From assembly GCF_900096585.1 (NCBI RefSeq), contig NZ_FMYH01000001.1, positions 930,001 through 994,000 on the forward strand: a stretch of DNA of 64,000 nt, written 5' to 3'. A program made the position numbers and the translations under genes. Source of the DNA: Sanguibacter gelidistatuariae. Lineage in GTDB: Bacteria; Actinomycetota; Actinomycetes; Actinomycetales; Cellulomonadaceae. The notes beneath the pieces were generated by a model. The model was not told the DNA's origin. It ran no database searches and worked only from the letters and a program-made list of their open reading frames with translations. Positions 1 to 64,000 of this stretch are shown in pieces. Positions within the stretch are counted from its first letter, which is position 1, and each line of letters begins with the position of its first letter.

Positions 1-248
1 CCAACCAGGGGCCCGGCCGGGTGCGCCTGCCCGGGCTCGACCCGACGCGGCAGTACCGCGTCCAGGCGATCGACCCGGCCGACGCGATGGGCAACCGCAC
101 CGGCGCGGACCGCCTGCAGTGGTGGGACGACGGCGTGCAGCTCTCCGGCCGCACCCTGGACCGGGTGGGCGTCCAGGCGCCGATGCAGAACCCTGAGCAC
201 CTGGTCCTGCTGCACCTGGTCGCGGTCGCCACCGCCAGGGACGCGTGA
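1..248 (+). CDS. C-terminal end of alpha-galactosidase (GH36-like), partial
   Basis: This is the last 81 or so codons of a gene that begins before the window; the frame is open from base 3 to the TGA at 246-248. The residues (RVRLPGLDPTRQYRVQAIDP, then a WWDDGVQLSGRTLDRVGVQAP stretch split by nothing else) look like the C-terminal beta-sandwich of GH36 alpha-galactosidases, where a Leu-Pro-Gly-Leu-Asp strand and a late GxxLxxxGvxxP strand are typical. The enzyme would free galactose from alpha-galactosides. It lies 52 bases before galT and galK, which phosphorylate and convert galactose, so an operon for alpha-galactoside use is likely. The catalytic part is outside the window, so the family call is moderate. 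Confidence 0.6.
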   Translation, partial: NQGPGRVRLPGLDPTRQYRVQAIDPADAMGNRTGADRLQWWDDGVQLSGRTLDRVGVQAPMQNPEHLVLLHLVAVATARDA

Positions 249-300
249 CACCGTGACCGACGACGCGACCGAACTTTTGACCACGAACACGAGAGGCACC

Positions 301-1641
301 ATGAGCACCGAAGGCATGAGCACCGACAGCTCGAGCACCGGAACTGCGAGCACCGGCAGCCAGCCGTGGGCCGTCCCCGCCGTCCGTCGCACCCACACCA
401 CCCTGGCCGACGGACGCGACCTCTTCTACTTCGACGACTCCGAGCCGTACGTCTCCGGGAAGGCCACCCGCCGCCTGGACGACCCGCGCCCGCTGCCCGG
501 CCGCTTCGAGGCGATCACCACGACCGGCCCCGACGGCGAGCCCGTCACCGCGCCTGTGACCGGCCCGACCATGCGCCTGGACGTGCTCACGGGCGAATGG
601 ATCCCGCATGCCGCGCACCGCATGAACCGCACGTTCCTGCCCGCCGCGGACTCGAACCCGCTAGCCCCTGCCAAGCCCGGCGCCGCCTACTCCGACGGTG
701 AGATCCCCGCCGAGGACTACGACGTCGTCGTCTTCGAGAACCGTTTCCCCTCCCTCATGCGGGTCCCCGGGACGGTCGATGAGGTGACCGCCCTCGAGGG
801 TGAGGACCTGTGGAAGGTGCGCCCCGCCGTCGGGCGCTGCGAGGTCATCTGTTTCTCTCCGGACTCCGACAAGTCCCTCGCCCAGGTCGGCCCCCGCCGG
901 ATGCGCACGATCATCGAGGCGTGGGCCGACCGCACGACCGAGCTGGGCAAGGTCGACGGCGTCGAGCAGGTGTTCTGCTTCGAGAACCGCGGCAAGGAGA
1001 TCGGGGTGACGCTCAGCCACCCGCACGGGCAGATCTACGCCTACCCGTACCTCATGCCCAAGACCGACGTCATGCTGCGCCAGGCACGCGCGCACCGCGC
1101 CGGGACCGGGCGCAACCTGCTCCGCGATGTGCTCGACGCCGAGCTGCGCTCGGGCCGGCGCATCATCGCCCAGTCTGCGCACTGGGTCGCCTACGTGCCC
1201 GCGGCCGCCCGCTGGCCCATCGAGGTGCACCTCGCCCCGCGTCGCGACGTGGCGGACCTGCCGGCCTTGTCCGACGCCGAGCGTGCCGACCTCGCCCTCG
1301 TCTATCTCGAGCTGCTGGGCCGGATGGACCGGTTCTTCCCGGCCGCGGCGGACGGCCGCCCCACCCAGGCGCCGTACATCGCCGCGTGGCACCAGGCCCC
1401 GGTCCGCGAGGGCCGTGACGATCTGCGCCTGCACCTGCAGCTCTTCTCGATCCTGCGGGCACCGGGCAAGCTCAAGTACCTCGCCGGCTCGGAGTCGGGC
1501 GGCGGGGCATGGATCTCGGACACGACGCCCGAGCGCATCGCCGACCGTCTGGCCGAGGTCGCATCGCCGACGTGGGTGGACGTGACCGCAGACGCGCCCG
1601 CAGACGTGACCGTGCCCGCCGACGCCGGCGACCACGCGTGA
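301..1641 (+). CDS. galT: Galactose-1-phosphate uridylyltransferase
   Basis: Second step of the Leloir pathway: moves UMP from UDP-glucose to galactose-1-phosphate in the cytoplasm. The active-site triad His-Pro-His is at residues 240-242 (SHPHGQIYAYPY), the second His being the uridylylated nucleophile in this HIT-superfamily family. Other conserved pieces are the FENRFPSL and FENRGKEIG stretches. The ATG at 301 is chosen because GAGAGG (291-296) sits four bases before it; a GTG at 253 in the same frame, five bases after the upstream stop, would add 16 residues and cannot be excluded. At 446 residues it is longer than E. coli GalT (about 350) because of a Ser/Thr-rich N-terminal lead and a C-terminal tail. 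It overlaps galK by four bases (GTGA), so translation is coupled. Confidence 0.95.
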   Translation: MSTEGMSTDSSSTGTASTGSQPWAVPAVRRTHTTLADGRDLFYFDDSEPYVSGKATRRLDDPRPLPGRFEAITTTGPDGEPVTAPVTGPTMRLDVLTGEWIPHAAHRMNRTFLPAADSNPLAPAKPGAAYSDGEIPAEDYDVVVFENRFPSLMRVPGTVDEVTALEGEDLWKVRPAVGRCEVICFSPDSDKSLAQVGPRRMRTIIEAWADRTTELGKVDGVEQVFCFENRGKEIGVTLSHPHGQIYAYPYLMPKTDVMLRQARAHRAGTGRNLLRDVLDAELRSGRRIIAQSAHWVAYVPAAARWPIEVHLAPRRDVADLPALSDAERADLALVYLELLGRMDRFFPAAADGRPTQAPYIAAWHQAPVREGRDDLRLHLQLFSILRAPGKLKYLAGSESGGGAWISDTTPERIADRLAEVASPTWVDVTADAPADVTVPADAGDHA

Positions 1642-2876
1642 ACGCCCTCGACGTGGACTGGCTCGACGCCTGGTCCTTCGAGGAGGGGGCTGCGCGCGCC
1701 TCGGCGCTCTTCGAGGTGACCTTCGGCGAAGCGCCCGCCGGGGTGTGGTCTGCCCCCGGGCGCGGCAACCTCATCGGTGAGCACACCGACTACAACGGCG
1801 GGCTCGTGCTGCCCTTCGCGCTGCCGCACCGCACCTACGCGGCCATGCGGGCGCGCACGGACGGCCACATCCGACTGGTCTCCGCGCAGGAGGCAGGTGT
1901 GGTCCGGGAGATCGCTCTGGCCGACGTCGCCCCCGGCGCGGTCGACGGCTGGATCGCCTATGTCGTCGGCACGGCCTGGGCCCTTGCTCAGGAGGGCCTG
2001 ACCGTTGGCGGCTTCGACGTGGCCATCACGTCCTGCGTGCCCTACGGCGCGGGTCTGTCCTCCTCGGCCGCGCTCGAAGGCTCGGTCGCGATTGGCCTGG
2101 ATGCCCTCTACGGCCTCGGCCTCGGAGGCGACGACGCCGGGCGCCAGCGCCTGGTCGCGGCGTGCAGCCGGGCCGAGAATGAGATCGCCGGTGCCCCGAC
2201 CGGTGGCATGGACCAGGCCGCCGCGCTGCGTACCCAAGCCGGCCACGCGCTGCTGCTCGACTGCCGCAGCCTCGAGGTGCGGCAGATCCCCTTCGACCTG
2301 GCGGCGGAGGGCCTGGCGCTCCTGGTCATCGACACCCGGGCCGAGCACCAGCTGGTCGACGGCCAGTACGCCGCGCGACGTACGACGTGCGAGGTGGCCG
2401 CTGAGGTGCTGGGTGTGGGCACGCTGCGTGAGGTCACCGACCTCTCCGGCGCGCTGGCCATGCTCGCCATGCCCGACGCCCTCGCGAGGCTGACTGCCGC
2501 GGGTCAGGACGGGCAGGTCGTGGCCCGCAGGGTGCGGCACGTGGTCACCGAGATCGCCCGCGTCGAGGAGGTCGAGCGCCTGCTCGACGCCGGCCGGACG
2601 GCCGAGGTGGGGCCGCTGCTCACGGCCGCGCACGCGTCGCTGCGGGACGACTACGAGGTGAGCTGCCACGAGCTCGACGTCGCCGTGGATGCGGCGATCG
2701 CCGCGGGTGCCCTCGGCGGACGGATGATCGGCGGCGGCTTCGGCGGCTCGGCGATCGCCCTCGTGCGCGCCGAGGACGTCGAGCAGGTCGCCGGTGAGGT
2801 GGCCGCCGGGTTCAGCGCGGAAGGCCTGACCCCGCCATCCTTCCTCGTCGCGGTCGCCTCCGCCCCGGCCAGCTGA
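1638..2876 (+). CDS. galK: Galactokinase
   Basis: GHMP kinase of 412 residues that phosphorylates galactose at C1 with ATP, feeding GalT. All three signatures are visible: the galactokinase-specific GRGNLIGEHTDYNGG near residue 40, the GHMP ATP loop PYGAGLSSSAALEGS near 135, and the C-terminal GGRMIGGGFGGSAIAL near 360. The start is GTG at 1638, which overlaps the galT stop as GTGA; the longer open frame upstream (from 1509) is Arg-rich and lies inside galT, so it is not used. No GalE or regulator is visible in the window. The gene ends just before a very strong hairpin at 2883-2946. Confidence 0.95.
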   Translation: MNALDVDWLDAWSFEEGAARASALFEVTFGEAPAGVWSAPGRGNLIGEHTDYNGGLVLPFALPHRTYAAMRARTDGHIRLVSAQEAGVVREIALADVAPGAVDGWIAYVVGTAWALAQEGLTVGGFDVAITSCVPYGAGLSSSAALEGSVAIGLDALYGLGLGGDDAGRQRLVAACSRAENEIAGAPTGGMDQAAALRTQAGHALLLDCRSLEVRQIPFDLAAEGLALLVIDTRAEHQLVDGQYAARRTTCEVAAEVLGVGTLREVTDLSGALAMLAMPDALARLTAAGQDGQVVARRVRHVVTEIARVEEVERLLDAGRTAEVGPLLTAAHASLRDDYEVSCHELDVAVDAAIAAGALGGRMIGGGFGGSAIALVRAEDVEQVAGEVAAGFSAEGLTPPSFLVAVASAPAS

Positions 2877-2882
2877 CCGTAG

Positions 2883-2946
2883 GGGGCGTGCTCTTGACTA
2901 CGGGGCGTGCTGTCAACCGCACGCCGCGTAGTCAAGAGCACGCCCC
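2883..2946 (+). terminator. Long near-perfect hairpin after galK
   Basis: Bases 2883-2902 are the exact reverse complement of 2927-2946 (20 bp). Inside them 2904-2910 pairs with 2919-2925 (7 bp), leaving one mismatch and an eight-base loop, so the whole forms a 27 bp stem. It starts seven bases after the galK stop and is the natural end of the gal operon. No T-run follows, as is usual for actinobacterial hairpin terminators. Such a long stem could also be a dispersed repeat element. Confidence 0.7.
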
Positions 2947-2980
2947 GTACCCCGGTCCGGGACCAGTCCGCCGCCGCCGG

Positions 2981-3017
2981 CACCCGCCGGCACCCGCCGG
3001 CACCCGCCGGCACCCGC
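2981..3017. repeat. 10-bp tandem repeat (cacccgccgg)
   Basis: Three complete head-to-tail copies of cacccgccgg at 2981-3010 followed by seven bases of a fourth. It is in the noncoding gap between galK and nrdD. It looks like a simple slippage repeat; no coding frame with a plausible start uses it. Confidence 0.85.
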
Positions 3018-3077
3018 ACAGCGTCCATCGGCGAGGACAAAGGTCCCCGGAAAGACGCTCACTCGGCGGCAAGGATC

Positions 3078-3110
3078 TATCTAGAGAATCCAGCTAGCAG
3101 GCCATCTAGA
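3078..3110. promoter_or_regulatory. CTAG-rich, lower-GC patch upstream of nrdD
   Basis: Within 33 bases there are two copies of ATCTAGA (3079-3085 and 3104-3110) and a GCTAGC (3093-3098) between them. CTAG is rare in high-GC genomes, so three in a row just upstream of an anaerobically used gene is suggestive of a promoter or regulator-binding region. GAGAAT at 3084-3089 could act as a -10. No NrdR box or FNR-type palindrome is recognisable. Confidence 0.3.
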
Positions 3111-3128
3111 CGTAGGAATTGATCCCCC

Positions 3129-4979
3129 ATGGTGACCATCGACGTCAGCAGCACGATGAAGGAATACCTGGACCGCACCGACTGGCGAGTGAACGCCAAC
3201 GCGAACCAGGGCTACTCCCTCGGCGGGCTGATCCTCAACACCGCTGGCAAGGTCACCGCGAACTACTGGCTATCCGACGTGTATCCCCTCGCCATCGGAG
3301 AGGCCCACCGCTCGGGCGACCTGCACATCCACGACCTCGACGTCTTCGGCGGCTACTGCGCCGGCTGGTCGCTGCGGATGCTCCTCACCCAGGGCTTCAA
3401 CGGGGTACCGGGCAAGGTCGAGTCGAACCCGCCCAAGCACCTGTCCTCCGCGATCGGGCAGATCGTCAACTTTCTGGGCACCATGCAGAACGAGTGGGCC
3501 GGCGCGCAGGCGTTCAGCTCCTTCGACACGTACATGGCTGCCTTCGTCCGCAAGGACGACGTGCCCTACGACGACGTCAAGCAGTCCATCCAGGAGCTCA
3601 TCTACAACCTCAACGTCCCCTCCCGCTGGGGTACCCAGACGCCCTTCACCAACCTCACCTTCGACTGGACCTGTCCGGAGGACCTCAAGGACGAGGTCCC
3701 GATCATCGACGACCGCGCCATGGACTTCACCTACGGTGACCTCCAGATCGAGATGGACATGATCAACCAGGCCTACATCGAGGTCATGACCGAGGGCGAC
3801 GCCTCCGGCCGGGTGTTCACCTTCCCCATCCCCACGTACAACATCACCGAGGACTTCCCGTGGGAGTCACCGAACGCCACCCGGCTCTTCGAGATGACCG
3901 CGAAGTACGGCCTGCCCTACTTCCAGAACTTCCTCAACTCCGAGCTCGAGCCCGGCATGGTCCGGTCCATGTGCTGCCGCCTCCAACTCGACCTGCGCGA
4001 GCTGCTCAAGCGGGGCAACGGCCTCTTCGGCTCGGCCGAGCAGACCGGCTCGATCGGCGTCGTGACGATCAACTGCGCCCGCCTGGGCTACCTGCACAAG
4101 GGCGACGAGCCCGCGCTGATCGCTGCCCTCGACACGCTCCTGGACCTCGCGAAGAATTCTCTGGAGATCAAGCGGGAGGTTGTCCAGCACTACATCGACG
4201 AGGGCCTGTTCCCCTACACCCGCCGCTACCTGGGCACCCTCGACAACCACTTTTCGACCATCGGCGTCAACGGCATCAACGAGATGATCCGCAACTTCAC
4301 CGCCGACCCGTGCGACCTCGACTGCGCCCACGCCGACGAGGACGTCACGACCGGGGCCGGCCACGCGATGGCCGTCCGCCTGCTCGACCACGTCCGCACC
4401 CGCATGGTCGAGTTCCAGGAGGCCACCGGCCACCTCTACAACCTCGAGGCCACCCCCGCAGAGGGCACCACCTACCGCTTCGCCAAGGAGGACCGCGCGC
4501 GCTTCCCCGGCATCCTGCAGGCCGGCACCGAGGACAACCCGTACTACACGAACTCCTCCCAGCTCCCGGTCGGCTTCACCGCCGACCCTTACGAGGCGCT
4601 CATGCGCCAGGAGGAGCTGCAGAGCAAGTACACCGGCGGGACGGTGCTGCACCTGTACATGTCGGAGAAGATCTCGACCGCGCAGGCCTGCAAGGAGCTC
4701 GTCAAGCGGTCGCTGAGCAATTTCCGCCTGCCGTACATCACGGTCACCCCGACGTTCTCGATCTGCCCGAGCCATGGTTACCTCGCGGGAGAGCAGCCCA
4801 CCTGCCCGCGTTGCGCCCTCGAGCGGCCCGACGCCGAGCCGATCGTCTGCGAGGTGTGGACCCGGGTCATGGGCTACCACCGCCCGGTGAGCTCCTTCAA
4901 CATCGGCAAGAAGGGCGAGCACGCCGAGCGGCAGATGTTCCAGGAGGCGCGGGCGCGCACCTCGCGCGTCGGGAGGTGA
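3129..4979 (+). CDS. nrdD: Anaerobic ribonucleoside-triphosphate reductase (class III)
   Basis: Glycyl-radical enzyme of 616 residues that reduces ribonucleoside triphosphates to deoxyribonucleotides without oxygen. The radical Gly is Gly582 in RVMGY. The C-terminal zinc site appears as CPSHGY followed by CPRC. Candidate thiyl and redox cysteines are in GYCAGWSLRM near residue 78 and in RSMCCRLQLDLREL near 283. The N-terminus goes straight into the catalytic barrel, with no ATP-cone of about 100 residues, so dATP activity control through a cone is not expected. AGGAA (3114-3118) supports the ATG at 3129. It overlaps its activase gene nrdG by four bases (GTGA). The presence of this pair implies the organism can make DNA precursors anaerobically. 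Confidence 0.95.
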   Translation: MVTIDVSSTMKEYLDRTDWRVNANANQGYSLGGLILNTAGKVTANYWLSDVYPLAIGEAHRSGDLHIHDLDVFGGYCAGWSLRMLLTQGFNGVPGKVESNPPKHLSSAIGQIVNFLGTMQNEWAGAQAFSSFDTYMAAFVRKDDVPYDDVKQSIQELIYNLNVPSRWGTQTPFTNLTFDWTCPEDLKDEVPIIDDRAMDFTYGDLQIEMDMINQAYIEVMTEGDASGRVFTFPIPTYNITEDFPWESPNATRLFEMTAKYGLPYFQNFLNSELEPGMVRSMCCRLQLDLRELLKRGNGLFGSAEQTGSIGVVTINCARLGYLHKGDEPALIAALDTLLDLAKNSLEIKREVVQHYIDEGLFPYTRRYLGTLDNHFSTIGVNGINEMIRNFTADPCDLDCAHADEDVTTGAGHAMAVRLLDHVRTRMVEFQEATGHLYNLEATPAEGTTYRFAKEDRARFPGILQAGTEDNPYYTNSSQLPVGFTADPYEALMRQEELQSKYTGGTVLHLYMSEKISTAQACKELVKRSLSNFRLPYITVTPTFSICPSHGYLAGEQPTCPRCALERPDAEPIVCEVWTRVMGYHRPVSSFNIGKKGEHAERQMFQEARARTSRVGR

Positions 4980-5677
4980 CCACGCCGGCAGCCACGTCAG
5001 CAGTCATGGCGCACGGCGCCGGCGAGCTGACGATCGCCGGCATGGAGCCCTTCTCTGCCTGCGACTGGCCCGGGCACCTCTCGGCCGTGGTGTTCCTGCA
5101 GGGCTGCCCATGGAAGTGCACCTACTGCCACAACGTCTCGATCCTCGACCCGCGTGCCCCCGGTCAGGTCACCTGGGCGGCCGTCCGCGACCTGCTCTCG
5201 GCCCGCCGCGGCCTGCTCGACGCGGTGGTCTTCTCCGGAGGCGAACCCACCCGCCAGGCGGGCTTGGTCGACGCCGCGCGCCAGGTCCGGGCGATGGGCT
5301 TCGCCGTCGGGCTGCACACCGCCGGGGCATACCCCCGCCGGCTCGCTGAGGTGCTGCCCCACGTGGACTGGGTCGGCCTGGACATCAAGGCACCTGTCGG
5401 CAAGTACTCCGCGGTCACGGGCCTGGCCAACAGCGCCGACCCGGCCTTCATCTCCCTGCAACGGGTGCTCGACGCCGGCGTCGCCGTCCAGGTCCGCACG
5501 ACCCTCGACCCGATGATCCTCAATGCCGACGACGTGGAACAGATCCGCGAGACCGTCACGTCCATGGGGGTCACCGACTACGTCGTGCAGGAGGTGCGCA
5601 CCGACGGTACGAGCGAGGTCTTCGTCGAGAACCTCACCCGGTTCCGCCGGGCGCACCCGGTCGAGCCGCTCAGCTGA
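4976..5677 (+). CDS. nrdG: Anaerobic ribonucleotide reductase activating protein (radical SAM)
   Basis: Radical-SAM activase that installs the glycyl radical on NrdD using S-adenosylmethionine and a [4Fe-4S] cluster. The cluster motif C-x3-C-x2-C is QGCPWKCTYCHN, followed by the SAM-binding FSGGEPT. At 233 residues it is of the longer NrdG type, closer to pyruvate formate-lyase activase-like proteins than to the about 154-residue E. coli NrdG. The GTG at 4976 overlaps the nrdD stop (GTGA) and GGGAGG runs directly into it; an in-frame ATG at 5006 is a reasonable alternative (223 residues). The last eight bases overlap the tail of the convergent gene ending at 5670. Confidence 0.93.
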   Translation: MTTPAATSAVMAHGAGELTIAGMEPFSACDWPGHLSAVVFLQGCPWKCTYCHNVSILDPRAPGQVTWAAVRDLLSARRGLLDAVVFSGGEPTRQAGLVDAARQVRAMGFAVGLHTAGAYPRRLAEVLPHVDWVGLDIKAPVGKYSAVTGLANSADPAFISLQRVLDAGVAVQVRTTLDPMILNADDVEQIRETVTSMGVTDYVVQEVRTDGTSEVFVENLTRFRRAHPVEPLS

Positions 5678-7328
5678 AGTCGCAGCCGACGAAGTCGGTG
5701 ACCACGCCCACAACCGGCCCGTGCAGGGGTTCCCAGAGCGCCACGAAGGCGTCGGCCGCTGCCCGGGTGGCAAACACGACGGCGACGCCCGAGCCGCTTG
5801 ATCCGGGTGAGTTCGGAACGATCCCCAGCGCCGCCAGGCCATCCTGGCACCGGAAGGCGAGGTCGGTGGTCACGTATCCCAGGTCGGCGAGATGGTCGCG
5901 GGCGGGGACGAGTCCGGGATCGCGGTAGAGGGGGTACTCCATCGTGCTGATCGCCAACCAGACGACCGTCTCGGGTTCGGTGTTGTCCCCCCTGATGGCT
6001 GTGGCCTCGTCGAGGTCCGCGGGCCATCCTTCGGTCAGGCCGGGGTGTGCGGCGGGTTGTCCCTTCGCGTCCATCCAGAGCGCCGCGACCTCCTCGACCG
6101 CTGTGTATGCCTCTGGTGTGGTGATGGGGTCACCAGCGACGTAGTCCATCTCCGAACGCGGGACGCGCGTCGTGATCGTGAGATCCTGGGCGGCCCAGAC
6201 CGAGTATCGACCGGCGGGCAGCGGCGTCACGCCGTCCGTGCACACGGTGTGCTCGAGCGACCCGGCGGTCACGAGCGTGGTGCTGTCCAGCCCCGGCAGG
6301 GAGAAGGGCACCGTGCCGCTGGACCGGTCCGGGTCGAGGGACCCGACGACCACCCCGTCCTTGACCGCGACGAGGGTGGGATGGGCGGCTTCCCCTGCGA
6401 GGTCGTCCAAGGATAGGTTCCATGCGGTCACCGACATGCTCGAGCCGAGCGACAGGTCGGGGAACCCTGCGCTCAGTGCGACCCGCAGCCTCCCGGCGGG
6501 CGGGTTCACGAGCGCCCCGCACTGCGGGAAGGTCGCATCCGGGTTGGCCTGGGGGAGTGCGGCCGGAGCCCCGGACACCGTCCCGTCCGGGTTCGTCGTG
6601 CGGACCTTCCACGGCCCGCCGACGACGTCGATCGCGGTGGTCGCGGGCTCGACCGTGACAGTGATCGCGCCGTAGGCGTCGTAGTCGCCGGCTGGGATCG
6701 AGGTGGGGGTCGTGCCGCCGGCGTCGGGGCAGGCGACGACACGGTCCTCGAGCAGGGGCTGGATCTCTCCGGCCGTGAGCGTGACCTGGGCAGGGGCGCT
6801 GGCCGGCGCCTCGCCCACGGCGGGAACAGCGACCACTACGCCGTCCTGGACAAGGTAGATCCCCGGGTTCTCCTGGGTCGAGTAGGTCAGCGGGTCCGCG
6901 GTGGTGTTGCGCAGGTACATCGAGATGATCGTGCCGGTCTCGGTCGAGATGGTGACCCGGCTGTCCCCATCGGAGTCGACCATCTCGTTGCCCAGCGCCA
7001 GCGGCCCGTCCACGGCAGTGAGGGCGTCCATGCGCGCCCCGCAGGTGAACGCGGCCGGCTCGGGGACCGGAGACTCGACCCCGGGGTACAGGCGGTCGGG
7101 GAACGGGTGCGGCGCGGCGTCGTCGTGCAGGAGGGTGTATCCCAGGGCGGCCGCCGCCCCCGCGGTCAGGACACCTATGCCGGCGAGCCCGGCGACGAGC
7201 ACGGGACGGCGGCGTCGGCGGCGCTCCACGGCGGCGGCGGCTCGGTCGGCGAGGACGTCGGGTGGGGACGCGGCGTCGGTCCCGGAGCCGGCGAGGGAGT
7301 GCAGGGCATCGTGCAGGTTGCGGTTCAT
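5670..7328 (-). CDS. Membrane-anchored protein with duplicated extracellular domain, partner of ECF sigma factor
   Basis: Function not recognised from family. The 552-residue product has a short cytoplasmic N-terminus ending in ERRRRRR, one membrane helix (about residues 42-64) and a long outside portion. The outside part contains two copies of one domain: each opens with a CGA motif (FTCGARMDAL; FPQCGALVNP), carries a QDGVVVA/KDGVVVG strand and closes with a CPD or CTD pair followed by PAGxY, so each copy probably has one disulfide. A third region ends in FVGCDFS. The start ATG at 7328 overlaps the stop of the sigma factor gene (ATGA), so the two are translated together and this is probably the anti-sigma or signal-sensing partner. 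It has no zinc-finger HxxxCxxC motif. Confidence 0.7.
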   Translation of the reverse strand: MNRNLHDALHSLAGSGTDAASPPDVLADRAAAAVERRRRRRPVLVAGLAGIGVLTAGAAAALGYTLLHDDAAPHPFPDRLYPGVESPVPEPAAFTCGARMDALTAVDGPLALGNEMVDSDGDSRVTISTETGTIISMYLRNTTADPLTYSTQENPGIYLVQDGVVVAVPAVGEAPASAPAQVTLTAGEIQPLLEDRVVACPDAGGTTPTSIPAGDYDAYGAITVTVEPATTAIDVVGGPWKVRTTNPDGTVSGAPAALPQANPDATFPQCGALVNPPAGRLRVALSAGFPDLSLGSSMSVTAWNLSLDDLAGEAAHPTLVAVKDGVVVGSLDPDRSSGTVPFSLPGLDSTTLVTAGSLEHTVCTDGVTPLPAGRYSVWAAQDLTITTRVPRSEMDYVAGDPITTPEAYTAVEEVAALWMDAKGQPAAHPGLTEGWPADLDEATAIRGDNTEPETVVWLAISTMEYPLYRDPGLVPARDHLADLGYVTTDLAFRCQDGLAALGIVPNSPGSSGSGVAVVFATRAAADAFVALWEPLHGPVVGVVTDFVGCDFS

Positions 7329-7858
7329 GAGAGGGGCCTCGGATTCACGATGGGCGAGGGCTGCGAGGTGTCGCTGAGCGGGCCGAGCCGGTCGGCCAGG
7401 ATCGCGTGGGCGTCGAAGAGGTGACGTTTGACGGTCCCGTCGGCGCAGCCGAGGGCGCTCGCGATCTGCGGCACGGTGAGGTCCTCGAAGTAGCGCAGCA
7501 CCACGCAGGCCCGCTGGCGCGGGGTGAGCGCGTCGAGCGCGACAGCCACGTCCACCTGGTCGGCGACCGCGCTCTCCCGGCTCTCCTCGCGGTCGGCGAT
7601 GCCCACCAGGTGCTTGATACCCGACCACCGGCGTCGCCGGCGGTACAGGTCGAGGTAGATCGTCAGGATGGCCCGGCGCACGTAGCCCTCCGAGACTGCG
7701 GCGGCTGGCGCAGAGCGCGGGGTGAACACCTTGACCAGGGCATCCTGGACGAGGTCCTCGGCTTCCCGGGTGTTCCCGCTCAGCAGGTAGGCGTAGCCGA
7801 TCAGCGCGCGGTGGCGGGTGCGCACCAGCTCGTGGAGATCGGCGTTCCAGTCAGGCAT
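7325..7858 (-). CDS. ECF-type RNA polymerase sigma factor
   Basis: A 177-residue group 4 sigma-70 factor of the SigE/SACE style. Region 2 is seen in AYLLSGNTREAEDLVQDALV; region 4 in LTPRQRACVVLRYFEDLTVP followed by the helix-turn-helix QIASALGCADGTVKRHL. The ATG at 7858 has GAAAGGG upstream and begins at MPDWNADLHELV; a longer frame from 7888 is open but lacks support. It is followed with a four-base overlap by the single-pass membrane protein ending at 5670, the classical layout of a sigma factor with its membrane regulator. Such operons often autoregulate. Confidence 0.9.
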   Translation of the reverse strand: MPDWNADLHELVRTRHRALIGYAYLLSGNTREAEDLVQDALVKVFTPRSAPAAAVSEGYVRRAILTIYLDLYRRRRRWSGIKHLVGIADREESRESAVADQVDVAVALDALTPRQRACVVLRYFEDLTVPQIASALGCADGTVKRHLFDAHAILADRLGPLSDTSQPSPIVNPRPLS

Positions 7859-8017
7859 GGAGGCCCTTTCGTGGTGGTGGCCCGTCACCCATCATGACGA
7901 ACGGGTGGGCCGAAACGTTGGGGGCCGCCCATGCTCCCCGCGGCGTGTCGGGACCGGCAGCGCAATCCCTGCGAACCGGTCGTTTGCTGCGTAGACTTCC
8001 GGCAACATCGCCGCGGA

Positions 8018-8033
8018 TGTGACCCACGTCACG
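8018..8033. promoter_or_regulatory. Possible CRP/GlxR-type site upstream of hppA
   Basis: TGTGACCCACGTCACG has the two half-sites TGTGA and TCACG with a six-base spacer, one base off the CRP/GlxR consensus TGTGA-N6-TCACA known from Actinobacteria. Its centre is about 36 bases before the hppA start. Assignment is by motif similarity only. Confidence 0.4.
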
Positions 8034-8061
8034 CGGTGCTTGCGCTCGTCAAGGAGGACGA

Positions 8062-10518
8062 ATGCTCGAGCTCGGATCATCCAGCATCACGATTGTCGCC
8101 GTCATCGCCGTGATCGGCGCCCTCTGTCTGGTCGTCGCCGTCGTCCTTCGCAAACAGGTCCTGGCCGCCCCGGAGGGCACCGCGAAGATGCAGGACATCG
8201 CCCTCGCGATCCAGGAGGGTGCCTCGGCCTACCTGAGGAGACAGTTCCGCACCCTCGCTCTGTTTGCGGTGATCGTCTTCGGGCTGCTGTTCCTGCTCCC
8301 TGGCGACGGCGGCATCCGGATCGGCCGGTCGATCGCCTTCCTCTTCGGGGCCGGGTTCTCCGCCTCGATCGGGTACCTGGGCATGTCCCTGGCGGTGCGC
8401 GCGAACGTGCGCGTCGCGGCGTCGGCCATGCGGCCGGGGGCACGCGTGGAAGGCGCCCGGATCGCCTTCCGCACGGGCGGCGTCGTCGGCATGTGCGTGG
8501 TGGGTCTGGGGCTGCTGGGCGCGGCCGGGGTGGTGCTCATCTATCGCGGCGACGCACCCTCGGTCCTCGAGGGCTTCGGCTTCGGCGCGGCGCTGCTGGC
8601 CATGTTCATGCGGGTGGGCGGCGGCATCTTCACCAAGGCGGCCGACGTCGGTGCGGACCTGGTCGGCAAGGTCGAACAGGGCATCCCCGAGGACGACCCG
8701 CGCAACGCCGCCACGATCGCGGACAACGTGGGCGACAACGTCGGCGACTGCGCGGGCATGGCCGCAGACCTCTTTGAGTCTTACGCCGTCATGCTCGTCG
8801 CGGCCCTCATCCTCGGCAAGGCGACTCTCGGCGAGGCGGGCCTGGTCTTCCCGCTCATCGTCACCGCGATGGGCGCCTTCGTCGCGCTGCTCGGGGTGTT
8901 CATCACGCGGGTGCGCGGGCAGGAGAACGGGCTGCGCGCGATCTACCGCGGCTTCTACACGTCGGCGCTGCTGGGCGCCGTGCTCTCCGCGATCGCCGCC
9001 TTCGTCTACCTGCCCTCGACCTTCGCGGAGTCCCCCGGGACCGCGGACCTGTCCGACGTCGCGAGCGACCCGCGCGTCGTGGCGAGCCTCGCGGTGCTCA
9101 TCGGCGTCGTGCTCGCGGGCATCATCTTGTGGGTCACCGGCTACTTCACCGGCACGACGTCCAAGCCCACCCTGCACGTCGCGGCGACGTCGCGGACCGG
9201 GGCCGCGACCGTGGTGCTCTCCGGGATCGGCGTCGGCTTCGAGTCCTCGGTGTACACCTCCGGGATCATCGCCGCGGCGATCTGCGGGGCGTTCCTGCTG
9301 GCCGGGGGGTCCATCTGGCTCTCGCTCTTCCTCATCGCCCTGGCCGGCTGCGGGCTGCTCACCACGGTCGGGGTGATCGTGGCGATGGACACCTTCGGTC
9401 CTGTCTCCGACAACGCCCAGGGCATCGCGGAGATGTCCGGGGACGTCGACGCCGAGGGCGCCCAGGTGCTCACCGACCTCGACGCCGTGGGCAACACGAC
9501 GAAGGCCATCACCAAGGGCATCGCGATCGCGACCGCGGTGCTCGCCGCGACCGCGCTGTTCGGCTCCTATGCCGATGCCGTGAGCGGGGCGCTGCGCGAC
9601 ATCGGGACGACGGCCGCCTCGAACGGCATCGTGAACTCGATGCTCAGCTTCGAGATCATCTCCCCGGTGACCCTGGTGGGGGTGATCCTCGGCGCCGCGA
9701 CCGTCTTCCTCTTCTCCGGCCTGGCGATCGACGCGGTGACCCGGGCGGCCGGCGCGATCGTCTTCGAGGTGCGCCGCCAGTTCCGTGAGCACCCGGGGAT
9801 CATGACCTACGAGGAACGGCCCGACTACGGCAAGGTCGTCGACATCTGCACCCGCGACTCCCTGCGTGAGCTCGCCACTCCGGGGCTGCTCGCGGCGTTC
9901 GCGCCGATCGCGGTGGGCTTCGGCCTGGGGGTGGGGCCGCTCGCCGGCTTCCTCGCCGGGGCGATCGGGGCCGGGGTGCTGATGGCGGTGTTCCTGGCGA
10001 ACTCCGGCGGCGCGTGGGACAACGCGAAGAAGATCATCGAGGACGGGAAGTACGGCGGCAAGGGCTCGCCCGCCCACGAGGCCGTGGTCATCGGGGACAC
10101 GGTCGGGGACCCCTTCAAGGACACCGCCGGCCCCGCGATCAACCCGCTGATCAAGGTGATGAACCTGGTGGCGCTGCTGATCGCGCCGGCCGTGGTGACC
10201 ATGAGCGTGCCGGCGGACGCCAACCACGTGCTGCGGATCGGGGTGGCTGTGGTCGCCGCGGGCATCGCCTTCGGGGCGATCATCATGAGCCGGTTGCGGG
10301 TGGCCAAGATCGACGCGGAGTCGGCCGACGAGGCGCCGGGGGAGGCGCACATCCGGCCCGGCCCGGCCGGTCACCTGGCGGCGCCCAGTCCCGCGGCTCC
10401 ATCGGCTCCCGCGGCTCACACCGGTGCGCCGACCTCGGTGCCGGCTCCGTCCCCGGTCCAGGCACAGTCCCGGTCGCGGCACGCGAGCGAGGAGAACTCC
10501 ACGCAGCAGGGGCAGTAG
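8062..10518 (+). CDS. hppA: Membrane-bound proton-pumping pyrophosphatase, K+-independent type
   Basis: Hydrolyses pyrophosphate and pumps protons across the cytoplasmic membrane. Substrate loops are visible: DVGADLVGKVE starting near residue 195, NVGDNVGDCAGMAADLFESY just after, and GDTVGDPFKDTAGPAINPL near residue 680. Lys481 in GNTTKA marks the K+-independent, proton-pumping subgroup; K+-dependent enzymes carry Ala there. About 16 membrane helices are expected from the hydrophobic pattern. The 818-residue length exceeds the usual 660-770 because of a tail of some 70 residues rich in Pro, Ala and Ser after the last helix. AAGGAGG (8051-8057) places the ATG precisely. Confidence 0.96.
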   Translation: MLELGSSSITIVAVIAVIGALCLVVAVVLRKQVLAAPEGTAKMQDIALAIQEGASAYLRRQFRTLALFAVIVFGLLFLLPGDGGIRIGRSIAFLFGAGFSASIGYLGMSLAVRANVRVAASAMRPGARVEGARIAFRTGGVVGMCVVGLGLLGAAGVVLIYRGDAPSVLEGFGFGAALLAMFMRVGGGIFTKAADVGADLVGKVEQGIPEDDPRNAATIADNVGDNVGDCAGMAADLFESYAVMLVAALILGKATLGEAGLVFPLIVTAMGAFVALLGVFITRVRGQENGLRAIYRGFYTSALLGAVLSAIAAFVYLPSTFAESPGTADLSDVASDPRVVASLAVLIGVVLAGIILWVTGYFTGTTSKPTLHVAATSRTGAATVVLSGIGVGFESSVYTSGIIAAAICGAFLLAGGSIWLSLFLIALAGCGLLTTVGVIVAMDTFGPVSDNAQGIAEMSGDVDAEGAQVLTDLDAVGNTTKAITKGIAIATAVLAATALFGSYADAVSGALRDIGTTAASNGIVNSMLSFEIISPVTLVGVILGAATVFLFSGLAIDAVTRAAGAIVFEVRRQFREHPGIMTYEERPDYGKVVDICTRDSLRELATPGLLAAFAPIAVGFGLGVGPLAGFLAGAIGAGVLMAVFLANSGGAWDNAKKIIEDGKYGGKGSPAHEAVVIGDTVGDPFKDTAGPAINPLIKVMNLVALLIAPAVVTMSVPADANHVLRIGVAVVAAGIAFGAIIMSRLRVAKIDAESADEAPGEAHIRPGPAGHLAAPSPAAPSAPAAHTGAPTSVPAPSPVQAQSRSRHASEENSTQQGQ

Positions 10519-10536
10519 CTGGGGCCGGTATCCGGG

Positions 10537-10559
10537 CCGCCCCGGTTGCGCAGGGGCGG
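10537..10559 (+). terminator. Hairpin after hppA
   Basis: CCGCCCC (10537-10543) pairs with GGGGCGG (10553-10559) around a nine-base loop, 19 bases after the hppA stop. The stem is short and no T-run follows. Confidence 0.4.
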
Positions 10560-10580
10560 GTCCGCGCCCACGATGCGGTT

Positions 10581-11039
10581 ATGAACCTTTCGCGTCGCAG
10601 GCCGCGGGTCGGAGCACTCATGGGCGCGGGTCTGGTGTGCGCCGTCCTGGTCACCGGGTGCACGGGCACGCGGTCGCCCGCGATCGTGTGCCCGGCCGGA
10701 CGCGACATCCGTGACCTCGAGTCGTCGGCGTCGGACGCGACCTCCACCGCGACGATCGCCGACGTCAACAACCTCTACATGATGCTGATCGAAGGTCGCC
10801 CCCCGGCCGAGATCAAGGCCGAATGGCAGACGACGACCGACTTCATGAAGCATGCGAACACCGAGCTCCAAGCCCTGGACAACCCGGCCGACCAGGCCGC
10901 CTTCGAGAAGGTCTGGGACCCGTTGGTAGCTGAGTTCACCGACCAGGGCACGAGCGTCGGCACAGCGGTCGGGAGAATCGTCGCGTACACCGACGCCGAG
11001 TGCAGCGAGACCGCGACCCCGACGGACGGGGCTGGCTGA
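10581..11039 (+). CDS. Small secreted lipoprotein
   Basis: A 152-residue protein of unknown function with a lipoprotein signal: positively charged MNLSRRRPR start, hydrophobic core and the lipobox LVTGC, so the Cys would be lipidated and the protein held on the outer face of the membrane. The mature part is helical and contains PPAEIKAEWQTTTDFM, ending with a lone Cys near the C-terminus. It resembles the lipoprotein at 11824 (PKEIADDWSTLTDAM; also a terminal Cys), suggesting paralogues. No Shine-Dalgarno is present; CACGAT lies six bases before the ATG, the spacing of a leaderless -10. The next gene begins on the base after its stop. Confidence 0.8.
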   Translation: MNLSRRRPRVGALMGAGLVCAVLVTGCTGTRSPAIVCPAGRDIRDLESSASDATSTATIADVNNLYMMLIEGRPPAEIKAEWQTTTDFMKHANTELQALDNPADQAAFEKVWDPLVAEFTDQGTSVGTAVGRIVAYTDAECSETATPTDGAG

Positions 11040-11753
11040 GTGCGGCTGCTCAGCTACAACGTCAAGAGTCTGCAGATCGATGCGGATGCGGTCCGCCGTG
11101 TCATCGTCGAGACCTCCCCGGACGTCGTCGCCGTCCAGGAGGCCACGCGCTACCTCACCGGTGGCCGACGCCGGATGCGCCGCCTCGCGGCGGAGACCGG
11201 GATGGTCTGCGTCATCCCCGGTGGCAGCCCCTTCGGGGCCTACACGACGGCGCTCCTGGTCTCGGCCGAGCTGGCGCCCACGGTTGTCGGGACGCGCGGA
11301 CGGCCGTTGTCGTGGCGCTGGTGGCGCCGGCGCGACCTGGTGGCCTGGCCCACCCGGCGCGGCTGCGCCGTCGTCGACCTCGGTGACGTGGTGGTGATCT
11401 CGGTGCACCTGGGACTGGACGCGCGTGAGCGCGCGGACCACTGCGACGAGATCAACGCGCTCCTCGAGCGGTACGGCCCGCATCGGTGCATCGTCGCCGG
11501 CGATCTCAACGAGACCCCGGATGGCCCGTCCTGGGCCGCGTTGGGCCGTCACCTCCGGGACATGGCGGCCGGGTCGACCGAGGGCACCTTCCCCGTTCCG
11601 ACCGCCCGACGCCGCATCGACGGCGTGCTCGTCGGCTCCGCGATCGCGGGGGGTGAGGTCCGCGTGGTCCGGTCCGACGCGGCACTGCGAGGCAGCGACC
11701 ACTTCCCGTTGCTCTGCGCGGATCTGCAGGTCGGCCCGGTGCCGAGGGGGTGA
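11040..11753 (+). CDS. Endonuclease/exonuclease/phosphatase-fold hydrolase
   Basis: A 237-residue member of the EEP (DNase I-like) superfamily, metal-dependent phosphodiesterases or phosphatases. Motifs in order: LLSYNVKSL at the N-terminus, the metal-binding Glu in VVAVQEAT, ISVHLGL, AGDLNETPDGPSW with the catalytic Asp and Asn, RRIDGVLV, and GSDHFPLL with the final Asp-His pair. No signal peptide is seen, so it acts in the cytoplasm. The GTG start follows the upstream stop with no gap, so translational coupling with the lipoprotein gene is likely. Its substrate (DNA, phospholipid or sugar phosphate) cannot be told from sequence. Confidence 0.85.
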   Translation: MRLLSYNVKSLQIDADAVRRVIVETSPDVVAVQEATRYLTGGRRRMRRLAAETGMVCVIPGGSPFGAYTTALLVSAELAPTVVGTRGRPLSWRWWRRRDLVAWPTRRGCAVVDLGDVVVISVHLGLDARERADHCDEINALLERYGPHRCIVAGDLNETPDGPSWAALGRHLRDMAAGSTEGTFPVPTARRRIDGVLVGSAIAGGEVRVVRSDAALRGSDHFPLLCADLQVGPVPRG

Positions 11754-11823
11754 AATCGCGCGACGGGCATGGGCACAAGTACCCGTGGGTGCCCCTTGCA
11801 GGCAGTACACAGGAACCGGGAGT

Positions 11824-12258
11824 ATGGCTGCCATGACCACTCACACGAAGCGCAAGTCCGTGTCCGCCACCGCAGGCGTTGCCGTCCTCCTCGGGGCTCT
11901 GCTCGCCGGATGCAGCGGCGGCGCGTCGATCGAGGACTTCTGTGCCGACGGACAGGCCATCCAGGATGGCGCGTTCCTCGACGATGTCGACTCCACCGAC
12001 ACCGAGGCGGTCAACAAGGCCGCCGCGGACGGGCTCGCCCAGATCAAGGCGATCAAGGCACCCAAGGAGATCGCCGACGACTGGAGCACGCTCACCGACG
12101 CCATGGACGAGTACCTCGGCGCCCTCAAGGACGTCGACGTCACCTCCGACGAGGGCATGGAGAAGATGGCTGAGATCTCGAAGACTATGACCTCCGACGA
12201 GGTCACCGCGGCCTCGAAGAGCGTCGAGACCTTCATTTCCGAGAACTGCGAAGCCTGA
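11824..12258 (+). CDS. Small secreted lipoprotein, paralogue of the one at 10581
   Basis: A 144-residue lipoprotein of unknown function. The signal peptide ends in the lipobox LLAGC. The mature region is acidic and helical, with PKEIADDWSTLTDAMDEYL matching the position and residues of the motif in the 10581 gene, and it ends in SENCEA. AGGAA (11811-11815) fits the ATG at 11824; a second in-frame ATG at 11833 fits GGGAG (11818-11822), so the start may be three codons later. It is followed by a strong hairpin terminator. Confidence 0.82.
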   Translation: MAAMTTHTKRKSVSATAGVAVLLGALLAGCSGGASIEDFCADGQAIQDGAFLDDVDSTDTEAVNKAAADGLAQIKAIKAPKEIADDWSTLTDAMDEYLGALKDVDVTSDEGMEKMAEISKTMTSDEVTAASKSVETFISENCEA

Positions 12259-12283
12259 GCCTTTTCGTTCCAGCGCTTCGTCT

Positions 12284-12321
12284 GACTGGAGGCGGTCCCC
12301 GTATGGGGGCCGCCTCCAGTC
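12284..12321 (+). terminator. Strong hairpin terminator
   Basis: Bases 12284-12300 pair with 12305-12321 (17 bp including one G-U) around a four-base loop. It sits 26 bases after the lipoprotein stop and only 38 bases before the next start. No T-run follows. Confidence 0.75.
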
Positions 12322-12358
12322 GTCTCCGGGGGAAGAGGGTCCGGGGGAAGATAGGTGC

Positions 12359-13954
12359 ATGCCCCTCGGTGACCCCACGATCGACCCACGCCTGCTCCCG
12401 CTGCTGCGCGACGACCTCGCGGCCGCCTCCTACACGGTCGACGGCGTGGAGGACTTCCTCGGTCCGCTCGCCGCGGCGGCTCTCCACCGCGAGCAGGCCG
12501 TCCCCGCGCTGCGCGTCGCGCGGGCCGCGCTCGGCGGCGCGACCGAGACGGCGTCGGGCCAGACGGAAGCCAGCCGAGAACCCCGCGCGGTGCTCACCGC
12601 GCTCTTCCTGCTGGGCCTCGAGGTCACCCGCGCGGATGTCGACGCGGCCCTGCCCACGGTGGGCACCGACGGCGCCACCCGCCTGGGCCTGGTCGTCGCG
12701 GCCGGCACGGGGCCCGGCGACGGCGTCCGCGCGCTCCTCGACCTGCGCCCATACGACGCGGCTGACGCGACCGGCCCCGTGTCCTGGTGGCTCGCCTCGG
12801 ACCTGGGAGAGCTCGCGACGGGCCGCCGCCTCGCAGGCGACCACGTGCTCGGAGCCGGTGGCGCGTCGATCACGCTCGCCCAGGTGACCATGCGGACCCC
12901 GGTCGGCCGGGTGCTGGACCTGGGGACCGGCTGCGGCATCCAGGCCCTGCACGCCTCCCGGCACGCGGGAGCGGTCGTCGCGACCGACATCTCCCGGCGG
13001 GCGCTGCGCTTCGCCGAGTTCAACGCCGCCCTCGACCAGGTGCACCTCGACCTGCGGGAAGGGTCGATGCTCGAGCCCGTCGCGGGGGAGCTGTTCGACC
13101 TCGTCGTGTCGAACCCGCCGTTTGTCATCACCCCGCGGGCTGCGGGCACCGGGACCATCCCGGACTACGAGTACCGCGACGGCGGCCGCGCCGGGGACGA
13201 CCTGGTGCGGGACCTGATCCAGGGCGTCGGCGACGTGCTCGCCCCGGGCGGGGTCGCCCAGCTGCTCGGCAACTGGGAGCACCGCCGCGGCGAGGGGTGG
13301 ACCGAGCGGGTCGGCGGGTGGCTGGACGAGGCCGGGCTGGACGGCTGGGTCATCCAGCGCGAGGTCCTCGACCCGGCCGAGTACGCCGAGACGTGGATCC
13401 GCGACGGCGGCACCACCCCCGAGCGCGAGCCCGCGGAGTGGGCCGCGTCCTACGAGGCGTGGCTCGACGACTTCGCGACCCGCGACGTCGAGGCGGTCGG
13501 CTTCGGGATCGTGACCCTGCGCAAGCCGGTCGCACCGAGTGGCACCAGCCTGCGCCGACTCGAGGAGCACACCGGCTCCGTCCGCCAACCCCTCGGCGGG
13601 CACCTGGCCGCCTCCCTCGCGGCCCACGACTGGCTCGAGGCCACCGACGACGCCGCGCTGGCCGCCGCGCGGCTGACCGTCGCCCCCGACGTGAGCGAGG
13701 AGCGCTACCTCACCCCGGGAGCCGGTGACCCGAACGTCGTGATCATCCGTCAGGGCGACGGGCTCGGTCGCGGGATCCAGGCCTCGGCCGGGCTGGCCGC
13801 ACTGGTCGGGGCGAGCGACGGCGAGCTCTCGGTGGGCCAGCTCACGGCGGCCATCGCCTCGCTCTTCGAGGTGCCGGCTGGCGAGCTGGCGGGCGAGCTC
13901 CTACCAGCCGTCCGCGGCCTTGTCCGCGACGGCTTCCTCACCCCCGCCCCCTGA
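12359..13954 (+). CDS. SAM-dependent methyltransferase (NPPF type, DUF7059-like N-domain)
   Basis: A 531-residue protein. After about 170 residues of N-terminal domain, the Rossmann methyltransferase core starts with VLDLGTGCGIQALHA, then ATDISRRALRFAEFN, and the catalytic loop DLVVSNPPFVITP. NPPF marks enzymes that methylate exocyclic or amide nitrogens (adenine, guanine or glutamine). The C-terminal quarter is a helical extension found in the actinobacterial family annotated as methyltransferase of unknown substrate. The ATG at 12359 has GGGGAAG before it. It is alone between a terminator and the convergent histidine kinase gene. rRNA is a plausible substrate but this is inference. Confidence 0.85.
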   Translation: MPLGDPTIDPRLLPLLRDDLAAASYTVDGVEDFLGPLAAAALHREQAVPALRVARAALGGATETASGQTEASREPRAVLTALFLLGLEVTRADVDAALPTVGTDGATRLGLVVAAGTGPGDGVRALLDLRPYDAADATGPVSWWLASDLGELATGRRLAGDHVLGAGGASITLAQVTMRTPVGRVLDLGTGCGIQALHASRHAGAVVATDISRRALRFAEFNAALDQVHLDLREGSMLEPVAGELFDLVVSNPPFVITPRAAGTGTIPDYEYRDGGRAGDDLVRDLIQGVGDVLAPGGVAQLLGNWEHRRGEGWTERVGGWLDEAGLDGWVIQREVLDPAEYAETWIRDGGTTPEREPAEWAASYEAWLDDFATRDVEAVGFGIVTLRKPVAPSGTSLRRLEEHTGSVRQPLGGHLAASLAAHDWLEATDDAALAAARLTVAPDVSEERYLTPGAGDPNVVIIRQGDGLGRGIQASAGLAALVGASDGELSVGQLTAAIASLFEVPAGELAGELLPAVRGLVRDGFLTPAP

Positions 13955-13956
13955 AC

Positions 13957-14085
13957 GCCGCCGAACTCCCCGAGCCCCGCCGAACTCCCCCGAGCCCCGC
14001 CGAACTCCCGCCAAACTCCCGCTGAGTGCGGTCAAGTGGCTGGACAAACCGGGCGCCGGGCAGCCGTTCGACCGCATTCAGCGGG
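13957..14085. repeat. Direct repeats and inverted repeat in convergent gap
   Basis: Three near-identical units of about 20 bases based on ccgccgaactcccc gagcc run from 13957 to 14010, followed by a degenerate fourth. Then 14018-14035 and 14067-14085 form an imperfect inverted repeat (cccgctgagtgcggtcaa against the complement of ttcgaccgcattcagcggg). The gap separates the convergent methyltransferase and histidine kinase genes, so a two-way terminator is the likely role. The GAACTC core links it to the palindromes at 25122 and 54281. Confidence 0.65.
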
Positions 14086-14097
14086 AAGGGGAGTGGT

Positions 14098-15690
14098 TCA
14101 GCGGGGAGTTGGCGTGGCTTGGCCGGGGGCAGGCGTGCGGGGGAGGCGCACCTCGAAGGTCGCCCCGGTGGCCGGGGGACGGGCCGCCCGGACCGTGATC
14201 TCGCCGCGGTGCGCGGCGACGATCGCCTGGGCGATCGCCAGACCGAGGCCGGTCGACCCGCCGCCGCGGTTGCGGGCGGAGTCCCCGCGGCTGAAGCGCT
14301 GGAACAGCGACGACGCGAGCGACGGCGGGATGCCCGGCCCGTCGTCGGTCACGGCGATGACGACCTGGTCGCGTTCGGGGCGCACCGACAGGACCACCGT
14401 GGTCCCGGGCGGGGTGTGCACCCGGGCGTTGCCGAGCAGGTTGGTGAACACCTGGCGGAGCCGGGCCTCGTCGCCGGTCACGACCGCGTCGGTCGACTCG
14501 ACCGGCGCGGCCCCGTCCTCGTCGTCGGGCAGCTCGAGGCGCCACACGTGGTCGCGGCTCGCGGCGTGGGCGTCGGCGGCCGCGTCGATCGCCAGGACGG
14601 TGAGGTCGACGTCGGCTCGCTCGAGCGGGCGACCGGCGTCCAGCCGGGCGAGCAGCAGCAGGTCTTCGACGAGCGCCCCCATCCGCAGCGCCTCGGACTC
14701 GATCCGGTCCAGGGACCGCAGGGTGTCCGCCGGGACCACGTCGGGGGAGCGGCGGACCAGCTCGGCGTAGCCGCGGATGGAGGCGAGCGGGGTGCGCAGC
14801 TCGTGGCTCGCGTCCGCGACGAACTGACGCACCTGGGTCTCGGACTCGTGACGGGCCGCGAGGGAGCTCTCGACATGGCCGAGCAGTCGGTTGAGGGCCG
14901 CGCCGACGGTGCCGACCTCTGTCCGTTCGTCGGTGTCGCCGGGTTCCACACCTTGGATCTGCACCACCTCGCCGCGGTCCAGCGGCAGCTCCGAGACGCG
15001 CATGGCGGTCTCGGCGACTCGTTCCAGGGGGCGCAGTGCCCGCCGCACGAGGATCGTCGCGGCGGCCGCTGCGACGCCGGCGGCGAGCACGATGAGCATG
15101 ATCTCGACGACAAGATAGGAGCGCAGCGGCTCGTCGGCGGTGGTCGTCGGCAAGGCCGTGATCACCCGGTTGCCGGTGACGTTCGTGGCGGAGATCGCCC
15201 GGTAGGACCCAAGATCGCTGAGGTGGACCGGGTGGATCCTCCCGTCGGTGGGGATCGCCATGAGCTCGGCGAGCTGGGCGTCGGTCAGCGGGGTCGAGGT
15301 TCCGGCGTTGTTCGGATAGGACGCCTGGATCACCTCCGTACCGGAGAAGAACACGTCGATCGTGCCCGCGCTCTGTCCGGGGATCTGTCCGGGGAGCTGG
15401 TCCGGGCCCAGGATCTGGTCGCCGGGTTGTCCAGTGTCCGACGGCCGGTCCATCATCCGTGGGCGGATCACCGCGCGATCGCTCGCCGACTTCAGCTGGG
15501 CGTCGACCTGGTCGAGGAGCTGGCTGCGCAGCGCGAGCGTGCTCACGACCGCCAGGACGGTGCAGATCACCAGGACGAGGCCGATGAGCAGCGCGACGAG
15601 CTGGCGGCGCAGGGTCCACGGACGCCGTCGGCGCTGCTCGGGGGCCGGTGCCAGCGCCGCTGTCTGGGCCGCGGTGGGGGCGGCGGTCAC
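14098..15690 (-). CDS. Sensor histidine kinase
   Basis: A 530-residue membrane kinase. Order: short cytoplasmic start, first membrane helix (about residues 33-56), extracellular sensor of about 145 residues, second helix near residue 205 (IMLIVLAAGVAAAAATILV), HAMP linker, HisKA box with the phospho-acceptor His in ADASHELRTPLASI, N box NLLGNARVHTP, G1 box DDGPGIP and G2 box GSTGLGLAIA. The sensor region has DQILGPDQLPGQIPGQ, a Pro/Gly stretch. The GTG at 15690 overlaps the response regulator stop (GTGA), so the two are coupled. The architecture matches the actinobacterial TrcS/PhoR-like class; the signal is unknown. Confidence 0.93.
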   Translation of the reverse strand: MTAAPTAAQTAALAPAPEQRRRRPWTLRRQLVALLIGLVLVICTVLAVVSTLALRSQLLDQVDAQLKSASDRAVIRPRMMDRPSDTGQPGDQILGPDQLPGQIPGQSAGTIDVFFSGTEVIQASYPNNAGTSTPLTDAQLAELMAIPTDGRIHPVHLSDLGSYRAISATNVTGNRVITALPTTTADEPLRSYLVVEIMLIVLAAGVAAAAATILVRRALRPLERVAETAMRVSELPLDRGEVVQIQGVEPGDTDERTEVGTVGAALNRLLGHVESSLAARHESETQVRQFVADASHELRTPLASIRGYAELVRRSPDVVPADTLRSLDRIESEALRMGALVEDLLLLARLDAGRPLERADVDLTVLAIDAAADAHAASRDHVWRLELPDDEDGAAPVESTDAVVTGDEARLRQVFTNLLGNARVHTPPGTTVVLSVRPERDQVVIAVTDDGPGIPPSLASSLFQRFSRGDSARNRGGGSTGLGLAIAQAIVAAHRGEITVRAARPPATGATFEVRLPRTPAPGQATPTPR

Positions 15691-16478
15691 GCAGCCGGTC
15701 CGGCGGGCTTGAGCACGTACCCCACCCCGCGCAGCGTGTGGATCATCGGTTCGCGTCCGGCGTCGATCTTGCGCCGCAGGTAGGAGATGTAGAGCTCGAC
15801 GATGTTGGCCTGCCCGCCGAAGTCGTACTGCCACACCCGGTCCAGGATCTGCGCCTTGGACATCACCCGTCGGGCGTTGCGCATGAGGTAGCGCAGCAGC
15901 TCGAACTCGGTCGCGGTGAGCGCGATCTCATCCCCTCCCCGGGTCACCTCGTGGGAGTCCTCGTCGAGCACGAGGTCGCCGACGACGAGGGTCGCGTCCT
16001 CGCGCGCGGCGTTCGCCCCGGCGCGGCGCAGCAGCCCCCGCAGCCGCGCGACGACCTCCTCGAGGCTGAACGGCTTCGTGACGTAGTCGTCCCCGCCCGC
16101 GGTGAGCCCCGCGACGCGATCCTCGACCGAGTCGCGGGCAGTGAGGAAGAGCACAGGCACAGCCGACTGGTGCTGGCGGATGCGGCGCAGCACCTGCAGC
16201 CCGTCGATGTCGGGGAGCATGACGTCGAGCACGATCACGTCGGGAGACACGTCGCGGGCGAGCTTGACCGCGCTCTGCCCGGTCAGCGCCGTCGAGACGT
16301 CCCAGCCCTCGTAGCGCAGCGCCGAGGTGAGCAGCTCGGCGAGGTTCGGCTCGTCGTCGACCACGAGGACGCGCAGGGGGCTGCCGTCCGGCCGGGCGAG
16401 GCGCGGCTGCGCCGCGTGGGTGAGGCGCGGCTGCGCGGCGCGGGGGGCGTCGGCGGGCGCGGAGGAGGGGGTGACCAT
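15687..16478 (-). CDS. OmpR-family response regulator
   Basis: Two-domain DNA-binding regulator partnered with the kinase at 14098. Receiver domain: acidic pocket VLVVDDEPN, phospho-acceptor Asp in VIVLDVMLPDIDG, Thr in FLTARDS and Lys in VTKPFSLEE. The C-terminal winged helix includes LTATEFELLRYLMRN and VWQYDFGGQANIVELYISYL. The ATG at 16478 gives 263 residues; GGAGG (16493-16497) is 14 bases away, so a GTG at 16493 adding five residues is possible but would overlap that ribosome site. An Ala/Pro/Arg-rich lead of about 30 residues precedes the receiver domain. Confidence 0.93.
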   Translation of the reverse strand: MVTPSSAPADAPRAAQPRLTHAAQPRLARPDGSPLRVLVVDDEPNLAELLTSALRYEGWDVSTALTGQSAVKLARDVSPDVIVLDVMLPDIDGLQVLRRIRQHQSAVPVLFLTARDSVEDRVAGLTAGGDDYVTKPFSLEEVVARLRGLLRRAGANAAREDATLVVGDLVLDEDSHEVTRGGDEIALTATEFELLRYLMRNARRVMSKAQILDRVWQYDFGGQANIVELYISYLRRKIDAGREPMIHTLRGVGYVLKPAGPAA

Positions 16479-16601
16479 GTGTTCATGGTGCACCTCCGGT
16501 CTCTGCGTGTCCTGAGATGAGCCTATGAGAACCCTGTGAATTGGAGCCGATCGTGCTCACCGCATCGACGCGATCTTCGCCGGACCGCCACAGGTCTGGC
16601 A

Positions 16602-16607
16602 TATCGT
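16602..16607 (+). promoter_or_regulatory. -10 hexamer for leaderless transcript
   Basis: TATCGT lies exactly six bases before the GTG of the PAP2 gene at 16614, with no ribosome-binding site. This fits a transcript that begins at or next to the start codon. Confidence 0.5.
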
Positions 16608-16613
16608 TGTTGG

Positions 16614-17636
16614 GTGAGACCCGACGACGCGACCCGACTGCTGCCCGTAACCGGGCCCCCGGTGCCCCCCGCGCTCGCGGTCCTGGCAGGCTCGACGGCT
16701 CCCCCCGACGCTGGCCGCACGCCCCCCACCGCCTACGCAGTTCCGGTCCGACCCCGCATCCTGGCGCTTCTCGTCGCAATCGCCGCGGCGGTCGCGACCA
16801 TTGCCGTCTGGCGTGGTTTTGTGGGGACGCACCTTGGCCAGGTCGTCGAGGAGATCACCTACGACGGTGCGCTCTACGGGCGGACCCGCCTGTGGACCCT
16901 CGCCGAGCCGCTGCTCGACGTCGTCTCGGTCAGCTTTGTGGTGCTGGGCACGATCGTCGCGATGGGAGTCGCGCTCGTGCGACGCCGATGGAGCCTGGCC
17001 GCGCAGGTCGCGGTCGTCATGGTCGGCTCGAACGTCTCGACCCAGCTGCTCAAGAACTATGTCTTCGACCGGGCGGACCTGGGCACCGAGAGCTGGTGGG
17101 GGAACAGCCTGCCGAGCGGTCACACGACCGTGGCCGCCTCGGTCTCGGTCGCGCTCGTGCTCGCCGTGCCGCGCGTGGCCCGGCCCGTCGTCGCGCTGCT
17201 CGGTGCCGCGTACACCGCGGCGACCGGCATCTCCACGCTCGTCGGGCAGTGGCACCGGCCCAGCGACGTCGTCGCGGCCGTGTGCGTCGTGCTCTTCTGG
17301 GGGGCGCTGGCCTGCGTCCTGACCACCCGGTCCGCGCTAGACCCGGCCCGCCCAGGGGTGACGGGCGGCAACCGCTACGCACCGCGCGGCTCGGGCACCG
17401 GATGGACCCTCACGGTGCTCGGTCTGGTCGCGGTCGTCTGCGGCGTGGTGGCGGGGTGGGCGCTCTACCAGACGGCCTCGGTCGTGGAGTCCGCGGCCGA
17501 GGTCACCAGCCGCGTGGAGCTCGTCGCATACCTGGGTGGGGCCTGCGCTGTGGTCGCCGCGACGGCCATGGCATTCGCCCTGCTCCTGGCGCTCCGCCAG
17601 GCTGTGGCGCGTGCCACTGCGGGAGTTTCGGTGTGA
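16614..17636 (+). CDS. PAP2-family membrane phosphatase
   Basis: A 340-residue integral membrane acid phosphatase-type protein. The three-part signature is visible: KNYVFDRADLG, then LPSGHTTVAAS, then GQWHRPSDVVAA, giving the Lys-Arg, Ser-Gly-His and Arg-His-Asp residues of the PAP2 active site. At least six hydrophobic helices follow the N-terminal 50 residues. Likely substrates are lipid phosphates such as phosphatidic acid or undecaprenyl pyrophosphate, handled on the outer side of the membrane. The GTG at 16614 is preferred because TATCGT is six bases upstream; earlier in-frame starts give Arg/Ser-rich sequence with no similarity to the family. Confidence 0.88.
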   Translation: MRPDDATRLLPVTGPPVPPALAVLAGSTAPPDAGRTPPTAYAVPVRPRILALLVAIAAAVATIAVWRGFVGTHLGQVVEEITYDGALYGRTRLWTLAEPLLDVVSVSFVVLGTIVAMGVALVRRRWSLAAQVAVVMVGSNVSTQLLKNYVFDRADLGTESWWGNSLPSGHTTVAASVSVALVLAVPRVARPVVALLGAAYTAATGISTLVGQWHRPSDVVAAVCVVLFWGALACVLTTRSALDPARPGVTGGNRYAPRGSGTGWTLTVLGLVAVVCGVVAGWALYQTASVVESAAEVTSRVELVAYLGGACAVVAATAMAFALLLALRQAVARATAGVSV

Positions 17637-17751
17637 CGAGCGTGCCCTGAGGCCGTAGGCTGCCGAGTTGAACGCCTCTCGCAGCAGACGCTGCTGCTGA
17701 CCGAGCGCAGATCGATACCACGCAGTCCTCGTCACGGAAGCAGGCCCTTGT

Positions 17752-20613
17752 ATGTCCGCAGGTCGCAAACTCGTCATCGTGGAGTCGCCGGCCAAGGCGC
17801 GCACGATCGCCGGCTACCTCGGCGATGACTACGCGGTCGAGGCGAGCGTTGGTCACATCCGCGACCTGCCTCAGCCGTCCGACATGCCGGCAGACATGAA
17901 AAAGGGCCCCTTCGGCAAGTTCGCGGTCAACGTCGACGGCGGCTTCGAGCCGTACTACGAGGTCTACGCGGACAAGAAGAAGAAGGTCGCCGAGCTCAAG
18001 AAGCTCCTCAAGGACGCCGACGAGCTCTACCTCGCAACCGATGAGGACCGCGAGGGCGAGGCCATCGCCTGGCACCTGCTGCAGGAGCTCAAGCCCAAGG
18101 TCCCGGTCAAGCGCATGGTGTTCCACGAGATCACCCGCGAGGCCATCAACCGGGCGCTCGAGAACACCCGCGAGCTCGACACCCGGCTCGTCGACGCCCA
18201 GGAGACGCGCCGTATCCTCGATCGTCTCTACGGCTACGAGGTCTCACCCGTCCTGTGGCGCAAGGTCCGTCAGGGTCTGTCCGCCGGGCGTGTGCAGTCC
18301 GTGGCCACCCGCCTCGTCGTCGAGCGCGAGCGTGAGCGGATGGCCTTCGTCTCCGCAAGCTACTGGGACGTCTCGGGCGAGTTCACCACGCTTGCCGGCC
18401 CCGATGCGGGGGAGTGGTTCTCCGCAAAGCTCACGCAGGTCGACGGCGCGCGCGTGGCCTCCGGCCGCGACTTCTCAGACGCCGGCGTGCTCAAGACGCC
18501 TCAGGGGATCGTGCACCTCGACGAGACGGCCGCCGCCGCGCTCGTGACCGCCCTGGCCGACCAGCCCGCCGTGGTCCGCAGCCTGGAGACCAAGCCGTAC
18601 ACCCGTCGCCCGGCGGCCCCGTTCACCACCTCGACGCTCCAGCAAGAGGCCTCCCGCAAGCTGCGGATGTCGTCCCGCCAGACGATGCGCACCGCGCAGT
18701 CGCTGTACGAGAACGGGTACATCACCTACATGCGTACGGACTCCCCGTCGCTGTCAACGCAGGCCACGGACGCCGCGCGCCGTCAAGCCGCCGAGCTCTA
18801 CGGTCCCGAGTTCGTCCCGTCCGCCCCCCGCGTCTACACATCCAAGAACAAGGGCGCGCAGGAGGCCCACGAGGCCATCCGCCCCGCCGGGGACGCCTTC
18901 CGCACCCCGGCCCAGGTGTCCCGCGAGATCAGCGGCGACCAGTTCAAGCTGTACGAGCTCATCTGGAAGCGCACGGTCGCCTCCCAGATGGCCGACGCCC
19001 GCGGGTCGACCGCGTCGGTGCGCCTCGCCGTGACCGGCACGCTCGGGTCCGACGCACCGACCATCGGGCGCGCCTCGGCCGGGTCGACGACCGAGGCCGT
19101 CTTCGCGGCGTCGGGCACGGTCATCGCGTTCCGCGGCTTCCTCGCCGCCTACGAGGAAGGCCGCGACACCGACCGCTACGACGCGCCCGCGACCGCGAAG
19201 AAGACCGACGATGAGGCCCGGCTGCCGCAGATGGCCCAGGGCGACGACCTCAGCTCTCGTGACCTCGCGGCCGACGGCCACGCGACCTCCGCCCCGCCCC
19301 GATTCACCGAGGCGAGCCTGGTCAAGGCCCTCGAAGAGCGGGGGATCGGTCGCCCGTCGACGTACGCCTCGACGATCTCCGTCATCCAGGACCGCGGCTA
19401 CGTGCTCAGCCGCGGCCAGGCCCTCGTGCCCAGCTGGCTCGCCTTCGCGGTGATCCGGCTGCTCGAGGAGCACTTCGGCCAGCTCATCGACTACGACTTC
19501 ACCGCCGCGATGGAGGCCGACCTCGACGCGATCGCCGCGGGCGAGACCGAGCGTGTGGCCTGGCTGACGAAGTTCTACTTCGGCGACGACGGCTCCGGCG
19601 CGACCAGCGGGGAAGGCCTGCACGAGCTCGTCGAGAACCTCGGCGACATCGACGCCCGCGAGATCAACTCGATCTCGATCGGTGAGGGCATCACGCTGCG
19701 CGTGGGCCGCTACGGCCCCTATATCGAAGACACCGCAGCCGAGGTCGCCGAGGGTGAGAACCCCCCGCGCGCCTCCGTGCCCGACGACGTCGCACCCGAC
19801 GAGCTGACCGTCGCCAAGGCGCGCGAGCTGCTCGAGACGCAGGGCGAGGGCGACCTCGTCCTGGGGACCGATCCCAGCACTGGCACGACCATCGTGGCCA
19901 AGGGCGGACGCTACGGACCGTACGTGACCGAGCTGCTGCCCGAGCCAGAGTTCGAGGAGGGCCTCTCGGCCGCCGCGCTCAAGCGCGCCAAGGCCGCGCT
20001 GCCCAAGCCGCGCACGGGCTCCCTGCTCAAGACGCAGTCCCTGCAGACCATCACGCTCGAGGACGCGCTGCAGCTGCTGTCGCTGCCCCGGGTGGTCGGC
20101 GTGGACCCCGAGACGGGTGCGGAGATCACCGCACAGAACGGCCGCTACGGCCCGTACCTGAAGAAGGGCACGGACTCCCGGACGCTGCCGAGTGAGGAGG
20201 CCATGTTCACGGTCACTCTCCCCGAGGCGCTCGAGATCTACGCCCAGCCCAAGCGCGGCCGCGGGGCCACCGCTGCGCCGCCGCTCAAGGAGCTCGGCGA
20301 GGACCCGACGTCGGGCAAGCCGATCGTCATCAAGGAGGGCCGCTTCGGGGCCTACGTGACCGACGGGGCGACCAACCGGACGCTGCCCAAGGACATCACC
20401 ATCGAGGCGATCACCCACGAGCAGGCGGTCGAGCTGCTCGCGGAGAAGCGCGCCAAGGGACCGGTCAAGAAGACCACCCGCGCGGTTGCGGCCAAGAAGG
20501 CGCCGGCGAAGAAGGCCGCGACGACGAAGGCGGCGGCTGCTTCGAAGACTGCTGTCGCGAAGGCTCCGGCCAAGAAGGCTCCCGCGAAGAAGGCTGCTCC
20601 CGCCGCGGAGTGA
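17752..20613 (+). CDS. topA: DNA topoisomerase I
   Basis: Type IA topoisomerase of 953 residues that relaxes negative supercoils. TOPRIM domain at the start (VESPAKARTIAGYLG; DEDREGEAIAWHL). The DNA-linking tyrosine is Tyr326 in ITYMRTDS. No C-terminal zinc fingers; instead there are four TopoC-type repeats with cores GRYGPYIED, GRYGPYVTE, GRYGPYLKKG and GRFGAYVTDG, followed by a basic tail of about 45 residues rich in Lys, Ala and Pro that binds DNA, as in other Actinobacteria. GGAAG (17735-17740 region) precedes the ATG. Confidence 0.97.
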   Translation: MSAGRKLVIVESPAKARTIAGYLGDDYAVEASVGHIRDLPQPSDMPADMKKGPFGKFAVNVDGGFEPYYEVYADKKKKVAELKKLLKDADELYLATDEDREGEAIAWHLLQELKPKVPVKRMVFHEITREAINRALENTRELDTRLVDAQETRRILDRLYGYEVSPVLWRKVRQGLSAGRVQSVATRLVVERERERMAFVSASYWDVSGEFTTLAGPDAGEWFSAKLTQVDGARVASGRDFSDAGVLKTPQGIVHLDETAAAALVTALADQPAVVRSLETKPYTRRPAAPFTTSTLQQEASRKLRMSSRQTMRTAQSLYENGYITYMRTDSPSLSTQATDAARRQAAELYGPEFVPSAPRVYTSKNKGAQEAHEAIRPAGDAFRTPAQVSREISGDQFKLYELIWKRTVASQMADARGSTASVRLAVTGTLGSDAPTIGRASAGSTTEAVFAASGTVIAFRGFLAAYEEGRDTDRYDAPATAKKTDDEARLPQMAQGDDLSSRDLAADGHATSAPPRFTEASLVKALEERGIGRPSTYASTISVIQDRGYVLSRGQALVPSWLAFAVIRLLEEHFGQLIDYDFTAAMEADLDAIAAGETERVAWLTKFYFGDDGSGATSGEGLHELVENLGDIDAREINSISIGEGITLRVGRYGPYIEDTAAEVAEGENPPRASVPDDVAPDELTVAKARELLETQGEGDLVLGTDPSTGTTIVAKGGRYGPYVTELLPEPEFEEGLSAAALKRAKAALPKPRTGSLLKTQSLQTITLEDALQLLSLPRVVGVDPETGAEITAQNGRYGPYLKKGTDSRTLPSEEAMFTVTLPEALEIYAQPKRGRGATAAPPLKELGEDPTSGKPIVIKEGRFGAYVTDGATNRTLPKDITIEAITHEQAVELLAEKRAKGPVKKTTRAVAAKKAPAKKAATTKAAAASKTAVAKAPAKKAPAKKAAPAAE

Positions 20614-20620
20614 GCATGCG

Positions 20621-20653
20621 CCGGGACCTGACGCCGAGGGCGTCGGGGCCCGG
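20621..20653 (+). terminator. Probable hairpin after topA
   Basis: GACGCC (20630-20635) pairs with GGCGTC (20639-20644) and outer CCGGG (20621-20625) pairs with CCCGG (20649-20653). It begins eight bases after the topA stop. Confidence 0.45.
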
Positions 20654-20765
20654 ACGCTCGTGAGACGGGGCTGAGCCACCCCGGGCGTGTCGCGACGTAG
20701 CGCGGTCGGGGCACGGCCGTAGGGTCGATGCACTGGATTCTCTGGGCGCGCTCACAGGAGGTCCG

Positions 20766-22028
20766 ATGACATCGACGTCATCGTCTGTTCCGCTGTTCCT
20801 CACGTCTGTCCCGTCCCGCCGCCGGTGGGCCGCGGTCGTCGGTGCGTTCGCGCTCGTGGGCGTGGCCGGGTGCTCGGGGACGGCCGCCGAGCCACCTCCC
20901 GCGGCAGCCTCACCTTCGACGGCAGCCTCACCATCGGTGGTTCCGGAGCCGAGCCCGAGTCTGACTCCCTCGCCGAGCCCGACCCCCACTCCCAGCCCGA
21001 CCCCCAGCCCGACGCCGACGCCCCCTCCCGCGCCGGCGCGCGCCGCGACCAACGTCCCGATGACCAAGCTGGCGCCGGGGGAGATGCCTCCGCAGTTCGT
21101 GATCTTCTCCTTCGACGGGGTGGGCTGGCACGAGCGGTGGACGGAGTTCTCCGAGGCGGCCGCCCAGGTTGATGCCCGGTTCACGGGATTCCTGACCGGT
21201 ATCTACCTGCTCACCGACGACCAGCGCGGTGCCTATACCGGCCCCGGGCACACCAGCGGCAAGGCGTCGGTCGGCTTCGGTGGTAGTGCCGACGACGTGA
21301 CGACGCTCGTGGGCGACCTCAACACCGCCTACCTCGCCGGCCACGAGATCGGCACGCACTACAACGGGCACTTCTGCGCGGACAACGCCCCTGGCGGGGG
21401 CGCGTGGTCCACCGCGGACTGGAACAGCGAGCTCGACCAGTTCTTCACGTTCTGGGACGACTGGCAGACCATCGACTCCCTGCCCGACGCCCCCGCACTG
21501 CAGGTGCCACGCTCCTCCGTCACAGGCGGACGTACCCCCTGCCTGGAGGGCGACTGGGGGCAGATCGCCCCGGCCTGGGCTGCGCACGGGCAGACCTACG
21601 ACTCCTCGATCCCGGGCAACGGCATGGCCTGGCCCAAGCAAGAGAACGGCCTGTGGGAGTTCCGGATGCAGAGCACACAGTCCCCGACGCTGGGGAACGT
21701 CATGGCCATGGACTACAACTTCTGGTACAAGTTCAACAAGGCCACGAACGAGCCGGCGCGCGCCACTGAGATCCACGACGCGGTGCTGGGCACGTACCGG
21801 CACATGTATGAGGCGGTCTCGACCGGCAACCGGGCTCCGATGCTCGTCGCGAACCACTTCAACCAGTGGAGCGGGAACGCCTTCAACCCGGCCGCCCGGG
21901 ACTTCATGCTCGAGGTCTGCGGTCAGCCTGGCACGATCTGCGCCACCTACCAGGACGTCATCGCCTGGATGGAGCTGCAGGACCCGGCGGTCCTCGCCGA
22001 GCTCCAGGGCAGGGCGCCGGTGTTCTGA
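20766..22028 (+). CDS. Polysaccharide-deacetylase-like lipoprotein
   Basis: A 420-residue secreted lipoprotein: signal peptide with lipobox VAGC near residue 36, then a Pro/Ser/Thr linker of some 50 residues spanning the cell wall, then a NodB-like domain. The metal-binding motif HEIGTHYNGHF provides His198 and His202. The first motif is FSFDG with only one Asp (Asp117), whereas standard NodB domains have FDDG, so this is the atypical branch. It may remove acetyl groups from peptidoglycan or another wall glycan, or only bind it. AGGAGG lies just before the ATG. A 118-base gap follows. Confidence 0.75.
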   Translation: MTSTSSSVPLFLTSVPSRRRWAAVVGAFALVGVAGCSGTAAEPPPAAASPSTAASPSVVPEPSPSLTPSPSPTPTPSPTPSPTPTPPPAPARAATNVPMTKLAPGEMPPQFVIFSFDGVGWHERWTEFSEAAAQVDARFTGFLTGIYLLTDDQRGAYTGPGHTSGKASVGFGGSADDVTTLVGDLNTAYLAGHEIGTHYNGHFCADNAPGGGAWSTADWNSELDQFFTFWDDWQTIDSLPDAPALQVPRSSVTGGRTPCLEGDWGQIAPAWAAHGQTYDSSIPGNGMAWPKQENGLWEFRMQSTQSPTLGNVMAMDYNFWYKFNKATNEPARATEIHDAVLGTYRHMYEAVSTGNRAPMLVANHFNQWSGNAFNPAARDFMLEVCGQPGTICATYQDVIAWMELQDPAVLAELQGRAPVF

Positions 22029-22110
22029 GGCCGCGGCCGCGGCGGGGACGGGAGCGCGCGGACGGGGCTCGCAAGGCCCGGCCGACAGCGACTTCGCTGG
22101 TGAAAGCGAT

Positions 22111-22140
22111 GTCACAGGTGACGGCGGTGTCGGCTAGCGT
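22111..22140 (+). promoter_or_regulatory. Leaderless promoter with overlapping palindrome
   Basis: TAGCGT at 22135-22140 sits six bases before the ATG at 22147 and would be the -10 of a leaderless transcript. The inverted repeat GTCAC-AG-GTGAC at 22111-22122 covers the expected -35 position, so it could be an operator. Confidence 0.45.
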
Positions 22141-22146
22141 TGTTCC

Positions 22147-23205
22147 ATGACTTCCCACACTGACGTGACGACCGCCTCCTCCTCCGTGCCCAACCCCGAC
22201 CAGGCGCCCGCCGTGCGCTGGGGCATCCTGGGGGCGGGAGGGATCGCCGGAGCTTTCGCCGAGGCCGTCACCACGGCGACCGCGTCTTCGATCGTCGCCG
22301 TGGGATCACGCTCGGCCGACAAGGCCCGCTCCTTCGCCGACGCCCACCTGGGTGCCGACGCCGCTGCCTCTCGCGTCCACTCCTCCTACGAGGCGCTCGT
22401 CGCCGACCCTGACGTCGACGTCGTCTACGTCGCGACGCCGCACTCACACCACCGCGAGCACGCCCTGCTGGCTATCGCCGCGGGCAAGCACGTGCTCGTG
22501 GAGAAGGCATTCGCCCGCAACACGGCCGAGGCGACCGAGGTCTTCGAAGCCGCGCGTGCGGCCGGGGTGTTTGTCATGGAGGCCATGTGGACCCGCTTCC
22601 TGCCGCACATCGCGGCGATCCGCGAGGTCCTCGCGAGCGGGGAGATCGGCGACGTCATCACGCTCACTGCGGACCACGGCCAGTACTTCGACATTCCCGA
22701 CACCCACCGGCTCCTCAACCCGGACCTCGCCGGCGGCGCCCTGCTCGACCTCGGGGTGTACCCGGTCTCCTTCGCCCACGACATCCTCGGCGTCCCCGAG
22801 TCGATCACCGCGGTGGGTACGCTCACCGAGACCGGGGTCGACGGCCAGGTATCGATGATCTTCGACTACCCCGGACGCACGCAGGCCGTGCTGAACTGCA
22901 CGCTGTGGGCCGCGACACCGACGGCCGCCACGATCACCGGCACCAAGGGGCGCATCGAGATCGACGGCGCCTTCTACGCGCCGACCGGTTACCGCGTCGT
23001 GCTGCGAGACGGAGGGACCCGCGAGGTGCCGCGCGCCGACGTGGCGGGGCTCGCCTTCGAGGCGGCCGAGGTCGCGACGCGGGTGCACGCCGGTGACACC
23101 GAGTCCGAGCGGATGAGCTGGCAAGGGACGCTCGACGTGCTCGCGGCGATGGATGACATCCGCCGCCAGGTGGGCGTCGTCTTCCCCGGTGAGGTGGTCG
23201 CATGA
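22147..23205 (+). CDS. Gfo/Idh/MocA-family NAD(P)-dependent oxidoreductase (first of tandem pair)
   Basis: A 352-residue dehydrogenase acting on a sugar or polyol. The N-terminal Rossmann fold has WGILGAGGIAGAF; the family hallmark Glu-Lys is in GKHVLVEKAF; the C-terminal alpha/beta domain carries GGALLDLGVYPVSFA, with the conserved Asp of the substrate site. It is closely similar along its whole length to the next gene, sharing YVATPHSHHR and LVEKAF. It overlaps that gene by four bases (ATGA). Substrate unknown; the motif set is that of the dihydrodiol dehydrogenase or glucose-fructose oxidoreductase-like branch. Confidence 0.85.
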   Translation: MTSHTDVTTASSSVPNPDQAPAVRWGILGAGGIAGAFAEAVTTATASSIVAVGSRSADKARSFADAHLGADAAASRVHSSYEALVADPDVDVVYVATPHSHHREHALLAIAAGKHVLVEKAFARNTAEATEVFEAARAAGVFVMEAMWTRFLPHIAAIREVLASGEIGDVITLTADHGQYFDIPDTHRLLNPDLAGGALLDLGVYPVSFAHDILGVPESITAVGTLTETGVDGQVSMIFDYPGRTQAVLNCTLWAATPTAATITGTKGRIEIDGAFYAPTGYRVVLRDGGTREVPRADVAGLAFEAAEVATRVHAGDTESERMSWQGTLDVLAAMDDIRRQVGVVFPGEVVA

Positions 23206-24254
23206 CCTCCCGGCCGGTCCTCGTCTCTGGCGTCGCGGGCGACCCACGCCTCGCGCCGTCGCTGCGCTGGGGCGTGCTCGGTGCGGGCAACATCGGCGGC
23301 TCCTTCGCCGACGCCGTGGCCCAGCACACGGCCGGCACCGTCCTGGCGACCGGGTCTCGTGACGTGGCCAAGGCCGTGACCTTCGCGGCCAGGCACGGCA
23401 TCGATCGGGCCTACGGCTCCTACGAGGAGCTCGTGGCGGACCCGGATGTCGACGCGATCTACGTCGCGACCCCGCACTCCCACCACCGTGACCACGCGCT
23501 GCTCGCGATCGGCGCAGGCAAGCACGTCCTCGTGGAGAAGGCCTTCACCCGCAATGCCGCCGAGGCGCGCGCGGTCATCGACGCTGCCCGCGGCGCCGGG
23601 GTGTTCGCCATGGAGGCGATGCTGACCCGGCACCTGCCGCACGTGGCAGCGATCCGGGAGATCATCGGCCGGGGTGACATCGGCGACGTGCGTGAGATCC
23701 GCGCAGGCTTCGACGTGGACGTCCCCTTCGACGCCCAGCACCGGATGTTCGATCCGAACCTGGCCGGCGGGGCGCTGCTCGACCTGGGCATCTACCCCTT
23801 GGCCTTCGCGGTCGACCTGCTCGGGTCCCCCGACGAGGTCCGCGCGACCGGCCTGCTGACCTCGACCGGGGTCGACGCGCAGGAGACGATCGTGCTGCGG
23901 TACGGCAATCACGCCCTCGCGACGTTGAGCACGTCCATCCGCACGAGCGCACCGAACACCGCCACGATCGTGGGCTCGGCCGGGCGGATCGAGATCGCCG
24001 AGCGGTACCTCATGCCCACGACCTTCACCGTCACGGCGGCGGACGGCAGCGTGACGGAGTATGACGGCCGCGTGCGCGACGCCGCCGGCGACCTCCTGGA
24101 CGAGGGCAAGCAGTTCGAGGCCGCCGAGGTGGCGCGCTGCGTCGCGGCGGGGCTGACCGAGAGCCCGCGGATGACGCTCGACCAGAGCCTGGAGCTCATG
24201 GAGATCATGGACAGCATCCGGGCGCAGATCGGGGTGCGCTACCCGGGGGAGTAG
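23202..24254 (+). CDS. Gfo/Idh/MocA-family oxidoreductase (second of tandem pair)
   Basis: A 350-residue paralogue of the preceding protein. Rossmann motif WGVLGAGNIGGSF, EK motif in HVLVEKAFTRN, and GGALLDLGIYPLAFAVDLLG in the catalytic domain. The ATG at 23202 overlaps the previous stop. The pair probably arose by tandem duplication and may act in succession or as a heteromer on related sugars. It ends 21 bases before the tail of the convergent small gene at 24276. Confidence 0.85.
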   Translation: MTSRPVLVSGVAGDPRLAPSLRWGVLGAGNIGGSFADAVAQHTAGTVLATGSRDVAKAVTFAARHGIDRAYGSYEELVADPDVDAIYVATPHSHHRDHALLAIGAGKHVLVEKAFTRNAAEARAVIDAARGAGVFAMEAMLTRHLPHVAAIREIIGRGDIGDVREIRAGFDVDVPFDAQHRMFDPNLAGGALLDLGIYPLAFAVDLLGSPDEVRATGLLTSTGVDAQETIVLRYGNHALATLSTSIRTSAPNTATIVGSAGRIEIAERYLMPTTFTVTAADGSVTEYDGRVRDAAGDLLDEGKQFEAAEVARCVAAGLTESPRMTLDQSLELMEIMDSIRAQIGVRYPGE

Positions 24255-24275
24255 ATCCGGAGCGGGCCGCGCTGC

Positions 24276-24539
24276 CTACGCGGCGTCGGGCGGGGTCGGG
24301 GCGCTCGGCCCCGGCTCGACCGGTGTCGCCACCACATAGCTGCTGCCGTCCGGTCCGACCACCCGGGTCAGTTCGGTGCGCAGGGCAATGTCGCGACCGC
24401 GCTCGGCCTCGGTGGCCGCGCGCAGGGGCGCCGTCGAGTCGCCGACCTGGGCCGGTCCGAAGATCGGCAGCAGTCCCTCGGTGATCCGCATGCCAGCGGA
24501 CCTGCGGTCAGCACGTTTGGTCGAGCGACGTCCGAACAT
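24276..24539 (-). CDS. Small protein of unknown function, divergent from ohrR-like gene
   Basis: An 87-residue protein with no recognised family. It begins with a basic stretch (MFGRRSTKRADRRS), has a central ITEGLLPIFGPAQVGD segment and an acidic/polar middle, and ends in a Pro-rich tail. No membrane helix. GGGGAAG seven bases before the ATG supports it. It shares its upstream region, including the palindrome at 24556-24584, with the OhrR-type regulator transcribed the other way, so it may be controlled by that regulator. Confidence 0.65.
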   Translation of the reverse strand: MFGRRSTKRADRRSAGMRITEGLLPIFGPAQVGDSTAPLRAATEAERGRDIALRTELTRVVGPDGSSYVVATPVEPGPSAPTPPDAA

Positions 24540-24555
24540 CTCAGCTTCCCCACTG

Positions 24556-24584
24556 CTTGGTGCACAAATGATTTGTGTACCAAG
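24556..24584. promoter_or_regulatory. 29-bp palindromic operator between divergent genes
   Basis: CTTGGTGCACAAAT (24556-24569) and ATTTGTGTACCAAG (24571-24584) are inverted copies with one mismatch in 14 positions, around a single central base. AT-rich palindromes with ACAAAT-ATTTGT cores are typical of MarR/OhrR operators. It covers the -35 area of the regulator promoter whose -10 is at 24602, so binding would repress. Confidence 0.75.
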
Positions 24585-24601
24585 ATTAGCCGCACCGTGC
24601 C

Positions 24602-24607
24602 TACGAT
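24602..24607 (+). promoter_or_regulatory. -10 hexamer for leaderless transcript
   Basis: TACGAT, six bases before the GTG at 24614, with no ribosome-binding site; 18 bases downstream of the palindromic operator. Confidence 0.55.
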
Positions 24608-24613
24608 GTCACT

Positions 24614-25099
24614 GTGACCTCTGTCCAGACCCCTGTCGCCTCCGCTGGCCTCGACCCCGCGGTCGACCCGCTCGCCCTCGAGAGCCAGGTCTGCTTCGCC
24701 CTCTCGGCAGCCGCTCGCGCGATGGTGGCGATCTACCGACCGCTCCTGGAGCCGCTGCGCCTGACCCACCCGCAGTACCTCGTCATGCTTGCGCTGTGGG
24801 AGCACGGCGACCTGTCGATGAGCGAGATCTCGGCGATGGTGCACCTCGACCCGGCCACCGTGACCCCGCTCGTGCGGCGGCTGGACACCCTAGGCTACGT
24901 CCACAAGACTCGCTCTGAGCGCGACGCGCGAGTCGTGACCATCTCGCTGACCGACGTCGGGCAGGCCCTGCGCGCGGTGGCCGAGGGTATCCCCGCCCAG
25001 GTCGTGGCACGCACCGGGATGTCGGTCGTTGAGCTCACCGAGATCCGCGTCATGGTGGCCAAGGTGGTCGACGCCGGTCAACGCGCCGGGGCGCTCTAG
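24614..25099 (+). CDS. MarR-family regulator, OhrR-like with sensing cysteine
   Basis: A 161-residue winged-helix repressor. Cys27 in SQVCFALSAA lies where OhrR proteins keep their peroxide-reactive Cys. The DNA-binding part is QYLVMLALWEHGDLSMSEIS, then HLDPATVTPLVRRLDTLGYV, then the wing SERDARVVTISLT. It would sense organic hydroperoxides, release DNA when oxidised and so derepress its target. The only gene sharing its operator region is the 87-residue unknown at 24276; the OsmC/Ohr gene in this window is 26 kb away. GTG at 24614 is set by the leaderless -10. Confidence 0.85.
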   Translation: MTSVQTPVASAGLDPAVDPLALESQVCFALSAAARAMVAIYRPLLEPLRLTHPQYLVMLALWEHGDLSMSEISAMVHLDPATVTPLVRRLDTLGYVHKTRSERDARVVTISLTDVGQALRAVAEGIPAQVVARTGMSVVELTEIRVMVAKVVDAGQRAGAL

Positions 25100-25121
25100 C
25101 CCGTCCACACCCGCCCTCCGT

Positions 25122-25232
25122 CCTCCGCCGAACTCGTGAGCGCGCTGGCGAACTCGTGAGCCACGGGACGTTCGCGGTCCTGAACCGCCCTGGCTCACGA
25201 GCTCGGCGAGCGGCTCACGAGTTCGGCGGAGG
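25122..25232. repeat. Nested palindrome (GAACTCGTGAGC family) in convergent gap
   Basis: Outer arms 25122-25141 and 25213-25232 are exact inverted 20-mers. Inner arms 25149-25163 and 25191-25205 match with one mismatch, giving four copies of a GAACTCGTGAGC core in alternating orientation. The element lies between two genes that converge (the MarR gene and the HAD gene) and would fold in either transcript. The same core recurs at 54281-54378. Confidence 0.85.
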
Positions 25233-25287
25233 TCGGGCGAGCGGGGGCCGCGGACCGGGGGTGGCCGGGCGGCGGTCGGCGGGTTTT

Positions 25288-25953
25288 CTAGAGGTCGACG
25301 ATCCGCAGGGTGCCGTCCGCGGCGACCACCACGCCTACCCGAGCAAGTCCGGGCGCGTGCGCGTCGGCGTCGAGCTCGGTCAGGTCGTGGGTGCCGTTGA
25401 CCGCGAGGGTCGCGCAGCCCGCTGCCCGGCCGGAGGCCAGGCCCGCCGGCGCGTCCTCGACGACCAGGCAGCGGGATGGGGCGAAGCCCAGCAGGGCGGC
25501 CCCGAGCACGAAGGGCTCCGGGTCCGGCTTGCCGTGCGCCACGTCGTCGGCTGTCACCACGACGCCGGGAGCGGTGATGCCTGCCGCGGCGATGCGAGCG
25601 AGTGCGAGGTCCCGCGTGCAGGACGTGATGATCGCGTGGCGATCGGCGGGCAGTGCCTCGAAGAGCGATCCGGTCCCAGGTAGGAGCAGCACACCGTCCG
25701 TGTCAGCCAGCTCGATCGCGTTGATCCGGGCGACCGCCTCCTCGACCTGCTCGGGCGGGACGAGCTGCTCGACGAGCGTGCGCGCGGGGGTGCCGTGCGA
25801 GATCTGGAACGTCTCGGAGTCGTAGCCGTACTCGCCGGCCCACCGCGCCCACGAGCGGTCGACCGCGGCGATCGAGCTGATCAGCGTCCCGTCCATGTCG
25901 AAGAGGATCGCGTCGAAGGTGCGGTCGGCGAAGGCGAGGCCGGGAGTGAGCAT
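25288..25953 (-). CDS. HAD-superfamily hydrolase, sugar-phosphatase-like
   Basis: A 221-residue HAD hydrolase. Motif I FDMDGTLISS with the nucleophile Asp and general acid; motif II Ser/Thr in ITSCT; motif III Lys in HGKPDPEPF; motif IV VVEDAPAGLASG. The cap between motifs I and II places it with the beta-phosphoglucomutase or sugar-phosphate phosphatase group. Start ATG at 25953: TAGGGT lies seven bases upstream, suggesting a leaderless transcript. It is divergent from tmk. Confidence 0.88.
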   Translation of the reverse strand: MLTPGLAFADRTFDAILFDMDGTLISSIAAVDRSWARWAGEYGYDSETFQISHGTPARTLVEQLVPPEQVEEAVARINAIELADTDGVLLLPGTGSLFEALPADRHAIITSCTRDLALARIAAAGITAPGVVVTADDVAHGKPDPEPFVLGAALLGFAPSRCLVVEDAPAGLASGRAAGCATLAVNGTHDLTELDADAHAPGLARVGVVVAADGTLRIVDL

Positions 25954-25960
25954 GCCCACG

Positions 25961-25966
25961 ACCCTA
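25961..25966 (-). promoter_or_regulatory. -10 hexamer upstream of HAD gene
   Basis: On the minus strand this reads TAGGGT, seven bases before the ATG at 25953; no ribosome site is present. It is back to back with the tmk promoter. Confidence 0.4.
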
Positions 25967-26017
25967 CGTCGCCTCCGAGCGGGCGTCGCGACAGACCGGA
26001 GTGTGGGTGGTCGCGGA

Positions 26018-26023
26018 TAGGCT
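26018..26023 (+). promoter_or_regulatory. -10 hexamer for leaderless tmk transcript
   Basis: TAGGCT lies six bases before the GTG of tmk. The bases between are GGGGCC, with no proper Shine-Dalgarno spacing. Confidence 0.5.
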
Positions 26024-26029
26024 GGGGCC

Positions 26030-26719
26030 GTGAGTTCACAGGAGCAGTCAGGGTTCTTCATCTCCTTCGAGGGCGGCGACGGAGTCGGCAAGTCGACCCA
26101 GTCGCGCCTGCTGGGGGAGTGGCTGCGGGAGGTCACCGGCCGCGAGGTCGTCTGGACGCGCGAGCCCGGCGGGACCGACCTTGGGCTGGTGCTGCGCCAG
26201 GCGGTTCTGCACGGGGACCACATGGACCCGCGCACCGAGGCGCTGCTCTACGCCGCGGACCGCGCCCACCACGTCGCCTCCCTCATCCGCCCGGCGCTGA
26301 GCCGCGGGGATGTCGTCATCACCGACCGCTATCTCGACTCCTCGATCGCCTACCAGGCGGGCGGGCGCACCCTGGCTATTGACGAGGTCGAGAACCTCTC
26401 CCTGTGGGCGACGCAGGGGCTGCTGCCGCAGGTCACCATCCTGCTGGACCTCGACCCGAGGGCGGGGGCCGCGCGCCTGACCGAGGCCCCGGACCGGCTC
26501 GAGAGCGCCGGCGACGAGTTCCACCAGCGCACCCGCCAGGCCTTCCTCGACCGCGCCGCCCAGGACCCGGGCCGCTGGGTCGTGCTCGACGCCGCCGCGT
26601 CGATCGAGACGATCGCGACGCAGATCCGGCGTGCTGTCACCGACCGCCTCGGCCTCGCCGCCGCTCAGCCCAGCGCCGCGCAGCCCGCCGCCCACCCGCG
26701 CCCCACCCAGGTCGGCTGA
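26030..26719 (+). CDS. tmk: Thymidylate kinase
   Basis: Phosphorylates dTMP to dTDP for DNA synthesis. P-loop [12 protein letters not shown] near residue 14; [16 protein letters not shown] carries the DRY motif for substrate binding; 229 residues is normal length, with a Pro/Ala tail. GTG start at 26030 is supported by the leaderless -10. The next gene, holB, begins one base after its stop, the usual actinobacterial tmk-holB pair. Confidence 0.95.
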
Positions 26720-26720
26720 C

Positions 26721-27857
26721 ATGTCGGTCTGGGACGACGTCGTCGGGCAGGAGAGCGCGGTCGCTGTGCTGCGCGGGGCGATCGCGGACCCCGCGGCCAT
26801 GACGCACGCCTGGCTGCTCACCGGGCCGCCCGGGTCCGGGCGCTCGAACGCGGCGCGCGCCTTCGCCGCCGCGCTGCAGTGCGAGCAGGGCGGCTGTGGT
26901 CACTGCCAGGCATGCACGACGACGCTCGCCGGCACTCACGCCGACCTCACCGTCGTCGCGACCGAGAAGGTGACGATCGCGATCGACGAGGTGCGCTCGC
27001 TCATCATGTCCGCCTCGCGCACCCCCTCCCAGGGACGCTGGCGGGTCATCCTCATCGAGGACGCCGACCGCATGGCCGAGCGCACCACGAACGTGCTGCT
27101 CAAGGCGATCGAGGAGCCGCCGCCGCGGACCGTGTGGTTGCTCTGCGCGCCGAGCCCGCAAGACGTCATGGTCACCATCCGGTCCCGCTGCCGTGGCGTG
27201 ACGCTGCGCATCCCGCCGGTCGAGGACGTCGCGGCGCTGCTCGTAGCCCGCGACGGCATCGACCCGGCGACCGCCCTGACCAGCGCGCGCGCCGCGCAGT
27301 CGCACATCGGCCTGGCCCGGCGCCTGGCCCGCGACGCGGGCGCGCGCGACCGGCGCGCGGCCGTGCTCGCCATCGCCCGGCGGATCCGCGGCGTGCCCGA
27401 CGCCGTGATCGCCGCAGGCGAGCTCGTCGAGGTCGCCCAGACCGAGGCCAAGGCCGCGACCGAGGAACGGGACGCGACCGAGAAGGCTGCCCTGCTGCGC
27501 TCGCTCGGCGCCGAGGCCGGGCAGACCCTCCCGCCGTCGCTGCGGTCCCAGGTCAAGCAGCTCGAGGATGACCAGAAGCGCCGGGCCACCCGGCGACAGC
27601 GGGACGTGATCGACCGGTCCATGATCGACCTGCTCTCCCTCTACCGCGACGTGCTCATGGTCCAGCTGCGGGCCGAGGTCGACCTGGTCAACGTCGAGCT
27701 CGACGAGACCGTACGCACCCTCGCGGAGGAGTCGACGCCGGAGCAGACGATCCGCCGGATGGACGCGATCGGGGTGGCACGCACCCGGCTCGGTGGGAAT
27801 GTCTCGCCGGTGCTGGCCCTCGAGGCGATGGCCATCGCGCTTCGCCCGCAGGGCTGA
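26721..27857 (+). CDS. holB: DNA polymerase III delta-prime subunit
   Basis: Clamp-loader AAA+ subunit of 378 residues. It has the WDDVVGQESAV start, a degenerate P-loop GPPGSGRSNAA with Arg in place of Lys (delta-prime does not need to hydrolyse ATP), the zinc-binding cysteines C-x5-CGHCQAC, Walker B-like LIEDADRM and the SRC motif in TIRSRCRGV. Works with the gamma/tau and delta subunits to load the sliding clamp. The ATG is two bases after the tmk stop codon. Confidence 0.93.
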   Translation: MSVWDDVVGQESAVAVLRGAIADPAAMTHAWLLTGPPGSGRSNAARAFAAALQCEQGGCGHCQACTTTLAGTHADLTVVATEKVTIAIDEVRSLIMSASRTPSQGRWRVILIEDADRMAERTTNVLLKAIEEPPPRTVWLLCAPSPQDVMVTIRSRCRGVTLRIPPVEDVAALLVARDGIDPATALTSARAAQSHIGLARRLARDAGARDRRAAVLAIARRIRGVPDAVIAAGELVEVAQTEAKAATEERDATEKAALLRSLGAEAGQTLPPSLRSQVKQLEDDQKRRATRRQRDVIDRSMIDLLSLYRDVLMVQLRAEVDLVNVELDETVRTLAEESTPEQTIRRMDAIGVARTRLGGNVSPVLALEAMAIALRPQG

Positions 27858-27934
27858 GGCGACCAGGGGCGGGACCGGAGGGCTTCTCTCCAGGACCTCC
27901 CCACCTGTGAGTGTCGATTGACCTCAAGGTTCGT

Positions 27935-27940
27935 TACGTT
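27935..27940 (+). promoter_or_regulatory. -10 hexamer deciding the start of the hydrolase gene
   Basis: TACGTT, six bases before the GTG at 27947. It falls inside the longer open frame from 27911, so it argues that translation begins at 27947 on a leaderless transcript. Confidence 0.5.
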
Positions 27941-27946
27941 TGGGTC

Positions 27947-29593
27947 GTGACTTTCGTTCGTAACGCCTCGACCGCGCCCGCAGACTCCTCACCGCCCACA
28001 GATTCGGCGGGCTCGTCGTCCCTCGAAGCCGCGCCGCATCGGCTGGGGAGCCGGCGCGGGCGCGCGGCGGCGGTCCTGGTGGGCGCCGCGCTTGTGCTCG
28101 CCGGGTGCACGTCTCCCGCGGCCAAGGTCCAGACCGGTGTCACCCCCGGCGCCGACCCCACCTCGACCTCAACCGACCCGGGGCTGTCCGTCGACGGGAT
28201 CCCCGCCGAGCTGCTGCCCTTCTACGAGCAGACGGTCGACTGGACCTCCTGCGGATCGGGCTTCGAGTGCGCCGACATCATGGTCCCCCTGGACTGGGAC
28301 AACCCGACCGGAGACACCATCACGATCGGCGCCAAGCGTCACCCCGCGAAGGGGACGTCGATGGGCACCATCCTCATCAACCCCGGCGGCCCGGGCGGTT
28401 CCGGCGTGGACTTCGTCGACTACACGCCGTTCTTCTTCGGCACCCCGCTCCTCGACAACTTCGACATCCTGGGCTTCGACCCGCGCGGGGTCGGGGAGTC
28501 CAGCCCCGTCGCGTGCCTGACCGACGCCGAACGGGACGTCGCCGACGCAAAGACGTACACGACCGACGACGCCGGACTAGCCGCCATGGAGGCGGACGCC
28601 ACGGCCTTCGGCGAGGCGTGCCTGGCCAACACCGGCGCGGTGCTCGGAGAGGTGGACACCCAGAGCGCGGCCCGCGACATGGACGTCATCCGTCAGGTGG
28701 TGGGCGACTCGAAGCTCAACTACCTCGGGTTCTCCTACGGGACCCAGCTGGGTGCGACCTACGCCGGGATCTTCCCCGAGAAGGTCGGGCGGATGGTGCT
28801 CGACGGCGCGATCGACCTGCGCCTGACGTCCCAGGAGCAGAGTCTGCAGCAGGCCGTCGGCTTCGAGAACGCGCTGCGCGCCTATGTGACCGACTGCCTC
28901 GGGGGCAGCGACTGCCCCCTGACCGGCTCGGCCGACGACGGCATGGCGCAGGTGAAGGCGCTCTTCGACCAGATCCTGGCGAACCCGCTGCCCACCGACG
29001 ACCCGGCACGCCCGCTCACCCAGACGCTCGCCTTCTACGGCATCGCCCAGCCGCTGTACTCCCAGTCCCTGTGGAGCAAGCTCACGACAGCGCTCACCGA
29101 CGCCATGAACGGTGACGGAACTTCGCTGCTGGCCAGTGCCGACAGCTACAACTCCCGCAACGCGGACGGCACCTACTCCGACAACCAGGGTGAGGCCTTC
29201 AGGGCGATCAACTGCCTCGACGACCGCGGCGAGACCGACCGGGCAGTGATGGACGCCGAGGCGGCCGAGATCCTCGCGGCCGCACCGACGATGGGCGAGT
29301 TCTTCGGCTACGGCGGTCTCGGCTGCAAGAACTGGCCGTTCCCGCAGGTGGAGAAGAACTTCGACCTGGCCGCTCAGGGCGCGCCACCGATCCTGGTGGT
29401 CGGCACGACGAACGACCCAGCGACGCCCTACGTGTGGGCGCAGGGGCTCGCCGAGCAGCTCGACTCGGGCGTCCTGGTGACGTACGACGGCGAGGGTCAC
29501 ACCGCGTACGGCACGTCCAACGCCTGCGTCCTCGACACGGTCGACGACTACTTCGTCAAGGGCACGGTGCCCGCGTCGGACCCGATGTGCTGA
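27947..29593 (+). CDS. Secreted alpha/beta-hydrolase lipoprotein, tripeptidyl-aminopeptidase type
   Basis: A 548-residue lipoprotein with lipobox LAGC (Cys54). The mature enzyme has the alpha/beta-hydrolase layout: oxyanion region NPGGPGGSGV, then GFDPRGVGESSPV, nucleophile Ser in GFSYGTQLGATYA, acid Asp in GTTNDPATPY and His in GEGHTAYG. This is the SlpD/SlpE-like family of actinobacterial extracellular aminopeptidases that trim peptides. It is downstream of holB in the same direction, a linkage common in related genomes. Start at 27947 chosen from the leaderless -10; GTG at 27911 would add 12 residues. Confidence 0.88.
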   Translation: MTFVRNASTAPADSSPPTDSAGSSSLEAAPHRLGSRRGRAAAVLVGAALVLAGCTSPAAKVQTGVTPGADPTSTSTDPGLSVDGIPAELLPFYEQTVDWTSCGSGFECADIMVPLDWDNPTGDTITIGAKRHPAKGTSMGTILINPGGPGGSGVDFVDYTPFFFGTPLLDNFDILGFDPRGVGESSPVACLTDAERDVADAKTYTTDDAGLAAMEADATAFGEACLANTGAVLGEVDTQSAARDMDVIRQVVGDSKLNYLGFSYGTQLGATYAGIFPEKVGRMVLDGAIDLRLTSQEQSLQQAVGFENALRAYVTDCLGGSDCPLTGSADDGMAQVKALFDQILANPLPTDDPARPLTQTLAFYGIAQPLYSQSLWSKLTTALTDAMNGDGTSLLASADSYNSRNADGTYSDNQGEAFRAINCLDDRGETDRAVMDAEAAEILAAAPTMGEFFGYGGLGCKNWPFPQVEKNFDLAAQGAPPILVVGTTNDPATPYVWAQGLAEQLDSGVLVTYDGEGHTAYGTSNACVLDTVDDYFVKGTVPASDPMC

Positions 29594-29659
29594 TCGGCAC
29601 GGCTTCGGCCTAGGCGGTCGAGTGCCTCACCCGTCATGAGGAGACTTTGGCACATTTAG

Positions 29660-29711
29660 CCTTCCGTAAGTGAGCCGCTTACGGAAGGTTAAGGTGTTAG
29701 CCTTCCGTAAG
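29660..29711. promoter_or_regulatory. Inverted and direct repeats upstream of fic (probable operator)
   Basis: CCTTCCGTAAG at 29660-29670 is matched by its exact inverse at 29678-29688 and by a third direct copy at 29701-29711. The 11-mers are spaced so as to leave room for a promoter between the last copy and the ATG at 29732. Fic proteins with a C-terminal helix-turn-helix, as here, often bind their own promoter. Confidence 0.7.
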
Positions 29712-29731
29712 GATCGACGGTAGGGAACGTT

Positions 29732-30925
29732 ATGACCACTGGGACCTGGCCTGCGATCGGCACGGAACCGCGCGAATGGACCTCGCGCATCGACCCGGGT
29801 CACCTCGATGTGTGGCAACGCCATCGCACGGAGCGCCCATATGGGGCGGCCGTGCCTGCCTTCATCGCCGACCTGCAGGTCAGGCTGGCGCCCGAGACGC
29901 TCGCCGAGGAGTTGCGCGCGAGCGCCGAGATCATCCGCTTCGATGCCGAGATGGCCGTGCTCCCCGTCCCGATGCCAGCAATCCTCCTGCGCAGCGAGTC
30001 CGCATCCTCTTCGCAGATCGAGAGGCTGACGTCCAATGCGCGGAACATCGCGATCGCCGAGCTGGACCTCGCCTCGAAGCAGAACAGCGAGCTGATCGTC
30101 GCGAACGTCCGTGCCATGCAGCGCGCCCTCGATGCAGGGCCGCGCATCACCGGCACGACGATCCTGGATACCCACGAGGCGCTCCTTGGGCATTCCGATC
30201 CCGACATCGTGGGCGCGTGGCGCACCGAGCAGGTGTGGATCGGCGGGTCTGACATCAGTCCCCATGGTGCGGAGTTCATCCCTCCGCACGCTGACCGAGT
30301 CCCCGAGCTCATCGACGATCTCGTCGCATTCGCCGGCCGGAATGACCTTCCGGTGCTTGCCCAGGCTTCTCTCGTGCACGCCCAGTTTGAGACCATCCAC
30401 CCGTTCCTCGACGGTAACGGACGGACCGGACGTGCCATCATGCACACGCTTCTGCGCGGTAGCGGCCTGACACGTCACTCGACCGTACCGGTCTCCTCCG
30501 GGCTGCTGCGGGACACGACCCGTTACTTCGATGCGCTGACCGCATACCGCGAGGGGGACCCGGATCAGATCGTGGTCCAGGCGAGCAAGGCTGCCTTCGC
30601 CGCGGTCGTCAATGGTCGTCAGCTCGCCGCTGACATGACCGCATGGCGCGAGACGGCGCGAGAGAGCCTGGTCGCACGGTCTGACTCGGCAGCCTGGCCA
30701 CTCATCGATCTGATCGTGCGTCAGCCCGTCGTCAACGCCGACCGCGTCGCCGCGGAGCTGGGGATCGGTGTCCGAGCGGCGCGTAATGCGCTCGACCGTC
30801 TCACTGACGCGGGAGTTCTGACGCTCGTCACCACGGCCAGGCGTGACCGCATCTGGCAGGCGCCAGCTGTCCTCGAAGCGATGGACGATTTTGCCCGGCG
30901 AGCCGGACGCAGGGCGCACGGATAG
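29732..30925 (+). CDS. Fic-family adenylyltransferase with C-terminal winged helix
   Basis: A 397-residue protein that would transfer AMP from ATP to a hydroxyl on a target protein. Core motif HPFLDGNGRTGR at residues 223-234 contains the catalytic His223. An N-terminal inhibitory helix is present as SSSQIERL with Glu97; the usual class II signature is (S/T)xxxE(G/N), here Arg follows the Glu. The N-terminal part also resembles the DUF4172-like Fic N-domain. The last 90 residues contain a helix-turn-helix (NADRVAAELGIGVRAARNAL). TAGGGA precedes the ATG. Base and codon use is visibly less GC-biased than in the neighbours, suggesting acquisition. No separate antitoxin gene is seen. Confidence 0.9.
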   Translation: MTTGTWPAIGTEPREWTSRIDPGHLDVWQRHRTERPYGAAVPAFIADLQVRLAPETLAEELRASAEIIRFDAEMAVLPVPMPAILLRSESASSSQIERLTSNARNIAIAELDLASKQNSELIVANVRAMQRALDAGPRITGTTILDTHEALLGHSDPDIVGAWRTEQVWIGGSDISPHGAEFIPPHADRVPELIDDLVAFAGRNDLPVLAQASLVHAQFETIHPFLDGNGRTGRAIMHTLLRGSGLTRHSTVPVSSGLLRDTTRYFDALTAYREGDPDQIVVQASKAAFAAVVNGRQLAADMTAWRETARESLVARSDSAAWPLIDLIVRQPVVNADRVAAELGIGVRAARNALDRLTDAGVLTLVTTARRDRIWQAPAVLEAMDDFARRAGRRAHG

Positions 30926-31009
30926 GCGATACATCGGCTCTTCGTCGGTCAGAATCGGCCCAGGGAGGATCCCAGCAGCGGATCGGCGCATCGCTGCTAC
31001 GGGGTGATT

Positions 31010-31038
31010 TTGGCGTGTGGCGATTGGGCTTGTAGAGT
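31010..31038 (+). promoter_or_regulatory. Promoter of tRNA-Thr
   Basis: TTGGCG (31010-31015), 17 bases, then TAGAGT (31033-31038) with a TG just before it. It lies about 48 bases before the first tRNA base. Confidence 0.55.
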
Positions 31039-31092
31039 TAGCGCCGGTTCTTCACCTGGGTCAGTGACTCGCTCCGGACACAGGAGAAGCCA

Positions 31093-31168
31093 GCCGCCTT
31101 AGCTCAGTCGGTAGAGCGTCTCACTCGTAATGAGAAGGTCAACAGTTCGATTCTGTTAGGCGGCTCCA
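31093..31168 (+). tRNA. tRNA-Thr (anticodon CGT)
   Basis: Full cloverleaf: acceptor GCCGCCT with AGGCGGC, D stem GCTC/GAGC, anticodon stem TCTCA/TGAGA with loop CTCGTAA (anticodon CGT, reads ACG), five-base variable loop, T stem AACAG/CTGTT with loop TTCGATT, discriminator T and an encoded CCA at 31166-31168. It is followed immediately by a strong hairpin. Confidence 0.97.
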
Positions 31169-31170
31169 CA

Positions 31171-31206
31171 CTTCAGGCCAGACCGGGTTTCCGGTCTGGC
31201 CTGAAG
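31171..31206. terminator. Two-way hairpin terminator after tRNA-Thr
   Basis: Perfect 16 bp stem (31171-31186 with 31191-31206) and a four-base loop. It begins two bases after the tRNA CCA and ends one base before the stop of the convergent gene, so it can serve both. Confidence 0.85.
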
Positions 31207-31716
31207 TCATTTCCCGGTCTCCGACCCCAGAGTTGAGCGCTGCTCGAATGGCCCCAGCGTGAGGGACGCCAGCTGGGCTTGGGAGATCATCAGCACAAGC
31301 GTCTCTCCAGCGATCGCGCCGCGGGCGCCGGTTCCGTCAACCGAGATGGACAGTCCGCGGCGGGGTTCTCCGTCAATCGTGAGGCAGGCCGCCTCGTCCC
31401 GGACCTGCGCTGCGTTGACCCACCGGATGGCCTCAACCGTGGCTTCTCGTGATGCGCCACCCATCACGAGACGCTCCATGATCGTTCCGGACAGTGCATC
31501 AGCCACTCTCTGACCAAGACTCAGAGCAGAATCCGAAGAGACCGGGGACGTCCTCGTCCGGATCTCTGCCCCTGAGTCGGCGACCCACGTCCGGTAGCTC
31601 TCGAGCGGAGACTCCTCACTATCGGCAGACCACGTGTCCTCGACCAGGAGGAGGGGTTTGCCGTCAAGACAGACACCAGACACCACGCGGGCGGTCTTGT
31701 GGTTTGACGACTGCAT
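31207..31716 (-). CDS. Protein of unknown function next to tRNA-Thr
   Basis: A 169-residue protein without a family I recognise and without signal peptide or membrane helix. It begins MQSSNHKTARVVSGVCLDG, continues with a repeat-free mixed alpha/beta pattern (KPLLLVEDTWSAD; ISVDGTGARGAIAGETLVLM) and has two Cys. GGAGA before the ATG at 31716 supports it over a longer frame from 31746. GC content and codon use are lower than in the adjoining iol genes. It lies 66 bases downstream of the last iol gene on the same strand and might be read through from it. Confidence 0.65.
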   Translation of the reverse strand: MQSSNHKTARVVSGVCLDGKPLLLVEDTWSADSEESPLESYRTWVADSGAEIRTRTSPVSSDSALSLGQRVADALSGTIMERLVMGGASREATVEAIRWVNAAQVRDEAACLTIDGEPRRGLSISVDGTGARGAIAGETLVLMISQAQLASLTLGPFEQRSTLGSETGK

Positions 31717-31782
31717 CGAAGTCTCCTTCTCAGAACGCTCTTCCACGTGTGGCCGCGGTGACGGGCAACAGTCCCGCCATGG

Positions 31783-32643
31783 TCATGCGGACAGGGAACG
31801 CAGGTACGCCATCGACATGCGCACGTCTGCGACGGGGCCTTCGTCGTCGGGTGCGGTCGCCAGGATCGTATCTTGTTCGAGCACGTACCAGCCGTCGAAG
31901 CCGGCCGCCTCGAGCGCGTGCACGATGCGCGGCAGGTCGACGTCGCCCTGGCCGAGGGGGACGTAGATCCCGGCGCGCACTGCGTCGGTGTAGGTCAGCT
32001 CCCCGGAGCGGACCTTCGCGGCCAGGTCGGCGCGCACGTCTTTGGCGTGGACGTGGTTGATGCGGGCCGCCCAGGTCTCGGCGAGCTGCGCCGGGTCGCT
32101 GCCGCCGATGAGGAGGTGGCCGGTGTCCAGGCACAGCTGGATGGTGCTGCCGCGCAAGACCTTGTCGACGTCGTCCGCCGTCTCGACCATCGTGCCCACG
32201 TGCGGGTGGAGGGTCGCGCGGATGCCGCGATCTGCCGCGATCTGCTGCAGCCGGTCGAGGTTGGCCAGCAGCGTGGTCCAGCCGGCTGCGTCGAGCTCGG
32301 GGCGGGTGTCGTAGCCGTCGGTGCCGGTCGCGGCGGCCAGGACGAGCACGTCGCCGCCGGCGGCCTCGAAGCTGTCCAGCTCGAGCTCCACGGCGGGGGC
32401 GGGATCGTGGGCGGGATCGTGCAGCAGCACGGGCACGAACGCTCCGACGGCCTTGAGACCGAACGGCGCGATCGCGGCCGCGCGCTCGGCGGGGGCGATC
32501 GGCAGCCAGCCCTGGGGACCGAACTCGGTCGCGGTCAGGCCGAGGTCGGCCATCTCGCGCAGGACGCGGTCGGGGGCCAGCTGGAAGCCCCAACCGGGTA
32601 CCTCGCACACGCCCCAGCTGATGGGGGCTCCGGCGATGTTCAT
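31783..32643 (-). CDS. iolE: Inosose dehydratase/isomerase-type TIM-barrel protein
   Basis: A 286-residue xylose-isomerase-like barrel, last gene of the iol operon. APISWGVCEVPGWGFQL opens the barrel; metal ligands are suggested by TEFGPQGW, TLHPHVGTMVE, CLDTGHLLIGG, NHVHAKDV and YVLEQD. By position it should dehydrate 2-keto-myo-inositol to the trihydroxycyclohexanedione that IolD opens; the IolI isomerase role is an alternative because the two families look alike. AAGGAG lies before the ATG. Confidence 0.78.
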   Translation of the reverse strand: MNIAGAPISWGVCEVPGWGFQLAPDRVLREMADLGLTATEFGPQGWLPIAPAERAAAIAPFGLKAVGAFVPVLLHDPAHDPAPAVELELDSFEAAGGDVLVLAAATGTDGYDTRPELDAAGWTTLLANLDRLQQIAADRGIRATLHPHVGTMVETADDVDKVLRGSTIQLCLDTGHLLIGGSDPAQLAETWAARINHVHAKDVRADLAAKVRSGELTYTDAVRAGIYVPLGQGDVDLPRIVHALEAAGFDGWYVLEQDTILATAPDDEGPVADVRMSMAYLRSLSA

Positions 32644-32690
32644 ATAACTAGCTCCTTCGGTGCGTGATGACGTGGAGGGACGTGAGCGGG

Positions 32691-33680
32691 TCAGGCGACC
32701 TTGACCGGCTGGCCGGTGTTCGCCGAGAGGGTTGCGGCGTCGGCCAGAGCGAGGGCTTCGCGGCCGTCCGCCAACGACGGGCTGGGCGCCACGCCGTCGC
32801 GGATCGACGTCACGAAGTGCTCGAGCTCGGCCGCGTACGCCTTGGTGTACCGCTCGAGGAAGAAGTCGAGGTAGCGACCGCGGGCCCCCGACGTCGTCGC
32901 GCTGTGGTGCACCACTGCCGTGGCCGTGTGGTTGAGCGCCTCGAGCGAGCCGAGCGGCCCGAAGGCCTCCAGGCGCTGGTCGTAGCCGGTCGCGCAGTGC
33001 CGCGAGTTGATGATCGTCGCAACGGCGCCGCTCGCCGCGGTGAGGGTGAGCACCGCGGCGTCCCAGTCGCCCGCTGCTTCGATGTCGGCGTCGAGGTGCT
33101 GTCCGACGGCGTGGACCTGGGTGATGTCCCCGAGCATGAACCGCGCCATGTCGAGGTCGTGGATCGTCATGTCGCGGAAGATCCCTCCCGACCCGGCCAC
33201 GTAGGAGGCGGGCGGCGCCGCCGGGTCCCGGCTGATGATCGTGAGCTGCTCCACGGGGCCGATCACGCCGTCGCGGACGTGAGCGTGGATCTCGGCGAAC
33301 CCGGGGTCGAACCGCCGGTTGAAGCCGACCATGATGCGGTGCGCCTGGTCGCCGATGGCGGCCAGGCAGGCGTCCACCCGAGCCAGGTCGAGGTCCACGG
33401 GCTTCTCGACCAGCACAGCCTTGCCCGCGGCGACGGCCGCCACGATCTGATCCACGTGGAAGCGGGTGGGGGAGCCGACGATGACGGCGTCCACGCGGTG
33501 GTCCGTGAAGACGTCGTCCACGACGCCGGTCGCGCGCCCCCCGGAGGCTGCCGCCAACCGCTGCGCAGACGCGAGGTCGGGGTCGGCCACGAGGACAAGC
33601 TCGCAGTCGGGGTGCTGCGCGATGGACGCGGCGTGGACGGCGCCGATGCGCCCGGCACCGATCACGGCAAATCTGAGCAT
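32691..33680 (-). CDS. iolG: myo-Inositol 2-dehydrogenase (Gfo/Idh/MocA family)
   Basis: NAD-dependent enzyme that starts inositol breakdown by making 2-keto-myo-inositol. 329 residues. Rossmann motif FAVIGAGRIGAVHAAS, EK motif in AVLVEKPVDL, then GFNRRFDPGF, and GGIFRDMTIHDLDMARFML with the catalytic Asp-x3-His pair typical of inositol dehydrogenases. The ATG at 33680 has GGAG nine bases upstream; METHI start at 33695 lacks one. It is distinct from the tandem pair at 22147-24254, which lack the FRDxxIHDxD motif. Confidence 0.9.
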   Translation of the reverse strand: MLRFAVIGAGRIGAVHAASIAQHPDCELVLVADPDLASAQRLAAASGGRATGVVDDVFTDHRVDAVIVGSPTRFHVDQIVAAVAAGKAVLVEKPVDLDLARVDACLAAIGDQAHRIMVGFNRRFDPGFAEIHAHVRDGVIGPVEQLTIISRDPAAPPASYVAGSGGIFRDMTIHDLDMARFMLGDITQVHAVGQHLDADIEAAGDWDAAVLTLTAASGAVATIINSRHCATGYDQRLEAFGPLGSLEALNHTATAVVHHSATTSGARGRYLDFFLERYTKAYAAELEHFVTSIRDGVAPSPSLADGREALALADAATLSANTGQPVKVA

Positions 33681-33729
33681 GATGTGTGTCTCCATTGACA
33701 GGAAGGAAGGAAGGGCGGGAGAGGGAGGG

Positions 33730-35235
33730 CTACTTCTGGGAGTCCGCAGAGAAGTGGAAGGACGCCGCGGTGCGTTCGGCCTCGCGGTGCGGCCAGCGCT
33801 GCGTGGTGACCTTGCCGCGGGTGTAGAACCGCACGCCATCGGGGCCGTACACGTGGCTCTCGCCGAACAGCGAGTCCTTCCAGCCGCCGAAGGAGTGCCA
33901 GGCCACGGGCACGGGGATCGGCACGTTCACGCCGACCATGCCGACCTTCACGCTGCGGCGGAAGGTGCGGGCCGCCTCGCCGGAGGCGGTGAAGATCGCG
34001 GTGCCGTTGCCGTAGGGGTTGGCGTTGATGACCTCGATCGCCTCGGCCAGGTCGCGGACGCGCACGATGTCCAGGACCGGTCCGAAGACCTCTTCCACAT
34101 ACACGGTGTGCTCGGCATTGACGTGGTCCACGATCGTGGGACCGACGAAGAAGCCGCCCTCGTAGCCCGGCACGCTGATCCCGCGGCCGTCCACCACGAC
34201 GGTCGCGCCCTCGGCCTCAGCCGAGGCGATGAGGCCCTCGATGCGCTCCTTGGCCGCGGCCGTGATGACCGGGCCCATGTCGGCGCCGTCCTGGTCACCA
34301 GCCGTGACCTTCACGGCGCGCGCCTTGGCGGCGAGCTTGGCCACGAGGATGTCGGCGACGGAGTCTTCCACGACCGCGACGGACAGCGACATGCACCGCT
34401 CGCCGGCGGCGCCGAATGCGGCCGCGGTGAGGTGGTCGACGGCGTCGTCCAGGTCCGCATCGGCCAGCACCACGCCGTGGTTCTTGGCCCCACCGAGCGC
34501 CTGGACCCGCTTGCCGCGGGCGGACGCAGTCGCGTGGATGTACCGGGCGATCGGGGTGGAGCCGACGAAGGAGACGGCGGCGACGTCGGGGTGGTGGAGG
34601 AGGGCGTCCACGACCGTCTTGTCGCCCTGGACCACGCTGAACACGCCGTCGGGCAGGCCGGCCTGCTTCCACAGGTCGGCGAGGAAGAGCGCGGCGCTCG
34701 GGTCCCGCTCGGAGGGCTTGAGGATGAACGCGTTGCCGCACGCGATGGCCATGGGCGCCATCCACAGCGGCACCATGACGGGGAAGTTGAACGGCGTGAT
34801 CCCGGCGACGACGCCGAGCGGCTCCCGCACAGAGAACACGTCGATGCCGGTCGCGGCCTGCTCGGAGTACTCGCCCTTGAGGAGCTGGGCGAGGCCGCAC
34901 GCGAACTCCACGACCTCCAGGCCACGCCCGATCTCGCCCTTGGCGTCAGAGACCACCTTGCCGTGCTCCCTGCTGACCAGCAGGGCCAGCTCGTGGGTGT
35001 TGGCCACTAGCAGCTCACGGAAGCGGAAGAGCACGGTCGAACGCTTGGACAGGGAGAACTGTGACCACGTCGCGAAGGCGGCGGCTGCGGAGGCCACGGC
35101 CACGTCGACGTCGGCGACCGTCCCCAGCTCGAGCTGGGCGATCACCTCGCCGGTGGCAGGGTTGTGCACGGGCTGGGTGGCGTCGCCGGAGGCGGTGCGG
35201 GTGGCGCCGTCGATCCAGTGGCTGATGGTGGTCAC
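33730..35235 (-). CDS. iolA: CoA-acylating methylmalonate-semialdehyde dehydrogenase
   Basis: Converts malonate semialdehyde (the last inositol intermediate) to acetyl-CoA with NAD and CoA. 501 residues, normal for the family. Catalytic Cys281 in GERCMSLS; PFNFPVMVP, GSTPIARYI and KNHGVVLADA match IolA/MmsA; the glutamate general base of ordinary aldehyde dehydrogenases is absent from the expected LGGAK position, as in CoA-acylating members. GTG start with AAGGAG upstream. Confidence 0.93.
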   Translation of the reverse strand: MTTISHWIDGATRTASGDATQPVHNPATGEVIAQLELGTVADVDVAVASAAAAFATWSQFSLSKRSTVLFRFRELLVANTHELALLVSREHGKVVSDAKGEIGRGLEVVEFACGLAQLLKGEYSEQAATGIDVFSVREPLGVVAGITPFNFPVMVPLWMAPMAIACGNAFILKPSERDPSAALFLADLWKQAGLPDGVFSVVQGDKTVVDALLHHPDVAAVSFVGSTPIARYIHATASARGKRVQALGGAKNHGVVLADADLDDAVDHLTAAAFGAAGERCMSLSVAVVEDSVADILVAKLAAKARAVKVTAGDQDGADMGPVITAAAKERIEGLIASAEAEGATVVVDGRGISVPGYEGGFFVGPTIVDHVNAEHTVYVEEVFGPVLDIVRVRDLAEAIEVINANPYGNGTAIFTASGEAARTFRRSVKVGMVGVNVPIPVPVAWHSFGGWKDSLFGESHVYGPDGVRFYTRGKVTTQRWPHREAERTAASFHFSADSQK

Positions 35236-35283
35236 GGATGCTCCTTGGTGAGGGTGGCAGACAGAGGAAGGTGAGGGGACGGC

Positions 35284-37209
35284 CTACAGGTAGCGGCGCT
35301 GCGCGGTGCGCGCCTGGTCGTACTCCGTGCGTGCGGCCTGCGTGCTGGCGAGCGTGGACACCTCGGACACGGGCACGTCCCACCACGCCGACCCTGGGGG
35401 GTTGGGGCCCTCGAGGTCGGTCTCGATGTGGATGACGGTCGTGACGGGGGAGGCAGCCGCGTCGGCGTACGCAGCGCGGAAGTCCTCGATCGTGCGGGCC
35501 CGCAGCACGCGGGCCCCGAAGGACGCGGCGTTCGCGGCCAGGTCCACCGCGGGGACAGCGCCGTCGTGCGCGCGCTGGGCCCCGCGCAGGCGGAACTTGG
35601 TGCCGAAGCGCTGCGAGCCGCGGGACTCCGACAGTGCCCCGATCGAGGCGTACCCGTGGTTGTCCAGCAGCACCACGATGACCTTCATGCCCTCGGACAC
35701 GATCGTCGCGAGCTCCTGGGGGAGCATCTGGTACGTGCCGTCGCCCACGATCGCGACGACCTCGGACTCGGGCCGGGCGAGCTTGGCGCCCAGCGCCGCA
35801 GGGATCTCGTACCCCATGCAGGAGAAGCCGTACTCCAGGTGGTACTGGACCGGGCTGGAGGCCCGCCACAGTGCCTGCAGGTCGCCCGGCATGGAGCCGG
35901 CGGCGTTGATGAGGATGTCCTCGGGCGCCATGAGGTCGTTCAGGGCCCCGAACACCTCGGTCTGGGCCGGCAGCGGGCCGTGCCCGCGGTGGTAGCACTC
36001 GTCGGTGACGCGCTGCCAGGCTGCCACGCGCTCGGTGACCTCCCCGCGGTAGGCCTCGTCCGTGCGCCAGCCGGCCAGTGCCTGGGTGAGCGCCTCCAGG
36101 CCGTGGCGCGCGTCGGCCACGACCATCTCGGCCCCGTGCTTGGCGGCGTCGAAGGCAGCGACGTTGATGTTGACGAAGCGGACCGACGGATCGGCGAAGA
36201 CGGTGCGGCTCGCCGTCGTGAAGTCGGTGTAGCGGGTGCCGATCCCGATGACGACGTCGGCGCTCGCGGCCAGCGCGTTGGCGGCGTCGTTTCCGGTGGA
36301 TCCCACGCCGCCGACGGCGAGCGGGTGGTCCCAGCTGATCGCGCCCTTGCCCGCCTGGGTGTCCGCGACGGGGATCCCGGTGGCCGACGCGAAGGCGCGC
36401 AGCGCCTCGGCGGCCTCGGAGTAGACGACTCCGCCGCCCGCGACGACGAGCGGCCGCTTGGCGGATCGGATCACGTCGACGGCGCGCGCCAGGGCGGCGG
36501 GCTCGGGAACCGGACGTGCCACGTGCCACGTGCGGTCGCGGAAGAACTCGAGCGGCCAGTCGTAGGCCTGCGCCTGCACGTCCTGCGGCAGCGAGAGCGT
36601 GACGGCTCCGGTCTCGGCCGGGTCGGTCAGCACGCGCATAGCCTGCGGCGCGCTCGCGAGCAGCATCTCGGGGCGCCAGATCCGGTCGAAGTAGCGGGAC
36701 ACGGGCCGGAAGGCGTCGTTCACGCTGACGTCGGGTCCGCCCGGGTGCTCCAGCTGCTGCAGGACCGGGTCGGGGAAGCGGGTGGCGAACACGTCCGAGG
36801 GCAGCAGCAGCACGGGGATGCGGTCGACGGTGGCCAGCGCCGCACCCGTGATCATGTTCGTCGACCCGGGGCCGATCGACGCGGTGCAGGCGAAGGTCTG
36901 CAGGCGGTTCATCGTGCGGGCGTAGGCGACGGCGGCGTGCACCATTCCCTGCTCGTTGCGGGCCATGAAGTAGGGCAGCTCGTCGGGTCCGTGCTCGTCG
37001 CCGTCGAAGCCGGCGTCGACCGCCTCGACATGGGCCTGCAGCAGGCCCTGCCCGAGGCCGGCCACGTTGCCGTGCCCGAAGATCCCGAAGGCCCCGGCGA
37101 AGAGAGGCCGGGTCGTGCCGTCACGCTCGCTCCGCTGGTGGGCGAGGAACCGGACGAGGGCCTGGCCGACCGTGAGGCGGACCGTCGTTGACTCGGTGGG
37201 CGTGCTCAT
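35284..37209 (-). CDS. iolD: 3D-(3,5/4)-trihydroxycyclohexane-1,2-dione hydrolase
   Basis: Thiamine-diphosphate enzyme that opens the cyclohexane ring to 5-deoxy-glucuronate. 641 residues. N-terminal TPP-binding domain with the catalytic Glu region VHAAVAYARTMNR; central domain with GGGVVYSEAAEALR; C-terminal TPP motif GDGTYQMLPQELATI through LDNHGYASIG. The ATG is preceded by GGAG. It overlaps the end of iolB by four bases (ATGA). Confidence 0.95.
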   Translation of the reverse strand: MSTPTESTTVRLTVGQALVRFLAHQRSERDGTTRPLFAGAFGIFGHGNVAGLGQGLLQAHVEAVDAGFDGDEHGPDELPYFMARNEQGMVHAAVAYARTMNRLQTFACTASIGPGSTNMITGAALATVDRIPVLLLPSDVFATRFPDPVLQQLEHPGGPDVSVNDAFRPVSRYFDRIWRPEMLLASAPQAMRVLTDPAETGAVTLSLPQDVQAQAYDWPLEFFRDRTWHVARPVPEPAALARAVDVIRSAKRPLVVAGGGVVYSEAAEALRAFASATGIPVADTQAGKGAISWDHPLAVGGVGSTGNDAANALAASADVVIGIGTRYTDFTTASRTVFADPSVRFVNINVAAFDAAKHGAEMVVADARHGLEALTQALAGWRTDEAYRGEVTERVAAWQRVTDECYHRGHGPLPAQTEVFGALNDLMAPEDILINAAGSMPGDLQALWRASSPVQYHLEYGFSCMGYEIPAALGAKLARPESEVVAIVGDGTYQMLPQELATIVSEGMKVIVVLLDNHGYASIGALSESRGSQRFGTKFRLRGAQRAHDGAVPAVDLAANAASFGARVLRARTIEDFRAAYADAAASPVTTVIHIETDLEGPNPPGSAWWDVPVSEVSTLASTQAARTEYDQARTAQRRYL

Positions 37210-38141
37210 GGCTGTTCCTTCTCCTTCGAGGGGGTGCCGTCGTTGTCGGGGCGGGTGGCCAGCGGCAGCCGCGGGTCGAGCTCCTGGTGCTCCCAGGTCG
37301 CGCGCACCCAGTGCAGGTGCGGGTCGTCAGTCGAGAGCCAGGTGCCGTCCGGTGCCGGACCCGCCATCACGTTGAGGTAGTAGAGGTCGTAGCCCGGGGG
37401 TGCGGTGCACGGGCCGTGGAAGCCGTGCGGCACGAGCGCGACGTCGCCGGTGCGGACCTCGGCCAGCACGTCGATCGGGCGCTCGGGGGTGCCGTAGGTG
37501 CGGTGGTATCCGACGCCAGGGCCGTCCGGCCCGTCCGCGACCTCGAAGTAGTAGATCTCCTCGAGGACCCGCTCGTCACCGGAGTGCACGTCGTGCTTGT
37601 GGGGCGGGTACGAGGACCAGTTGCCGCCCGGCGTGACGACCTCGCACACGAGCAGGTGGTCGATTGCGACGTCGGTGCCGAGCGTGTAGTTGTTGACCTG
37701 CCGGCTCGCGGCGCCCGCGCCCCGCAGGTCCACGCGTACGTCCTGGGCCGCGACGACCCGCAGCGGGAGCGTCCGGGTGGCCCGCGCGGTCGCGAGGGCG
37801 ATCCTGCTTCCCGACGCCGCACCCTTCGGCGCTGTGACGGTCACCGTGGAGCCGAGCGGGAGGTAGGCGAAGTCGGTCGGTCCGGAGAAGACGTCGGGGC
37901 GACCGGTCAGCGTGAGGCGGGTCGCGCCGTCGGGCAGGTCGACGAGGAGCTCGGCGCCGCCGCGCAGCGGGATGAGGGCGGCCTCGTCGCGCTCGAGGTG
38001 CCACGTGAGGGACGCGCCGGGGGCGAGGGTGACCACGCGCAGTCCGCTGAAGTCCCAGCCCGCGCTCTCGGGTGAGACGTCGGTGACGACCGGGCCGGAG
38101 GTCGCGGCGCGGACGACATACCGCTCGGTGTCCGTGCTCAT
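37206..38141 (-). CDS. iolB: 5-deoxy-glucuronate isomerase
   Basis: Cupin-fold isomerase that turns 5-deoxy-glucuronate into 2-deoxy-5-keto-gluconate. 311 residues. The metal-binding cupin is seen in PPHKHDVHS, EEIYYFEV and the late HGFHGPCTAPPGYDLYYLN. AAGGAG eight bases before the ATG. It lies 28 bases after the barrel aldolase gene and overlaps iolD. Confidence 0.94.
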   Translation of the reverse strand: MSTDTERYVVRAATSGPVVTDVSPESAGWDFSGLRVVTLAPGASLTWHLERDEAALIPLRGGAELLVDLPDGATRLTLTGRPDVFSGPTDFAYLPLGSTVTVTAPKGAASGSRIALATARATRTLPLRVVAAQDVRVDLRGAGAASRQVNNYTLGTDVAIDHLLVCEVVTPGGNWSSYPPHKHDVHSGDERVLEEIYYFEVADGPDGPGVGYHRTYGTPERPIDVLAEVRTGDVALVPHGFHGPCTAPPGYDLYYLNVMAGPAPDGTWLSTDDPHLHWVRATWEHQELDPRLPLATRPDNDGTPSKEKEQP

Positions 38142-38169
38142 CGGGGTGCTCCTTGCGGGTCGTTGCGGG

Positions 38170-39069
38170 TCACAGCAGGCTGACTGCGGCGTCGACGGCC
38201 GCCGTGACGTCGTCGTCCGGCGGGTAGAGCAGGGATCGTCCGATCACGAGGCCCTTCACTCCGGGCAGGCGCAGGGCCGACTCCCAGCCGGACAGAGCCG
38301 CGTCCTGGTCCTCGCTGACCTCGCCGCCCAGGATCAGGGCGGGCAGCGTCGAGGCCGCCATCACCCGCTCCATCTGCGCCACGACCGGCAGCTTGAGCCA
38401 GGTGTAGGCGGAGGTGCTGGCCAGGCCGGAGGCGATCGCGACCGAGCGGATCACGGCGTCGGTCGTGAGCTGGTTGACGAGGGCGCCGTCGACGCGTCGG
38501 GCGAGGAAGGGCTCGACCATGGCGATCAGGTGGTGGCTGGCCAGGTCTCCGACGGCTCGTGCGCACGCCTCGAGGGTGAGCGCCGAGGCTGGGTCGTCCA
38601 GGCAGATCCGCAGGAGCATCTTGCCGCCGTCGAGGCCGGCGCTCGCGATCCCAGCCGGGTCGTAGCCGGTGAAGCGGTCGTCGATCTCGAAGGTGGATCC
38701 CGCGAGGCCGCCGCGGTTCATCGACCCGAACACGACCTTCCCGTCCAGGGCGCCGCGCAGCGTGAGGTCCTCGATCATGTCCGCCGTGCCGAGGAAGCCG
38801 TGTACCCCCGGACGGGCCAGGGCGTCCTGCGTGCGGTCGAGGAGGTCGCGCCGGTCGCCCATCGCCACGGGCCGTCCTCCGATCGCCAGGGCGCCGCGTG
38901 CCGGGTGGTCAGCGGCAATGATCAACAACTTGGCCCCAGCCGGGATGCCGGTGAAGGCCGGGCGCGCGGTGAGGGCGTCGGTGATCGCGGCGGGGCGGGA
39001 GAACCGCAGGTCGGTCAGGTCGTCGTAGCGGGTGCCATCCGCTGCGGACTCCTCGGACGGGGAGGTCAT
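38170..39069 (-). CDS. Aldolase-like (beta/alpha)8-barrel protein of iol clusters (Cgl0158 type)
   Basis: A 299-residue class I aldolase-like barrel. Recognisable parts: AGAKLLIIAADHPARGALAIGG at strand 1, GFLGTADMIEDL, DGKVVFGSMNRGGLAGS, DGGKMLLRIC, AMVEPFLAR, LKLPVV (candidate Schiff-base Lys) and ILGGEVSEDQ. By position between iolC and iolB it most likely splits 2-deoxy-5-keto-gluconate 6-phosphate to dihydroxyacetone phosphate and malonate semialdehyde, the job of IolJ in Bacillus; no IolJ is present. The ATG at 39069 shares a base with the iolC stop (TGATG) and follows GGAGGGG; GTG at 39072 is also possible. Confidence 0.75.
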   Translation of the reverse strand: MTSPSEESAADGTRYDDLTDLRFSRPAAITDALTARPAFTGIPAGAKLLIIAADHPARGALAIGGRPVAMGDRRDLLDRTQDALARPGVHGFLGTADMIEDLTLRGALDGKVVFGSMNRGGLAGSTFEIDDRFTGYDPAGIASAGLDGGKMLLRICLDDPASALTLEACARAVGDLASHHLIAMVEPFLARRVDGALVNQLTTDAVIRSVAIASGLASTSAYTWLKLPVVAQMERVMAASTLPALILGGEVSEDQDAALSGWESALRLPGVKGLVIGRSLLYPPDDDVTAAVDAAVSLL

Positions 39070-40049
39070 CACATCCCCTCCGGGACATGGCCGAGGGCCA
39101 GCACGCGGTCGATCTCACCGCGACTGGGCATCGCCGTCGAGCACTCGAGGCGCGACGCGACGATCGCACCCGCCGCGCTCGCGAACGTGATGGTGCGGTG
39201 CAGGTCCCACCCGGAGAGCAGGCCGTGGCACAGCGCGCCGCCGAAGGCGTCGCCGGCCCCGAGCCCGTTGACGACCACGCACGGCGTGGCCGCGACCTCG
39301 ACGCGCTCGTCGGCCGTGAGCGCCAGCACACCCCGGGGACCTTGCTTGACGATTGCGATCTCGACCCCGGACTCCAGCAGTGCGCTCGCCGCACGCTCGG
39401 GATCGCTCTCCCCGACGGCAACCTCGCACTCCTGGAGGTTTCCGACGGCGACGCTCACCTGGGGCAGGACCGCCTGGACCGCGGCGGCGGCGTCCTCGGG
39501 GCGGTCCCAGAAGCAGGCCCGGTAGTCGAGGTCGAGGATGGTGGTGGCTCCGGCGCGGGCGTCGAGGGCGGCCTGGTGCGCCGCCAGGCTCGGCTCGAGG
39601 GACAGGCCGGTCGCGGTGACCCAGAGGATCCGCGCCTGCTCGATCGCCTGGAGGTCGAGGTCTTCGACCCGCAGGCGCAGTTCGGGGGAGGGGGTTGCGC
39701 GGTAGAAGTAGAGAGGGAAGTCGTCGGGCGGGAAGAGCTCGCAGAAGGCGACGGACGTGGCGACGCCGGGCAGCGTGAGGATGCCGGCGACGTCGACGCC
39801 CAACCGGGTCAGCTCGCGGCGGACGAACGAGCCGAAGGGGTCCGCTCCGACGGCCGTGACGACTCTCGCGCGGGACCCGAGCCGGGAGGCCGCGACGGCC
39901 ACGTTCGTGGGGCTCCCACCGAGGAACTTGCCAAAGGTCTCGACGTCCTCGATGCCGACGCCGGTCTGCAGCGGGTAGATGTCCACGCTGCTGCGGCCGA
40001 TCGTCACGACGTCGAACGCATCGCCCGACGGGTGTGCCGTTAGCATCAT
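39069..40049 (-). CDS. iolC: 5-dehydro-2-deoxygluconokinase
   Basis: PfkB-family kinase of 326 residues that phosphorylates 2-deoxy-5-keto-gluconate. N-terminal signature GGSPTNVAVAASRLGSRA and C-terminal VVNGLGAGDAFGGALCHGL with the catalytic Asp. First gene of the operon. ATGATG start with AGGAG eight bases upstream. A promoter lies at 40087-40116. Confidence 0.93.
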   Translation of the reverse strand: MMLTAHPSGDAFDVVTIGRSSVDIYPLQTGVGIEDVETFGKFLGGSPTNVAVAASRLGSRARVVTAVGADPFGSFVRRELTRLGVDVAGILTLPGVATSVAFCELFPPDDFPLYFYRATPSPELRLRVEDLDLQAIEQARILWVTATGLSLEPSLAAHQAALDARAGATTILDLDYRACFWDRPEDAAAAVQAVLPQVSVAVGNLQECEVAVGESDPERAASALLESGVEIAIVKQGPRGVLALTADERVEVAATPCVVVNGLGAGDAFGGALCHGLLSGWDLHRTITFASAAGAIVASRLECSTAMPSRGEIDRVLALGHVPEGM

Positions 40050-40086
40050 GCCGACTCCTATGTCTGGCCCTGTGGTGAGTGGCTCC

Positions 40087-40116
40087 AGTTAACCCTATGT
40101 CCTGACATATGTTCAA
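40087..40116 (-). promoter_or_regulatory. Promoter of the iol operon
   Basis: On the minus strand TTGAAC (-35; 40111-40116), an 18-base spacer and TTAACT (-10; 40087-40092). The spacer contains the complete TATGTC/GACATA palindrome, so a bound repressor would block polymerase. Start of iolC is 38 bases downstream of the -10. Confidence 0.6.
40096..40109. promoter_or_regulatory. Palindromic operator for the GntR regulator
   Basis: TATGTC-CT-GACATA is a perfect inverted repeat placed between -35 and -10 of the iol promoter. Its core TGTCCTGACA agrees with the Corynebacterium IolR motif as I remember it (KGWCHTRACA). A further half-site TATGTC is at 40059-40064. Confidence 0.7.
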
Positions 40117-40182
40117 CCTGCAATTCTGACCTCGGGTGCCCTATGATGCAGGCAGTTCTACTCTGAGCCGAGGAGTATCAGC

Positions 40183-40920
40183 GTGGCCGAACCGTTGCGT
40201 ATCGATCTGGACCGCTCGAGTCCCGTCCCTCTCTATCACCAGATCGCGACGGCCATCGAGTCTCGCATCGCGGGTGGTGAGCTCATTTCTGGCGCCTTCC
40301 TGGAGAACGAGATCGCTCTGGCGGCCCGGCTCGGCATCTCGCGCCCGACGGCGCGGCGGGCGCTGCAGGAGCTGGTCGACAAGGGCCGGCTCGTGCGCAA
40401 GCGCGGTGTCGGCACGCAGGTGGCCCCCGAGCGCATCCATCGTTCTGTGGAGCTCACCTCCCTGCAGGCCGACCTGGAGCGCGCCGGGCGTCGCCCGACC
40501 ACCAAGATGCTCTCCTACGAGACTGTCCCGGCCGACCGGGACGTCGCCGCCGCGCTCGAGGTGGCCGAGGGGGAGGAGGTCGTCTGCATCCGTCGGCTGC
40601 GGTACGCCGAGGAGGAGCCGCTCGCGCTCATGACGAACTACCTGACCCTCGCGCTCGCGCCCAGTGAGTCGGAGCTCGTGGCGCACGGCCTCTACGACGC
40701 GCTCCGTGCTCGTGGGGTGCAGCCCAGGGTGGCGCGGCAGCGCATCGGAGCGCGTGTCGCGACGGCCCAGGAGGCGCGCTCCCTCGATGAGGTTGCCCGC
40801 GCTGCGCTCCTGACGATGGAGCGGACGGCCTATGACGATGCCGGTCGGGTCATCGAGTTCGGTCGGCACATCTACCGGGCGTCGCGCTACATGTTCGACA
40901 CCACGCTCTTCTCCCACTGA
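40183..40920 (+). CDS. iolR: GntR-family regulator of the iol operon (HutC/UTRA type)
   Basis: A 245-residue repressor. Winged helix at residues 15-75: PLYHQIATAIESRIAGGELI, then RLGISRPTARRALQELVDKG and the wing VRKRGVGTQV. The effector-binding UTRA domain follows (residues 90-240). It is divergent from the iol operon across 133 bases that hold the palindrome. Derepression by an inositol intermediate is expected. GTG at 40183 with AGGAG seven bases upstream; TACTCT (40159-40164) may be its -10. The symbol is by analogy of place, family and operator. Confidence 0.85.
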   Translation: MAEPLRIDLDRSSPVPLYHQIATAIESRIAGGELISGAFLENEIALAARLGISRPTARRALQELVDKGRLVRKRGVGTQVAPERIHRSVELTSLQADLERAGRRPTTKMLSYETVPADRDVAAALEVAEGEEVVCIRRLRYAEEEPLALMTNYLTLALAPSESELVAHGLYDALRARGVQPRVARQRIGARVATAQEARSLDEVARAALLTMERTAYDDAGRVIEFGRHIYRASRYMFDTTLFSH

Positions 40921-40953
40921 CGGCATTGCTCGTCTCCCGCTGACCCGACGACC

Positions 40954-41634
40954 TCACGCCCGCGGCCACACCCCGGAGGTGCCGCGTCGATGGCTCGTGA
41001 CCAGATGGGTATCGATGATCCCGACGGCTTCCATGAGGGCGTGCATGGTGGTCGGCCCGACGAAGGCGAAGCCCCGGACGCGCAGCGCCTTGGACAGGGC
41101 GAGAGACTCCGGCGACCGGGTGGGGATCTCCTCGTGCGAGCGCGGGGCCGGAGTGACGGAAGGCTGGTAGGACCAGACGAGCTCGACGAGCCCGCCGTCC
41201 TCGCGCAGCGCGATCGTGGCCCGGGCGTTGGTGATCGTGGCGAGGATCTTGGCTCGGTTGCGCACGATGCCCGCGTCGGCCAGGAGCCGGGCGACGTCGT
41301 CGTCGTCGAAGCGGGCCACGGCGTCGGGATCGAAGCTGGCGAAGGCCGCGCGGAATGCGGGGCGCTTGCGCAGGATCGTGGCCCAGGAGAGCCCGGCCTG
41401 GAATGCTTCCAGGCTGATCCGCTCGTACAGGCCGCCCTCGTCGCGCACGGGCAAGCCCCACTCGGTGTCGTAGTACTCACGCAGCATCGGGTCGAGGGAC
41501 GCCCAGGCGGGCCGGGCGAGCCCGTCCTCCCCGACGACGACGCCGGCTGCCGCGCTCGCCGCAGGAGGCATTCCATCGCCCCCCGGGCCTGGCTCCACGG
41601 AAGCGTCCGTGCTCATCGACCCTCCGACGCTCAT
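40954..41634 (-). CDS. tag: DNA-3-methyladenine glycosylase I
   Basis: Base-excision enzyme that removes 3-methyladenine from alkylated DNA. 226 residues. Family motifs: EYYDTEWGLPVRDEGGLYER with the substrate-binding Glu, LEAFQAGLSWATILRKRPAFR, AGIVRNRAKI and FAFVGPTTMHALMEAVGI. An N-terminal lead of about 40 residues is rich in Ala and Gly. ATG at 41634 has AGGGG six bases before it; ATG at 41616 with GGAGGG is an alternative six codons later. Confidence 0.9.
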   Translation of the reverse strand: MSVGGSMSTDASVEPGPGGDGMPPAASAAAGVVVGEDGLARPAWASLDPMLREYYDTEWGLPVRDEGGLYERISLEAFQAGLSWATILRKRPAFRAAFASFDPDAVARFDDDDVARLLADAGIVRNRAKILATITNARATIALREDGGLVELVWSYQPSVTPAPRSHEEIPTRSPESLALSKALRVRGFAFVGPTTMHALMEAVGIIDTHLVTSHRRGTSGVWPRA

Positions 41635-41843
41635 GCGCGTCCCCTCTCAGGTGGTGCTTCCGCTGGCCGTCGATCATGAGGGAGACGACTCGCTTGCGCG
41701 AAACGTGAGGTGCTCGTCGCCATCATCCATCGTGACCATCGTTTTCACCCGCTGTCATGCGTCAGGCTGCGGCCCGCTGGAGGTCTTCCAGGTAGAGCCG
41801 CGCCGGCTCCGACCGTCACCACCTCGCCGAAAGAGGACGCATC

Positions 41844-41966
41844 GTGGTTTTCTATCGTCTGCCTATATCTGGAACCGTTGCCCGCCACCCGCACGTGTTC
41901 GCCGCGTGCGCCGTCATCGTCGGCCTCGGTGCGGGGCTGCTCACGGGTGCGCTCGTCGGCGGGTGA
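41844..41966 (+). CDS. Possible 40-residue single-helix membrane peptide
   Basis: Short open frame starting at GTG with AAGAGG seven to eight bases before it. The peptide begins VVFYRLPISGTVARHPH and then has one hydrophobic helix, VFAACAVIVGLGAGLLTGAL, ending in VGG. The frame stops 42 bases before the tail of the convergent MFS gene. The rest of the gap from tag (41635-41843) shows nothing recognisable. No family known to me; support rests on the ribosome site and the clean membrane helix. Confidence 0.4.
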   Translation: MVFYRLPISGTVARHPHVFAACAVIVGLGAGLLTGALVGG

Positions 41967-42008
41967 CAGGTTCGGCGTCGGGCAGGCGGCCGCTCGAGCA
42001 GACTGTCC

Positions 42009-43160
42009 TCACACGGCTTCGGGCCGGCGGGTGCTCGCCGCGATGAGCCCGCTCACCGTCATGACGGCCAGCGCCCCGAGCACCACGAGGAGCGGCGCGG
42101 TCCACCCCGCAGTCCGGGTGTGGATGGCTCCGATCGCGAACGGCCCGACGGCGGCCGCCGCGTAGCCGAGCGACTGCACCATGGCGGACATCCGCCGCGC
42201 CTCGCTCTGGGCGCGCGAACGCTGCACCACGAGCGTGAAGATCACCGTGAAGTTGCCGCCCTGGGAGATGCCGGCGAAGGCCGCCCACACCGGCCACAGC
42301 TGGGGCGCGACGAGGAGGCCCACCGGGAGCGTGAGCCACAGGACGCTCATGCCCGCGAACACGGCCCGCAGCGAAGCCCCGCGTGCGACGAGGAGCGGTA
42401 CCCCGACGCCGCCGACGATGCCGCAGAGCTGGAAGATCGAGGCGGCACCGCCTGCCCCGGAGTCGCTCATGCCCTGCAGATCACCGAGGATCTCGGGCAA
42501 CCATGTGGTGACCGCGTAGTAGGAGAATGCCTGACCGGCGAAGGCCAGCATCAGGCACCAGGCGATCCCGCGGCGCCAGACCGGGCCCAGAGCGTCTGCT
42601 CCACCCGCGGCATGTCCGCGGACGAGTGCCGGTGGGGTGTGCACCCGGCCCGTCGTTGCACGGCGCCACAGCACCCCGGCCGCAAGCATGAATACGGACC
42701 ACGCCACGAGGGCCCACCGCCAGCCGACGGCCGCGGCGAGCGGGGCCGTGATCAGGGTGGTGATGACCGATCCGAGGTTGAGGGCTGCGGTATACATGCC
42801 GGTGACGGCACCGGCTGACTGGGCGAAGTCGCGACTGATGAGCACCGGTACGGCCACGTTGCCGATCGTGATCGCCGCGCCGATGACGACCGTTCCCACG
42901 AGGGCCAGCTCGAAGCTGCCCGCGGACCGGATGCAGGTCCCGATGAACACCCCGAGCAGCGAGAACGAGATCGCGCGCTCGATGCCGACCTTGGCCAGCA
43001 GGATCGAGGCGAAGGGGGCGAAGATCGCGAAGCACAGGACCGGGATGCCCGTCAGCAGCCCCACCGACGCCGGGCTGACGCCGAGGCCGTCGGCGACCGT
43101 GTTGACGATCGGGGCCAGGGAGACAAAAGGCGCTCGGAGGTTGAGCGCGTACATGAGCAT
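42009..43160 (-). CDS. MFS transporter, CynX/NimT-like
   Basis: A 383-residue carrier with about 11-12 membrane helices. The opening YALNLRAPFVSLAPIV resembles the CynX/NimT family (LNLRPxxxSxxPLL), whose members move cyanate, nitroimidazoles or small organic acids. The central loop has a run of small residues. The ATG at 43160 starts in the middle of helix 1: the upstream codons continue as hydrophobic GTSGLLLAA but no ATG, GTG or TTG is found before the in-frame stop at 43257-43259, so the true start may be a rare codon or the gene may be slightly truncated. It faces away from the iol cluster and does not look like an inositol carrier. Confidence 0.82.
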   Translation of the reverse strand: MLMYALNLRAPFVSLAPIVNTVADGLGVSPASVGLLTGIPVLCFAIFAPFASILLAKVGIERAISFSLLGVFIGTCIRSAGSFELALVGTVVIGAAITIGNVAVPVLISRDFAQSAGAVTGMYTAALNLGSVITTLITAPLAAAVGWRWALVAWSVFMLAAGVLWRRATTGRVHTPPALVRGHAAGGADALGPVWRRGIAWCLMLAFAGQAFSYYAVTTWLPEILGDLQGMSDSGAGGAASIFQLCGIVGGVGVPLLVARGASLRAVFAGMSVLWLTLPVGLLVAPQLWPVWAAFAGISQGGNFTVIFTLVVQRSRAQSEARRMSAMVQSLGYAAAAVGPFAIGAIHTRTAGWTAPLLVVLGALAVMTVSGLIAASTRRPEAV

Positions 43161-43540
43161 CGCTGCCAGGAGGAGGCCGCTCGTGCCGTAGATCTTCGTG
43201 CGGCTTGTGATGACAGCTCCCCGTGACGCGCGACCTCTGGACCCGTCCAGGCTACGTCAGTTGAGCGCAGGACGGCCCGGCCGTTCATGCCCAGACACAG
43301 ATCTTAGACGGGCGGGGTGGTCTGCCGGAGTCGTGCACAGGGTGGGCATCAGGGTGAGGCGGCGGGTGAGGTGTGTGCCGCATCACGGCCGATTCGTAAT
43401 CACCTCTGGGTCACCCAGGAATGCCGTCATCGCGGGAGCGGTGAGCTGTCTCATCAATAGGTGACTGGACCAAGGGCGCCGGTGATTGCTTCCGGCTCCC
43501 TGACCAGTCGATCCGTGGATCGAAGGGATGGGGTGGCGTG
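43161..43540. other. 380-bp gap without a gene
   Basis: No credible coding frame. It should hold the promoters of the MFS gene and of the surface-protein gene at 43541. A 13-bp palindrome CTGGGTCACCCAG lies at 43406-43418 and GACTGG/CCAGTC arms occur at 43463-43468 and 43504-43509. GC content is slightly lower than the neighbours. No riboswitch-like fold is evident. Confidence 0.5.
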
Positions 43541-45112
43541 ATGCATAAGGTAGGAAGTCGAATGTTCGGTGCAGCTCGGTCTGCGGGGCGGTTCGTTCCG
43601 GAGGGGCACGAGGTGCGCAGGGTGATCGCCGGTACGGCGGCCGTCGTGCTGGCGATGGCGTGGGTCGTCGTCGGGCTCGGCCAGGCTGAGGCCGCACCGG
43701 GTGCAGTCTTGCCCGTCGCCGCCTTCGAAGCCCCTCGCTGCCCCGGCGAGACGGACCTGGACCCTACGGACCCGACTGCTCACCAGGGGCTGGACAACCT
43801 GCTCTCCGTGAGCGGCGCCCGCCTGGATGCCTACGACGCCGGTGCCGTGGTGCCGTTGTACGACGCGTCTGGAGAGACCACAGACGCGCCGTTGTGCGGC
43901 ACACGCTATGTCGCTGGTGCGGGCGGGACCGCGGGCGCCGTCTCGCAGTGGATGTTCTGTACCTCCTGGGCGGACGACCTGTGCGGTGACGTCAACGAGG
44001 ACGGCCAGGCGACCGACAGCGACGGCAACCCGATCGACCCCATGGATAGCCTTGCCAGCAACCCTGACCTGGCCGGCACTGATGCCGAACGACTCATCGC
44101 TTATCTCATCGAGAACGGTCACACCTACGAGGGAAGTGGAGCTGGGTACCAGTTCGGTGGAATCGCCTACGCCAACGCAGACGAATCGACCAATACCCGC
44201 AGGGCGCTCCAGGTGTTGGTGTGGTGCATCAGCGACCCGACCACCATCCCGGACCCTAACTTCACGGCGACCTGCGCGCTCAACTTCCCGGACGGAGAGC
44301 AGGCGCGCCTGCTGGCGCTCATCCCTGCGACCCCGGTTGCCGACCTGAGCTTCGACGTCTCCGGAGGGACCGTCAACGTTGGGGAGACCGCGCGGTTCAC
44401 CATGAGGACCAACGTCTTCGATTCGCCGATCATGCTCACGGCCTCTCCGCTGGGCGCCTTCTCGGTCTGTTCGGGCGACGCGACCATCACGGACTCGGTC
44501 CTCACCGTGGCGCCACCTGCCGATGGCTCGTCGGACGTGCTCGTCGAGCTGTGCGTGACTGCGACCGAGGCCGGTCCTGCAACCGTGACAGCGACCACCT
44601 CGCCGCCGTCCGTGCGCCGCATGTCCTGGAACCGTTCGGTCGCCTCGCCGCAGGCACGGCCCTGCCAGATCTACGCGGCGTTCGCGGACTATCCCGTCAC
44701 GCCGACGACGTCGTCCGCGGACGCCACCTTCGTCGCGGTTCCGGAGCCGACCCCTGACCCGACGCCGACGTCTGACCCGACGCCGACGTCTGACCCGACG
44801 CCGACGTCTGACCCGACGCCGACGCCGGAGCCGACGCCGACCGACCCTCCGACCCCGACGCCCAACCCCTCGGCGAACCCCTCGCCCACTCACAGCCCGA
44901 GTGCCGTTGTCTCAGTGCTGCCGCTCACACCGGCCAAGGTGGCCGGTGTGGCCAGCGCTTTCGGGAGCCGCTCGCGCGTGACGGCACCGCACCCCGCATT
45001 GGCGCACACGGGCGCGGACGAGGGGTCGATGCTGCTGCTGGCAGGAGCATCGGGCCTCGCCGGTGTCGTGCTGGTCTTCGCCAGCAGGCTCCGTCGTCGA
45101 GGACAGCGGTAG
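43541..45112 (+). CDS. LAHTG-anchored surface protein with probable thioester domain
   Basis: A 523-residue secreted wall protein. N-terminal signal peptide (about residues 25-52, ending QAEAA). Residues 85-235 look like a thioester domain: QWMFCTSW with Cys140, YLIENGHTY, and RRALQVLVWCISDP with Gln224, the Cys-Gln pair that would form the reactive bond. A beta-rich domain follows, then a Pro/Thr linker with four DPTPTS repeats, and a sorting signal at the end: LAHTG (487-491), hydrophobic helix and SRLRRRGQR. LAxTG is used by class E sortases. It probably attaches covalently to a surface. It lies upstream of the fused sigma factor. ATG preceded by a G-rich stretch, start moderately sure. 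Confidence 0.75.
   Translation: MHKVGSRMFGAARSAGRFVPEGHEVRRVIAGTAAVVLAMAWVVVGLGQAEAAPGAVLPVAAFEAPRCPGETDLDPTDPTAHQGLDNLLSVSGARLDAYDAGAVVPLYDASGETTDAPLCGTRYVAGAGGTAGAVSQWMFCTSWADDLCGDVNEDGQATDSDGNPIDPMDSLASNPDLAGTDAERLIAYLIENGHTYEGSGAGYQFGGIAYANADESTNTRRALQVLVWCISDPTTIPDPNFTATCALNFPDGEQARLLALIPATPVADLSFDVSGGTVNVGETARFTMRTNVFDSPIMLTASPLGAFSVCSGDATITDSVLTVAPPADGSSDVLVELCVTATEAGPATVTATTSPPSVRRMSWNRSVASPQARPCQIYAAFADYPVTPTTSSADATFVAVPEPTPDPTPTSDPTPTSDPTPTSDPTPTPEPTPTDPPTPTPNPSANPSPTHSPSAVVSVLPLTPAKVAGVASAFGSRSRVTAPHPALAHTGADEGSMLLLAGASGLAGVVLVFASRLRRRGQR
44755..44826 (+). repeat. 18-bp tandem repeat coding for DPTPTS
   Basis: Four head-to-tail copies of tgacccgacgccgacgtc (the last with two changes) inside the wall-spanning linker. 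Being in frame and of 18 bases, copy number can change without breaking the gene, altering linker length. Confidence 0.9.
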
Positions 45113-45207
45113 AGCCCTCGGGAGGCCGGGATTTTTCACCCGGTTGAATCTCTCAAGTTCGCGTCATGTTTGGCATCAAGTCATGTCTTCATTGGTAGTG
45201 GCCCCTT

Positions 45208-45244
45208 GTTCTCACCCGCAGCCACCGAGGTCGCGGGTGAGAAC
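45208..45244. promoter_or_regulatory. 12-bp inverted repeat before the fused sigma factor
   Basis: GTTCTCACCCGC (45208-45219) and GCGGGTGAGAAC (45233-45244) are exact inverses with a 13-base loop. It lies 95 bases after the surface-protein stop and 47 before the next start, so it is either the terminator of the first gene or an operator of the second. The rest of the 179-base gap includes an AT-richer piece at 45130-45190 with no clear promoter. Confidence 0.55.
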
Positions 45245-45291
45245 TGGGCCCGCCGGATGTAGTTCAGGTCGACGATCGGGTACTGCTTTTT

Positions 45292-47430
45292 ATGTCAGAC
45301 AGCAATGCGCGCACCCCAGGATGGACCCCGCACGACGCGGGGTCTGCTCCCATGCGCAGCCATGCCGTGAGCCTGGCAGCGGGAGAGAACGACCTGGGTG
45401 ACGAGGGCCTGATCGAGGAGAGTCGGGCTGGATCGACGGCCGCCTTCGAGGAGCTGTGGCGACGTCACTCTGCGGCAGGCCGGCGCGTGGCTGCCCGGTT
45501 CACCCAGGCGAGCGACCCCGACGACCTGGTCCAGGAGGCGTATCTGCGGATCTACTCCGCGATCCAGAAGGGCAAGGGGCCGGACGCGGCATTCCGCCCG
45601 TACCTCTACCAGACCATCAGAAATATCGCGATCACATGGGCAGGGAAGCCGGCCGAGCAGTCGATCACCGTCCTGGCTGAACTCTCCGACGGAACGGACA
45701 TGTCGGGGACGGTCCTGGAGAACTCGGTCACGGCCAAGGCGTTCCGCAACCTCCCAGAACGCTGGCAGTCGGTCCTGTGGTACTCCGAGGTCGAAGGTCT
45801 TGAGCCCGCTGAGATCGCCCCGCTCCTGGGGATCAAGGCCAGCGCAGTCTCGGCGCTCGCCTACCGCGCCCGAGAAGGACTGCGCAAGGAGTGGCTCCAG
45901 GTCCACGTCAACTCGGCGGCGGTCCCCCCCGAGTGCACCTGGGCCGCGGAGCGGATGGGTGATTTCAACCGTGGCGGGCTGCGCGGCGCCGCGAAGTCGC
46001 GGTTCGAGGAGCACGTCCGTGGCTGCTCGCGATGCATGGTGCTCGTCGACGAGGTCGACGAGGTGTCGCGCAAGCTCGGCCTGATCATGATCCCGCTCGT
46101 GGCGGGTATCCCGTGGGCGGCGTTCGCTGCGGCCCGTGACGCCGCGTTGGTCCAGCCTGTCGCCGACGCGACATCGATGACTGACCTGCGGGACGGTCCC
46201 GTTGACGGCTCGGGGGCATCGTCCGCAGCCCAGGCGAGGAATCTGTGGACCCGGCCGGGCGCCGTTGCCGTCGCGGTGGCGGCATCGGTCGCACTGTTCG
46301 CGATGGTCGGCGCGGCCGCGCTGTTCGGCCCGTGGTCCGGTTCGTCGCCGAGCGCGTCGCCGTCGGTAGTCCCCAGCACCGACCCCACCGACTCGACACC
46401 GGCCCCCACGGATGCTCCGACGATGAGCCCGAGCACGACGCCGACCGACCTCACGGACCCCGTCATTGTTCCCGAGGTGCCCGTGATCGCCCCGACAGTC
46501 GAGCCGACGCTCCCGCGCCCGCAGCCCTCGAAGGAACCCGTACCGGACGTGACGGCCCCCGTCGTCCCCGCGCCGATCCCGGACCCTTCGACGGAGCCGA
46601 CCACGGGGCCGACGACTGAGCCCACAACGGACCCGACCACTGGGCCGACAACGGAGCCGACGACCGATCCCACGACCGAGCCGACGGACCCGCCCGGCCC
46701 GAGCGTCCCTGTGCTCAATGGCCCGTCGACCGCAGCAGAGCGCACCTTTCTCCCCAAGATGTTCGGAACCGCCGATGCGGGAACGACGGTCGTTCTTGTG
46801 GACGCCAAGGGGCAGATGATCGCCCAGGCGATGGCCGATGACGAGGGAGTCTGGTCGGCCATGATCGGCGTCGACGGCGCACCCGCAGTAGGAGCGGGCA
46901 GGTGGCCCGACGTCCTGTCGGCCGAGAGCCTCGCAGGCAGCCTGACCATCACGGCCCATGCCGTCGACGGCGAAGGGCGGACCTCGGCGTCGAGTACCGC
47001 GGTCGGTCCGTACACCTTCGCCGAAAGTGCCGAGATCACCTCTCCGGCAAAGGGGGACCAGGTCAGGTTCCGGGGGAACCTGCCCGAGAACGCGCTCGCC
47101 GGCGCCATTGACGTCAAGATCTCCGGGACGAAGGATGCTTACGTGCGTGTCTTCGTCGACGGGAAGACGTCCGGCGCGCTGCACAAGCTGGACACCGACC
47201 CGATCCTGCGGCAGAGCGGGACACTGACCCTGGGCGATCACACGATCGGAATCCAGTACGTCAAGACTGACGACGAGACCACCGTCCTCGAGGCGGGCCC
47301 GGTCTTCACCCACAGCTTCACCATCATCGCTACGCCGGGCGTACCGACGCCCGGCGGTGCCACGCCTCCGGGCGACGACATCCCGGTGTTGCTCGCAACA
47401 CAAGACCGTTACCCAACCGTCATCGTCTGA
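45292..47430 (+). CDS. ECF sigma factor fused to zinc-finger anti-sigma, membrane and extracellular Ig-like domains
   Basis: A 712-residue fusion. Region 2 at about 45-115 (FEELWRRHSAAGRRVAARF; DPDDLVQEAYLRIY), region 4 at about 145-200 (LPERWQSVLWYSEVEGLEP; LLGIKASAVSALAYRAREGL). Then a zinc-binding anti-sigma motif H-x3-C-x2-C (His241, Cys245, Cys248 in EEHVRGCSRC). A hydrophobic stretch near 262-282 and a membrane helix at about 323-345 follow, then a Pro/Thr linker with TEPTT/DPTTGP repeats, and two beta-rich Ig-like domains to the end. Sigma, its inhibitor and an outside sensor are thus one chain; release would need proteolysis or a conformational change. Groups of such fusions exist in Actinobacteria (ECF52-like, from memory). 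No clear ribosome site at 45292; ATG at 45352 is an alternative. Confidence 0.85.
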   Translation: MSDSNARTPGWTPHDAGSAPMRSHAVSLAAGENDLGDEGLIEESRAGSTAAFEELWRRHSAAGRRVAARFTQASDPDDLVQEAYLRIYSAIQKGKGPDAAFRPYLYQTIRNIAITWAGKPAEQSITVLAELSDGTDMSGTVLENSVTAKAFRNLPERWQSVLWYSEVEGLEPAEIAPLLGIKASAVSALAYRAREGLRKEWLQVHVNSAAVPPECTWAAERMGDFNRGGLRGAAKSRFEEHVRGCSRCMVLVDEVDEVSRKLGLIMIPLVAGIPWAAFAAARDAALVQPVADATSMTDLRDGPVDGSGASSAAQARNLWTRPGAVAVAVAASVALFAMVGAAALFGPWSGSSPSASPSVVPSTDPTDSTPAPTDAPTMSPSTTPTDLTDPVIVPEVPVIAPTVEPTLPRPQPSKEPVPDVTAPVVPAPIPDPSTEPTTGPTTEPTTDPTTGPTTEPTTDPTTEPTDPPGPSVPVLNGPSTAAERTFLPKMFGTADAGTTVVLVDAKGQMIAQAMADDEGVWSAMIGVDGAPAVGAGRWPDVLSAESLAGSLTITAHAVDGEGRTSASSTAVGPYTFAESAEITSPAKGDQVRFRGNLPENALAGAIDVKISGTKDAYVRVFVDGKTSGALHKLDTDPILRQSGTLTLGDHTIGIQYVKTDDETTVLEAGPVFTHSFTIIATPGVPTPGGATPPGDDIPVLLATQDRYPTVIV

Positions 47431-47468
47431 CCTGCAAGATCGGCCTGGCACGCGACACTTCTCACGTA

Positions 47469-47490
47469 GGACGCACCTTCCGGTGCGTCC
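47469..47490 (+). terminator. Hairpin after the fused sigma gene
   Basis: GGACGCACC (47469-47477) and GGTGCGTCC (47482-47490) form a perfect 9 bp stem with a four-base loop, 39 bases after the stop. Confidence 0.65.
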
Positions 47491-47533
47491 ATACCGTGCG
47501 CTGCCGCGCGCTCGCCGAATATGGAGCACCTCT

Positions 47534-48118
47534 GTGACGCTGACCGGCCCGACCGGCCCGAGCGGTCCCCCCAGCGGTCCCGTACGAGACGATGCGTGGT
47601 TCGACGCGCTCTTCCGTGATCACGCCCGCAGCGTCTTCCGCTTCGTCGTGCGCCGCGCCGCCCGGGACGACGCCGACGACCTCACCGCCGAGGTGTTCAC
47701 GACCGCGTGGCGCCGGCGCGAGGACGTGCCCGAGGGCTTCGAGCTGGCCTGGCTCTACCGCACCGCCGGGTTCACGGTTGCTAACCACCACCGCAAAACC
47801 CGCCCGGTCCTCGTCGAGACCCTGCCCGAGGCGGGCGACCCGACCTCCCCCGAGCTTCTCGTCCTCGCGGACCTCGAGGTCCGCGAGGCCTTCGCCCGGC
47901 TGGGTGAGCGGGACCAGCAGATCCTGCTGCTCGCCGCCTGGGAGGGCCTCCAGGGGGAGGCTCTCGCGAGCGTCCTGGAGATCTCCCGTTCGGGGGCCGA
48001 CGCCGCGCTCTCGCGGGCACGCAGCCGCCTGCGCCAGGCGTGGGACGACTCTGCGGCTGCCACGGTGCCCGGAGAGCCCGCTGCAAGATCGACCGACGCC
48101 ACGACACAGACCAGGTAG
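47534..48118 (+). CDS. ECF-type RNA polymerase sigma factor
   Basis: A 194-residue sigma factor. Region 2: WFDALFRDHARSVFRFVVRR and DDADDLTAEVFTTAWRRRED; region 4: LGERDQQILLLAAWEGLQGEA, helix-turn-helix LASVLEISRSGADAALSRARSRL. The GTG at 47534 begins VTLTGPTGP; an ATG at 47521 is out of frame. It is followed after 35 bases by a single-pass membrane protein, as expected for a sigma/anti-sigma operon. The C-terminal 25 residues are Ala/Pro/Thr-rich. Confidence 0.88.
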   Translation: MTLTGPTGPSGPPSGPVRDDAWFDALFRDHARSVFRFVVRRAARDDADDLTAEVFTTAWRRREDVPEGFELAWLYRTAGFTVANHHRKTRPVLVETLPEAGDPTSPELLVLADLEVREAFARLGERDQQILLLAAWEGLQGEALASVLEISRSGADAALSRARSRLRQAWDDSAAATVPGEPAARSTDATTQTR

Positions 48119-48153
48119 CCGACCCGCCCTGGGTCCCTCACCTGGAGGTCCCC

Positions 48154-49518
48154 ATGAACACCAGCAACAACGACCCTCGCGACGAGCGGCTGTCAGACCC
48201 CGCCTACGAACGCCTGAGCGCGGGAGACCCCGCCGCAACCGCTGAACCGGATGTCGCGGTCATCAAGGCGAAGGTCGATTCCGCGACCGCTGGGGTCCTG
48301 GCGGGCGCCCCCGAGGTCGTGACAGAGGCAGCCGTCGTCGACCTCGCCGCCCAGCGGGCCAGACGACGTCCCGCTCGCTGGCTGCAGATCGCCGCGGCCG
48401 CCGTCGGCGTCGTCGCGGTGGGTGGCGGGGCTTTCGTCGCCGGACAGCACTCCTCGAACGCTCCGATCAGCGCCGAGGTGCCCAGCGCGCTGATCGGCCC
48501 CAGCCGCGCGGACGCCGTGGCACCCGGGTCAGCATCCGCCGGTCAAGCAGGCGCGGGCAGCTTCTCGATGGGCGCCCAGGACGGCGTCGGGGAGAGCAAG
48601 ATGGCCGCCGGGGCGACGGACATGGTCGGCTCGAGCTTCGGCCGGACGGTCTTCACGTCCTCGGGGCTCTCGGATGCCACCGGCAGCGGTCAGACCTGGG
48701 GATACGACCCGGCGTCGGTCTTCTCCGCCGAGACCGCGGCCCGTCTGGCCGAGGCACTCGGTGTCAGCGGCGACCCGACCCCGAACTACGGCTCGTGGCA
48801 CGTCGGATCCCTCGACTGGACCTCAGCCGCGCTCGACCTCAGCTCCGACGGCACGACGAGCTTCTACTACTCCGATCCCGCGTACACCCCGTGGGCGGAG
48901 AACTCCTCGGCGGCCCCGGCCACGCCCGAGGCGGCCACCGCCGCCCTGACGGACGTCATGACCGCGCTCGGGATCGACCCCGCCGGCTTCACGATCACGG
49001 TCGACGCCGCCCAGGACCCGCACTCCACCACGGTCTCGGCGGCCCCGGTGCAGGGAGGCGGCGGGTGGACCGGCATGTGGTCCGCTACTGTCACCGCCGA
49101 CGGTCTATACAGCCTGAACGGCTCCCTCGCCCCGCTCGTCGATCTGGGGATCTATGACGTGGTCAGCCCCCAGACGGCCGTCGAGCGTCTCGGTGACGCG
49201 CGTTTCGGCGCGTCCCAGGACTTCTCCGCCTACAACGGGACCGACATCGGTGTTGCTCGGGGCATGACCGACGTCATGCCCATCCCGGACGACCCGGCGG
49301 CGATCCCGACCCTGCCCGGCGTGCCTGCCCCCGGGTCCAGCTTCGCGTGGCCGGTCTCGAACGTGACGATCACCGCCGCGACCCTGGGCGCGAGCACCTA
49401 CTACCAGCCGGACGGTTCCGTCGCGCTGCTGCCCACGTACACGCTGACCGGATCGGACGGCAGCGCGTGGACGGTCATCGCCCTGGCCGATGCGCACCTG
49501 GACTTCGCCGCGAGCTGA
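48154..49518 (+). CDS. Membrane-anchored protein, likely regulator of the preceding sigma factor
   Basis: Function not recognised. 454 residues: about 80 cytoplasmic residues ending in QRARRRPARW, one membrane helix (LQIAAAAVGVVAVGGGAFVAG), then a Ser/Gly/Ala-rich stretch and a large extracellular domain with many Trp and Tyr (GSWHVGSLDW, FYYSDPAYTPW, YYQPDGSVALLPTYTLTGSDG), which looks like a beta-sheet domain. No zinc-finger motif in the cytoplasmic part. GGAGGT (48144-48149) gives a firm start. The layout parallels the operon at 5670-7858, though the outside domains differ. Confidence 0.7.
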   Translation: MNTSNNDPRDERLSDPAYERLSAGDPAATAEPDVAVIKAKVDSATAGVLAGAPEVVTEAAVVDLAAQRARRRPARWLQIAAAAVGVVAVGGGAFVAGQHSSNAPISAEVPSALIGPSRADAVAPGSASAGQAGAGSFSMGAQDGVGESKMAAGATDMVGSSFGRTVFTSSGLSDATGSGQTWGYDPASVFSAETAARLAEALGVSGDPTPNYGSWHVGSLDWTSAALDLSSDGTTSFYYSDPAYTPWAENSSAAPATPEAATAALTDVMTALGIDPAGFTITVDAAQDPHSTTVSAAPVQGGGGWTGMWSATVTADGLYSLNGSLAPLVDLGIYDVVSPQTAVERLGDARFGASQDFSAYNGTDIGVARGMTDVMPIPDDPAAIPTLPGVPAPGSSFAWPVSNVTITAATLGASTYYQPDGSVALLPTYTLTGSDGSAWTVIALADAHLDFAAS

Positions 49519-49570
49519 GACGCGCACGACATAGGCAAGCAGGGGGCTGCAGGGGGACAGCGTGACGCGT

Positions 49571-49608
49571 GATCGGGCGGGGCGATGAGGTTCTAGCCCC
49601 GCCCGATC
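49571..49608. terminator. Two-way hairpin terminator
   Basis: Perfect 13 bp stem (49571-49583 with 49596-49608), 12-base loop. It lies 53 bases after the plus-strand gene and overlaps the last codons of the convergent DUF3806 gene, so it can serve both. Confidence 0.8.
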
Positions 49609-50111
49609 GCCGATCGCGTCAGGGCACGGTGCAGCGTCACGCTCATCGACTCGATGAACGGCGCCATCCACCGGGTCTCGGCGGTGATCCATCGGCGCGC
49701 CACAGCGTCGACGGGGAAGATCGTGCCGCGGAACAGGTCGTTGCGGACCGCGACGGTCGTGCTCGACTGCCCGGCGGTGACCATCCACCGCGAGCCGCCC
49801 GACTGTGCCACGAGCACGTCGCCGAGGGCGACCCCGAGCGCGGTGATCACGTAGTTGGGGTCCCACCGATCGCTCTCGATGGCGGCGTGCCAGGCGAGGC
49901 AGTACGTGTCGAAGAGATGAGACAGCTCGTGGACGGACGTCACGTCCACCTCGGGGGAGCGCAGGTGGTTGCGCAGCTCTTCCATCCAGACGAGCTCGAC
50001 CGGGGTCGGGTCCGCGAGGATCACCTGGCCGTCAGCGCGGGCGGCGTCGAGGTCTGCCACCGACGACGGGGCGTCGCGATCCTGTTCGGCGAGACGCGAC
50101 TGAGGCTTCAT
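49593..50111 (-). CDS. DUF3806-like protein
   Basis: A 172-residue soluble protein of unknown function. It resembles DUF3806 in the series ALGVALGDVLVAQSGGSRWM, NDLFRGTIFPVDAVARRW, where a GD followed by a Trp strand and a late FPVDAVxRRW are typical. SHLFDTYCLAWH precedes this. No signal peptide. It is isolated: the neighbour on the same strand starts 51 bases upstream with no obvious link. Stop codon lies within the terminator stem. Confidence 0.6.
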   Translation of the reverse strand: MKPQSRLAEQDRDAPSSVADLDAARADGQVILADPTPVELVWMEELRNHLRSPEVDVTSVHELSHLFDTYCLAWHAAIESDRWDPNYVITALGVALGDVLVAQSGGSRWMVTAGQSSTTVAVRNDLFRGTIFPVDAVARRWITAETRWMAPFIESMSVTLHRALTRSAIGRG

Positions 50112-50161
50112 ACCTGATTCATCGGCTCGAGAGCGGACTTTCTGAAGGAATCACACCTGCT

Positions 50162-50830
50162 TCACCCCCGTCGCGCCACCGCGACGGGGGTCTGCGCGGT
50201 CGCCGGGAGCGACCGGTCCACCAGACCGGCGAGGGCCGCGAGCACGAGGAACACGACCGCGACGATGCCCGTGTGCAGCAGCGCCCGGCCGTATCCGATC
50301 TCGCCGACGTCGAGGAAGGGGTAGGGGTACCAGTCGACGATCGCGCCGCGGACGAAGGTGTAGGCGACCCAGGCCAAGGGGTACAGCACGACCAGCCCCG
50401 TCGTCAGCCGGTCGACCCGGGGCCGCGGACCGAACAGCAACCAGCCGGCCACCGCCAGGACCGGAACCGCCACGTGCAGCAGGGCATTCGAGAAGGCCCC
50501 GGCCGGAGCAAGGTCAGCCCCGTTGCCGCGAAGCACCGTGTTGTAGACGATCCCGGTCACCGTGATGCACAGCACCGCGACCAGGCGCAGCACCCGAAAG
50601 GCGGCCCCGTCCAGCTGCGGGCGCCAGACCAGGAGCGCGCACGCCACCCCGATCAGCACATTCGACTGGATCGTGAAGTAGCTGAACAGCCGGATCAGGC
50701 GTTCGAGCATCGACCCGGCGATCCCCGGACCGTCGACGAGAGCGGTGCTGAGCTCCATGAGCACGGCGACGACGACGAGCGCGGCGACCAGGGCGTTCCA
50801 GACTCTGCTGAGGGGGACGCTAGAGGGCAC
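50162..50830 (-). CDS. Pr6Pr-family membrane protein
   Basis: A 222-residue protein with six predicted membrane helices. Family features: FSYFTIQSNVLIGVACALL near residue 50, TGIVYNTVLRG, HVAVPVLAVAGWLLFGPR, YPLAWVAYTFVRGAIVDWYPYPFLDV. Function unknown (the family is related to FAR-17a/AIG1-like proteins). GTG at 50830 is chosen for AGGAG five bases upstream; a TTG at 50854 would add eight residues. Confidence 0.82.
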   Translation of the reverse strand: MPSSVPLSRVWNALVAALVVVAVLMELSTALVDGPGIAGSMLERLIRLFSYFTIQSNVLIGVACALLVWRPQLDGAAFRVLRLVAVLCITVTGIVYNTVLRGNGADLAPAGAFSNALLHVAVPVLAVAGWLLFGPRPRVDRLTTGLVVLYPLAWVAYTFVRGAIVDWYPYPFLDVGEIGYGRALLHTGIVAVVFLVLAALAGLVDRSLPATAQTPVAVARRG

Positions 50831-50976
50831 GGGAGCTCCTGACGTGGGGACCAAAGGTGACCAAAGTCTAGGGCCGCCCCCATCCTGCCGCTGGTCCGGA
50901 TCTCATGCGCGGGACGTGTGTCGTGGAAGCGATTACGGTGGTCATGTCATGTCCGCCGTCTTGAAAGAGGTCTCTC

Positions 50977-51417
50977 ATGCCTACTCGTACCGCCCGCACA
51001 GCCTGGAACGGAACGCTCAACGAGGGAGGCGGCCAGGTCGAGCTCTCCAGCTCGAAGGCAGCGACCTTCGACGTATCCTTCCCCAAGCGCGCCGCTGACG
51101 AGGCCGGTGGCACCACCAGCCCGGAGGAGCTCATCGCGGCCGCACACTCCGCCTGCTACGCCATGCAGTTCTCCGCGCTCATCGCGGAGGCCGGTGGCAC
51201 GCCGGTCGCGCTCGACGTCTCCGCAGACGTGACCCTGGCCCCCGACCCGGCCGGCGGCTTCCAGATCACCGGGATCGCGCTCACCGTGCGCGGTGAGGTC
51301 GAGGGTCTCGACGAGGCCACCTTCCTCAAGGTCGCCCAGGACGCCAAGGCGACGTGCCCCGTGTCCAAGGCCCTGACCGGCACGACCATCACGCTGGACG
51401 CAGCACTCGAGAAGTGA
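50977..51417 (+). CDS. OsmC/Ohr-family peroxidase
   Basis: A 146-residue thiol peroxidase that reduces organic hydroperoxides. The two catalytic cysteines are in HSACYAMQFS and in KATCPVSKAL. AWNGTLNEGGG is the usual N-terminal OsmC strand. AGAGG before the ATG. Its promoter region shows no copy of the palindrome used by the OhrR-like regulator at 24614. A hairpin follows at 51422. Confidence 0.9.
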   Translation: MPTRTARTAWNGTLNEGGGQVELSSSKAATFDVSFPKRAADEAGGTTSPEELIAAAHSACYAMQFSALIAEAGGTPVALDVSADVTLAPDPAGGFQITGIALTVRGEVEGLDEATFLKVAQDAKATCPVSKALTGTTITLDAALEK

Positions 51418-51421
51418 GCCG

Positions 51422-51465
51422 ACCGGTGGGTGCTGGTGGGCCGCGGCCTGCCAGCACCCATCGGT
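51422..51465 (+). terminator. Hairpin after osmC/ohr
   Basis: ACCGGTGGGTGCTGG (51422-51436) pairs with CCAGCACCCATCGGT (51451-51465), 15 bp with one G-U, 14-base loop, four bases after the stop. Confidence 0.75.
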
Positions 51466-51505
51466 GCGCGCACCACCCCAGGCTCGCAGCAACGACGAGG
51501 GACCC

Positions 51506-52180
51506 ATGAGCGACACCGACCACACCTCAGCGATCTCCCTGCGTGCCGTGCGCGTCCAGGGGCGCCGCGACGCCATGCTCGACCCGGTGACCCTGCGTCT
51601 GGAGGCGGGTACCCGGCTGCTCGTCGTCGCCGAACCAGGCCACGGCCACACCGCGCTCGCGCTCGTGGCCACGGGCCGCTTCGTGCCGGACGACGGCGAC
51701 GTCCTCCTCGACGGGATCCCCGACCCGGCGCTGCTGCGCCAGGTGAGCGCCGTCGTCGACGCCCCGAACATCACCGAGCCCGACGACGCGCTCACCGTGG
51801 CGGGGATGGCCGCGGAAGGTCTCTCCCTCGCTGGCCATCCGGCCTCGCCGCGGGCCGTCACCCGGTGGCTGACCACCAACGACTTCGTCGACCAGCGTGG
51901 CCTGCGCATCGATCAGCTCGACCCGCCGACCCGACTGTCGCTGCTCATGGGCCTCGCGGCCGCTGACCCCACGGTCCGCTACCTCGTGCTCACGCTGCCC
52001 GACAGGCACGGCGGCAACCCCGCCGACTGGTGGGACCTCGCCGGCCAGTACGCCGCCCTCGGCTACGGGGTCCTGGTCGAGTGCACCCCGGCCTCGGCGC
52101 ACGTGCTCGAGGACGGGGGCCACATCGAGCGCCCCGACGAGGGCACCAGCAACCACGCCGCCATGGAGGTGCTGCGATGA
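51506..52180 (+). CDS. Degenerate ABC ATPase-like protein paired with YhgE/Pip
   Basis: A 224-residue protein with the shape of an ABC nucleotide-binding domain: SLRAVRVQGRRDAMLDPVTL, LLVVAEPGHGHTALALVATG where the P-loop is altered (GHGHTALA has no Lys), GDVLLDGIPDPALLR, and LVLTLPDRHGG where Walker B would be. The LSGGQ signature is absent. It is therefore probably not an active ATPase. It overlaps the YhgE gene by four bases (ATGA), so a tight structural partnership is likely. ATG at 51506 with a weak GAGGGA. Confidence 0.7.
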   Translation: MSDTDHTSAISLRAVRVQGRRDAMLDPVTLRLEAGTRLLVVAEPGHGHTALALVATGRFVPDDGDVLLDGIPDPALLRQVSAVVDAPNITEPDDALTVAGMAAEGLSLAGHPASPRAVTRWLTTNDFVDQRGLRIDQLDPPTRLSLLMGLAAADPTVRYLVLTLPDRHGGNPADWWDLAGQYAALGYGVLVECTPASAHVLEDGGHIERPDEGTSNHAAMEVLR

Positions 52181-54273
52181 AGTCTTTCCGGCTGAGCCTG
52201 TCCGAGTTCCGACGGATCTCCGCCGGCAACCTGCCTAAGCTGGCGATCCTCGCCCTCGCGCTCATCCCGACGCTGTATGCCGGGCTGTACCTCTTCGTGA
52301 ACTCCGACCCCTACTCCCGCCTGGACCAGATCCCGGCCGCACTCGTCGTCGAGGACACCGGCGCCTCCGCGCAGCAGGTCGCCGACAACCTCATGAAGAA
52401 CGGCGGGTTCGGGTGGGTGCGGACCAACCGCGCCGATGCGGAGGTGGGCGTGCGCTCGGGGGAGTTCGACGCCGCGCTCGTCATCGGCCCGACCTTCAGC
52501 GCCGACCTGGCCTCCTCCGGAGAGTTCAAGCCGCAGCAGGCCAGCCTCATCCTCATCACCAACGACGCCAACAACTACCTGGCGCGCACGATCGCCGACA
52601 CGATCGTCGGCAAGGTCCGCGACTCGATCGCGAGCGAGGTGGGGACCGAGGCCGCGAACCAGTTCCTCTCCGGCTTCGCCGACATCCGCACCCAGCTGGT
52701 CAAGGCTGAGTCCGGCGCGACCGAGCTGGCCGACGGCGCCGCGAAGCTCGTCGAGGGTGCAGAGAAGCTCAAGACCGGCGCGGCGGACCTGGCCACCGGC
52801 GCGAGCAGCGCCGCGACCGGTGCGTCCTCCCTGGCCGACGGCGCCGCGAAGCTCACGACCGGGTCCTCGACTCTCGCGACGGGTGCCGGCGACCTCAAGA
52901 CCGGGGCCGCCACCCTCAGCTCGGGCCTGTCCACCCTCAAGACCGCGACGACGGACCTGCCCACCCAGGCCCAGCAGCTGGCCGACGGCGCCAAGCTCGT
53001 CGCGGACGGCAACGCGACTATCGCCGGCTACGGCCAGACCGCGGCCACCGGCGCCCAGGAACTCGTCGACAACCTCGGATCCATCCGTGCGGACATCCTC
53101 GCCGAGCTCACCGCGCTCGACCCGACCCTCACCCAGGAACAGCTCGCTGGCGTCGTCGCGGCCCTCGACGAGGCCGGCCAGCCGATCACCGACGCGGCCA
53201 CCGCCGTCGCCGGCGCCTCGACCAAGCTCGACGAGCTCTCGACCGGGGCCACACAGGTCAGCGACGGTGCGGCGGCCCTCGCGCTCGCCGCCCCCGCCCT
53301 CGCCCAGGGCATCTCCGACGCCTCTGCGGGCGCAACACAGCTCTCGACCGGGGCCTCGACCCTCGCGACCGGCGCGGACACGCTCGCCTCGGGGGTCGCG
53401 ACGCTGTCCGCCGGCGCCACCGAGCTCGCGACCGGGACGAAGACCCTCTCCGAGGGCGCCGGCACCCTGTCCACGGGGATGGTCAGCCTCTACGACGGCA
53501 CGGTCACGCTCAGCAACGGGATGGTGAGCCTGCGGGACGGGCTGGGCGCGGGGGTCACCTCGATCCCCGACGTCGACGCCGCGACCCAGGACGCGACCGC
53601 CCAGAACATCGGCAACCCGGTCGTGGTGACGAGCGAGTCGCTCACCACGGCGGGGACCTACGGGGCCGGTCTCGCGCCCTTCTTCCTGTCCCTCGCCTCC
53701 TGGATCGGCGCGTACGTGCTCTTCCTGCTCGTCAAGCCGCTGTCCCGGCGGGCCTTGGCCGCGGGGCGCAAGGTCTGGTACGCGAACCTGGCCACCGCCC
53801 TGGGCGGGTGGCTCACCCCGGCGATCATCGGCGTCGTGCAGATGGCGTTCATGTTCACGGTGACCAAGTTCGCCCTGGACATCGTGCCGGCCTACCCCTG
53901 GTACACAGCCCTGTTCCTGGTCCTCATCTCGGCGACCTTCGTCGCGATCCTCCAGGCGCTCAACGCGTGGCTGGGCGCGGTGGGGCAGTTCCTCGGGCTG
54001 GTGCTCATGCTCACCCAGCTCGTCACGGCCGGCGGCACGTTCCCGTGGCAGACCATCCCCGAGCCGCTGCGGTCCCTGCACGGGGTGCTGCCGATGAGCT
54101 TCGGGGTCGATGGCCTGCGCCACCTGCTGTACGGCGGGTCGCTCACCCAGGTCGCCCGCGACACGGTCCTCCTGCTCGTGATCGGTGTGGGAGCGCTGCT
54201 GCTCACCGCGCTCGCCGCCCGCCGCCAACGCATCTGGACCATACGCACCCTGCAACCCGAGCTAGTCCTCTAA
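52177..54273 (+). CDS. YhgE/Pip-family membrane protein with long Ala/Thr/Gly repeat coil
   Basis: A 698-residue envelope protein. N-terminal helix ILALALIPTLYAGLYLF, external YhgE/Pip domain (residues 45-170), then about 300 residues of degenerate LxxGAxxLxxGAxxL repeats predicted to form a long extracellular coil, then five to six membrane helices with the conserved LAPFFLSLASWIGAYVLF, LNAWLGAVGQFLGLVLMLTQLV and GTFPWQTIPEPLRSLH. Related proteins are YhgE/Pip and the phage receptor YueB; type VII-like export or wall functions have been proposed for the group. It is followed by a palindromic repeat at 54281. Confidence 0.88.
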   Translation: MKSFRLSLSEFRRISAGNLPKLAILALALIPTLYAGLYLFVNSDPYSRLDQIPAALVVEDTGASAQQVADNLMKNGGFGWVRTNRADAEVGVRSGEFDAALVIGPTFSADLASSGEFKPQQASLILITNDANNYLARTIADTIVGKVRDSIASEVGTEAANQFLSGFADIRTQLVKAESGATELADGAAKLVEGAEKLKTGAADLATGASSAATGASSLADGAAKLTTGSSTLATGAGDLKTGAATLSSGLSTLKTATTDLPTQAQQLADGAKLVADGNATIAGYGQTAATGAQELVDNLGSIRADILAELTALDPTLTQEQLAGVVAALDEAGQPITDAATAVAGASTKLDELSTGATQVSDGAAALALAAPALAQGISDASAGATQLSTGASTLATGADTLASGVATLSAGATELATGTKTLSEGAGTLSTGMVSLYDGTVTLSNGMVSLRDGLGAGVTSIPDVDAATQDATAQNIGNPVVVTSESLTTAGTYGAGLAPFFLSLASWIGAYVLFLLVKPLSRRALAAGRKVWYANLATALGGWLTPAIIGVVQMAFMFTVTKFALDIVPAYPWYTALFLVLISATFVAILQALNAWLGAVGQFLGLVLMLTQLVTAGGTFPWQTIPEPLRSLHGVLPMSFGVDGLRHLLYGGSLTQVARDTVLLLVIGVGALLLTALAARRQRIWTIRTLQPELVL

Positions 54274-54280
54274 CGCCCGT

Positions 54281-54378
54281 CCAACTCGTGAACGGTTCGC
54301 CGAACTCGTGAGTCAGGGCCGTTTCTCACGTGAGAGGGACCGTGGCTCACGAGTTCGACGGCTCGTTCACGAGTTCGG
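54281..54378. repeat. Nested palindrome (GAACTCGTGAG family) in convergent gap
   Basis: Outer arms 54281-54293 and 54365-54377 match at 12 of 13; inner arms 54301-54312 and 54346-54357 are exact 12-mers. The core GAACTCGTGAG and the four-arm nested layout are the same as at 25122-25232. It again separates convergent genes. Confidence 0.85.
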
Positions 54379-54407
54379 CGAGGGGGAGCGAGGGGTGAGG
54401 GGGTGGA

Positions 54408-56987
54408 TCAGTCGACTGTGACTGCCTCGAGGACGGGGAGGCGCGCGGCTCGGATCGCCGGCCATCCGGCGGCCAGCACCCCCACGACGACCGCGATCAC
54501 GAGCATCGTGACGAGCGACCCCCACGGGATGACGAGATCGGTCAGCCCGCTGCTGGAGAACACCGTCGGGATCCCGGCGGCGAGCGCCACCCCGACCACG
54601 AGCCCCAGGACGGTCCCGAACACGGCGGTGAGCACTGACTCGATCGCGATGGTCGTGGCGAGCTGGGCGCGGCCCAGGCCGACCGCGCGCATGAGCCCGA
54701 TCTCTCGGGTCCGTTCGATCACGGACAGCGCGAGGGTGTTGATGATCCCCAGGATGGCGATGACGATCGACAGCCCGAGCAGCGCGTAGAGGATCGTCAG
54801 CATCTGGTCGACCTGGCTGGCCAGGCCCGAGACGAACTCCTCGTTGTCCTGCACCGAGACGATCACGTATGGCGCCGCCGCCGCGGTGACCGCCGACTTG
54901 AGCTCCTGCACGCTCACTCCGTCCGCGCCCTTGACCAGCAGGATCGTCACCTGGTCGGCTGGAGCTACGGAGAGCTGGTCGAAGCTCGTGTCGGCCATCA
55001 CGAGCGGGGTGTCCAGGGCCGCCGAGCTGAAGATCGCGCCGATCGGCGCAGTGACCGTGCCCCGCTGGGAGGAGACCGTCAGGACGTCGCCGATTCCCCA
55101 GTTTTCGGCGGTTGCGGTCTTCTCCTGGACCGCGATCGACCCGTCGGCCAGGGTGGCCAGGTCGCCCTCGACCGTGGTCGTCTGCCAGGTACGGCCGAAC
55201 GTCGACGGGGAGGAGCCGAGCGCGTAGAGCATCGCCGGTTCCTCGGTCGCCGACGCCTCGGAGACGAAGAAGGAGTCCAGCGTGACCGCGTCGGCCACGC
55301 CTACCTCGGGCAGCGCAGCGATGTCGCTCACGGCGCCCGAGGGCACCATCCCGGAGGCGGACTGGATCACGAGGTCGGCGAGCGACTCGTTCTCCACGAC
55401 CGAGCGCATCGATGCCTGGGTCGAGGCCGCGAGCACGGAGGCCGCGCCGACCAGGCACATCCCGATCATCAGGGCGCTCGCGGTGCTCGCCGTCCGGCGC
55501 GGGTTGCGGGTGACGTTGCCCTGGGCGAGCTTGCCGAGCGGCTTGGCCCACGCCACGAACGGCGCAGACAGGACCGTCAGGACCGGGCGGGCAAGGACCG
55601 GTGCGAGGACGAGCGCGCCGATCACGACCGCCACGGCGCCCAGCCCGAGCAGCCCCCCGGTGCTCGCGGAGTCGTCCGCGGCGGCCTGGACCACCGCGGC
55701 CACGACCGCTCCGGCCCCGGCTCCGGCGAAGACGACGCCGATGATGCCCCGGACCCGCAGCGAACCGGCAGGGGCGGGGGAGTCCTCACGCATGGCCTCG
55801 ACCGGCGGGACGAGCGCGGCGCGCCGCGCCGGCACGGCGGCCGAGACGACCGAGACGACCACGCCGAGCACGAGCGAGATGACGACGATCGACGTGGTGA
55901 TGGGGATGTCACCGGCCAGGTCCATGCCCATCGCGGCGAACATCGACTTCAGGGCGGTCACCAGCCCCAGGCCGCCCGCGATCCCCAGGGCCCCGCCGAG
56001 CGCGCCGACGACGGCCGCCTGGACGAGGATCGAGGAGAACACCTGCAGGGGCGAGGCGCCCACGGCCCGCAGCAGCGCGAACTCGCGCTGACGCTGGCGG
56101 ACGGTCATGGCGAAGGTGTTGGAGATGATGAAGGCGCCGACGAAGAGGGAGATGCCGGCGAAGATGAGCAGGAAGGTCTCGACGAAGCCGAGCATCGTCT
56201 CGATGTCGGAGCGTGCCTCCTCGCGCATGTCGGTTCCGGAGACCGCCTCGACCGGGGTCGCGGATCCGGCGGCCTCGACGGCGTCTCGCACCCGCTCGGT
56301 GAGCACCTGGTCGCTGGTCGAGCCGTCTCCGAACACCGAGATGGTCGCAACGAGGCCGTCGGGGGCGTAGGTCGCCGCGGCGGTGGCCTCGTCGAGGAAA
56401 ACGATCGTCGCACCGGCCATCGAGGCACCCATGTCGATCAGCCCGGTCAGCGTTGCCTCGTGCAGCTCTCCGCCGATCACGAGGGTTGTGCTGTCCCCGA
56501 TGCTCAGCCCGGCGGACTCCGCGCTGGCGACCTCGAGCGCAAACTGGGTGGCGTCGGTGGGCGCGGCCCCCTGCGAGATCTCCGACGTCGGGTCCGCCTC
56601 GGAGTAGGCGACGGCGAAGCTCGGGGCCCCCGCGCCGGTCACTGCGGTGCCGTCGGCGCCCACGAGCACGATGGGGCCGGTGAAGTCGGCCAGCGCGAGG
56701 TCGACGCCGTCGACGCCCGTCGCGACGTCGGCGAGGTCGGCCGGGATGGTGTTGCGAACGGCGCCGGCGCTCGAGCCGGTCTGGACCATCGCCGAGGAGT
56801 CCTCGGTTCCGCGCAGGTACACGTCGCCGACGTAGCCGGCGTCGACGATTCCGTCGAAGGTTGTCGAGAGCATCTCGCGCAGCGCGAAGGTCCCGGCGAC
56901 GAAGGAGACGCCGAGCACGACGGCGAGGATGGACAGCCCGAGCCGCACGAGGTGCGCCCGGACGTTGCGGAGGGCGACCCTGAGCAT
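54408..56987 (-). CDS. FtsX/MacB-type ABC transporter permease
   Basis: An 859-residue permease with two FtsX domains. Helix 1 near residues 15-35 is followed by a large outside domain (MacB periplasmic-core type), then helices from residue 270 (FVETFLLIFAGISLFVGAFI), LRAVGASPLQVFSSIL as the coupling segment, and a second copy ending with RAVGLGRAQLATTIAIESV and two helices near the C-terminus. It shares one base with the stop of its ATPase (TGATG). Such pairs export lipoproteins, peptides or drugs, or act in stress sensing. Confidence 0.92.
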   Translation of the reverse strand: MLRVALRNVRAHLVRLGLSILAVVLGVSFVAGTFALREMLSTTFDGIVDAGYVGDVYLRGTEDSSAMVQTGSSAGAVRNTIPADLADVATGVDGVDLALADFTGPIVLVGADGTAVTGAGAPSFAVAYSEADPTSEISQGAAPTDATQFALEVASAESAGLSIGDSTTLVIGGELHEATLTGLIDMGASMAGATIVFLDEATAAATYAPDGLVATISVFGDGSTSDQVLTERVRDAVEAAGSATPVEAVSGTDMREEARSDIETMLGFVETFLLIFAGISLFVGAFIISNTFAMTVRQRQREFALLRAVGASPLQVFSSILVQAAVVGALGGALGIAGGLGLVTALKSMFAAMGMDLAGDIPITTSIVVISLVLGVVVSVVSAAVPARRAALVPPVEAMREDSPAPAGSLRVRGIIGVVFAGAGAGAVVAAVVQAAADDSASTGGLLGLGAVAVVIGALVLAPVLARPVLTVLSAPFVAWAKPLGKLAQGNVTRNPRRTASTASALMIGMCLVGAASVLAASTQASMRSVVENESLADLVIQSASGMVPSGAVSDIAALPEVGVADAVTLDSFFVSEASATEEPAMLYALGSSPSTFGRTWQTTTVEGDLATLADGSIAVQEKTATAENWGIGDVLTVSSQRGTVTAPIGAIFSSAALDTPLVMADTSFDQLSVAPADQVTILLVKGADGVSVQELKSAVTAAAAPYVIVSVQDNEEFVSGLASQVDQMLTILYALLGLSIVIAILGIINTLALSVIERTREIGLMRAVGLGRAQLATTIAIESVLTAVFGTVLGLVVGVALAAGIPTVFSSSGLTDLVIPWGSLVTMLVIAVVVGVLAAGWPAIRAARLPVLEAVTVD

Positions 56988-57760
56988 CAGGCGCTCGCCT
57001 TCTGGCGGGTCAGCGAACCGAGGACCTCCAGGACGCTGTCCGGCGTCGGCTCGGTGAGCTCGGCGACGATCAGGCCGTCCGCGAGGAACAGCACGCGGTG
57101 CGCGTAGCTCGCCGCGACGGGGTCGTGGGTGACCATGACGACGGACTGGTCGAGCTCGTCGACCGAGCTGCGCAGGAAGGTCAGCACCTCGCGGGAGGAG
57201 ACGGAGTCGAGGTTCCCGGTGGGCTCGTCGGCGAAGACCACGGAGGGCTTGGACACCAGGGCGCGGGCGCAGGCGACGCGCTGCTGCTGGCCGCCGGAGA
57301 GCTCGCTGGGCCGGTGCTTCAGCCGGTCGGCCAGGCCCACGGCCTTCACGACCGCAGCCAGGTGCGCCCTGTCCACGGGACGCCGGGCGATGTCGAGCGG
57401 CAGCGTGATGTTCTCCAGGGCGGTGAGCGTGGGGACGAGGTTGAAGGACTGGAAGATGAAGCCGAGCTGGGTCCGGCGGAGCTTGGTCAGCTGCCTCTGG
57501 TTCATGGTCGAGACGGTCAGGTCGTCGACCACGACGGTCCCCTCGGTGGGCGTGTCCAGGCCGGCCATGCAGTGCATGAGCGTCGACTTGCCCGAGCCGG
57601 AGGGGCCCATGATCGCGGTGAACTGCCCGCGCGCGAAGTCCACGTCGACCCCGGCCAGGGCGTGCACGGCCGTGGTGCCCTTCCCGTAGGTCTTGACGAG
57701 GCCGCGCGCGGAGGCGATCGCGGCGCTGCGCGTCGGCGAGCTGGCGGGAGTGGAGGACAT
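56987..57760 (-). CDS. ABC transporter ATP-binding protein (MacB/LolD type)
   Basis: A 257-residue ATPase. Walker A GPSGSGKST, Q-loop FIFQSFNLVPTLTALEN, signature LSGGQQQRVACARAL, Walker B VVFADEPTGNLDS, switch His in VMVTHDP. The FNLxPTLTAxEN and EPTGNLDS forms mark the MacB/LolD/FtsE subfamily. It is the first gene of a two-gene operon with the FtsX-type permease. ATG at 57760; an in-frame ATG at 57772 adds four residues. Neither has a convincing ribosome site. Confidence 0.93.
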   Translation of the reverse strand: MSSTPASSPTRSAAIASARGLVKTYGKGTTAVHALAGVDVDFARGQFTAIMGPSGSGKSTLMHCMAGLDTPTEGTVVVDDLTVSTMNQRQLTKLRRTQLGFIFQSFNLVPTLTALENITLPLDIARRPVDRAHLAAVVKAVGLADRLKHRPSELSGGQQQRVACARALVSKPSVVFADEPTGNLDSVSSREVLTFLRSSVDELDQSVVMVTHDPVAASYAHRVLFLADGLIVAELTEPTPDSVLEVLGSLTRQKASA

Positions 57761-58058
57761 GATGGGTCTCATTCTCTTCGGTCGGTGGAACCGGGCGGTC
57801 TGCGGTCGATCCTGGGCGCAGGGGTCAATGTGTCTGCCTCCATCGTTGCGCGGGCCGCTGACCTGCGTCGATGGGGGAACCCCCTGATTTCCCCCTGAGA
57901 ACAACCTGAGGGCGGGGTAGGGGTGCCCCCCGCGCGTCCCACAGGGACGGTATGCCCAGTGCCACACCCCGGACAGGGCATCTGGTCCCCCGCGGTGCCC
58001 GCCTTCCGCGCGCGCTACAGTGCACCTGCTCGTTCTGGTCACGACTCAGGAGTCCCGC

Positions 58059-59171
58059 ATGTCCCAGCAGAACCCCCGGCGCATCCGGGCCCTGGTCGTG
58101 CGCGTGATCGTCTGGGCGCTCGTGGTCGCCCTCGTCTGGTACCTCGTGCGCGTGCTGCGCCGGGTCGACTGGTCCCAGGTGTGGGACGCGCTTGGTCACC
58201 TGTCCTGGTGGCAGGTGGTGACACTGCTCGTGCTCGTCGTGGTGCGTGCGGCCCTGTCGTCGGCCCCGCTGGCCTTCTTCGTCAAGGATCTCGGCCTGCC
58301 TCGGGCGATCGGCAACGACCTCGTCGGCAACCTCGCGGCCACTGTCACCCCGGCACCGGCCGACATCGTCGCGCGCGCGGCGCTGTTCCGGTCCTGGGGG
58401 GTCGACGTCGGGCAGGGGATGGCTGGCCTGGTGCTCAACTCGATCCTTTACTACGTCGTCCGCCTGGCCGCGCCGGTCGCCGGTGCGCTGCTCATGCTGT
58501 GGACCGTGGGCGACGAGGGTGCGGTCGGCTGGGCCGCCGTGATCAGCGGCCTGGTGAGCGCCGCGATCGTCACGGTGCTGGTCATCGGTTCGCGCAGCTC
58601 CGCCTCGGCCGGGGCGGTGGGCCGGTTCCTGGGGCGCTGCGCCATCAAGATCCGGCGCTCCCTGCCCGGGCCGGACCGGATGGAGAAGCTCGTCGTCGAC
58701 TTCCACGCCCGGATCGCCGGCCGCTGGCTGCGCTTCTGGCCGCACTCCCTGATCGCCCTGGTGGCGATGGTCCTCGTGGAGTCGGGCATCCTCGTGCTGG
58801 CCATCCGCTTCGTGGGGGTCCCGCCGTCCCAGGCGCCGCTCCTGGTCATCGTCGCGTCCTTCCTCAGCGTGTACCTGCTCATGGCCACCCCGTTCCTGGG
58901 CCTGGGGGTGCTCGACGCCGCCGTCGTCGCGCTCATCGCGGACCGCGCCGGGGCGACGGCCTCCGAGCTTGTCGCCGGGGTCATCATCTGGCGCGTCTGC
59001 GTCCAGCTCGTGCCGCTGCTCGCCGGCATCGCGCCGCTGCTCACCGCCCGCGCCTCCGGGCTGGTCGACGGCGGGGCTTCGGATAGCGGGGCTTTGGACG
59101 GCGGGACTTTGGACGGCGGGACTGCTGCCGGCGCGGAGAACTCGCAGTCCTCCGAGGTCGAACCCGCCTGA
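58059..59171 (+). CDS. Flippase-like membrane protein (UPF0104/LPG synthase transmembrane type)
   Basis: A 370-residue protein with about eight membrane helices. Family marks: the LVRVLRRVDWSQVWDAL start, a long helix pair near residues 60-90, LVGNLAATVTPAPADIVARAALF (the conserved Pro/Gly-rich re-entrant segment), and LMATPFLGLGVLDAAVVALI near the end. Related proteins are lysyl-phosphatidylglycerol synthase membrane domains and putative lipid flippases. AGGAG seven bases before the ATG. The C-terminal tail has short DGG-x-LDGG repeats. Confidence 0.8.
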   Translation: MSQQNPRRIRALVVRVIVWALVVALVWYLVRVLRRVDWSQVWDALGHLSWWQVVTLLVLVVVRAALSSAPLAFFVKDLGLPRAIGNDLVGNLAATVTPAPADIVARAALFRSWGVDVGQGMAGLVLNSILYYVVRLAAPVAGALLMLWTVGDEGAVGWAAVISGLVSAAIVTVLVIGSRSSASAGAVGRFLGRCAIKIRRSLPGPDRMEKLVVDFHARIAGRWLRFWPHSLIALVAMVLVESGILVLAIRFVGVPPSQAPLLVIVASFLSVYLLMATPFLGLGVLDAAVVALIADRAGATASELVAGVIIWRVCVQLVPLLAGIAPLLTARASGLVDGGASDSGALDGGTLDGGTAAGAENSQSSEVEPA

Positions 59172-59253
59172 GCCCTGACCGGCCCTGACCAGCCCCGCGT
59201 CGTGTCTGCGACCGCCAGGTGGAGGTCCCCGCCGACCATCGCGGCGGCAGTGG

Positions 59254-59259
59254 GAGAAT
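59254..59259 (+). promoter_or_regulatory. -10 hexamer for leaderless transcript
   Basis: GAGAAT, six bases before the GTG at 59266, with no separate ribosome site. Confidence 0.45.
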
Positions 59260-59265
59260 GTCCGC

Positions 59266-62205
59266 GTGGCAAGCCCTGTAGATGTTGAGATCACCGGACC
59301 CGGCGCTCAGCCCGCCCGATCCGCCGCCGATGCCCGCGCCGCCCTCGTGGCCGCGCTGCGCGCATCCGTGGACGGGGAGGTCTCCGACTCCTCCCTGCGC
59401 CGCGCCGAGTACACGACGGACGCCTCCAACTATCGCGTCGTCCCCCAGGTCGTCGTCATCCCCAAGGACGTCGACGACGCGCTCGCCGCGATCACCGTGA
59501 CTCGTGAGGCGGGCGTGCCGATCACCGCCCGCGGCGCGGGCACGTCCTGCGCGGGGAACTCGATCGGCCCCGGGGTGGTCATCGACTTCTCCCGGCACGT
59601 CAACACGATCCACGAGGTCGACGTCGAGAACCGCACGGCGCGGATCGACCCCGGCGTCATCATGTCCTCACTGCAGAAGGCGGCCGCCCCGCACGGCCTG
59701 CGCTTCGGCCCCGACCCCTCGACCCAGAACCGCGCGACCCTCGGCGGGATGATCGGCAACAACGCCTGCGGTCCGCACGCCGTCGCCTACGGACGTACGT
59801 CGGACAACGTCGTCGACCTCGACGTGGTCGACGGCCTCGGTCGGCGTTTCGCCGCGGGAGCGAACGGTCAGGGCGTCGATCGGGTCCCCGGCCTGGGCGA
59901 GCTCGTGACCGCGAACATGGCGCTGCTGCGCACCGAGCTCGGCCGCTTCGGCCGGCAGGTCTCCGGCTACTCCCTCGAGCACCTGCTGCCCGAGAACGGC
60001 ACCAACCTCGCCCGCGCGCTCGTGGGCACCGAGGGCACGGTCATGTCCATCCTCGGCGCAACCGTCCGCCTCGTCCCGATCGCCGGCGCACCGACCCTGG
60101 TCGTGCTCGGCTACCCCGACATGCCGTCCGCGGCCGACGCCGTCCCCGCCCTGCTCACCCACTCCCCGCTCGCGATCGAGGGTCTCGACGCCCGCCTGGT
60201 CGACGTCGTGCGGCGCGCCAAGGGCGCGGCCACCGTCCCGGCGCTCCCCCCGGGCGGGGGCTGGCTCATGGTCGAGGTCGGCGGGTCGACCGCGGCCGAG
60301 GCGATGGCCAGCGCGGAGGCGATCGTGCGGGACTCGGGCACGACCGCGTCCCGCATCCTCCCCGCCGGCCCCGAGGCCACCGCCATGTGGCAGATCCGGG
60401 CCGACGGCGCGGGCCTGGCCGGGCGGACGCCGTCGGGCGCCCAGGCGTGGCCCGGCTGGGAGGACTCGGCCGTGCCGCCCGCCAAGCTCGGGGCGTACCT
60501 GCGTGACCTCGACGTGCTCATGGCCGAGTTCGGCGTCGACGGCCTGCCCTACGGGCACTTCGGCGACGGCTGCGTGCACCTGCGCATCGACATCCCGCTC
60601 GAGGCGTCGGGGGACATCCTGCGGTCCTTCATGACGCAGGCCGCCGCGCTCGTGGGCAAGTACGGGGGTTCGCTGTCAGGTGAGCACGGCGACGGCCGGG
60701 CTCGTTCGGAGCTGCTGCCAGCGATGTACTCGCCCGCGGCGATCACGATGTTTGAGCAGTTCAAGGCGCTCTTCGACCCGAACGACCTTCTCAACCCGGG
60801 CGTGCTGGTGCGTCCCAATGCGATCGACGCGGACCTGCGCCGCCCGCACGCCAAGCCGATCCTGGCCAAGACGGGCTTCAGCTTCTCCCACGACGACGGC
60901 GACTTCTCCAAGGCGATCCACCGCTGCGTGGGCGTGGGCAAGTGCCGCGCGGACTCGACCGCGGCGGGCGGCTTCATGTGCCCGTCCTACCTGGCCACCA
61001 AGGACGAGAAGGACTCCACCCGCGGGCGCGCCCGGGTGCTCCAGGAGATGGCCAACGGCACCCTGGTGACCGGCAGCTGGCGCTCGCCCGAGGTGCACGC
61101 CGCCCTTGACCTGTGCCTGAGCTGCAAGGCCTGCTCGAGCGACTGCCCGGCCGGGGTGGACATGGCCCAGCTCAAGTCCGAGGTGCTGCACAACACCTAC
61201 AAGGGCCGGCTGCGCCCGATGAACCACTACGCCCTCGGCTGGTTGCCGCGCTGGGCCCGCCTGGCCAGCTACCTGCCCAAGATCGCCAACTTCGCGCTGA
61301 GCATCAAGCCGCTCGCCACGGTCGTCCTCACCCTCGGTGGCATGGACACCCGCCGGTCGATCCCGTCCTTCGCCGACGTGCCCTTCCGCACGTGGTGGAA
61401 GCGCGAGGGTGCGGCGCTCGCCGCGACCTCGCGGGCCGGCGTCGGGCAGGCCGGTGGGCAGGTGACTGAAGCGAAGCGCAAGCCGAAGGTGGTCCTGTGG
61501 ACGGACTCCTTCAGCGACTCCCTCGCGCCCAACGTGCCCGAGGCAGCCGTGAAGGTGCTGCTCGCGGCCGGCTACGACGTCGTCATCCCGGAGGACGAGG
61601 CGTGCTGCGGGCTGACCTGGATCAGCACGGGCCAGCTCGACGGCGCGAAGAAAAAGCTGTCCACGCTCATGGACACCCTCGGGCCCTTCGCGGTCAACGG
61701 GATCCCGATCGTCGGGCTCGAGCCGTCCTGCACCGCGGTGCTGCGCTCGGACCTGCTCGACCTCTTCCCCGAGGACCCTCGGGCGCACGCGGTCTCGGCT
61801 GCCACGCACACTCTCGCCGAGCTGCTGACCGACCCGGAGACGGCGCCGGGTCCGGACTCCGGCTGGGCCATGCCGGACCTCTCGGACGTGACCGCGGTCG
61901 CGCAGCCGCACTGCCACCAGTACTCCGTCATGGGCTACCAGACGGACGAGGCGCTCCTGCGCGGGGCGGGCGCCACGATCACGACGCTCGCCGGGTGCTG
62001 TGGGCTCGCGGGGAACTTCGGCATGGAGAAGGGGCACTACGACGTGTCGGTCGCGGTCGCTGAGAATGCGCTGCTGCCCGCGTTGCGTCAGGCTGGGGAG
62101 GGCGACATCTTCCTCGCGGACGGTTTCTCCTGCCGCACCCAGGCCGACGACCTCGCGGGGGTCAAGGGCAAGGCGCTCGCGGAGCTGTTGGCCGAGCGGC
62201 TCTGA
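59266..62205 (+). CDS. FAD-linked oxidase fused to Fe-S/CCG oxidoreductase (D-lactate dehydrogenase-like)
   Basis: A 979-residue respiratory-type dehydrogenase. N-terminal FAD-binding PCMH domain (ITARGAGTSCAGNSIGPG; ATLGGMIGNNACG), FAD-oxidase C domain with YGHFGDGCVHLRI and GEHGDGRARSELL, then two [4Fe-4S] sites (CVGVGKCRAD from Cys554; CLSCKACSSDCP from Cys617), and two CCG domains (DEACCGLTW; AGCCGLAGNFGMEK). This combination of GlcD-like and GlcF-like parts in one chain is typical of Dld-II type D-lactate or D-2-hydroxyacid dehydrogenases that pass electrons to quinone. The electron acceptor and substrate are inferred. Start GTG fits the leaderless -10. Confidence 0.9.
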   Translation: MASPVDVEITGPGAQPARSAADARAALVAALRASVDGEVSDSSLRRAEYTTDASNYRVVPQVVVIPKDVDDALAAITVTREAGVPITARGAGTSCAGNSIGPGVVIDFSRHVNTIHEVDVENRTARIDPGVIMSSLQKAAAPHGLRFGPDPSTQNRATLGGMIGNNACGPHAVAYGRTSDNVVDLDVVDGLGRRFAAGANGQGVDRVPGLGELVTANMALLRTELGRFGRQVSGYSLEHLLPENGTNLARALVGTEGTVMSILGATVRLVPIAGAPTLVVLGYPDMPSAADAVPALLTHSPLAIEGLDARLVDVVRRAKGAATVPALPPGGGWLMVEVGGSTAAEAMASAEAIVRDSGTTASRILPAGPEATAMWQIRADGAGLAGRTPSGAQAWPGWEDSAVPPAKLGAYLRDLDVLMAEFGVDGLPYGHFGDGCVHLRIDIPLEASGDILRSFMTQAAALVGKYGGSLSGEHGDGRARSELLPAMYSPAAITMFEQFKALFDPNDLLNPGVLVRPNAIDADLRRPHAKPILAKTGFSFSHDDGDFSKAIHRCVGVGKCRADSTAAGGFMCPSYLATKDEKDSTRGRARVLQEMANGTLVTGSWRSPEVHAALDLCLSCKACSSDCPAGVDMAQLKSEVLHNTYKGRLRPMNHYALGWLPRWARLASYLPKIANFALSIKPLATVVLTLGGMDTRRSIPSFADVPFRTWWKREGAALAATSRAGVGQAGGQVTEAKRKPKVVLWTDSFSDSLAPNVPEAAVKVLLAAGYDVVIPEDEACCGLTWISTGQLDGAKKKLSTLMDTLGPFAVNGIPIVGLEPSCTAVLRSDLLDLFPEDPRAHAVSAATHTLAELLTDPETAPGPDSGWAMPDLSDVTAVAQPHCHQYSVMGYQTDEALLRGAGATITTLAGCCGLAGNFGMEKGHYDVSVAVAENALLPALRQAGEGDIFLADGFSCRTQADDLAGVKGKALAELLAERL

Positions 62206-62257
62206 GCCGGCGGTGACGGCGCCGCGGCGTCCGCAACGGTCATCTGAGAGGACCACC

Positions 62258-62929
62258 ATGTCACGCATCGCGATCATCGGAGGGCACGGCAGGGTGGCGC
62301 TGCGCCTGGCGCACCTGCTGAGCGAGTCCGGCCACGACGTCACGTCGATCATCCGCAGCGCCCGCCAGCGCAAGGACGTCGCCGAGACCGGCGCCGCGCC
62401 GGTCGTGGCCGACGTCGAGCGGCTCGGCCCGGACGCCCTGGCCAAGACCCTCGCCGGGCACGACGCCGTCGTGTGGGCCGCGGGGGCGGGCGGCGGTTCT
62501 CCCGAGCGGACCTACGCCGTCGACCGTGACGCGGCGATCCGGTCGATGGATGCCGCGCTCGCCGCGGGGATCCCGCGGTACGTCATGGTGTCCTACAAGG
62601 GCGCCCGGCTCCAGCACGGGGTGCCGCCGGAGGACAGCTTCTTCGCCTACGCCGAGGCGAAGGCCGCGGCCGACGAGCACCTGCGGGTGTCGACGCTGGC
62701 CTGGACGATCCTGGGACCCAGCGCGCTGACCGACGACCCGGGGACCGGCCAGATCGAGGTCGGCGCGCACCTGGAGTCCACCTCGGTCCCGCGCGACGAC
62801 GTCGCCGCCGTGGCCGCGGCGGTCCTCGACCTGCCCGGCACGATCGGCCGCTTCATCGAGTTCAACTCGGGTTCCATCCCCATCCCCAGAGCCCTCGAGT
62901 CCTACACCCAACCCCCACCCACCCTCTGA
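62258..62929 (+). CDS. NAD(P)-binding Rossmann protein (NmrA/SDR-a type)
   Basis: A 223-residue atypical short-chain dehydrogenase. Nucleotide loop IAIIGGHGRVALRLAHLL, NAD-binding WAAGAGGG, Tyr/Lys region FFAYAEAKAAADEHLR and the end GRFIEFNSGSIPI. It belongs with the YwnB/NmrA-like sugar epimerase group; natural substrate unknown. GAGAGG precedes the ATG. The 86-base gap after it is the start of a convergent pair. Confidence 0.85.
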   Translation: MSRIAIIGGHGRVALRLAHLLSESGHDVTSIIRSARQRKDVAETGAAPVVADVERLGPDALAKTLAGHDAVVWAAGAGGGSPERTYAVDRDAAIRSMDAALAAGIPRYVMVSYKGARLQHGVPPEDSFFAYAEAKAAADEHLRVSTLAWTILGPSALTDDPGTGQIEVGAHLESTSVPRDDVAAVAAAVLDLPGTIGRFIEFNSGSIPIPRALESYTQPPPTL

Positions 62930-63015
62930 CCAACTCGTTGGGTGTACGAAAATGCGGGTGTCGCACCGGCGCGTCGCGTACAAGATCGTGCACTCAGCGG
63001 AGGGGGTGGGGTGGG

Positions 63016-63618
63016 TCAGCGGGGGCCGAGGGGGAGGACTATGCGACCCCAGGTGGTGTTGAGGACGCCGGCGAAGGAGTTGTACCAGGCGGTCGCAGCG
63101 GTGATCAGGCCGAAGATGCCGGCGACGTGCGTGACCCCAGGAGCCTGGGCGAAGGCGCCGATGGTCAGCAGCAGGAAGGTCACCGACAGCGGCACGAACA
63201 CCGCCATGAGACCGACCGAGACCCGCAGGGTCACCACGGTCATGTAGAGCGTGAAGATGGTCCAGGCGAGCAGGAACAGCCCGGTGGCCTGGTGGGCGGA
63301 GTCCGCCGGCAGCCCCGGGACGATGAACTTCACGTAGGCCGCGAAGGACATCCAGAACGCGCCGTAGGAGGAGAAGGCGAGCGCGCCGAAGGTGTTGTTC
63401 TTGGTGAACTCCCACATGCCGGCGAGCAGCTGCACGAGGCCGCCGTAGAAGAGGGCGAGCGGCAGCACGACCGGCTCGAGGTGGGAGTCGAGGATCCCCG
63501 CGTTGAACACCGACAGCACAAAGGTGGTCAGTGCGAACCCGGCCAGGCCCAACGGACCGGGGTCGGCCACCAGCCAGCGGGCCGGAGCGGGCGAGGTGGG
63601 GGCAGTGGGAGGAGTCAC
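63016..63618 (-). CDS. Acetate uptake transporter family protein (GPR1/FUN34/YaaH)
   Basis: A 200-residue six-helix membrane protein. The family signature near the N-terminus is DPGPLGLAGFALTTFVLS (usually NPxPLGL), followed by FYGGLVQLLAGMWEFTKNNTFGA and SYGAFWMSFA. Members carry acetate or succinate with protons. GTG start with AAAGG seven bases upstream. The Asn to Asp change in the signature is noteworthy. Confidence 0.9.
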   Translation of the reverse strand: MTPPTAPTSPAPARWLVADPGPLGLAGFALTTFVLSVFNAGILDSHLEPVVLPLALFYGGLVQLLAGMWEFTKNNTFGALAFSSYGAFWMSFAAYVKFIVPGLPADSAHQATGLFLLAWTIFTLYMTVVTLRVSVGLMAVFVPLSVTFLLLTIGAFAQAPGVTHVAGIFGLITAATAWYNSFAGVLNTTWGRIVLPLGPR

Positions 63619-63789
63619 GAGGGACCTTTCAGGAGAGCGCGCCGGTGGATCAGGCGCCCGGAGAACACGGCGCCGCCGGCGAGCCTAGGCGCGGTATTCC
63701 GCGGGCCGGCGGGAGGAAGGTCCCGATCGGGGGGTCGTGCGACGCACGTCACGCTCGACTTCGACGCCGCGGGGTGACAGGTTGGGGGC

Positions 63790-64000
63790 ATGCTCTTTGC
63801 CTTCTCAGTTGCCCCGCTCGGTTCCGGCGAGTCCGTGACCGACGCCGTGGCCGACGCCGTCCGGATCGTCCGCGAGTCCGGCTTGCCCAACCGCACCGAC
63901 GCCATGTTCACCACGATCGAGGGTGAGTGGGACGAGTGCATGGACGTCATCAAGCGCGCCACCGAGGCCGTCGGCGCCGGTGGGCACCGCGTCTCCCTCG
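63790..64000 (+). CDS. MTH1187/YkoF-type thiamine-binding protein, 5-prime part
   Basis: The first 70 codons of a gene that continues past the window. [20 protein letters not shown] and [21 protein letters not shown] match the small thiamine-binding MTH1187 family (about 100 residues), which binds hydroxymethylpyrimidine or thiamine. No TPP riboswitch is recognisable upstream. A 13-bp palindrome CGTGCGACGCACG is at 63736-63748 in the 171-base gap to the divergent transporter. CAGGTT lies six bases before the ATG. Confidence 0.75.

Follow-up and report, generated by a model that had tools for sequence, protein, structure and literature searches.

The gene at positions 45292-47430 of the 64,000-nucleotide stretch of Sanguibacter gelidistatuariae DNA analysed here (the window; contig NZ_FMYH01000001.1, positions 930,001 to 994,000) encodes a sigma factor that shares one chain with a zinc anti-sigma domain, a hydrophobic region and a predicted Ig-like ectodomain. 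This arrangement raises the question of how such a sigma factor becomes active and which genes it then serves. Our preferred reading, which we hold with a probability of roughly 0.6, is that the product is an autoinhibited, membrane-tethered ECF sigma factor that is released by a signal at its Ig-like domains and that drives expression of its own gene and of LAHTG-type surface-protein genes. Its sigma and anti-sigma parts are located as follows.

45292..47430, plus strand: 712-aa protein in which an ECF sigma factor is fused to a zinc anti-sigma domain, a membrane segment and an Ig-like ectodomain, one uninterrupted open reading frame
45454..45639, plus strand: sigma region 2, residues 55-116 (Pfam PF04542 Sigma70_r2, 37.8 bits)
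45739..45876, plus strand: sigma region 4, residues 150-195 (Pfam PF08281 Sigma70_r4_2, 28.9 bits)
45934..46035, plus strand: zinc anti-sigma motif C215-x25-H241-x3-C245-x2-C248 (Pfam zf-HC2, residues 215-248, 20.7 bits)

The matches to PF04542 and PF08281 both exceed their Pfam cut-offs, which places the protein among the ECF (group IV) sigma factors. TIGR02937 scores 70.8 bits relative to a cut-off of 42.9, the nearest relatives of solved structure are ECF sigma factors, and no group-specific NCBIfam model exceeds its cut-off for this protein. The zf-HC2 score falls below the cut-off of 22.2, which several homologues exceed, and an alignment of 16 homologues shows that the zinc ligands Cys215, His241, Cys245 and Cys248 are invariant, as expected for an anti-sigma domain of the ZAS/zf-HC2 type. 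The first-pass annotation of this DNA had read both ECF sigma regions and an H-x3-C-x2-C anti-sigma motif from a single chain; the sigma regions are confirmed by Pfam and by the uninterrupted frame, and the three motif residues are precisely those that it gave, to which we add Cys215 as a fourth ligand upstream. The homologues keep the same domain order in one frame, with no break between the sigma and membrane parts of the kind that had been named beforehand as an argument against a fused sensor. Most of the short homologues among the retrieved sequences are truncated at the end of a contig or represent separate relatives of smaller size.

Fused sigma homologues occur in 39 of the 41 genomes of the family (E < 1e-30) and fall into two size classes, one of about 520-860 aa to which the 712-aa protein belongs, and one of 1200-1800 aa that forms its own branch in the tree. 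Most family genomes carry a second fused sigma factor of this longer type (in S. gelidistatuariae, for example, G000:C17:40937-41851, L034, with DUF11/CARDB domains), and the long type often adjoins a divergent gene of about 255 aa without assigned function. Wider relatives were found by searching with the alignment of 16 homologues, a single-protein query having given none. They come from Cellulosimicrobium, Microbacterium, Salinibacterium, Leifsonia, Puerhibacterium, Nocardioides, Brachybacterium and Arthrobacter, and further fused sigma factors lie on plasmids of Arthrobacter, Paenarthrobacter and Streptomyces.

The C-terminal half of the protein had been described as a Pro/Thr linker followed by Ig-like domains, a description with which both the translation and the structure prediction agree.

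46339..46698, plus strand: Pro/Thr-rich linker, residues about 350-469 (from the translation)
46699..47337, plus strand: two predicted Ig/FnIII-like beta-sandwich domains, residues 470-682, putative sensor (AlphaFold2 and structure matches)

AlphaFold2, given 16 homologous C-terminal regions, predicts two all-beta domains in this region of about 210 residues, which is followed by a short tail (pLDDT 84.4, pTM 0.79). Searches of the predicted structure with Foldseek and VIA-align return Ig/FnIII-like domains of the bacterial surface proteins Bap, SiiE and CbhA, with single-domain Z values of 8-10; these matches of a model show a common beta-sandwich fold and say nothing on function. At the sequence level there is a weak Pfam Big_6 match at residues 491-525, no Pfam model for a carbohydrate-binding module exceeds its cut-off in the fused protein, and neither a PDB sequence search with the ectodomain nor a PHROGs search gave anything useful. 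The module is common to about 18 fused sigma proteins from several genera, two of them encoded on a plasmid of Arthrobacter alpinus, and it is the conserved ectodomain of one fused-sigma subfamily, which is newly described here. Other relatives carry lectin-type domains in place of the Ig-like ectodomain, LamG in Leifsonia (L114:3965-6142) and ricin B in Streptomyces (L195:5929-7593), with the ricin-type relatives located on Streptomyces plasmids. Such swaps suggest modular sensors on one sigma chassis.

Directly upstream is the gene that the first-pass annotation had called an LAHTG surface protein, an assignment that holds up in full.

43538..45112, plus strand: sortase-anchored (LAHTG) surface protein with signal peptide, P/T stalk and LAHTG signal, possibly with a divergent thioester domain; the start may be the ATG at 43541

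Its C-terminus has a complete sortase signal consisting of LAHTG, a hydrophobic stretch and RLRRR, and TIGR01167 scores 14.8 bits, just below the cut-off of 15.9. Sorting motifs are also present in an orthologue in a sister species (L026; 61%, LARTG) and in an unlinked paralogue in the same genome (G000:C12, L177:7502-9145; 47%, LAATG), which identifies these proteins as sortase-anchored. Gene order in the sister species is surface protein, fused sigma, second ECF sigma and membrane protein. The same order is seen in the window, where an ordinary second ECF sigma factor (47534-48118) and a one-helix membrane protein (48154-49518) lie downstream; the latter has no family match and is a possible anti-sigma factor. 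Elsewhere in the window, a minus-strand run of carbohydrate-catabolism genes at 31783-40920 lies beside a GntR-type regulator and looks like a myo-inositol (iol) operon. As to the nature of the surface protein, thioester adhesins have a [YFL]C motif and a TQxxPhiW-type helix motif (PMC4450167), and F/Y-C141 and LQxLVW (224-229) are conserved in the window protein, its orthologue and its paralogue. The Pfam TED model, whose cut-off is 22, scores 14.3 bits in the orthologue alone and has no match in the paralogue, a TED search across the genus gave no match in either the genus or the control and hence carries no weight, a PDB sequence search gave nothing useful, and an AlphaFold2 model from two sequences has a pLDDT of 41. 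With one TED score of 14.3 bits and a model of this quality, the weak resemblance to a thioester adhesin is treated as a lead.

The regions upstream of the fused sigma gene and of its neighbour contain the following candidate elements.

45135..45168, plus strand: TTCACCCG-N19-CGTCATG, predicted promoter of ECF type in front of the fused sigma gene (the six genus genomes contain 4 matches, the reversed control none)
43399..43431, plus strand: ATCACCTC-N18-CGTCATC, candidate promoter in front of the surface-protein gene (weak, 11/14 relative to the sigma-gene promoter)
45208..45244, plus strand: perfect inverted repeat of 12 bp, GTTCTCACCCGC / GCGGGTGAGAAC, downstream of the sigma promoter and ahead of the start codon (fold z = -4.1)

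CGTCATG is found upstream of the fused gene in 7 of the 8 closest relatives, relative to CGTCAT in 6% of shuffles, and TTCACCCG precedes it in three genus members. The strict pattern TTCACCCG-N16-20-CGTYAT has just the four matches in the six genus genomes (about 23 Mb), located at three fused sigma genes (G000, G003 and G005) and at the unlinked surface-protein paralogue; there are none in G001 and G004, both of which lack a short fusion and carry the long type alone. When a motif built from the sigma genes alone was used to score 101 upstream regions, the next best were those of the paralogue and of the sister species' surface-protein gene, at 13/14 each, a score reached by 1 of 1000 shuffles for the paralogue and by 0 of 1000 for the sister gene. 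The 11/14 site at the window's own surface-protein gene was reached by 78 of 1000 shuffles and alone is not significant. A relaxed pattern occurs at six places in the genome, two of which lie inside called genes and one of which reads as coding by sequence; the remaining three, the sole non-coding matches, are at the sigma gene, its surface-protein neighbour and the unlinked paralogue. Note that the relaxed letters, like the Y of the strict pattern, were picked after the sites were seen, and therefore the independent weight lies with the 13/14 matches and the rarity of the pattern. A looser pattern, TCACC-N18-21-CGTCAT, was dropped since it had 36 genome matches, many of which looked codon-driven. 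Together these sequence matches suggest a predicted regulon, new here, that consists of the fused sigma factor itself and the LAHTG-type surface-protein family, and the earlier proposal that the neighbour may be a target gains support from recurrence of the sigma-gene element in front of the sister orthologue and the paralogue. The hairpin at 45208-45244 may act in attenuation, may terminate the upstream gene without the usual tail, or may be bound by a regulator; at the equivalent place the sister species also has one, which differs in sequence (z = -4.35).

The association with surface-protein genes also extends beyond this locus. In a chromosomal sample, with genes called by a simple GC-frame script, sortase-anchored genes lie directly beside short fusions with an odds ratio of 10.9 relative to elsewhere (p = 0.0007, or p = 0.004 with orthologues collapsed). 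Within the genus, a 639-aa sigma fusion (L029:12640-14559) has an ectodomain, DUF7507, that is 49-54% identical to repeats of the LPTTG protein encoded just upstream, and its C-terminus consists of LSTTG followed by a hydrophobic stretch and a basic tail. Because of this C-terminal sortase-like signal, that sigma factor is possibly tied covalently to the cell wall. In L030, the genes for a fused sigma factor, a pilin-D1/SpaA protein and an MPETG protein are arranged in one row. A mobilizable plasmid of A. alpinus (L192:9062-26346) carries two fused sigma factors, each beside SpaA, an SpaH/EbpB pilin and a class C sortase; Paenarthrobacter OM7 has another fused sigma factor adjoining sortase-anchored or pilus genes; and in Streptomyces NBC_00334 an LAETG protein follows the fused sigma factor. 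That related fusions recur next to sortase-anchored proteins or to pilus clusters with a class C sortase, as seen in Sanguibacter, Arthrobacter, Paenarthrobacter and Streptomyces, is new here, and a search of the open-access literature (subscription papers were outside its scope) gave no report of ECF sigma factors linked with sortase and pilin. The linkage recurs without being universal: outside the genus, a surface-protein neighbour is absent for most homologues of the fused sigma factor. Long fusions (1200-1800 aa) were hardly seen to share it. No shared promoter was found in the L029 and L030 clusters, and on the A. alpinus plasmid CGTCAT flanks the divergent pilin/sigma region on either side, only weakly above chance.

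Given that most relatives stand alone, the protein could instead be a sensor of the ECF52/53 type that responds generally to envelope stress or glycans, with a broad or unrelated regulon and a surface-protein neighbour that is incidental. The varied ectodomains of the relatives, including the lectin-like LamG and ricin-type domains, fit such a role, as does the broad control of development and antibiotics by SCO4117 of Streptomyces coelicolor (PMC5826349). We nevertheless consider this rather unlikely, as the genome contains very few copies of the promoter element, whose non-coding matches are confined to the sigma gene and two surface-protein genes, and as the linkage to sortase genes is about tenfold over background at the significance given above.

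The overall design of fused sigma, anti-sigma, membrane and outer domain is of a known actinobacterial kind, as the first-pass annotation had rightly said. Actinobacterial ECF48, ECF52 and ECF53 fusions have been published, of which SCO4117 is the best studied (PMC5826349, PMC8999054), and the protein described here matches their architecture by domain order, with sigma factor, zinc finger, membrane helix and extension in one chain. Specifically, the ECF52 protein SCO4117 also has an ECF sigma domain, zf-HC2, a membrane segment, a Pro-rich linker and an outer domain, and it is suspected of positive autoregulation, the same as proposed here (PMC5826349). In contrast, its outer domain is a carbohydrate-binding module and not two Ig-like domains, which sets our protein outside ECF52 proper; its promoter motif is CSGYN-17bp-SRHA rather than TTCACCCG-N16-20-CGTYAT; and its reported regulon covers development and secondary metabolism, with no surface-protein neighbour reported (PMC5826349). 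By eye, the SCO4117 motif does not fit the promoters found here. In members of ECF48 and ECF53 the sigma factor is likewise joined to an anti-sigma domain of the zinc-finger type and to one or two helices, and proteolytic activation is expected; they differ in that an Ig-like ectodomain and a surface-protein regulon are not described for them (PMC8999054). IutY of Pseudomonas putida (ECF243) also combines a sigma factor and a membrane anti-sigma factor in one chain, and differs in being proteobacterial, in serving siderophore cell-surface signalling and in having no comparable Ig-like ectodomain described (PMC8999054). Finally, SigI/RsgI of Clostridium thermocellum resembles our proposal in that a membrane anti-sigma factor with an exported sensing part controls genes for exported proteins, and differs in consisting of two separate proteins, in its sigma family and in its polysaccharide ligands (PMC10766802).

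The architecture of the protein and the examples of IutY and SCO4117 lead us to infer a topology, a mode of inhibition, a cleavage and a signal as follows. The sigma domain at the N-terminus and the zinc anti-sigma domain next to it would be cytoplasmic, one helix would cross the membrane, and the Pro/Thr stalk would hold both Ig-like domains out in the cell wall. The signal received there would most likely come from a wall-anchored surface protein, through its presence, state of assembly or engagement, or from the wall itself, and it would lead to cleavage in or near the membrane by regulated intramembrane proteolysis, as in IutY, and to loosening of the anti-sigma domain. The freed sigma factor would then take RNA polymerase to a small set of promoters of the strict pattern, which would be used at its own gene, at the LAHTG-type neighbour and at the unlinked paralogue. 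Proteolytic release has also been proposed for SCO4117 (PMC5826349, PMC8999054), and a truncated IutY sigma is active (PMC8999054). It is improbable, in our estimate, that the sigma factor instead remains tethered and recruits polymerase at the membrane by a conformational switch. The review lists proteolysis of the actinobacterial members only as expected, which leaves room for such a switch; however, IutY, the only fused sigma/anti-sigma protein whose activation mechanism has been tested according to that review, is processed by Prc and RseP (PMC8999054), and a membrane-bound holoenzyme that reaches two unlinked loci is less economical.

The proposed topology places the Ig-like domains outside the cell. 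A membrane-spanning sequence had been noted earlier; a hydrophobic region is indeed present, and it comprises two segments rather than one.

46078..46134, plus strand: first hydrophobic segment, residues about 263-281, probably not membrane-spanning (short, charge-interrupted in several orthologues)
46267..46329, plus strand: predicted transmembrane helix, residues about 326-346 (hydropathy 2.4)

The second segment is preceded by two Arg residues and has no Lys or Arg in the next 30 residues, a charge pattern that favours N-in/C-out. A single pass is likelier than two because the first segment is short or charge-broken in several orthologues (L026, L029, L030, L062 and L093). In addition, the L029 homologue ends in a sorting signal and its C-terminus should therefore be outside, so that charge pattern, linker and this homologue all favour an outer C-terminus. 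That both segments cross the membrane and leave the Ig-like part in the cytoplasm is very improbable, for although the first segment of the window protein has a hydropathy of 1.99 across 19 residues and the review permits one to two helices in actinobacterial fusions (PMC8999054), the broken first segment of the orthologues, the placement of positive charge before and not after the second segment, the presence of a Pro/Thr linker and Bap/SiiE-like domains that are typical of exported parts, and the sortase signal of the homologue all speak against it.

Actinobacterial fusions of this kind are present in nearly every genome of the family, yet the review knows of no signal and of almost no targets for them (PMC8999054). 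The specific, small predicted regulon of this member, together with its compact two-domain sensor, makes the sensing and control of surface proteins by a one-chain sigma factor testable. More tentatively, and with less confidence than we have in the reading of this locus, actinobacteria may devote a class of sigma factors, tethered to the membrane and inhibited within their own chain, to the regulation of sortase-dependent surface structures, with an ectodomain that monitors display or engagement and a sigma factor that is released to adjust production. Under such dedicated regulation, the sigma ectodomain would be built from the same kinds of domain as the displayed adhesin or pilin, and one such sigma factor carries a sorting signal. 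The repeated placement of these genes by class-C-sortase pilus clusters, on plasmids as well, hints at a general actinobacterial control of sortase-built structures.
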